From contig JASHPD010000364.1 in assembly GCA_030038315.1 (NCBI GenBank), forward strand, positions 1 through 35,497: a stretch of DNA of 35,497 nucleotides, in the 5' to 3' direction. The notes beneath the pieces were generated by a model that did no database searches, was not told the DNA's origin, and saw only the letters and a list, made by a program, of their open reading frames with translations. This document shows, in pieces, positions 1-35,497 of this stretch (within the stretch, counting starts at the first letter, position 1; every line of letters starts with the position of its first letter). The translations under genes and the position numbers were made by a program. This stretch comes from Acidobacteriaceae bacterium (GTDB taxonomy: Bacteria; Acidobacteriota; Terriglobia; Terriglobales; Acidobacteriaceae).

Positions 1-20
1 TCCTCGCTCAACCACCGGCA

Positions 21-82
21 AGGCTCAGGCAGCAGTGCGCCTGAGCAGCGGCCGCGGGCCGCGGGGATACTGCCTGAGACCT
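21..82. repeat. Nested inverted repeats (competing stems)
   Basis: CTCAGGCAG (24-32) pairs with CTGCCTGAG (70-78), extended by AGG/CCT with a 1-nt bulge. An alternative internal stem is CTCAGGC (24-30) / GCCTGAG (39-45). Confidence 0.6.
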
Positions 83-181
83 GGCAAACCCTTATAAACA
101 GCGGCCAGAACCGCACTTCAAACAGATCGCGAACGGCAAGAAACGAAAATCACCAGGAAAGACGCCGCAATCAGGCGAATT

Positions 182-547
182 TCAACGAGTTCCTAGACGC
201 ACATCTACTCGGTCGATGACGCCGGCGCGGGTGAGGTTGGCGCGGGCGATCTCCGCGTGTTTGGGCTCAAGTTCGAGCGTGATGACTTTGCCGTTTGTGG
301 GAATGGCGCGTGCCATCCACGTTGTCGAGTAGCCGCCGAGAGTGCCGATTTCGAGGACGCGCTTTGCGCCGGAGACCTGGATGAGGAGCGCGAGAAATTT
401 GCCGAGGAGCGGCGGCACGTCGATGGCGGGGAGCTTGGCCTTGTGGCTGGCTTCAATCGCGGCGGTGAGCGCGTCATCGGCTGGCGCGAGAAGATCGGCC
501 AGGTAGCGATCGACCTTTGTCCATAGCTTTGGATTGCTGCTTGGCAT
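182..547 (-). pseudogene. Truncated SAM-dependent O-methyltransferase (family 3 / CCoAOMT-like), N-terminal half only
   Basis: Protein has the SAM-binding segment 'AKRVLEIGTLGGYSTTWMARAIP..GKVITLELEPKHAEIARANLTRAG' but stops at 'VDVRLGTR*'. The downstream half typical of this family (the 'DLIFIDADK' region) is absent. Confidence 0.65.
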
Positions 548-553
548 GATGAT

Positions 554-1546
554 TTACTTCTCCCGCGCGACGACGAAATCCGGCACCCAGAGCAGGGCGC
601 GCTTGAAGTCGGATTCCGGAAAACCGGCGAGCGCCTGGCGCGCCTGCTCGGCGTAGCGCTCGGCGACTTCCATCGCGTATGCAACCGAGTCGTGGCGCTT
701 GAGAATCTCCTGAACCTCGTGGCGCGAGACGTGCTCGAAGCTCCGGTCGTCGAGGACGCGCTGGATGACCTGGCGCTCGGCCGGTGTGCCGTGGTCCCAT
801 GCGTGGATGACGGCGAGCGTGGTCTTGCCTTCGCGCAGGTCGCTGGCTACGGGCTTGCCGAGAACGGCTTCGGTGGCGGTGAGGTCGAGCACGTCATCGA
901 CAATCTGGAAGGCGAGGCCGACGGCGCGTCCGTAGGTGGCTACGTTGGTTTCTTCGGCTTCGGTTGCGCCGGCTAGGACTGCGCCGAGGCGCATCGAGGT
1001 CGAGAAGAGGCAAGCGGTTTTGCGGAAGATCAGATCGTAGTATTCGGCTTCTGAGACGGCCTTGCCGAGCTTCTGGATTTGCAGCAGCTCGCCCTCGACC
1101 ATCTGCTGCGTGAGCTCGATGAGCAATTCGAGAATGCGCAGGTTTTTTTCTTCGAGCGCCACCTTGAAGGCCTGCATGTAAAGCCAGTCGCCGGCGAGGA
1201 CGCACTTCTCATTGCCCCATGTGGTGTTGGCGCTGGGGCGGCCGCGGCGCGTGTCGGCGCCGTCGATGATGTCGTCATGCACGAGCGTGGCGGTGTGCAC
1301 CATTTCCACCACGGTGCCGAGGCGGATGGCGCTGCGGCCGAAGAAGCCCATCATGTGCGCGGAGAGCAGCAGCACCGACGGGCGGATGCGCTTGCCGCCG
1401 CCTTCGCGCAGGTACTCGGCGATCTCCGTGATGGTGCTGACGCTGGATGCGGCGTCGCGGCCCAGCTCCTGCTCGATGGCCACAAGGTCATCCCGCAGGA
1501 GTTCGAAGACCTCTCGTGCTGTTGCGATTGCCAGTGTGCTTAACAT
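554..1546 (-). CDS. Polyprenyl diphosphate synthase (octaprenyl/heptaprenyl type)
   Basis: Protein from MLSTLAIATAREVFELL has the 'GGKRIRP' motif, the first Asp-rich motif 'LVHDDIIDGADTRRGRP' and the second 'FQIVDDVLDLT'. The longer ORF to 2500 reads through other genes out of frame; the start at 1546 gives 330 aa. Confidence 0.93.
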   Translation of the reverse strand: MLSTLAIATAREVFELLRDDLVAIEQELGRDAASSVSTITEIAEYLREGGGKRIRPSVLLLSAHMMGFFGRSAIRLGTVVEMVHTATLVHDDIIDGADTRRGRPSANTTWGNEKCVLAGDWLYMQAFKVALEEKNLRILELLIELTQQMVEGELLQIQKLGKAVSEAEYYDLIFRKTACLFSTSMRLGAVLAGATEAEETNVATYGRAVGLAFQIVDDVLDLTATEAVLGKPVASDLREGKTTLAVIHAWDHGTPAERQVIQRVLDDRSFEHVSRHEVQEILKRHDSVAYAMEVAERYAEQARQALAGFPESDFKRALLWVPDFVVAREK

Positions 1547-1578
1547 GCTGTCCTGAGCTTGCGGCTTGGTGCGGGACA

Positions 1579-2082
1579 CTAGTTGGTCCGGTAATTGGTG
1601 AATTGGAGATCGACGCCGAGGTCTTTTGCGCGCAGCAGCGCGATGATGCCCTGCAGGTCGTCGCGGTCTTTGCCGCTTATTCTTACTGTATCGCCCTGAA
1701 TGCTGGCCTGTACCTTTTTCTTGGAATCCTTGACGATGCGGACGATCTCTTTGGCCTTTTCGCCGGGGATGCCTTGCTGCAGCGTGACCTTCTGGCGGAC
1801 GCTCTGGCCGGCGGCGGGCTCGATCTTGCCGTAGGTGAGGTTCTTGAGCGAGACGCCGCGCTTGACGAGCTTCTGGCCGAGGATTTCCTTGACGGCTTCG
1901 AGCTTGTATTCGGCGGCCGAGGCGAGCTGGATCTCCTTGTCGCCTTCGGTGAGCGTGATCTCGGAGTGCGAGTCCTTGAGATCGAAGCGCTGCTTGATCT
2001 CCTTGAGCGCCTGGTCGATGGCGTTGCGGACTTCCTGGATGTCTACCTTGCTGACGATGTCGAACGAATTGTCTTGAGCCAT
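1579..2082 (-). CDS. yajQ: YajQ family nucleotide-binding protein
   Basis: 167 aa, 'MAQDNSFDIVSKVDIQEVRNAIDQALKEIKQRFDLKDS..', characteristic of YajQ/DUF520. Confidence 0.93.
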   Translation of the reverse strand: MAQDNSFDIVSKVDIQEVRNAIDQALKEIKQRFDLKDSHSEITLTEGDKEIQLASAAEYKLEAVKEILGQKLVKRGVSLKNLTYGKIEPAAGQSVRQKVTLQQGIPGEKAKEIVRIVKDSKKKVQASIQGDTVRISGKDRDDLQGIIALLRAKDLGVDLQFTNYRTN

Positions 2083-2142
2083 GTGGGTGCCCCGCGATGC
2101 AGTCGGGCCGGCGATGCTGCGTCCGGCTTCGGAGTGCTTCTT

Positions 2143-2982
2143 TTAGTTTCCCACGAAGGGCGGGAGATGAAAAAGCCGCTGGAAGTTTTTCGTTGTTGCT
2201 TCGCCGAGTTCGTTGAGGGTGACATTGAGCAGACCGGCGAGGGTTTCCGCGGCGTGGCGCACGAGAGCAGGCTCGTTGCGCTGGCCGCGATGCGAGACGG
2301 GCGCGAGCCACGGAGCGTCGGTTTCGACGAGCACGCCGTCGAGCGGAAGCTGTGCCGCTACGTCGCGCAGGTCTTGTGCCTTGGGATAGGTGATCTGGCC
2401 GGCGAAGGAGCAGAGAAAGCCCATGTCGAGCGAGCGTTTGGCTTGATCGAGCGTGCCGGAGAAGCAGTGCATGATGCCGCCTAAGCCGGTGTGCCGCCAA
2501 TGCTCATCGAGGATGACGAAGAGATCGTCCCATGCAGTGGTTGTTCCGTCTTTCGGTCGGCAGTGGATCAGGATGGGACGCTTGCGGGATGCGGCGATTT
2601 CAAGCTGGCGGATGAGTTTTTCGCGCTGAAGATCGTGCGGAGCGCCTTCGTGGTAGTAGTCGAGGCCGATTTCTCCGCAGGCGATGACTTCGGGCTCGGC
2701 CAGCAGTTTGTCGAGCTTTGATAACGCGGCTTCGTCGGCTTCGGTTGTGGTGTGCGGATAGATTCCTGCGCTGGCGTAGAGCTTTGGCAGACTGGCTCCG
2801 TTTTCGCGCTTGCCGTTGTACTCGCGGCAGAGATCGAGCGCCCGGTGCATCTCGGCGGGGCCTTCGCCGATGCCGATGGCGAGCACCGCGCCTACGCCTG
2901 CTTCGGCAGCGCGCATGAGCATCGCGGCACGGTCTTCAGCGTAGCGCGGGCTGTCGAGATGAGCGTGCGAATCGATGAGCAT
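2143..2982 (-). CDS. TatD family metal-dependent hydrolase
   Basis: Canonical 'MLIDSHAHLDSPRY', 'ACGEIGLDYYHEGAPHDLQREKLIRQLEIAA', 'MHCFSGTLDQAKRSLDMGF', 'VETDAPWLAP'. Start chosen at MLIDSHAHL; an upstream ATG at 3030 is possible. Confidence 0.93.
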   Translation of the reverse strand: MLIDSHAHLDSPRYAEDRAAMLMRAAEAGVGAVLAIGIGEGPAEMHRALDLCREYNGKRENGASLPKLYASAGIYPHTTTEADEAALSKLDKLLAEPEVIACGEIGLDYYHEGAPHDLQREKLIRQLEIAASRKRPILIHCRPKDGTTTAWDDLFVILDEHWRHTGLGGIMHCFSGTLDQAKRSLDMGFLCSFAGQITYPKAQDLRDVAAQLPLDGVLVETDAPWLAPVSHRGQRNEPALVRHAAETLAGLLNVTLNELGEATTKNFQRLFHLPPFVGN

Positions 2983-3028
2983 TGGTTTCAATTGCAGATT
3001 TGTCGCTTTATCTGAAAGCATAGTCGTC

Positions 3029-3289
3029 ATGCACGATAAAGTTTACCTGCTTTATCACATTCGAGATTCCGGACAGCTTCTACTTGTTGGCGCATATCGA
3101 TCCGAAGCCGAGGCTTCGGAGGCGATCGAACGAGCAAAGAATAAACCGGGGTTTGCCCAGTATCCGAATGATTTTGAGATCCACGGATACGACTTGGGCG
3201 TCGATATTTGGCCGGATGGTTTTTCCATCGAAGAAGAAGTTTTTTCCGACGATGAATTACCGGATAAGCCGTCTAGAAAGCCCAATTAG
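3029..3289 (+). CDS. Small conserved hypothetical protein (DUF7336-like)
   Basis: 86 aa 'MHDKVYLLYHIRDSGQLLLVGAYRSEAEASEAIERAKNKPGFAQYPNDFEIHGYDLGVDIWPDGF'. 'KVYLLYH' and 'GFAQYPNDFEI' match the small DUF7336 family from memory. Confidence 0.7.
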   Translation: MHDKVYLLYHIRDSGQLLLVGAYRSEAEASEAIERAKNKPGFAQYPNDFEIHGYDLGVDIWPDGFSIEEEVFSDDELPDKPSRKPN

Positions 3290-3300
3290 CTAAGCATTAT

Positions 3301-5466
3301 CTACTTGAGCCGCGCGCCGAGCGGGACGTCTTCAAGGAAGCCGGCGAGGACAGGTGTGCTGTCCGGATTGTCCGGCAGAGACGCGGCGAGCAGCATTCCG
3401 TTTGATTCGAGGCCGCGCATTTTGCGTGGGGCGAGGTTGGCGACGATGACGATCTTGCGGCCGATGAGCTTTTCCGGCTCGTAGTACGCGGCGATGCCGG
3501 CGAGGATCTGGCGCTTTTCGTAGCCAAGATCGACTTCGAGGCGGAGCAGCTTGTCGGCTTTGGGGATACGCTCGGCGACGAGGATCTGTGCGACGCGCAA
3601 GTCCACTTTGACGAAGTCGTCGATGGTGATGAACTGTTTTTCTTCGACCAACTGCTGTGGGGCTGACTGCGCCTCAGGCGCTGCGGCCGTCTGTGGAACG
3701 GCGGCAGGTACAGCGGCAGGCGCAGCCGGAGCGGGCTTTTCGGCGGGGGCTTCGGGTTTTGGCACTTCGGCGAACTTCACGGGTTCAGCCGCTGGTGTTG
3801 GCGCAACAATCTTGTTACCGGCTGCGGCATCGACAGCGCTGGCGTTGTTCTCGTTCTCAAGGTTCTGCATACGATCGATCGCGTCCTTTTCTGCGCGGGG
3901 GAAGAGCGGCGCGGGTTCGCCGAATTTTGTGCCGGCCTTCAATCCGCCCCATTGCAAATTGGTTAGAAATGCCTGCTTGGCTGCATCCTGAATTTCGCCG
4001 AGGCCGAGTTGCTGCCAGACCTTTGCTGCCGATACCGGCAAGATGGGATAGATGAGCGCTGTGGCGATGCGGATGGCTTCTGCTGCCGTGGCCAGCACGC
4101 GGGCTTGCAAGGCGGTATGGTCGGCGTCGCTGCGCTCGGTGGGCTTTTTCCATGGCGCGTTGGCGGTCAGATAGCCGTCGGCTTCGGCTACGAGCGTCCA
4201 CAGGCCTTTGAGCGCTTCGGAAAAATTGAACTCGTCGAAGGCAGGGCCGAACTCGTTGATCGCTCGTTCGGCTGCGGCGCGCAAGGCTGTTTCGGCCTCG
4301 ATGGCTGCGCCGGTTTCCGGCACAACGCCGCCGAAGAACTTGTGCATCATGTTGACGACGCGGCTGACAAGATTGCCGTAGCCGTTGGCGAGGTCGCCGT
4401 TGTAGCGGCGCACGAGCGCGTCGAAGGTGAAGCTGCCGTCCTGGCCGAAGGGGATTTCGCGCAGCAGGAAGTAGCGCAGCGCGTCTGCGCCGAGGACTTC
4501 GTCGATGGTCTCCGCGCGGACGATGTTGCCGAGCGACTTCGACATCTTCGCGTCGTCGAAGAGCAGCCAGCCGTTGGCGCGGATGGATTTCGGCAGCGGA
4601 ATTCCGGCGGCCATGAGAAACGCGGGCCAGTAGACGCAGTGGAAGCGGCTGATCTCTTTGCCGATGAGATGCAGGTCGGCGGGCCAGAATTTCTCGAATT
4701 TTTTCTGCTCGGCGGGATCGTCGGAGCCGTAGCCGAGGGCAGTGATGTAATTGGCCAGTGCGTCGAGCCAGACGTAGACGACGTGTTTCTCATCGCCGGG
4801 GACGGGGATGCCCCAGGAGAAACTGGTGCGGCTTACGGACAGATCTTTGAGGCCGCTGCGGACGAAAGAAATCACTTCGCGGCGCGTGGACTCGGGCTGC
4901 ATGAAGTTGGGATTGGCTTCGTAAAACTGAAGCAGCTTGCGCTCGAAGGCCGAGAGTTTGAAGAAATAATTTTCTTCGCTCACCGTTTCCGTTACGCGGC
5001 CGCAGGTGGGGCAGATGGTTCCGGGAGGGCCATCGACGTAGGCTTCGTCGCTTACGCAATACTGGCCGGTGTAGGTGCTTTTGTAGATGTAGCCCTTGTC
5101 GCGGAGGGTTGCGAACAACTTCTGCACGCCGCGGATGTGGCGCGGCTCGGTGGTGCGGATAAAGTCGTCGTAGCTCAGGCCGAGGCGATCCCAGAGCGCG
5201 CGGAATTCGCCGGCGATGACGTCGGCGAATTCCTGCGGCGTTTTGCCTGCGAGCCTGGCGCTGCGCTCGATCTTCTGGCCGTGCTCGTCGGTGCCGGTAA
5301 GGAACCGTGTGTCGATGCCGAGGGCGCGCTTGCGGCGGGCAATGGCGTCGCAGACGATCGTCGAGTAAGCGTGGCCCAGGTGCGGACGCGCATTCACGTA
5401 GTAGATGGGCGTGGTGAGATAAAAGTGCTCAGTGCTGGGCGCAGTTTGGGTCGAAGTCTTGGCCAT
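3301..5466 (-). CDS. metG: Methionyl-tRNA synthetase with C-terminal tRNA-binding (EMAP-II-like) domain
   Basis: 'YLTTPIYYVNARPHLGHAYSTIVCDAIAR', zinc motif 'CPTCGRVTET', 'KMSKSLGN', and a C-terminal 'ITIDDFVKVDLRVAQILVAERIPKADKLLRLEVDLG' domain after a Pro/Ala-rich linker. Confidence 0.97.
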   Translation of the reverse strand: MAKTSTQTAPSTEHFYLTTPIYYVNARPHLGHAYSTIVCDAIARRKRALGIDTRFLTGTDEHGQKIERSARLAGKTPQEFADVIAGEFRALWDRLGLSYDDFIRTTEPRHIRGVQKLFATLRDKGYIYKSTYTGQYCVSDEAYVDGPPGTICPTCGRVTETVSEENYFFKLSAFERKLLQFYEANPNFMQPESTRREVISFVRSGLKDLSVSRTSFSWGIPVPGDEKHVVYVWLDALANYITALGYGSDDPAEQKKFEKFWPADLHLIGKEISRFHCVYWPAFLMAAGIPLPKSIRANGWLLFDDAKMSKSLGNIVRAETIDEVLGADALRYFLLREIPFGQDGSFTFDALVRRYNGDLANGYGNLVSRVVNMMHKFFGGVVPETGAAIEAETALRAAAERAINEFGPAFDEFNFSEALKGLWTLVAEADGYLTANAPWKKPTERSDADHTALQARVLATAAEAIRIATALIYPILPVSAAKVWQQLGLGEIQDAAKQAFLTNLQWGGLKAGTKFGEPAPLFPRAEKDAIDRMQNLENENNASAVDAAAGNKIVAPTPAAEPVKFAEVPKPEAPAEKPAPAAPAAVPAAVPQTAAAPEAQSAPQQLVEEKQFITIDDFVKVDLRVAQILVAERIPKADKLLRLEVDLGYEKRQILAGIAAYYEPEKLIGRKIVIVANLAPRKMRGLESNGMLLAASLPDNPDSTPVLAGFLEDVPLGARLK

Positions 5467-5559
5467 GAGTGGGAATTACGCTGCCGATTCGCCCCGTAAG
5501 CAGGCGGAAATCGTTAGGCAACTTATCTATCCATCTTACGGCATCGGGTTTGATTCGCT

Positions 5560-6057
5560 TTACGCGGGAACCCGCTCTGCGTGTAAGAAGATGTAGTCCG
5601 CGATCAGGTCATGTTTTACGCCATGCTGGCGCACGAGCGTGGCCAGTTGCGCGTAATGGCGGACGGAATGCGTAAGCATGTGAACCAGCACGGTGCGGCG
5701 CGAGGTGCGGAGCGCGCCTGCGGAGCGTGTCTTGAACTCGAGCACTTCCTCCCAGAAGGCTTGGTCGCGGTTGAGAAGCGGGGTCAGTAATTGCATGGCG
5801 CGGTCATGCGTGGCGTAGATCGTTTCGACTGAGTCGTAGGGGATGGCCTCGTAGGGCGTTTGCGGGAGCTCGTTCAACTGCTCGGCGTAACGCAGCTCCG
5901 CGGCGACGATGTGCTGAAGCAGTTGGGCGACAGAATTAGTTCCGCGGATGTCGCAGGGGAAGGTGAGGATTTCCGGGTGCGCGGTGATGACCTGCTTCCA
6001 GCCGCGCGACGTGTGCTCGACCCACTCCTGCAGCTCTGTTCCGGTGATTGCGACCAT
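5560..6057 (-). CDS. DinB-like family protein
   Basis: 165 aa from MVAITGTELQEWVEHTSRGW; 'LLQHIVAAELRYAEQLNELP' and 'VHMLTHSVRHYAQLATLVRQHG' are DinB four-helix signatures. Confidence 0.82.
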   Translation of the reverse strand: MVAITGTELQEWVEHTSRGWKQVITAHPEILTFPCDIRGTNSVAQLLQHIVAAELRYAEQLNELPQTPYEAIPYDSVETIYATHDRAMQLLTPLLNRDQAFWEEVLEFKTRSAGALRTSRRTVLVHMLTHSVRHYAQLATLVRQHGVKHDLIADYIFLHAERVPA

Positions 6058-6177
6058 TTGGATGTCCTCCGCACCACTGAGGATACGGTTTTTCCCGGCA
6101 GAGCGCCAACACCAGCATAAAGTGTGTGTGCTGCTAGAATATCCCTTGTAAATCAAGGATTTCTGAGGTTTTCGCGC

Positions 6178-8241
6178 GTGTATCTGGAACTTCAAAGGCA
6201 GCTTGCCGTGCATCTCCGCTCGGTTCTCAAAGCGAAGTATTCGCTCGATATTGAAAACATTCCCGTTGAGATTCCGCCGGAGCTGAAGTTTGGCGAGCTG
6301 GCCACGCCGGTTGCGCTGCAACTGGCGCGCTCGCTGCGCAAGGCGCCGAAGATGATTGCGCAGGAGATTGTGGAGGCGTTGCAAAGCGATCTCGCGGCGC
6401 TCACCGGCTTTGCGGGGTTTGAGGTCGCGGGCGCGGGGTACATCAATGCGCGGCTGGACCGGGCGGCGTTTGCGCGCACCACTGCCGCGGCGGAACTGCC
6501 GAAGCTGGCGCATCCGTTCTTCAAGCTGGCGAATCCGCCGCACTCGCTGGTGGAGCACACCAGCATCAATCCCAATAAGGCTGCGCATATCGGCCACTTG
6601 CGCAATGCGATTCTGGGCGACACGTTTGTGCGGATGCTGCGCGCGGCGGGCTCCCAGGTCGATGTGCAGAATTACATCGACAACACCGGCGTGCAGGTGG
6701 CGGATGTTGTTGTCGGCTTCCTCTATGTCGAAGGGAAGTCGCTTGCGGAGGTGCGCGCGCTGCTCGATGATTTAAAGGCTCGCGGCGAGCGCGTGGATTA
6801 CTACTGCTGGGATCTCTATGCGCGGACTTCGCAGTGGTATGAGCAGGGAAGCGAGGCGGAAAATGCAGAGCGGAAGAAGCTGCGCTATGCGACGCTGCAC
6901 GCGATTGAAGAGGGCGGCAACGAGACGGCGGAAGTTGCGGAGCTGATTTCTACGGCGGTGCTCAGGCGGCATCTCGAAACGATGCTGCGGTTGGGCATCG
7001 AGTATGACTTTTTGCCGCGTGAGAGCGAGATTCTGCACCTCAAGTTCTGGGAAGTGGCCTTTGAGGAGCTGAAGCAGAAGGGCGTGCTCTACTTTGAGAC
7101 CGAGGGCAAGAACAAGGGCTGTTGGGTGATGCGTCGTCCGGGTGCGGAGATTGCAGACGGCGAGCTGGATGAAGATGCGAAGGCGATTGTGCGCTCGAAT
7201 GGCACTGTTACGTACGTGGGCAAGGACATTGCGTATCACCTTTGGAAGTTCGGGCTGCTTCCGGGGCGCGATTTTGGTTACGAGAAGTTCTTTGCGTATC
7301 CCGATCACGAATGCTGGATTTCGGCGATGCAGGGTGAGGCGGACCATCCGCACTTTGGCGGCGCAAGCGCGATCTACAACGTGATTGATTCGCGGCAGAG
7401 CGATCCGCAGGCTAACGTCATACAAGCTCTACGCGGGATGGGGTACACCGCGCAGGCGGATCACTATACGCACTTCAGCTACGAGATGGTGGCGCTCACG
7501 CCGCGCTGCGCGGTGGAGCTTGGCTACACGGTGGCGGAAGAGGATTTGTCGCGGCCGTATATCGAGGTGAGCGGGCGCAAGGGGTTTGGCGTAAAGGCTG
7601 ATGACCTGATCGACAAGCTGATTGCGGCGACGAGCGAGGAAGTGGAAAAGCGGCAGACGAGCCGCGATGCGACTGAGCGCGAGACGATTGCGCGGCAGAT
7701 TGCGATTGGCGCGCTGCGCTACTTCATGCTGAAGTTCACGCGGAATTCCGTCATTGCTTTCGACTTTAAGGATGCGCTGAGCTTTGAGGGCGAGACGGGG
7801 CCGTATTGCCAGTATGCGGCGGTGCGGATTCGGAATATCTTCCGCAAGGGAGGAACTACGCCGGAGAATGTTTTGGCGGAGTTTGCAGAATTAGCGCGTC
7901 AGCGCGCTGACGCGCATAGCGAGTTAGCAGGTCAGCAGGGCTCTGGGATTGCTGGTTTTCTTGCGGGTGAAGAGAACGAAGATATCTGGGCGCTGTGGTT
8001 GCGTGCGGGACGGCGGTCGCTGGTGCTCGATCAGGCGATTACGGTCTCAGAGCCTGCTTATCTGGCGAAGCACGCGTTTCAGCTTGCGCAGGAGTTCAAC
8101 AACTTCTACCACAAGCATCACATTTTGACGGAAGAGGATGCGGAGCGGAAGACGTTTCTGCTGGCTACGGCGGCTGTGGCATTGCACGAGCTTGTTACGG
8201 TGCTGGGCTGGCTCGGGATTGAGACTCCTGAAGCGATGTGA
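6178..8241 (+). CDS. argS: Arginyl-tRNA synthetase
   Basis: 'VEHTSINPNKAAHIGHLRNAILGDTFVRMLRAAG', 'VQNYIDNTGVQVADVV', 'SFEGETGPYCQYAAVRIRNIFRK'. Likely GTG start at 6178 (VYLELQRQLAVHLRS); the ORF opens at 6124. Confidence 0.96.
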   Translation: MYLELQRQLAVHLRSVLKAKYSLDIENIPVEIPPELKFGELATPVALQLARSLRKAPKMIAQEIVEALQSDLAALTGFAGFEVAGAGYINARLDRAAFARTTAAAELPKLAHPFFKLANPPHSLVEHTSINPNKAAHIGHLRNAILGDTFVRMLRAAGSQVDVQNYIDNTGVQVADVVVGFLYVEGKSLAEVRALLDDLKARGERVDYYCWDLYARTSQWYEQGSEAENAERKKLRYATLHAIEEGGNETAEVAELISTAVLRRHLETMLRLGIEYDFLPRESEILHLKFWEVAFEELKQKGVLYFETEGKNKGCWVMRRPGAEIADGELDEDAKAIVRSNGTVTYVGKDIAYHLWKFGLLPGRDFGYEKFFAYPDHECWISAMQGEADHPHFGGASAIYNVIDSRQSDPQANVIQALRGMGYTAQADHYTHFSYEMVALTPRCAVELGYTVAEEDLSRPYIEVSGRKGFGVKADDLIDKLIAATSEEVEKRQTSRDATERETIARQIAIGALRYFMLKFTRNSVIAFDFKDALSFEGETGPYCQYAAVRIRNIFRKGGTTPENVLAEFAELARQRADAHSELAGQQGSGIAGFLAGEENEDIWALWLRAGRRSLVLDQAITVSEPAYLAKHAFQLAQEFNNFYHKHHILTEEDAERKTFLLATAAVALHELVTVLGWLGIETPEAM
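7894..7915. repeat. Perfect 22-bp palindrome inside argS
   Basis: GCGCGTCAGCGCGCTGACGCGC equals its own reverse complement. Confidence 0.9.
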
Positions 8242-8332
8242 GAAGTTCTCCGAGACATCGCGTTTTTTGTAGTGTCTGAAATGTGCGTATAAGAAGAGCG
8301 GCTGGTGCACATCTGCGTTATACTGCCTCCCT

Positions 8333-8887
8333 ATGAGACCAATGTTTACGATCCATGCCGGGGAATACCTGGTAGGAAATCACATTGAGACTAAATTCAA
8401 GAGATGGAATGTGTGGATTCCGTCGAAGGACACTGGCGTAGACTTGCTTGTCACTAACAAGAAAAACCAGCGAACAGTCTCGCTTCAAGTGAAATTCAGC
8501 AAGGACTTCCCCAAGCCCGTAAAATCTCCCGATCGGCAAGCATTACGCAGCCACGGTTGGTTCACGTTGAGCATGGAGAAGATTGACCCTTCAAAGGCTG
8601 AATTTTGGGTGTTTGTATTGCACGGATTTGAAAGTGACAAGACTGATTTTCTAGTTGTTCCAACAGCGAAACTGCGGCAGCACATGGACGAGATTCACGA
8701 CCATCAAGAGAAGCTGCAGATTTACCTCACATCCACAAATAAAAACAAATGCTGGGAGACCAGAGGGCTTAAAATTAAAGACAGGCACGAGATTGCAAAC
8801 GACACCTATAAGAACCATACGCGGGATCTCTCAAGATACCTGAATGACACTGGTTGGAATGCCCTCAAAGCTAAACTGGATCGTTAA
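8333..8887 (+). CDS. Hypothetical protein, putative PD-(D/E)XK-like fold
   Basis: 184 aa ORF with moderate GC compared with neighbours. 'HAGEYLVGNHIETKF..VWIPSKDTGVDLLVTNKKNQRTVSLQVKFS' resembles the E...D...Q-x-K core of restriction-endonuclease-like proteins. Confidence 0.7.
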   Translation: MRPMFTIHAGEYLVGNHIETKFKRWNVWIPSKDTGVDLLVTNKKNQRTVSLQVKFSKDFPKPVKSPDRQALRSHGWFTLSMEKIDPSKAEFWVFVLHGFESDKTDFLVVPTAKLRQHMDEIHDHQEKLQIYLTSTNKNKCWETRGLKIKDRHEIANDTYKNHTRDLSRYLNDTGWNALKAKLDR

Positions 8888-8888
8888 G

Positions 8889-8934
8889 AGCCGGGTGCCG
8901 GCTACACCGTTCATCGAGCGTCGTTTGCTCGATG
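8889..8934. repeat. Two consecutive short hairpins in intergenic DNA
   Basis: AGCCGG-GTG-CCGGCT (8889-8903) and CATCGAGC-(7 nt)-GCTCGATG (8912-8934). Confidence 0.7.
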
Positions 8935-8970
8935 GGTGGTATAGCACAAAAGCCCGTTATTCCGCAGCCA

Positions 8971-8994
8971 AGCTAATAGCCAAAAGCTAATAGC
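8971..8994. repeat. Direct repeat AGCTAATAGC x2 at the pepA 3' end
   Basis: AGCTAATAGC at 8971-8980 and 8985-8994; the second copy overlaps the pepA stop codon. Confidence 0.75.
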
Positions 8995-10489
8995 TTCTGA
9001 CCCACTCCAATATCGACCGGACTGCTACGCCGCTGGGGCCTTTGGCGATCCAGGGCTTGTTTTCGTCGATCCAGGCGAGGGCGGCGATATCGAGGTGAAT
9101 CCACGGCGTGTCTTCGGCGAATACTTTCAGGAATTCAGCCGCGGTGATGGAGCCGCCGTAGCGGCCGCCGGTGTTTTTGATGTCGGCGATGTCGGACTTG
9201 ATCATCTCGGCGTATTCGTCGCTTAACGGGAGACGCCAGAATTTTTCGCCGCTGGTGGTGAGGGCGGTGTTGAATTTCTCGAAGGTTGCATCGTCGTTCG
9301 AAAAGGCTCCGGCGTTGATCTGGCCCAATGCGACGGCGACGGCTCCGGTGAGTGTGGCGGCATCGATGAGGTGAGTTGCGCCGAGTTGCTTGGCGTAGGC
9401 CAGGCCATCAGCCAACACTAAGCGGCCTTCGGCGTCGGTGTTGATGATCTCGATGGTCTTGCCGGACATGGCCGTTTGCACGTCACCGGGTTTCTGGGCT
9501 TTGCCGTCGGGCATGTTTTCCGTGGCGCAGACGATGCAGACTACGCGCACCCTGGGCTTGAGCAGTGCGATTGCGCGCATGGCTCCGAGCATGGCTGCGC
9601 CGCCGGCCATGTCGTATTTCATCTTTTCCATGTTGTCGGCGGGCTTGATGGAGATGCCGCCGGTGTCGAAGGTGATGCCTTTGCCGACCAGGCCCAAAAT
9701 CGGGCCGTCGGTTACGCCTTCGGGCTCATAGCGCAGGACGATGAGCGCAGGCGGCTCGGCGGAGCCTTGCGCGACGCTCAGGAATGCGCCCATCTTCAGC
9801 TCGCGCAGCTTGTCGGTGGAGTAGACGTCCCACTGGAGGCCGGTTTCCTCGGCCATGGTTGCCGCGCGCTTGCCGAATTCGGTGGGCGTGAGAACGTTCC
9901 CCGGCTCGTTGACCAGCGCGCGGGTGAAGTTCTGGCTCTCGCCTACGATGGTGCCTTCGGCGAAGGCGGCTTCGATGGCAGGTTTTTCGCTTGCGGCTGG
10001 CGCGACGGCGGTGAAGGATTGGACGCTCTGGTCTTTGCGGTCGGTGCGGTAGGTATCGGAGTCGAAGTCGCCGACGAATGCGCCTTCGGCGGCGGCGCGT
10101 GCCCCTGCGTGGAGCGGAATTTCGGAGTCGGGGAGTGCAAAGACCAGCGCGCGGATTCCGCGCGGCTTGGTGTAGCGGACTGCCGTTCCGGCGGCGGTGC
10201 GGACGCTGTTTGCGGTTGCTTTTGCCTGCTTGCCGAGGCCGACGAGCAGGAGGCGTTTCGCGGTCAGCCCCGCCGGCGCGTGGATCAGCACTGTTTCATT
10301 TGCACCGGCCTTGAATTCGCCGCTTTCAAGCACGGTTTTCGCTGCGCTTTGAACGGCTTCGTCGCTGGTCAGCAGCGTGGGTGCAGGCTTGGCATCTGGG
10401 CCTTTGGCGGTCTGCGTGTCTACGGCGAGGACGGCCAGAAGTTCAGTTTCAAGGGATTGCAAGGGGGCAAAGGAAAGTTCAGTCCGCAT
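8987..10489 (-). CDS. pepA: Cytosol (leucyl) aminopeptidase, M17 family
   Basis: 'LVGKGITFDTGGISIKPADNMEKMKYDMAGGAAMLGAM' and the 'NTDAEGRLVLADGLAYA' M17 signature. Confidence 0.96.
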   Translation of the reverse strand: MRTELSFAPLQSLETELLAVLAVDTQTAKGPDAKPAPTLLTSDEAVQSAAKTVLESGEFKAGANETVLIHAPAGLTAKRLLLVGLGKQAKATANSVRTAAGTAVRYTKPRGIRALVFALPDSEIPLHAGARAAAEGAFVGDFDSDTYRTDRKDQSVQSFTAVAPAASEKPAIEAAFAEGTIVGESQNFTRALVNEPGNVLTPTEFGKRAATMAEETGLQWDVYSTDKLRELKMGAFLSVAQGSAEPPALIVLRYEPEGVTDGPILGLVGKGITFDTGGISIKPADNMEKMKYDMAGGAAMLGAMRAIALLKPRVRVVCIVCATENMPDGKAQKPGDVQTAMSGKTIEIINTDAEGRLVLADGLAYAKQLGATHLIDAATLTGAVAVALGQINAGAFSNDDATFEKFNTALTTSGEKFWRLPLSDEYAEMIKSDIADIKNTGGRYGGSITAAEFLKVFAEDTPWIHLDIAALAWIDENKPWIAKGPSGVAVRSILEWVRSY

Positions 10490-10510
10490 ACGGGCATTAT
10501 GTCATTACGG

Positions 10511-10556
10511 GCGTTTGTTATCCCACGTCTCCAAAACCGGGAGACATGGGGCACCC
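10511..10556 (-). repeat. Intergenic stem-loop repeat family B, copy 1
   Basis: Minus strand GGGTGCCCCAT-GTCTCC-CGGTTTT-GGAGAC-GTGGGATAACAAACGC; shares its outer sequence with 15301-15363. Confidence 0.7.
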
Positions 10557-10574
10557 GCTAGTCCCGGCTAGTCC

Positions 10575-11048
10575 CTAGTTCCCGTTGCGGCGTTTGCTGG
10601 AGTTGATGGCGGCGCGGGCTTCGCGGTCGGCCTCGCGGCGCTTTTCGGTTTCGCGCTTGTCCCAGTCCTGCTTGCCTTTGGCTACGGCGAGCTCGCATTT
10701 GACCCGGCCGTGGCGGAAATAAAGCCGGGTGGGGATGAGCGTGTGGCCCTTGATCTGCGTCTTTGACTGTAGCTTGCGAACCTCTTCGCGGTGCAGCAGC
10801 AGTTTCCTGGTGCGGGTCTCGTCGTGGTTGGAGAGGTTCCCGTGCGAATAAGGGCCGATATGCAGATTGAGCAGAAACGCCTCGTTGTCTTTGATGAGCC
10901 CGTAGGCGTCCTTGAGGTTGGCTTTGCCTTCGCGGATGGACTTGACCTCGGTTCCGCGCAGGGCCAGGCCGGCTTCCACCTTATCGAGAAGAAAATAGTT
11001 ATGGCTGGCGGCGCGGTTCTGCGCGGCGTCGCGCTCGCCTGCGGCCAC
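10575..11048 (-). CDS. smpB: SsrA-binding protein SmpB
   Basis: 'NRAASHNYFLLDKVEAGLALRGTEVKSIREGKANLKDAYGLI..', 'KGHTLIPTRLYFRHGRVKCELAVAKGKQDWDKRETEKRREADRE'. GTG start at 11048 gives 157 aa; the start is uncertain. Confidence 0.93.
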   Translation of the reverse strand: MAAGERDAAQNRAASHNYFLLDKVEAGLALRGTEVKSIREGKANLKDAYGLIKDNEAFLLNLHIGPYSHGNLSNHDETRTRKLLLHREEVRKLQSKTQIKGHTLIPTRLYFRHGRVKCELAVAKGKQDWDKRETEKRREADREARAAINSSKRRNGN

Positions 11049-11274
11049 GGGGTCGCGCGGCTTTTTGGGGCCGGCGCCGGATGGGGCTTTGGGCGGGGCG
11101 ATGACGTGGCTGGTCTGGCGTGCCAGGGCGAAGATTCCTCGAATTTCTATCGTAGCATCGGGGCGGTCGGCGGAGGCTCGCGCACAAGCCTTTCGGCAGA
11201 GGCGCTTTGCTAAAATGAGGCATCGTTTGATGGATATTTCCACTGATCCTATAGGCATCCGACAGGGGAGTTCG

Positions 11275-13716
11275 ATGAACCGCGCTGGTCTTTTGGGAGC
11301 TTTGCGGGCAGGAGCTTTGCGAGCTTCCTTCCCGCCTGCGTTTCTCCTTCTGATTTTTCTCTTGCCGGGGACGGGTGCGCGGCTCCATGCGGCGGAGCAT
11401 ACGCCGTCGGCGAGCAAGCTCTACAAGCTGGGCCAGGCGGCCGAGGCAAAGGAAGACTGGGACGCCGCGTTTACGGACTACGAGAAGGCTCACGAGAAGA
11501 AGCCGGGCGAGATGATTTATAAGACGGCGCTGGAGCGTGCGCGCGTTCCCGCAGGGGCTGCGCACCTGAAAAAAGGCCGCCAGCTTGAGCAGGCGGGCGA
11601 CTACCAGGCGGCAATGGTGGAGCTGCTGCGCGCCAACGAGATCGATCCGAGCAACGAGGCGGTTGTGCAGGAGATGGCCGTGGTGCGCCAGGCTCAGCAG
11701 CACGCGGAAAGCAAACAGCAGATTGTGACGCCGGAGGACGCCGAGCAGAAGGAGCTGGATTCGATGGGCGGGCCGGTGGAGCTGAAGCCGGTTACGAACG
11801 TGATTCAGGCGCTGCACATGACGGAAGACTCGAAGATCGTCTACCAGGCGGTGGGGCGCGCGGCGGGCATCAATGTGCTCTTCGATCCCGAATACCACTC
11901 GCAGCGCATCCAGGTGGATTTGACGAATGTTTCGCTGCTGGACGCGCTGCGCATTGTGGCCATTCAGTCGAATACCTTCTGGCAGGCGGTTACGCCGAAC
12001 ACGATCTTTGTGGCGCAGAACAACCCGACGAAGCAGCGCGACTTTGCGCAGCAGGCGGTGCAGACTTTTTACCTGACGAATGCCTGGCAGCAGAATGACC
12101 TGAACGACACCGTGCAGGCGGTGCGCAACCTGCTGGGCACCGGCGTGCGGGTGCAGCCGATCGCCAGCCAGAATGCGATTGTGGTCAAGGGCACGCCGGA
12201 TGAGCTGATGCTGGCGCAGAAGATCATCGACGATACGGACAAGCCCATGCCGGAGGTGGTGGTCGATATCGCCATCATGGAGGTGAGCAAGGACTGGGAG
12301 CGCACGATCGGGCTCGAGTGGCCGAGCAGCGTGGGCGTGCAGTTGCAGCCGCCGACGACGAGCAGCTCTTCCTCTTCCTCGTCTTCCTCGTCCTCTTCGA
12401 CGAGCAGCAGCCTGACGCTCTACAACCTGGCGAATCTCAACTCGAACGATTTTGCCATCACGATGGGAGCGGCGACGGCGAACCTGCTGCTGACGGACAC
12501 GGACACAAAAGTTCTGGAGAACCCGCGTCTGCGCGCCACGAACATGCAGAAGGCGACGATGAAGATCGGCGAGCAGGTACCGATTGCAACGGGCACATAC
12601 AGCACGGGCACCAGCACTACCCTGCTTACCGGGGTTGCCGAAACGCAATTCCAGTACATCGATGTCGGTGTGGACATCGAAATGACGCCGACCATCCACG
12701 ACGATGGCGACGTGACGCTGAAGCTGCACATTGAAGACAAGTCAGAAGGCGGCAATGTGACGATCAGCGGCGTGACGGAGCCGATCATTGTACAGAAGAC
12801 CAGCGAGCAGACGATCCGGCTGCGCGAGGGCGAGGTGAGTATCCTGGGCGGCATCCTGGAGCGCAGCGATGAGACGAGCTGGAACGGCATACCGGGATTG
12901 AGCTCGATTCCAATCCTGCGCTACCTGTTCGGCTCGAAGGACCACACGATCGATACGGACGAGCTGGTGTTCATGGTTGTGCCGCATATCGTGCGCGGCG
13001 CGGATATCTCGGCGGACAATCTTCGGCCGGTGGACTCTGGAACGGGGCAGAATGTCAAGCTCCGGCTGCTGCCGACGAGCGGCGAGGCTTACCACGCGGC
13101 TCCGGTGGTGCAGACCGGCGTGGCGACGACTTCGATTGGACAGTATAGAGGGATGAGCGCGGCAGCCGCGGCGACGCAGGCGCTGGTTGATCTGAAAAGA
13201 GATGCGGATGGACAGACTGCCGGGAATGTACAGCCTGCGAGCGCCGGTCCACCGGCCGCGGCTGGACAGGCGGAATCGCCGCCCGCGGCTACGGTTCCGG
13301 CTCCGGGGTCGGAGCTGCGCTTCCTGATGAGTGATCCGGGACCAGTGAAGAGCGGGTCTACCTTCCAGGTGCCTGTGGTCATCAGCGGCGCCCAGGATAT
13401 CGATTCTGTTCCGTTGCGGATGCGCTATGACTCTTCCAGGCTGGCGCTGGTGAACGTGGCTCCGGGAGATTTTCTGGGGCGCGGAGGACAGGCGATTCAG
13501 CCGAGCGTGCGCGATGATGGCGGCAATCTGACAATCAATGCTTCGCGTCCGATGGGCGCGGCGGGCGTGAATGGCGCGGGCGTGGTCTATGTGCTGACGT
13601 TCCAGGCCAAGGCGCCGGGACCGAGCACGATTACGATTACGCAGCCCGGAGCCATGACGTCGAAACAGCAGCAGGTGCCGGCTTCGGCCAGCGCGCTGAA
13701 CCTCATCGTGAAATAA
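11275..13716 (+). CDS. Secretin (type II/IV secretion outer-membrane channel) with N-terminal TPR-like region and C-terminal cohesin-like domain
   Basis: Signal peptide after MNRAGLLG; TPR-like 'YKLGQAAEAKEDWDAAFTDYEKAHEKKPG'; secretin core 'VPIATGTYSTGT...IDVGVDIEMTPTIHDDGDVTLKLHIEDKS...LREGEVSILGGILERSDETSWNGIPGLSSIPILRYLFGSKDHTIDTDELVFMVVPHIV'; C-terminal 'SGSTFQVPVVISGAQDIDSVPLRMRYDSSRLALVNVAPGDFLG' cohesin-like segment. Confidence 0.92.
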   Translation: MNRAGLLGALRAGALRASFPPAFLLLIFLLPGTGARLHAAEHTPSASKLYKLGQAAEAKEDWDAAFTDYEKAHEKKPGEMIYKTALERARVPAGAAHLKKGRQLEQAGDYQAAMVELLRANEIDPSNEAVVQEMAVVRQAQQHAESKQQIVTPEDAEQKELDSMGGPVELKPVTNVIQALHMTEDSKIVYQAVGRAAGINVLFDPEYHSQRIQVDLTNVSLLDALRIVAIQSNTFWQAVTPNTIFVAQNNPTKQRDFAQQAVQTFYLTNAWQQNDLNDTVQAVRNLLGTGVRVQPIASQNAIVVKGTPDELMLAQKIIDDTDKPMPEVVVDIAIMEVSKDWERTIGLEWPSSVGVQLQPPTTSSSSSSSSSSSSSTSSSLTLYNLANLNSNDFAITMGAATANLLLTDTDTKVLENPRLRATNMQKATMKIGEQVPIATGTYSTGTSTTLLTGVAETQFQYIDVGVDIEMTPTIHDDGDVTLKLHIEDKSEGGNVTISGVTEPIIVQKTSEQTIRLREGEVSILGGILERSDETSWNGIPGLSSIPILRYLFGSKDHTIDTDELVFMVVPHIVRGADISADNLRPVDSGTGQNVKLRLLPTSGEAYHAAPVVQTGVATTSIGQYRGMSAAAAATQALVDLKRDADGQTAGNVQPASAGPPAAAGQAESPPAATVPAPGSELRFLMSDPGPVKSGSTFQVPVVISGAQDIDSVPLRMRYDSSRLALVNVAPGDFLGRGGQAIQPSVRDDGGNLTINASRPMGAAGVNGAGVVYVLTFQAKAPGPSTITITQPGAMTSKQQQVPASASALNLIVK

Positions 13717-13751
13717 CAAAGCTGGTTGTGAAGTAACTGGTTGTGAAGTGA
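13702..13751 (+). repeat. Short repeat of the secretin 3' end (L[I/V]VK-stop x3)
   Basis: CTCATCGTGAAATAA (13702-13716), CTGGTTGTGAAGTAA (13722-13736), CTGGTTGTGAAGTGA (13737-13751). Confidence 0.75.
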
Positions 13752-13752
13752 G

Positions 13753-14223
13753 ATGATGCGTTGCAGGCGAATTCCGAAGGCAGGCGAGCGAGGCCTCACG
13801 CTGGTCGAGATGGTTGTGGCCGTGGGAATTCTGGCGATTCTTGCCTCGGCCGCGGTGCCGATTCTGCGTTTCCAGGTCAAGCGGGAAAAAGAGCGTGAGC
13901 TGCGCTACGATCTGTGGACCATGCGCGCGGCGATTGACATGTACAAGGACGCGGCGGACAAGGGCGCGATCCAGACCAAGGTGGACAGCCAGAATTATCC
14001 GCCCGACCTCGAAACGCTGGTGAACGGCGTGGACATTCAGGGCAAGAAGGTGAAGTTTCTGCGGCGGATTCCGGTGGACCCGATGACGGGCAATACGGAG
14101 TGGGGATTGCGCTCGATGCAGGACGATCCCGATTCAACGAGCTTCGGCGGGCAGAGCGTCTTTGACGTGTATTCAAAATCGCAGGGCACGGCCCTGGACG
14201 GCACCAAGTATGCGGACTGGTAG
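13753..14223 (+). CDS. Type II secretion pseudopilin (GspG-like)
   Basis: Prepilin cleavage/methylation motif 'GERG/LTLVEMVVAVGILAILASAAVPIL'; C-terminal 'RRIPVDPMTGNTEWG' typical of GspG. Confidence 0.9.
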   Translation: MMRCRRIPKAGERGLTLVEMVVAVGILAILASAAVPILRFQVKREKERELRYDLWTMRAAIDMYKDAADKGAIQTKVDSQNYPPDLETLVNGVDIQGKKVKFLRRIPVDPMTGNTEWGLRSMQDDPDSTSFGGQSVFDVYSKSQGTALDGTKYADW

Positions 14224-14617
14224 AGCGAAATCGGAAGCCGGCTTTACGCTGATCGAGCTGATGATCGTGATGGCGATCATCCTGATCCTGACGGCGATTG
14301 CCGTGCCGGCCTATCAGGGCGCGGTGCGCGCGGCGCGCGAGGCCGTGCTCAAGGAAGACCTGCAAACGATGCGGCGCGCGATTGATTCCTATACCGCGGA
14401 CAAGCAGAAAGCTCCGCAGTCGCTCGACGACCTGGTGGACCAGGGCTACCTGCGCGAGATTCCCCAGGACCCGATGACGCACAGCCGCGATACGTGGGTG
14501 ACGGATACGAGCGATGCGCTCTACTCGCTGGACGAGACGGACTCGGGCGGCATTGACAATGTGCACTCGGGCTCGGAGGATACGGGCTCGGACGGGCAGC
14601 CGTATTCAGCGTGGTGA
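14210..14617 (+). CDS. Type II secretion pseudopilin (GspG-like), second paralog
   Basis: 'SEAG/FTLIELMIVMAIILILTAIAVPAYQGAVRAARE', 'LREIPQDPMTHSRDTW'. ATG at 14210 overlaps the preceding gene by 14 nt. Confidence 0.9.
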   Translation: MRTGRAKSEAGFTLIELMIVMAIILILTAIAVPAYQGAVRAAREAVLKEDLQTMRRAIDSYTADKQKAPQSLDDLVDQGYLREIPQDPMTHSRDTWVTDTSDALYSLDETDSGGIDNVHSGSEDTGSDGQPYSAW

Positions 14618-14639
14618 GGCGCTGCAGGAACTTTTGGTT

Positions 14640-15251
14640 TCAGGTTTGCTGCTTTTTAGTTCCTACCTCTTCAATTCTTGTCCATAACTCGCGGATGCCT
14701 GCGCCGGTCTTCGATGAAACCGGGAGAATCTCCGCAACACCGAGGCCTTTGCGCAAGGCGGCAAGGTTGCGCGTGCGCTCGTTGCCGCTCAGGCGGTCGG
14801 TCTTTGTGGCGACGATCACGAAGTCACGGTTCACGGCTCGCAGCCAGTCGATGAGCTGGCGGTCGCGCTCCTGTGGCGGGACGTTGGAATCGACGAGGCA
14901 GACGCAGAGGCTGAGGGTTTCCCGATCCTGCAGATACGGCTCGATGAACTTGGGCCACTCGGCGGAAATCGATTTCGAAATTTTTGCGTAGCCGTAGCCG
15001 GGAAGGTCGGCGAAGGCCAGCCTGGGGCGTTGGCGGTCATCGACGAGCAGGAAAAAGTTGATGGCGCGTGTACGGCCGGGCGTGGAGGAAACTTTAGCCG
15101 CTTTTTCGCCGGCAAGCGCGTTCAGCAGGCTCGATTTGCCCACATTCGAGCGGCCGAGAAAGGCGATCTCCGGCACGGCGCCGATGGAATCCGGGGCAGG
15201 GAATTGTTCGGCAGACATGGCCGAGAGCAGAAATTGTGTCGTATAACGCAT
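14640..15251 (-). CDS. engB: Ribosome biogenesis GTP-binding protein EngB/YsxC
   Basis: 'IAFLGRSNVGKSSLLNALAG', 'STPGRTRAINFFLLVD', 'FADLPGYGYAKIS', 'VATKTDRLSGNE'. Start MRYTTQF at 15251. Confidence 0.95.
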   Translation of the reverse strand: MRYTTQFLLSAMSAEQFPAPDSIGAVPEIAFLGRSNVGKSSLLNALAGEKAAKVSSTPGRTRAINFFLLVDDRQRPRLAFADLPGYGYAKISKSISAEWPKFIEPYLQDRETLSLCVCLVDSNVPPQERDRQLIDWLRAVNRDFVIVATKTDRLSGNERTRNLAALRKGLGVAEILPVSSKTGAGIRELWTRIEEVGTKKQQT

Positions 15252-15300
15252 GGATTCGCTTCGGCGTTGCTGCGGCAAAGAAAAGTTGAGGAAGCGCAAC

Positions 15301-15363
15301 CGCGATTGTTTTGCGATCCCACCCTTGGCACAAAAACAAAAACGCGCCAAGGATAGGGCACCC
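15301..15363 (-). repeat. Intergenic stem-loop repeat family B, copy 2
   Basis: Minus strand GGGTGCCCTAT-CCTTGGC-GCGTTTTTGTTTTTGT-GCCAAGG-GTGGGATCGCAAAACAATCGCG. Confidence 0.7.
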
Positions 15364-15373
15364 ATCTTTGCTG

Positions 15374-17791
<2,418 letters not shown>

Positions 17792-17925
17792 GTGTAGCGC
17801 TGCGGATTGGACGCGGTAAAACGCTTCGCGGATGCGCCGAATGGCAGCGGCTTAGATTGGATTGTACAGCGAAAGGAGGCGCGCGCAGATTTCGGTGACG
17901 GGTCGGCTTGAATCTGTTTTGAAAG

Positions 17926-17945
17926 GGCACGGCTTCAGCCGTGCC
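17926..17945 (-). repeat. Palindromic repeat family A, copy 1
   Basis: GGCACGGCT-TC-AGCCGTGCC. The minus strand reads GGCACGGCTGAAGCCGTGCCCTTTCAAAAC. Confidence 0.75.
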
Positions 17946-18017
17946 GCAAACTGCGCCTCACGCCGTATTCGCAGAGATTAGCGATAATGGTGCGAGAATG
18001 CCCATAAGGAGAGAGCG

Positions 18018-18257
18018 ATGACCGAACCCGCAATACCGCAAAAAGGTCCGTACCCTGTCGAGGTCGAGGCGGGGAAAAGCTATCTCTGGTGCGCCTGCGG
18101 CCTGAGCGAAAATCAGCCTTTCTGCGACGGCAGCCACAAAGGCAGCGATATCACGCCCGTCCGCTTTGTGGCGAAGGATTCCGAGACCGTGTGGCTGTGC
18201 GGATGCAAGCGGACCGGCGACAAGCCGTTCTGCGACGGAACGCACGAGACGCTTTGA
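18018..18257 (+). CDS. CDGSH iron-sulfur domain protein (tandem motifs)
   Basis: 79 aa with '[16 protein letters not shown]' and '[16 protein letters not shown]'; SD-like 'aaggagagagcg' upstream. Confidence 0.93.
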
Positions 18258-18344
18258 GGGAAACCGGCAAAGCAGTTTTTCGCCTCTTCGGAGCTTGATT
18301 GCCTGAAGGCGCTCCTGGGAGCTGACGAAACGTTTCCGGGAAAG

Positions 18345-19613
18345 CTATCCCGCTTTTTCAAGCAGGCAGAGCGAGAGATCGCGGCGCTCGACCATCTCGC
18401 GCGTGATTTCGAGATCGCGGACGCGCTTGTTGGTGGGCAGGTGGTACATCAGGTCGAGCATCAGCTCTTCAAGGATCATGCGCAGGCCGCGCGCGCCTAC
18501 CTTGCGGGTGAGGGCTTCGCGGGCGATGGCGCCGACGGCTTCCTGCGAGAAGTGCAGGCGCACATTTTCGTACTCGAACATGCGCTGGTACTGCTTGAGG
18601 ATGGCGTTGCGCGGCTTGGTGAGGATTTCAATCAGGGCGCTTTCATCCAGCTCGTCGAGCACGCCGACGACCGGCAGGCGGCCGACGAACTCGGGAATCA
18701 GGCCGTACTTGATGAGATCCTGCGGCTCGGTCTTGCGCAGCAGCTCCGTGTCGCGCTGGCTGCGCGATGCGGTTTCGGATTCGGCATCGATGGTCTTGAA
18801 GCCGAGAGCCTTTTTGCCGATGCGGCGGCCGACGACGCGCTCCAGGCCGACAAAGGCTCCGCCGCAGATGAAGAGAATGTTCGTCGTATCGACGGCGGTG
18901 AACTCCTGGTGCGGATGCTTGCGGCCGCCCTGCGGAGGAACGTTGGCCACGGTGCCTTCGAGAATCTTGAGCAGAGCCTGCTGCACGCCCTCGCCGCTTA
19001 CGTCGCGGGTGATGGAGGGATTCTCATCCTTGCGGCCAATCTTGTCGATCTCGTCGATGTAGATGATGCCCTGCTGCGCGCGGGTTACGTCGCCGTCGGC
19101 GGCCTGGAGCAGCTTGAGAATGATGTTCTCAACGTCCTCGCCAACGTAACCGGCTTCGGTGAGCGTGGTCGCATCGACAATCGCAAATGGAACGTCGAGC
19201 ATCTTGGCCAGCGTGTGCGCGAGCAGCGTCTTGCCGGAGCCCGTGGGGCCGATGAGCAGGATGTTCGACTTCGACAGCTCGACGTCGTTGCCGCGCATAC
19301 GATTCATCTGGATGCGCTTGTAATGGTTGTAGACGGCGACGGCGAGCTTCTTCTTGGTCTGGTCCTGGCCGATGACGTAATCGTCGAGGAAGCTCTTGAC
19401 CTCATGCGGTTTGGGCAGGTGGCCGGCGTTGGCCGCCGGGTGCGTCTCGCCGCGGTCGTCTTCGAGGATGGAGTTGCAGACGCCTACGCACTCATCACAG
19501 ATGTAAGCCCGGGGATAATCGCTGGGTGAGGAAATTAATTTGGCCACAGCGTCCTGTGATTTGTGGCAGAACGAGCACCGTAGTGCTTCTTCGGGTCCCG
19601 TGCGCGGTTTCAT
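18345..19613 (-). CDS. clpX: ATP-dependent Clp protease ATP-binding subunit ClpX
   Basis: N-terminal zinc finger '[22 protein letters not shown]', '[45 protein letters not shown]', '[13 protein letters not shown]'. Confidence 0.98.
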
Positions 19614-19641
19614 GGCTTACTGCTCCTCCGGACTTGCTTTC

Positions 19642-19778
19642 AACTTCTTACTTTGCAGATCAATGTAGAGGCAGGGGCTAAAGCCCAATTCTCAAATCGA
19701 ATTTTGTCCGGCACGGCTCAAGCCGTGCCCTGACACAAAACATAACCGCATTGACCTGCCACTAACTTCTTACTTTGC
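19642..19778. repeat. 15-bp direct repeats flanking a double-hairpin palindromic element
   Basis: AACTTCTTACTTTGC at 19642-19656 and 19764-19778, bracketing GGGCT-AA-AGCCC (19675-19686) and GGCACGGCT-CA-AGCCGTGCC (19710-19729). Confidence 0.8.
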
Positions 19779-19834
19779 TCTCTATTTCAACCGGCGGGGA
19801 AGTTTCCGCGCCGATTGGGACCACAGCCGTAACG

Positions 19835-20440
19835 TTACCGGGGCAATTCCGACCCGCGCGGACGGTCGATGATCTCGTCGATGATGCCGTATTCCTTGGA
19901 TTGCTGCGCGTTCATAATGAAGTCGCGCTCCACGTCGCGCTCGATGCGTTCGAGCGACTGGCCGGTGTGCCGGGCTATCAGGCTGTTGGTGATCTCGCGG
20001 ATGCGCAGAATCTCGCGCGCGTGGATGTCGATGTCGGTCGCCTGGCCGCTCAGGCCGCCCATCGAGGGCTGGTGAATCAGAATGCGCGAGTTGGGCAGGG
20101 CAAAGCGCTTGCCGGGCGTGCCGGCGAGCAGCAGAAACGCGCCCATGCTGGCTGCCTGGCCGATGCAGAACGTCGTCACGTTGTTCTTGATGTACTGCAT
20201 CGTGTCGTAAATCGCCAGGCCGGCGGTGATGGAGCCGCCCGGCGAGTTGATGTAAAGCTGGATGTCCTTGTCCGGGTCTTCACCGGAGAGAAAGAGCATC
20301 TGCGCTACTACAAGATTGGCCACCTGATCGTCGATCGGCGTGCCGAGGAAGATGATGTTATCGCGCAGCAGGCGGGAGTAAATGTCGTAGGCGCGCTCGC
20401 CCCGGCTCGTCTGCTCAACCACCATGGGAACCAAAGCCAT
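19835..20440 (-). CDS. clpP: ATP-dependent Clp protease proteolytic subunit
   Basis: '[68 protein letters not shown]'. Confidence 0.98.
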
Positions 20441-20530
20441 GTGTGTTCTTCTCGCTCTCCGTAAAAGGGGCGTTTGCCCCGAACCCTTGTTTATGCCAAC
20501 CGCCAGTCTCCGGTACGGCCTTGCCCGCCG

Positions 20531-21913
20531 TTAAGCGGGCAACCGATCATACAGAAGTTGAGCGGTCTTTTCGCGTTTCAACTGTTCCCGGATTCTAGCC
20601 AGCCCGCCGTCCTGCGTCAAACGGCCCATCAGGGCATCGGGCTGCTCGCCGGTCTGGATTGCGGCAATCTGCACCTCGCGTTCCACTTCGGCATCGGTGA
20701 CTTCGACGTTTTCCTCCTGCGCGATCTTGGCCAGCAGCAGGCCGCTCTTGACTTCGGCAACGGCGGAATCGCGCTGTGCGGCGCGCAGGCGCGCGAAGTC
20801 AAGCTGGCGCATCTGTTCGGCGGACATGCCCTGCGACGCAAGCGCACGAAGGCCGCGCTCCAGCCGCGCATCGACCTGCTCCTGCACCAGCGACTCGGGA
20901 ACCGCGAAAGGGAAGCGCTCGATGAGCGCCTGGAAGAGTTTGTCCTTGGTTTCGCCCTCGATGCTGCGCTGCTTGCGCGCGGCCAGGTGCTCGCGCACCT
21001 TGGCTTCGAGGTCGGCGAGGCTTTCGTACTCGCCCAGCTCCTTGGCGAACTCGTCGTTCAGCTCCGGCGTGGTGCGCTTCTTGATGGCCTTCACATCAAT
21101 GGTGTAGTTCACGGTCTTGCCGGCGATCGTGGCCTGCGGATACTCGGCGGGATAGGCAGCCGCAACGTCGAGCGTCTGGCCGACCTTCGCGCCGCGCAAT
21201 GCGGACGTGAAGGCTTCCACCGTGTCCTTGCCGCCGATTTCGACCAGAGCTTCCTGGCCCTTAATCGGGGCGGCGTCTTCCGCGCCTTCAATCTTGCCTT
21301 CATAGGAAATCAGCGCCCAGTCGCCATCGACGAGCTCGCGGTCTTCCTCGACCGGCTCGACCGTCGAGCGCGAGTCGCGGAGCTGCTCCATCTCGGCCTT
21401 GAATTCTTCGTCGGCGACTTCGACGGAAGGCTTGGGAACGGTCACGTCCTTGTAGCCATCGATCGAAAACTCGGGCAGGTACTCAAAGACCGCCTTCACG
21501 TGGAGCGGCTTGTCCTCTTCGAGTGTCAGCTCGGTCACCTGCGGCTGGCCCACGGGCTGCACGCCCTGCTCCTTAACGGCCGCGTTGAACTTCTCCGGCA
21601 ACAGCGCGTCCAGAACGTCCTTGCGGATTTCGTTGGCAAAGCGGCGCCTGATGAAAGTCTCCGGAGCCTTGCCGGGACGGAAGCCGGGGATGCGCGCGTA
21701 TTTCTGGTAGTTGCGCGTGACGCGGCGGAAGGCCTTCGTCACCTCTTCGGCGGGGATGTCCAGCGCTATGTCGCGGGTGCATTCGGGGTTGAGGACCGGC
21801 GCGGGCTCATGCGCATGATCGGGATGGTCGTGGTCGTGGCCTTCGTGGTCGTGATTATGGTCGTGGGCCACGGCCGGTTCCTGTGTATTTTCGAGGGTGT
21901 CAACAGAACTCAA
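20531..21913 (-). CDS. tig: Trigger factor, with His/Asp-rich N-terminal extension
   Basis: 'IPGFRPGKAPETFIRRRFANEIRKDVLDALLPEKF' ribosome-binding domain, PPIase region and C-terminal domain. The start at 21913 is TTG. Confidence 0.95.
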   Translation of the reverse strand: MSSVDTLENTQEPAVAHDHNHDHEGHDHDHPDHAHEPAPVLNPECTRDIALDIPAEEVTKAFRRVTRNYQKYARIPGFRPGKAPETFIRRRFANEIRKDVLDALLPEKFNAAVKEQGVQPVGQPQVTELTLEEDKPLHVKAVFEYLPEFSIDGYKDVTVPKPSVEVADEEFKAEMEQLRDSRSTVEPVEEDRELVDGDWALISYEGKIEGAEDAAPIKGQEALVEIGGKDTVEAFTSALRGAKVGQTLDVAAAYPAEYPQATIAGKTVNYTIDVKAIKKRTTPELNDEFAKELGEYESLADLEAKVREHLAARKQRSIEGETKDKLFQALIERFPFAVPESLVQEQVDARLERGLRALASQGMSAEQMRQLDFARLRAAQRDSAVAEVKSGLLLAKIAQEENVEVTDAEVEREVQIAAIQTGEQPDALMGRLTQDGGLARIREQLKREKTAQLLYDRLPA

Positions 21914-22203
21914 CTTTGGTGCCTTCCAGGCGCTTGCGCGCCGCGTGAAAACTCCCCGCGCGACGGCGCTACGCAGGCCGCCTCAGGCTGGGGAGATGCT
22001 CTATCTATCGTAAGAGGGAAGCGAGCGCAGGGTCAAACTGAGGCAGGGTGGTTTGGGCACGAACAGGACTGGAATGGAGCTGGCGCGACGGTTACTCTTC
22101 GCGGTCCCGGCGCGGACAGTGCGATTTCGCTTTGCCTGCCGGCTTCTTTGTCCGGGTTGGCGGCAGGCAGCGGAAGCAGATCAGGTAGATATTTTCGCCG
22201 TAG

Positions 22204-22473
22204 CTAATCCGCCGCCATTTCTATGGCCTGAGGCTTGCGCACGTAGGGAAGAAAACGCGGGTGCGAGGCGCCGCATTCGAGAAAGTGCATCCGCGCCTCG
22301 GTCAGGCTGAGCGCGCCGTTGACGGTCAGGCGGACTTCGCCGGCGTCACCGTCCTCCTGGCCGTCGTCCTCCCACCAGCAGACCGGGCAAAGCTCCATCG
22401 TTCCGGGCGTCTTGAGCGTCCGGTAGCCGCAGCAGGGACAGCGAAACCGGATCTCGATGCCTGAGGCTTCCAT
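22204..22473 (-). CDS. CPCC-type cysteine-rich protein
   Basis: 89 aa 'MEASGIEIRFRCPCCGYRTLKTPGTMELCPVCWWEDDGQED' matches the CPCC cysteine-rich family pattern (CPCCGY...CPVCWWEDD). Confidence 0.85.
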   Translation of the reverse strand: MEASGIEIRFRCPCCGYRTLKTPGTMELCPVCWWEDDGQEDGDAGEVRLTVNGALSLTEARMHFLECGASHPRFLPYVRKPQAIEMAAD

Positions 22474-22528
22474 ACCGGGATGGACGGGGAAATCCGGTTG
22501 CGAGTTTACGGGACCGCGCTCCCTGCCT

Positions 22529-23053
22529 TTAGAACCGGAAGACCAGGCCTGTGGTGAAGCGCGCCTTCGTACCCTCGCTCGGCGATTCCGTAGAGCTGAT
22601 GCGGTCGCCCTGGAAGCGCCAGGCAAAGAACGGGAAGATGGGCACGTCGAGCCCGCCGCCGACGGCGTACGAGAGGCCCGTATTGGAAACGGGCTGGGCC
22701 GAGCTGTTGTTGGCGGAGTGCTCCACGCCGACCAGGCCATGCGCGAAGAGCGCGATTCCGGCCGCTTTGACCGTGAGGCGCGGCCCGAACAGGACCGTGG
22801 TGGTGTGCGGCGTGGCGCTGCTTGCGCCCAGGCCGTATTGCGCCACGTCGGCCTCAGCGCCGAGAAACGGCGCCATGTGAATGTGCAGCGTGCCTTCCCA
22901 GCCGTTCAGGCCGCCGGCGCCCTGGTAAAAGGTGTCCGATCCGGTGCGGCTGTAGCCGAAAAAGACATCGGAATTGTGCAGTTGCGGTCCGGGCGCGGCT
23001 GCGGCAACGAGCGGGGTTATAAGAAGAGCAAAAAGGAAAATATATGTACGCAT
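22529..23053 (-). CDS. Putative outer-membrane beta-barrel protein
   Basis: Signal peptide 'MRTYIFLFALLITPLVAAAA', aromatic/alternating strands, C-terminal 'TTGLVFRF'. Confidence 0.7.
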   Translation of the reverse strand: MRTYIFLFALLITPLVAAAAPGPQLHNSDVFFGYSRTGSDTFYQGAGGLNGWEGTLHIHMAPFLGAEADVAQYGLGASSATPHTTTVLFGPRLTVKAAGIALFAHGLVGVEHSANNSSAQPVSNTGLSYAVGGGLDVPIFPFFAWRFQGDRISSTESPSEGTKARFTTGLVFRF

Positions 23054-23193
23054 CAGCGTCCTGCCTCCTCGTGCGTATTTGGACTGATTTTAGGCGGAAT
23101 CAGCGGCTTGCCGGAGGGGAATCCGCGAACTCCGCATCTAATCGTGCAACCGCGTGAGGCTGTTTCTTTACATTAATTTGCGGAGGAAATTGT

Positions 23194-23343
23194 ATGCGTT
23201 ACTTTGCATTCTTCAAAAATCCAGGCGGCAGAACGGGATTCACTTTGCGATTTCACGCACGGGAGGCTCGAACGCCGCTTCTCGCCGTCCCAATCAAAAA
23301 CGAGATTCCTGTCCGCGTAGACATGACCTGGCACTCGCAATAA
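23194..23343 (+). CDS. Small hypothetical protein (49 aa), not in the supplied ORF track
   Basis: ATG at 23194 preceded by GCGGAGGAAATTGT (strong SD). Translation MRYFAFFKNPGGRTGFTLRFHAREARTPLLAVPIKNEIPVRVDMTWHSQ*; a hairpin starts 6 nt after the stop. Confidence 0.6.
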   Translation: MRYFAFFKNPGGRTGFTLRFHAREARTPLLAVPIKNEIPVRVDMTWHSQ

Positions 23344-23348
23344 ACCAC

Positions 23349-23375
23349 AAGGCCATCCCGATTCGGGATGGCCTT
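23349..23375. terminator. Strong hairpin, candidate terminator/3' stabiliser
   Basis: AAGGCCATCCCGA-T-TCGGGATGGCCTT. No clear T-run, so an intrinsic terminator is not certain. Confidence 0.5.
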
Positions 23376-23456
23376 GACATGACGCGAGATTGCCAGGGAA
23401 AGCGAGCCGGGATTTCCTGCCGCCGCGCGGCGCGGAAGCCTGCCGCGCGGGAACGC

Positions 23457-23789
23457 TCAGGCTGCGGCGGTCTCGAACTGCGTCCGCGCTTCGGCCGTGA
23501 CGGGCGCAAAGCGGAAGCCGTTTTCTCCGGTGGGGATCATGGCCAGCAGCACCGGGCCGCGGCTGCGGTTGCCGTGCATGTGCTTGGATTCGAGCCAGGC
23601 GCAGAGCCGGGGATCGTGAATCTCCGGTTCGTCCTGCCAGAACGCGGGCCCAAGCTCGCACTGGATTTTTACGTGCCCGAGCTGCAGCTCGATGGCGGTG
23701 ATGCCGCGTGGAAAGTATTGCCGCACATTCTCCGCCCCTACGTGCAGATTGCAGCGGCCCTGTCCTGTGCTCTGTGCTTCGACGATCAT
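23457..23789 (-). CDS. Hypothetical protein
   Basis: 110 aa ORF from [29 protein letters not shown]; plausible composition, no recognised family. Confidence 0.55.
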
Positions 23790-24110
23790 GGCGTACCTGC
23801 TCTTCGGCGTGTCTTCGAGTTTCGGGTTGATCGGCGCAATTCCACGCGGGCGAGCCGTTTCGTGCCGTGCGCCCCTTGGAATCGCCGCCGGCTCGCGCGG
23901 GACGGAGGATTCCCGCGTTGAAAGCCGCAAGCTCTGTGCGTGCGAATGCGTGCTAAGAACACAGATGCGCCGGCGCGGATGCCGGTTGCTTGAAAAAGAG
24001 TGCAGCGGCGTGCGTTCCGGCAAAGCTGCCCATGCGGCGCATCCGGTTTTCCCTTGCTACAGGTAAGACTGGTCCGCGGCGGGCAAGGAAAGCCGTGCGC
24101 GGCGCACGGC

Positions 24111-24142
24111 AAGAAAGAAAGGCAGCCCGGTTGCGGGCTGCC
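24111..24142 (-). terminator. Rho-independent terminator of the porin gene
   Basis: Minus strand GGCAGCCCG-CAAC-CGGGCTGCC followed by TTTCTTTCTT, just downstream of the stop at 24167. Confidence 0.8.
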
Positions 24143-24166
24143 CTGGGTTGTGCTGCCGTGGAGCGA

Positions 24167-25972
24167 TTACGGCAGGTAGTAGCGGAGCGAAGTTTCGAGG
24201 ATGTTGTCCGTGCCCTCGGCGGAGCCGCTGGGGTTGGTGACGACGCCGCTGCTATTAGTACCGTTGCCGGACCAGAGGTTGCGCACGGCATAGCTGTATT
24301 GGAAGCCCTGGCGGAAACGGCCCTTGTCACCCTTGTAGATGTTGTACCAGTAGCCGACTGTGGCTTCCTGCACGTCCTTGTTGTTGCCGGAGCAGTTGCT
24401 GGGGGCATTGGGCGTAAAGTCGTTGGTGGGTACCGGTTCGGTGTTGCAGCCGTACATTGCGGCCAGAGGAGAGCCGTAGCCGTCTGTGGAGCCCGGGCCG
24501 TTTGTGAGCTGGCGATAGACATAATCGCCGCCGTAGTTCAGGTAGATGTTCAGGCGCGGGGTGGGGTTCAGCTCGACGGTGGAGAGCGCCGAGAAGGCCT
24601 TCAGAGGAACGATGCCGCCCCACGGAGCAATGGTGATGTCGCTGATGGTCGAGTCGCCGTAGCGGCCGATGCCCTTGCCCCACAGGCCCTTCAAGCCGAC
24701 AACCGCCTTGCCGCCCGCGATCGGCCCGCGGAAGCCGCCGCCGATGCCGCCGCCGTAGGCCTCATCGTTAAAGGCTCCCGCTGACGAACTGGGAGCATTC
24801 GGATAAATGCGGTCGCGGAAGAAGCGATTGATGTTGAAGACTTCCCAGTGCCCCCAGCCCGGCTCAAAGGCGATTTTGGTGATGATGTCCGGAGCCAGGT
24901 TGAAGGAGATATCGGCGTTGAAGGCGTTGTAGAGACCGCCGTTGGTGCCGAGAGAGCCGAGCAGGTAATAAGTGCTCGACGGGATGGTACCGCCGGGGGT
25001 GAGCGTTTCGGCGTTCTCAGCCGAGACGCCGGCGAAGAACTTGTTGCCGAAGTCCTTGGTGACGCGGAAACCGTACTGGCGAGTCCACACAAAGCCGGCC
25101 TCGTAGTTCGGGTCTATGGTGCTCGGCAGAACTTCCGAGCCGTTGTCCAGGCCGTGGGTGGTCTCCGTGGCCAGCGACCACATCTGGCCGGCGGTAATCT
25201 TCCAGCCGCTGTTCAGCGCGGCCTGCGCCCAGAGCTGGCGCTGGCGCATCACATAGCTGTTGGACTGGTTGTTGTTCGAGCTGGTGCCCGCGCCCAGCCA
25301 GTCCATTTCGTAGTAGCCGGTCAGGGTGAAGCTGTCCAGCTTGCCGGTGGCCTTGATGGCCAGGCGCGACTGGCGGCCGGTGCCGTAAAACTCGCTCATC
25401 TGGGCCGCGTCGGCGTTCTGCAGCGGGATGCTGGTGAAGGCCGTGGGAATGTCGCCGCCTGTGGCTGCGCTGCGCCACACGGTCGCGGCTTCAATAAAGC
25501 TGCCCGCCGGCGAGATCGTGATGCCCTTGTAGTTGATCGCGTCCGGGTGCTCGACCTGCTGCTTGATCCTGGTGGTCTCGTCGGAAACCGTGGTAGCCAG
25601 CGAAGCCTGATTCGCCTTCAGGTCATTGACCGTGGACTGGAGCGAGCTCACCGCGGCGGTGTTGTCGGAGATGCTGGACGCGGCGGCCTCGGCCTTGGCG
25701 GCTTGCGCCTGCGCATCGGCGGCCTGCTGCTGCGCCTGCTGGAGCTGCTGGTCCTTGTTGGACAGGTCGCTCTTCAACTGGTCGATCTGCCCCTGCTGCC
25801 CCTGCAACTGCTGGCGAAGCTGCTCGATCTGATCTTGCACGGAAGGACCGGCAGGCTCGACCTTCTTATGTTTATGCTTCTTTGGCGGTGTGGCGTCGCT
25901 TGCGTGCGCGTACATGCCCGCAACGCTGGCCGCCAGGATCACCGCGGCAACCTTATTCAGTTTCCAGTTCAT
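24167..25972 (-). CDS. Outer-membrane porin with periplasmic coiled-coil region
   Basis: Signal peptide; Gln/Ala-rich coiled coil 'QDQIEQLRQQLQGQQGQIDQLKSDLSNKDQQLQQAQQQAADAQ'; beta-barrel with C-terminal 'ETSLRYYLP'. Confidence 0.8.
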   Translation of the reverse strand: MNWKLNKVAAVILAASVAGMYAHASDATPPKKHKHKKVEPAGPSVQDQIEQLRQQLQGQQGQIDQLKSDLSNKDQQLQQAQQQAADAQAQAAKAEAAASSISDNTAAVSSLQSTVNDLKANQASLATTVSDETTRIKQQVEHPDAINYKGITISPAGSFIEAATVWRSAATGGDIPTAFTSIPLQNADAAQMSEFYGTGRQSRLAIKATGKLDSFTLTGYYEMDWLGAGTSSNNNQSNSYVMRQRQLWAQAALNSGWKITAGQMWSLATETTHGLDNGSEVLPSTIDPNYEAGFVWTRQYGFRVTKDFGNKFFAGVSAENAETLTPGGTIPSSTYYLLGSLGTNGGLYNAFNADISFNLAPDIITKIAFEPGWGHWEVFNINRFFRDRIYPNAPSSSAGAFNDEAYGGGIGGGFRGPIAGGKAVVGLKGLWGKGIGRYGDSTISDITIAPWGGIVPLKAFSALSTVELNPTPRLNIYLNYGGDYVYRQLTNGPGSTDGYGSPLAAMYGCNTEPVPTNDFTPNAPSNCSGNNKDVQEATVGYWYNIYKGDKGRFRQGFQYSYAVRNLWSGNGTNSSGVVTNPSGSAEGTDNILETSLRYYLP

Positions 25973-26176
25973 TGGGCCTCTCTTTTTTCGGTACAGCTTT
26001 GTGGCTGTGTGCGCATGGAAAGAGCGCCGCGAATGCAGCGTTCTCCCCCTGCTGTTTCCGAATTCAAGATTGGCAGCGGAAGATTAAGATATGACGAATT
26101 TACACAGATTTAACATAGTTAACAGATTGATAAAAAAGAATTTACATAACGTTAACCTTGCGCCTGCGCGATTCCG

Positions 26177-29098
26177 TTATCTTGCCGCGCCGGCGCTGAG
26201 AAGGTTGGCCAGCAGCCGGTAGGAGCCGGGAACAAGCTCCGGCAGTTGGCGGTAAAGGGCGTATGCCACATAGATATAGATTCCTTTGCCGACGTGCGCC
26301 ACCAGCAGCCCGCCGCGCTGCGGGTCCTGTCCGGCATCGGCGGTCTGGGTCAGTGCGGTGTAACCGGAATCCCAGGAGTCAAGGAAGGAATGGCCGCGTT
26401 CTTCCACCCAGCCGTCAAAGTCGGCGGCGGTGATAACGTTCGGCCAGCGGAGCAGCGGATTCGTCGGGTTCAAGAGTTCAACCGGAGCGGATTCGTCCAC
26501 CACTTTTTCAGGCAGACGGCCCATTTCGAGCGGCAGCGGCGCGGGAAAGCCGGCGCTCTGGTACTGCACGATGAGCGTGCCGCCGTTGCGGACGAAATCG
26601 TTGAGCCTTTGCTGGCTGGCGGCCAGCGCCATGCGCGTCGAATAGGCGCGGATGCCGATGACGATCACGTTCCATGCGGAGAGATCGGCGGAAGCAAGCT
26701 CGGAGTCCGAGAGCAAATGCGGCGTCACGCCGAGTTCTTCAATGGCTTCGGGAACGGGATCGCCTGCGCCCATCACGTAGCCGATGCGAAGGCCCGGCGC
26801 GAGCCTGACATCGATCTTGCGTGTCCTCAGCGCGGCGGTCTTATAGAGGTTGTAGGGGCGCAGTCCGGGGTAGCCGATGCTTTGCCAACCGGTGGTATAC
26901 GTTGCGCCATCAGACTGGACGACTGCCTGCACGGTGTAAGCGCCTGTCTGCACGCCGTCCGGCGAGACCGAGAAGAGAATTGGCTCCGTGTCGCCGGCGG
27001 ATTGCGTCTGGAAATGCGCTTCGGCGGGTTGCGAGCTCCAGCCCGCCGGGAGCTTGAGCGAGACCGTGCCAACCGCTGCGCTCTGCGTGTGTACAACGAC
27101 TCGAACCGGCAGCGGGCCGCCGTCAAGCGGAAGAATCTGCGCCTCGGGCGTGATGCTGACGCCGATGGCCGGCGTGACAACTAGCGGCTGGTAGACGCCG
27201 CCTTCGCCGGGGATGCGCTGGAGGGTTTGCACCACCGCGCCAAGCCGGATGGGCACGCCGTCAAAGGTGTACTCGACCCACGCTTCCAGCGGCCACGGTG
27301 CAAAAGAGCGTCCGCGCCAAGCGGGATTGCTGATGTCGTAATAAGGCTGCTCGATGGTTGGCCGCGTGAAGTAAGGCTCGGTGGGCTGCGCATCGGCGGG
27401 AACAGTGGCGGAGAACACTTCATCCGTTGCCGCGTCGATTCCAGAGGAATGTTGACCGTCCAGCTCTTCCGATTCGCTGCCTTCTCTCACTTGCCAGTCG
27501 GAGCCGGTGCGCGATTCAAGCCAGATGCGGCTGATGGCAAGGCCGGATTGAATTACAATTGGCGGGAACGGCCGCTGCGATGCGGCATTTGGTGCGGCGA
27601 TTTCGATATGTCTGCCTGGGCGTACCGCTCCGCCGGCGTGGACGCGCACAAAAAACGTCTCTCCGGGGCTTACGCTGCGCGGCGTTTCATCCGCCGATGT
27701 GCCGCGCGACCCTCCCTGCCGTGTGTTCGACGATCCTGCCGTGAACGCGATCATGTCCACGCCAAGAAATTGCGTCAGCGCGGATTGAAAATCGTCGATC
27801 TTGTAATCAAGTTCGAGCAGCAGGTTCGCCTTGGCCTGCGCGCTCAGCTCACTGGATTCCGCAATGCGCTTCCGCAGATCGAGCGTCTGCTTGTAAATCG
27901 GCGCAAGCTCGTGCGCGGCCGCGATACCGATGCTTCCCGCGCGATGCGCTTCAAACTCCGCGAGCGCGGAGCCGATGCTGCCCAGCCCATCGCGCAGCCA
28001 CGCGGGAGCAGTTGCGCCCGCGCGATAGCTCAGTCCCGCAAAGCTGGTGGGAATCTCGACGCGGTCGTTTTGAAAGAGGCTGTCTTTGCCCGCGCTCGCG
28101 GCTTTTGCCGCGAATGCGGGCGCTACGGCCCACAGGTGATAGCTGGTGAATGCCGGCCCGCTCAGAGCCGGGCTGCCGCCGCCGTATTGCGACTTCTGCA
28201 GGCTCCAGCCCGCGCGCGCAATCTGCACCGGGCTCAGGCCCAGCACAGGGTCGCGCGTGCCGACGGGAATCGTTACGTCCGTCGAAAGCTCATGCGTAAT
28301 TATCTCGCCGGTGATGTAATTTTTGAAGCGCACCGGAGCCCATTTGCCGGTGGCGTAGTCGAAGATGCCCTTCGGCGTGATCGATGCGAAGGGAATCATG
28401 CCGTAAACAGCCAGCGGCTGCCACGGCTCGATGCCGTCCTTGAGCTGATCGGGAAAGACCTTCGGATCGCCCGCAACCTTGAAGACTTCCTGCGCGATTT
28501 CGCCGGAGACCTGGTGCTGGCCGTGGCCATCGCTCACCGCGCCGACAAAGGTGGCCACGATCACCTCCGGCTTCATGCGCCGCACTGCGAGCACTGCGTC
28601 ATAGAGCACGCGGTCGTGATTCCAGCGCGCAAAGGATTCCTCCTGCGTCTTCGAGAATCCGAAGTCCGCCTGCGTGCCCCACATCTGCGTCGTGCCGTAA
28701 TACTCATCGGCGGCCAGCAGCTCATTGGTGCGGATGAGGCCCAGCGCGTCGTAAGTCTCCGCGCCCATCGCGTTCTGTCCGCCTTCGCCGCGCGTCAGCG
28801 TGTAGAGAATCGCGCGCACGCCTTTCTCGCGGCTCAGGTATGTGAGCAGCGGACCGTCTTCGTCGTCCGGGTGCGCGACGATCATCATCACGCTGGCGGT
28901 GGTGTTGAGCCGGCGCAAATCCTGCTCCAGCTCGGCCGCGCCGCGGTTCTCGCCAATGGCGAGCGGAATCGAGCTGGCCTCATGCGGCGCAATCGCCGAA
29001 GGGTCCGGCGCCTGCGCGAGCAAACGCGCCGCGCTGGCGCTCATCAGCACCGCTGCCGAAAGGCTCACAACGCCAAATCTCACAAAACTGGCACGCAT
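26177..29098 (-). CDS. PIG-L/LmbE family deacetylase, large multidomain secreted protein
   Basis: N-terminal signal-like 'VVSLSAAVLMSASAARLLAQA'; LmbE motif 'MMIVAHPDDEDGPLLTYLSREKGVRAILYTLTRGEGGQN'. ~970 aa if started at MRASFVRFG. Confidence 0.88.
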   Translation of the reverse strand: MRASFVRFGVVSLSAAVLMSASAARLLAQAPDPSAIAPHEASSIPLAIGENRGAAELEQDLRRLNTTASVMMIVAHPDDEDGPLLTYLSREKGVRAILYTLTRGEGGQNAMGAETYDALGLIRTNELLAADEYYGTTQMWGTQADFGFSKTQEESFARWNHDRVLYDAVLAVRRMKPEVIVATFVGAVSDGHGQHQVSGEIAQEVFKVAGDPKVFPDQLKDGIEPWQPLAVYGMIPFASITPKGIFDYATGKWAPVRFKNYITGEIITHELSTDVTIPVGTRDPVLGLSPVQIARAGWSLQKSQYGGGSPALSGPAFTSYHLWAVAPAFAAKAASAGKDSLFQNDRVEIPTSFAGLSYRAGATAPAWLRDGLGSIGSALAEFEAHRAGSIGIAAAHELAPIYKQTLDLRKRIAESSELSAQAKANLLLELDYKIDDFQSALTQFLGVDMIAFTAGSSNTRQGGSRGTSADETPRSVSPGETFFVRVHAGGAVRPGRHIEIAAPNAASQRPFPPIVIQSGLAISRIWLESRTGSDWQVREGSESEELDGQHSSGIDAATDEVFSATVPADAQPTEPYFTRPTIEQPYYDISNPAWRGRSFAPWPLEAWVEYTFDGVPIRLGAVVQTLQRIPGEGGVYQPLVVTPAIGVSITPEAQILPLDGGPLPVRVVVHTQSAAVGTVSLKLPAGWSSQPAEAHFQTQSAGDTEPILFSVSPDGVQTGAYTVQAVVQSDGATYTTGWQSIGYPGLRPYNLYKTAALRTRKIDVRLAPGLRIGYVMGAGDPVPEAIEELGVTPHLLSDSELASADLSAWNVIVIGIRAYSTRMALAASQQRLNDFVRNGGTLIVQYQSAGFPAPLPLEMGRLPEKVVDESAPVELLNPTNPLLRWPNVITAADFDGWVEERGHSFLDSWDSGYTALTQTADAGQDPQRGGLLVAHVGKGIYIYVAYALYRQLPELVPGSYRLLANLLSAGAAR

Positions 29099-29199
29099 CG
29101 CCGCACTCTGCAATCTCGTCCAGACTCTCATCCGAAGGAACATACGTGCCGTCAGTGTACAATCCGCCAGAGCAGGCTTGCTGAAATCTCGCTTCGAGC

Positions 29200-30654
29200 A
29201 TGATCGAAACATCTTCCAACGCAGGCAACGGCAGCGCGCAACTTGATCGAGGATTGGAGCGCAGAATCGGCTTGCGCTCCGCCGTGCTCTTCAACATGCT
29301 GGAGATGATCGGCGTGGGACCGTTCATCACGCTGCCGCTGATCATTGCCGCCGCGGGATTTCATCTTTCCGTGTGGGCGTGGCTGCTCGGTGCGGCAATC
29401 GCCGTCTGCGACGGCCTCGTCTGGGCTGAGCTTGGCGCGGCCTTTCCACGCGCGGGCGGGTCGTATGCTTTTTTGCGCGAGATCTACGGCCATGACCGCG
29501 CGGGTAACTGGCTCAGCTTTCTCTTTGTGTGGCAGTTGAGCTTCTCCGCGCCGCTCTCCATCGCTTCCGGCTGCATCGGCCTTTCAGGTTTTCTGGCGTG
29601 GTTCTGGCCGGGTCTCGATTCAGCCCCATTCGCGCTCCTGCCGCAACTGCACTACGCGAGCTTTGCCGCCGCCGCCGCGTGCCTGCTCGTGACGGCGCTG
29701 CTCTACCGCAATCTGAGCGCGGTTACGCGCCTTGCGTGGGTGCTCTTCGCCGGCGTGATGACGGCAATCGCGAGCGTCATCGTCTCCGGTTTCGCACATG
29801 CGGCCGCAACCGGCGGATGGCACATGCCTGCGTCGCCTGCGCTCTCAGCGGCGCTGACCGTTGGTGGATTAGCGCAGGCCACGCTCATCACCACCTACGA
29901 CTATTGGGGTTACTACAACATCACGTTTCTCGGCAGCGAGGTTCGCCAACCGGAGAAGACAATCCCGCGCGCAATCCTGCTCTCGGTTCTTTTTGTCTCC
30001 GCAATGTATGTGGTGATGAATCTCGCCGCGTTGCCCGCTGTTCGTGACAGCGCAAAAGCTGCTGCCGGAGCGGCTGCGCATCTTGTGCTCGTCGCGGAGA
30101 TTGCTCGATCCGCTTTTGGCCGCTGGGCCGGCGCGTTGATGGCCGCGCTGGTCGTGTGGACGGCCTTTGCTTCCGTCTTTTCGCTGCTGCTTGGCTACTC
30201 GCGCGTGCCGTATGCCGCGGCGCGGGAAGGGAATTACTTCCGCTTTCTCGCTGCCGTGCATCCCAAGCACCACATTCCGCACCGTTCCCTGGTGGCGATG
30301 GGCCTTGTGGCCGCCTGCTTCTGCTTTTTCTCCCTGCAACAGGTCATCACCATGCTGGTTGTCACGCGCATTCTGTTACAGTTTTTATTTCAGCAGGCCG
30401 GCGTGATCTGGCTGCGCCTCAAAAAGCCGGATATACCGCGGCCATTTTGCATTCCCCTTTATCCCTTGCCGCCGCTCGCCGCAATCGCCGGCTTCCTCTT
30501 CATCCTTGTCAATCGCGTTCACGCGCTTACAGGGCTCGTTGTTGCTGCTGGCATCGGCCTTTCGGGTACGCTCATCTATATGGTTCGCGCCAGGCTGTTG
30601 CATCACTGGCCGTTTGCCGCATCTCAAGCTGGAGCCAATGGCCAATCACAGTGA
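29200..30654 (+). CDS. APC family amino acid permease
   Basis: ~12 hydrophobic segments; 'NMLEMIGVGPFITLPLIIAAAG', 'AELGAAFPRAGGSYAFLREIYG'. Confidence 0.9.
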   Translation: MIETSSNAGNGSAQLDRGLERRIGLRSAVLFNMLEMIGVGPFITLPLIIAAAGFHLSVWAWLLGAAIAVCDGLVWAELGAAFPRAGGSYAFLREIYGHDRAGNWLSFLFVWQLSFSAPLSIASGCIGLSGFLAWFWPGLDSAPFALLPQLHYASFAAAAACLLVTALLYRNLSAVTRLAWVLFAGVMTAIASVIVSGFAHAAATGGWHMPASPALSAALTVGGLAQATLITTYDYWGYYNITFLGSEVRQPEKTIPRAILLSVLFVSAMYVVMNLAALPAVRDSAKAAAGAAAHLVLVAEIARSAFGRWAGALMAALVVWTAFASVFSLLLGYSRVPYAAAREGNYFRFLAAVHPKHHIPHRSLVAMGLVAACFCFFSLQQVITMLVVTRILLQFLFQQAGVIWLRLKKPDIPRPFCIPLYPLPPLAAIAGFLFILVNRVHALTGLVVAAGIGLSGTLIYMVRARLLHHWPFAASQAGANGQSQ

Positions 30655-30777
30655 GCGCGAAGGGAAACATCGTCATTCGTAGGATGCGCGCGCCGGGAGC
30701 GCCTGACGCGCGAAACTGGTAACTTATGCGGTGTAGCGAGTGTCTAATGGTTGCAGCACTCGCCATGAGGTCGCTTC

Positions 30778-31752
30778 ATGCTGATTCAGAAGCCGTCTGA
30801 GATTCTTTCCTCTGCCATCACGCCAAAGGAACAGTACGTCAACCGCCGCCGTTTTTTGCGCGGAGCCGTGGGCGTAGGCGTCGCGGCGCTGGGTGCGGAG
30901 CGTCTTGCGCGAATTGTCGCACCGGGCAGGGAAGTCTTTGCCGGAACCAAATTGCAAACCGTAAAAAGCCCGTTGACCACCACCGACGAAGATCTGACGC
31001 CTTACGAGTATGTGACCGGCTACAACAACTTCTACGAGTTCGGCGTAAGTAAGGACGATCCCGCGCGCAATGCCGGCGCTCTGCCCACGCGGCCGTGGAC
31101 GGTGCGCGTGGAAGGCCTCGTCAAGCAGCCGAAGACCTTTGACATTGATACGCTGCTCAAGCTGCGCCCGCTTGAAGATCGCGTCTATCGCCATCGCTGC
31201 GTGGAGGCGTGGAGCATGGTGGTTCCGTGGGTCGGCTACTCGCTTTCAGAATTCATCAAGCAATGCGAGCCGCTTTCGACGGCAAAGTATGTGCAGTTTC
31301 TCTCCTACTATGATCCGCGCATCGAGCACTGGGGGCGCGAAGAGACCAGCATTTACTGGCCTTATTCCGAAGGCCTGCGCATGGACGAGGCGATGAACCC
31401 GCTCACGCTGCTCACCTTCGGCCTCTACGGCGAAGTGCTACCCAACCAAAACGGCGCACCCGTCCGCATCGTAGTGCCGTGGAAGTACGGCTTCAAGTCC
31501 GCCAAGTCGATCGTCAAAATCCGCTTTGTGAAAGGTGAGCCGCATACTACATGGAATGATGAAAACAGCACCGAGTACGGCTTCTACTCGAATGTGAACC
31601 CCAACGTCGATCATCCGCGCTGGAGCCAGAAGACAGAGCGGCGCATCGGCCTGCCGTTTTATGCGCAGCGCAAGACCACGCTGATGTTCAACGGCTACGG
31701 CGACCAGGTAGCCTACCTCTACAACGGCATGGATCTGAGAAAGAATTTTTAG
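30778..31752 (+). CDS. msrP: Protein-methionine-sulfoxide reductase catalytic subunit MsrP (YedY)
   Basis: Tat signal '[20 protein letters not shown]'; '[23 protein letters not shown]' molybdopterin-binding Cys motif; '[15 protein letters not shown]'. Confidence 0.95.
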
Positions 31753-31766
31753 GCACGGCTTGGCAC

Positions 31767-32399
31767 ATGAAACGACCCGTTCTTATTTTTCTGAAAGCCT
31801 TGACGTGGATTGCGTGCCTTGTGCCGCTCGCGCGGCTCATCTACGGCGCGCTTACGCCCGGCGGCCTCGGCGCCGATCCTTCGGCGCACATTGCCCTCAC
31901 TACCGGCTACACCACGCTGATGCTGCTCATCATTACGCTGGCGATTACGCCGGTGCGGCGGCTTTCGCGGCATCTAAGCTGGATGATCCGCCTTCGCCGC
32001 CTGCTCGGGCTCTTCGCGTTTTTCTATGCCACGCTGCACATGCTGGCTTATGTTGCGCTCTATTCCGGCTTTGATGTGCACGCCATGATTGCCGACATCG
32101 CCAAGCGGCGTTTCATTACGATGGGTGTGATTGCGTGGCTCCTGCTGCTGCCCCTTGCGCTTACTTCGACGACATGGGCCATCCGCAAACTCGGCGGCAA
32201 ACGTTGGAATCTCCTGCACAAGCTCATCTATCTTGCCGTAATCTGCGGTGTGATTCATTACTGGTGGCAGGTAAAGACAGGCGTGCTCACGCCGCTGCCG
32301 TTCACGATTGTCATCGGCATTCTTCTGCTGGCGCGCATTCTCTATGCGCTTCTTTCCAACAGGAAATCGGCTGCAAGCCAAAGGACAAGCGAAGCCTGA
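31767..32399 (+). CDS. msrQ: Heme-binding membrane subunit MsrQ (YedZ)
   Basis: Adjacent to msrP; 'RRLLGLFAFFYATLHMLAYVALYSGFD', 'WNLLHKLIYLAVICGVIHYWWQVK'. Confidence 0.94.
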   Translation: MKRPVLIFLKALTWIACLVPLARLIYGALTPGGLGADPSAHIALTTGYTTLMLLIITLAITPVRRLSRHLSWMIRLRRLLGLFAFFYATLHMLAYVALYSGFDVHAMIADIAKRRFITMGVIAWLLLLPLALTSTTWAIRKLGGKRWNLLHKLIYLAVICGVIHYWWQVKTGVLTPLPFTIVIGILLLARILYALLSNRKSAASQRTSEA

Positions 32400-32402
32400 G
32401 CG

Positions 32403-33044
32403 CTACTCAAACGCAAGCAGCGTCTGCGCCACCGGGCTGTAGCTCTTGCGATGCAGCGGCGTGGGGCCGAGGCGCGCCAGTGCTTCGAGATGCGCGGGCG
32501 TTCCGTAGCCTTTATGCCGTGCAAGGCCGTAGCCGGGGTATTGCTTGTCGAGTTCGACGAGCAGCCGGTCGCGGTAAACCTTGGCGAGAACACTTGCGGC
32601 GGCGATCGAGAAGCTCGTTGCATCGCCCTTCACGACCGTTTGCTGCTTGCAGGGCCAGTCAATGGTGTCCACGCCATCGATGAGCAGGTAATCCGGCGTG
32701 AGCGCAAGCTGTTCGACAGCGCGGCGCATGGCCAGCAGCGACGCCCGGCGGATGTTGATGCGGTCGATAGTCTCCACATCGACCGCGGCAATCGCCCACG
32801 TAACGGCGTTGGCGCGAATCTCCGGCTCCAGGGCTTCGCGCTTTTTCTCCGTCAGCTTCTTCGAGTCGTTCAGCCCTTGCAGGGAGCAGCTCTGTGAAAG
32901 GATGACCGCGGCAGCAACCACCGGCCCGAACATCGGTCCGCGTCCCACTTCATCCACGCCCGCAATGCGCAGAGCGCCGCGCCGCCGCGCCGCATCTTCG
33001 AGCGCCCATCCGCAGGCGGGATTGCTTTGCGAGCCTCTGGCCAT
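32403..33044 (-). CDS. rnhB: Ribonuclease HII
   Basis: 'IAGVDEVGRGPMFGPVVAAAVIL', 'LNDSKKLTEKKRE', 'YPGYGLARHKGYGTPAHLEAL'. Confidence 0.97.
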   Translation of the reverse strand: MARGSQSNPACGWALEDAARRRGALRIAGVDEVGRGPMFGPVVAAAVILSQSCSLQGLNDSKKLTEKKREALEPEIRANAVTWAIAAVDVETIDRINIRRASLLAMRRAVEQLALTPDYLLIDGVDTIDWPCKQQTVVKGDATSFSIAAASVLAKVYRDRLLVELDKQYPGYGLARHKGYGTPAHLEALARLGPTPLHRKSYSPVAQTLLAFE

Positions 33045-33065
33045 GCACTCAGTATAGTAAGCGCG

Positions 33066-33389
33066 CTACTGCTTCTCGAAAGCGTAATCGCGCTCGACGT
33101 GGCAGATGCGTACTTTGAAGTTCGCGTACCACTCGGCGCGCCCGCGCTGCTGCGCTACAAGGTGTGCGGAGTTCTGCTTCCATGCGGCGATCGCTTCGAG
33201 GCTCTCCCAGTAGGAGACAGTGATGCCCAGCCCATCGCGTGCGGACTCGATTCCCAGGAACCCTGGCTGCGTGGCTGCTAGGCGCACCATCGCCTCGGCC
33301 ATCTGGCCGTAGCCGTTGTCGCCCTCGGTGCGCAGGGAAGTGAAGATGACAGCGTAGTACGGCGGCTGGGGAGTGGGTGCGATGCTCAT
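33066..33389 (-). CDS. Antibiotic biosynthesis monooxygenase (ABM) domain protein
   Basis: 'YYAVIFTSLRTEGDNGYGQMAEAMVRLAATQPGFLGIESARDGLGITVSYWESLEAIAAWKQNSAH'. Confidence 0.88.
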   Translation of the reverse strand: MSIAPTPQPPYYAVIFTSLRTEGDNGYGQMAEAMVRLAATQPGFLGIESARDGLGITVSYWESLEAIAAWKQNSAHLVAQQRGRAEWYANFKVRICHVERDYAFEKQ

Positions 33390-33430
33390 GCTGCCTCCGA
33401 AACCATCCTATGCCAGTGCCCGCCGCGCAC

Positions 33431-33462
33431 AAAAAACAACCCCGGCGCAGTGGCCGGGGTTG
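33431..33462 (-). terminator. Rho-independent terminator after rplS
   Basis: Minus strand CAACCCCGG-(8 nt)-CCGGGGTTG followed by TTTTTT, downstream of the rplS stop at 33485. Confidence 0.92.
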
Positions 33463-33484
33463 CGTGTAAATCGAATGGAAAGGC

Positions 33485-33853
33485 TTACGCCTTCGCGGCG
33501 ACTTCGCGCTCCACTTCCTTGAGGCGGGCAGCCTTGCCGCGCAGTCCGCGAATGTAGAAGAGCTTGGCGCGGCGCACCTTGTAGCTGCGAATCTTCTCCA
33601 CCTTGTCCACCACCTTCGAGTTGAAGGGGAAGATGCGCTCGACGCCCTGGCCGAAGCTCATCTTGCGGACGGTGAAGGTGCCCTGCGGGCCGTTGTTGAT
33701 GGCGATGACGAGCCCCTCAAAGGCCTGGAGGCGTTCCTTGTCGCCTTCCTTGATCTTGACCTGGACGCGAACCTGGTCGCCGGGGACGAACTTGGGCAGA
33801 TCGGTGCGCTTCAGCTTATCGGCCAGGCGCTGCATAACTGGATGGATTGACAT
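33485..33853 (-). CDS. rplS: 50S ribosomal protein L19
   Basis: '[94 protein letters not shown]'. Confidence 0.98.
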
Positions 33854-33987
33854 GGCTTCTTCCTGCGTTTGAACTCAGAACTTTCAGTTTAACAGGGACT
33901 AGCCGTCGAGGCAACAGCGCCTGCAGCGCGAAAAACAGCGTCGGAGCGAGGATGTGAGCTGCGGAAACAAGGTGTAGAGTGGCAGGC

Positions 33988-34455
33988 ATGGACGAAAAAC
34001 GCGCATTTTTACGCCATACCGTGGCCACGCTGGCCTATCGCGCCACCCGCGCCGTCGACGGCGCGCCGGAGGAATTCGCGGCATTCAGCGGCACAGGCCG
34101 CACCCCGGCGCAAATTCTGGCCCACATGGGCGATCTCTTCGACTGGGCGCTGAGCATTGCGCGTGGCGAAGAAAAATGGCATAACTCCGAGCCACTTCCG
34201 TGGCTTGAGGAGAAGCAGAGATTCTTCGCGGCGCTGACAGCCTTCGATGCGCTGCTGGCCGGCGAAGAGCCGTTGCAGGCGCCGGTCGAGCGGCTGTTTC
34301 AAGGGCCAGTGGCCGATGCGCTCACGCACACCGGCCAGATCGCCATGCTGCGTCGCCTGTCGGGCTTCAAAAAGATGGACGAGGATTTTTTCCTGGCTGA
34401 AATCACTACCGGAAAAACCGGAGCAGAACAGCCTGCCCCGGTTCTTCAGTATTAA
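33988..34455 (+). CDS. DinB-like superfamily hypothetical protein
   Basis: 155 aa, 'GTGRTPAQILAHMGDLFDWALSIARGEEKW', 'DALTHTGQIAMLRRLSGFKKMDED'. Confidence 0.72.
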   Translation: MDEKRAFLRHTVATLAYRATRAVDGAPEEFAAFSGTGRTPAQILAHMGDLFDWALSIARGEEKWHNSEPLPWLEEKQRFFAALTAFDALLAGEEPLQAPVERLFQGPVADALTHTGQIAMLRRLSGFKKMDEDFFLAEITTGKTGAEQPAPVLQY

Positions 34456-34458
34456 CGT

Positions 34459-35497
34459 TCAGCGCAGGCCCACTGTTTGGAAGGGAAGTCCCGTCACCGG
34501 CCAGCTCTTCGGATCGGCTTCCACATTCGGCGCAATCGAAACGCCCGGAGCAGAAGCCTGCACCACGGAGATATTCCAGCCATCGACGACAATCAGCGCG
34601 TCTTCGCCGTTGAGGTCTTTGAGGGCCGCGTCGAGGGTGATCGTGCGGCTCTCGCCGGGCGCGAGCGAAACGTAATTCGTGCTGTAAAAGACAGGCAGCA
34701 CGCGGGCGTCCGATTCGGATGCGGACTTGCGCCGCAACTGAATGTGCGCCATCAATGCGATGGACTTCGACGGATTGCACAGCGTTACGGTGAAGTGCGC
34801 CGTATCGCCGTCGTCGTGCCGCGCAATCTCCGGCTCAAGCGTCACCGTTGGCAGTGAGTTCAGGTCAGTCAGGTCATCCGGATTGCTTCCGCTGGCGCGC
34901 CAGTAGAAATTCGTCGAGATCAGCTTGCCAGTCGAGTCCTTGAGGTCGAGCTTGACGAAGTAGACGGGCGAAAGCTGCACCGGAAGATCGAGCAGGCCGA
35001 GCGTGGTGGCCATATCGGCCGCCGCATTCACCGGCCAGTCGTGCTCGGCCGCAACAGTGCCGTCGAGGTTATAGATCGTCGCGTGCGCCGTGGCGTTATC
35101 GAGCGCGGTAGGAAGGTTGTTGATGACCTGCACATTACCGTCAGCTTCGTTGAGCTGAATGTGCAGCAGCTCGCCGGCCTTCTGCACGGCAAAGAGCGAG
35201 GAGTTCGGCTCAAGATCGTAGTGATAAATCTGCCAGGTAAAGCTCGGCTGCGCGGGATTGCTCATCCACGTAATGATGGCCGTCGCCGGATGGAAGAGCA
35301 CCGCGTTGCGGCCCTCATACATCGCGCGGAAGGCCTCGTAGTTCATCAACTGCGCCTTACGCACGAAGTCAGCGAGATTGGCGACCTTGCCGTAGCGTGC
35401 GGCCACGATGCCGGGATAGAGATCGCCCTGCTGCGCGCCGCGCGCAAAGTCGTGCTCGGCCCACGCGTCGCCGATCATCTCCCAATCGTTCTTCGGC
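34459..35497 (-). CDS. Glycoside hydrolase family 2-like enzyme (exo-beta-D-glucosaminidase/mannosidase type), C-terminal part; runs off the window
   Basis: 'NAVLFHPATAIITWMSNPAQPSFTWQIYHYDLEPNSSLFAVQKAGELLHIQLN' matches the GH2 glucosaminidase C-terminal catalytic region; beta-sandwich domains follow. Confidence 0.82.
   Translation of the reverse strand, partial: PKNDWEMIGDAWAEHDFARGAQQGDLYPGIVAARYGKVANLADFVRKAQLMNYEAFRAMYEGRNAVLFHPATAIITWMSNPAQPSFTWQIYHYDLEPNSSLFAVQKAGELLHIQLNEADGNVQVINNLPTALDNATAHATIYNLDGTVAAEHDWPVNAAADMATTLGLLDLPVQLSPVYFVKLDLKDSTGKLISTNFYWRASGSNPDDLTDLNSLPTVTLEPEIARHDDGDTAHFTVTLCNPSKSIALMAHIQLRRKSASESDARVLPVFYSTNYVSLAPGESRTITLDAALKDLNGEDALIVVDGWNISVVQASAPGVSIAPNVEADPKSWPVTGLPFQTVGLR

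Follow-up and report, generated by a model that had tools for sequence, protein, structure and literature searches.

A GTGC-tagged, REP-type hairpin in the smpB-pepA gap of an Acidobacteriaceae bacterium and its probable spread by a RAYT clade

The gap between smpB and pepA in an Acidobacteriaceae bacterium (assembly GCA_030038315.1, contig JASHPD010000364.1; the 35,497 nucleotides analysed are referred to as the window) contains a short hairpin that is very probably a non-autonomous copy of a repetitive extragenic palindrome (REP), spread in the Acidobacteriaceae by REP-associated tyrosine transposases (RAYTs) of one clade, whose genes are flanked on each side by such hairpins. The hairpin belongs to a family with a conserved paired structure. 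Members of this family flank the RAYT genes of the clade, their arms are inherited together with the RAYTs, and relatives have no copy at the smpB-pepA site.

The hairpin in this gap, copy 1, occupies 10520..10556 on the minus strand and consists of a GGGTGC tag, the hairpin and a terminal AT. The minus strand reads 5'-GGGTGC-[CCCAT GTCTCC CGGTTTT GGAGAC GTGGG]-ATAACAA, and the conserved unit (10520-10556) reads ATCCCAC-GTCTCC-AAAACCG-GGAGAC-ATGGGGCACCC on the plus strand. The tag (10551..10556, minus strand; core GTGC) is unpaired and lies directly 5' of the foot stem, outside it. Judged by sequence, pairing and fold, the hairpin proper (10522..10550, minus strand) is composed of a foot stem (CCCA/TGGG), a T-G wobble, a head stem (GTCTCC/GGAGAC) and a 7-nt loop (CGGTTTT). 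When folded as single-stranded DNA, the tagged strand gave -10.4 kcal/mol with a z-score of -3.1. In addition, the outer frame is itself paired through the CCCA/TGGG foot stem, and the stem is thus longer than the six bases bracketed in the initial annotation. The upstream neighbour is smpB (10575..11048, minus strand; identified by its translation, with orthologues in 57 of 59 genomes from the genus) and the downstream neighbour is pepA (8987..10489, minus strand), a leucyl aminopeptidase gene identified by its translation, named from sequence resemblance and with orthologues beside smpB.

Copy 2 (15316..15363, minus strand) lies in the lon-engB gap, where Pfam assigned the neighbours to lon and an EngB-type GTPase; it has the frame of copy 1 with CC-type arms and a longer head that includes a long loop. 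This common frame with different arms was already described in the initial annotation, and a covariance model recovered both copies. A degenerate third copy (8890..8952, plus strand), oppositely oriented, was found in the gap 3' of pepA. The model scored copies 1, 2 and 3 at 51.6, 61.4 and 30.8 bits, with E-values, which are rough, of 4e-11, 1e-13 and 6e-6, respectively.

Further copies, on which the initial annotation had made its reading depend, were abundant. The frame pattern ATCCCACN{8,38}GGGCACCC, which allows any 8-38 nt between its two fixed parts, matched 73 times in the own genome, while the reversed-pattern control gave 0 matches; the covariance model found at least 138 copies there, a lower bound from 150 scored candidates. 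Only 5 of the 73 frame copies were inside called ORFs, and the family is therefore dispersed, high in copy number and mostly intergenic, as REPs are; it also has the foldable palindrome of ~20-40 nt of a REP. Genes were called with a home-made caller, whose calls in the window agreed with Pfam wherever a family matched. The heads sort into length classes and arm classes. Across 28 aligned copies, 92% of the pair cells were paired, compared to 71% after shuffling and at most 47% with slid partners, and 64 cells were altered on both sides, compared to 20 after shuffling. These results bear out the earlier claim that the arms differ and yet stay paired. Furthermore, 56 G-T wobbles were on the tagged strand and 4 on the other; this concentration suggests that the tagged strand is the structured one, as supporting evidence only, since 45 of the 56 represent one inherited position.

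Pairing of this kind, with covariation and with wobbles that favour one strand, would also be produced by a functional RNA hairpin in transcripts (an attenuator, terminator or 3'-end stabiliser) whose arms evolve by compensation. In tandem gaps the tagged strand was the sense strand in 21 cases vs 9, and 3' gene ends were weakly preferred (60 vs 42, p=0.09), both of which are in line with such an RNA. However, 18 copies were in convergent and 12 in divergent gaps, and both tandem orientations were present. The earlier statement that the copies share one orientation relative to transcription thus describes copies 1 and 2 and does not extend to the genome. At copy 1, the stem is followed by ATAACAA rather than by the T-run of an intrinsic terminator, no terminator-like site was called at 10511-10556, and the window had no Rfam match above the gathering threshold. 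Given the mixed gap orientations, the weak 3' preference and the lack of a terminator-like site, the family is ill-suited to be an obligatory RNA signal; nor does an RNA hairpin predict the association with RAYTs or sites that are not conserved in relatives, both described below. We therefore consider this explanation improbable; on the evidence, the copies are better read as dispersed REP hairpins of single-stranded DNA than as RNA elements, though a secondary RNA use may occur at some sites.

Copy orientation was also seen to track local GC skew. The untagged strand was G-rich at 58 of 71 own copies, at 19 of 19 copies in G005, a relative, and at 85 of 103 copies gathered across many genera; this bias is perhaps partly compositional, as a G-rich control word was similarly biased. 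No link between copy orientation and dnaA-defined replichores was found in two complete genomes (G079 and G002).

The frame is widespread in same-genus genomes, and about 127 of 136 Acidobacteriaceae genomes in a family sample matched, compared to 1 of ~14 genomes, marginally, from other families of the order. Named matches were nearly all from Acidobacteriaceae or other Acidobacteria (Granulicella, Edaphobacter, Terracidiphilus, Silvibacterium, Acidicapsa and Terriglobus); one Atribacteria match in the collection scan (L183) was dismissed as chance, its arms being unpaired. The sites themselves are not shared. The smpB-pepA gap held no copy in relatives with pepA after smpB, seven of these gaps being just 40-114 bp, and a model search of orthologous regions in relatives returned 0 copies at either the smpB-pepA or the lon-engB gap. 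A conserved smpB/pepA cis-element was ruled out by the empty site. Downstream of pepA, the gap does hold copies in G005, G018 and G008, with other heads and in the orientation opposite to that of the window's copy; because of these differences, the copies there and in the window are likely independent arrivals. Between 20 G005 copies and 73 own copies, 0 sites were common, and the two closest candidate pairs, when inspected, differed in position.

The same data bear on whether the outer frame is a duplex site read by a regulator or nucleoid protein, with the hairpin incidental. The frame is nearly invariant in the pattern matches, although this is imposed by the search pattern; arm pairing far above chance is not needed by a duplex site, copies lie at different sites in different species, and the flanking of RAYT genes would be left unexplained. 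Such a protein-binding site is therefore extremely unlikely.

Two other features of these gaps were observed. In several relatives (L133, L134, L137, L140, L154 and L155) the smpB-pepA gap extends over 0.8-1.2 kb and, judged by eye, seems to contain small genes encoded on the other strand, perhaps an AbrB/PIN-type toxin-antitoxin pair. A second type of intergenic repeat, in which TTAGC/AGCTAAAAGCT words are frequent, lies beside an IS200-like TnpA gene (L031:440-480 and 1050-1230), 3' of pepA in both the window and G005, and in several gaps in the genus.

A clade of RAYTs was found, at E up to 1e-20, in 47 of the 59 genomes sampled from the genus. These proteins scored above the cut-off of NF047646, the NCBI REP-associated tyrosine transposase family, their sole PDB match was 4er8 (E. 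coli TnpA-REP), and the HVH, WQ and Y motifs were conserved; with the HUH motif, the catalytic Tyr and the family score, they belong to the RAYT/TnpA-REP group. The RAYT loci were drawn in part from hairpin-rich genomes and for the remainder were the best matches of an alignment search. In 45 clade-RAYT loci, a few of which were fetched and counted twice, we found 115 tagged hairpins, and 41 of the 45 were positive. In contrast, controls gave 0 tagged hairpins in 19 loci of other RAYTs and 0 in 29 smpB loci. After de-duplication, 22 of 40 RAYTs were tagged on both flanks with the feet outward, 13 on one side and 5 on neither. Inverted hairpin pairs around the RAYT gene, a REP feature, are thus present in relatives and not in the own genome.

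The hairpins and the RAYTs share their descent. On the two flanks of one RAYT, the arms agreed at 6.27 of 7 positions, compared to 3.43 after shuffling (p=5e-5). On the RAYT tree, the arm type (GTC vs CC) changed 2 times, whereas shuffling gave 10.6 changes on average and never fewer than 6; the two bases preceding GTGC changed 3 times, compared to 8.8 after shuffling. In the own genome, 51 of 68 heads matched a RAYT-locus hairpin at >=85%, whereas a random-arm control reached at most 81%, and the long-loop CC class has close counterparts at the L401 RAYT, including an A-G mismatch and the loop. The hairpin shape is thus kept while the arm letters differ because the matching transposase gene bears the same hairpins at both ends. 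Since copies 1 and 2 of the window carry one each of the two arm types, which follow the RAYT tree, the 'compensatory' change of their arms is mainly subfamily structure. The proposal of selection on structure is therefore supported for pairing, by covariation and wobbles, and is unsupported for compensation at a functional intergenic site, given RAYT-linked subfamilies, an empty site and mixed orientation.

Alternatively, the hairpins could have spread by another route, either by an IS200-type TnpA acting in trans or by replication slippage and gene conversion, with the RAYTs merely among the copies. Copies coexist with an IS200-like TnpA in the own genome, where no clade RAYT was detected, and the tandem arrays in G008, with a period of 80-106 bp, would fit as well. 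However, hairpins are rare at IS200-like loci (2 tagged hairpins in 24 loci), and neither the matching of flank arms per RAYT nor their agreement with the RAYT tree fits this route, which we regard as very unlikely. The Y1_Tnp of the own genome (L031) was rejected as a source; it is IS200-like and has no adjacent hairpin.

Tandem arrays of the same hairpins, with a period of 80-106 bp and up to 11 units, were observed at L384, L385 and L382 in G008 and at L185 in AB60, and they mix GTCTCC and CCTAGGCG heads within near-identical spacers. The nearest kin of the copy 1 head are the arrays in G008; among RAYT-locus hairpins its best match was 83%, little over the control maximum. In the G008 array at pepA (L382), adjacent units share spacer and feet, while their heads, of the GTCTCC and CCTAGGCG types, are unrelated and each perfectly paired. 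It is conceivable, if unlikely, that the RAYT reads just the foot tag and the stem shape, and that whole heads are exchangeable cassettes between conserved feet. If true, the apparent covariation would be head replacement and not stepwise compensation.

Spread by the RAYT clade, the reading we prefer, also has observations against it: no clade RAYT was detected in the window's own draft genome (92% complete) or, at E<=1e-20, in G079 (a single contig, 100% complete), despite 60 covariance-model copies in the latter; the copy 1 head is matched at the level given above; the 5 distinct RAYTs lack tagged flanks; and insertion polymorphism among close strains, target-site duplications and exact boundaries were not observed. 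Orphan REPs that remain after RAYT loss have been reported (PMC3686654). The G079 copies form an orphan population, and those of the own genome are probably orphans after RAYT loss, unless the RAYT gene is missing from the draft.

By analogy with other RAYTs (PMC8266576, PMC6006769), the HUH/Y1 enzyme would recognise the folded tagged strand by its foot tag and paired stem and would cut beside it. The tagged strand would then be passed on as single-stranded DNA to new, mostly intergenic sites. The arms would merely have to pair and could diversify along with the RAYT lineage. Strand-specific recognition of single-stranded DNA has been demonstrated for RAYTs of E. coli and others (PMC8266576).

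The kind of element is already known from REPs and RAYTs. As in the GTAG/GTGG REPs and their RAYTs (REPtrons), the repeat is a short, intergenic, high-copy hairpin with a 5' tag, the RAYT gene is bracketed by inverted copies, and hairpins and RAYT diversified together. Unlike in REPtrons, there are several unrelated stem types per genome, and the tag next to the stem departs from the canonical GT[A/G]G: the window copies have GTGC, and hairpins at clade-RAYT loci carried GTGC in 147 and GTGG in 12 of 159 cases. On the strict tag the window copies fail as canonical REPs, while their way of working would, by analogy, fit. On the 3' side, some hairpins have GCAC/CCAC, which is similar to the 'double foot' described for subclass 2.4 (PMC6006769). 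Class 3 TnpA-Y1 repeats are likewise high-copy hairpins near Y1 genes in Acidobacteria, with ~600 in Solibacter (PMC6006769), but they have a CnGA foot and a Y....Q signature, whereas we found GTGC and YxxxNPV RAYTs. Mosaic tandem arrays of different heads, as in G008 and L185, recall BIME arrays, from which they differ in the 80-106 bp units and the GTGC tag. Di Nocera 2013 (PMC3733652) describes, as TIRYTs/TIRtrons, RAYT-like genes with flanking inverted repeats in Terriglobus, Granulicella, Acidobacterium and Koribacter; the Koribacter TIRs form a dispersed family, and TIRs are reported there as unrelated to GTAG REPs, some with GGGGWSAS in common. GGGGCACC does not fit GGGGWSAS; the TIRs may be the same family. 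In the literature searched, we found no description of a GTGC-tagged, family-wide Acidobacteriaceae repeat.

Where the arms of intergenic hairpins covary in bacteria, the cause can be the subfamily structure of a mobile repeat, and covariation is not necessarily a sign of RNA. One family of soil bacteria here offers a natural set of many REP heads, along with ~40 RAYTs to match and a guide tag shifted to GTGC. This set could test whether RAYTs read hairpin shape or sequence, how the tag evolves together with the cleavage site, and whether REPs persist without their RAYT.
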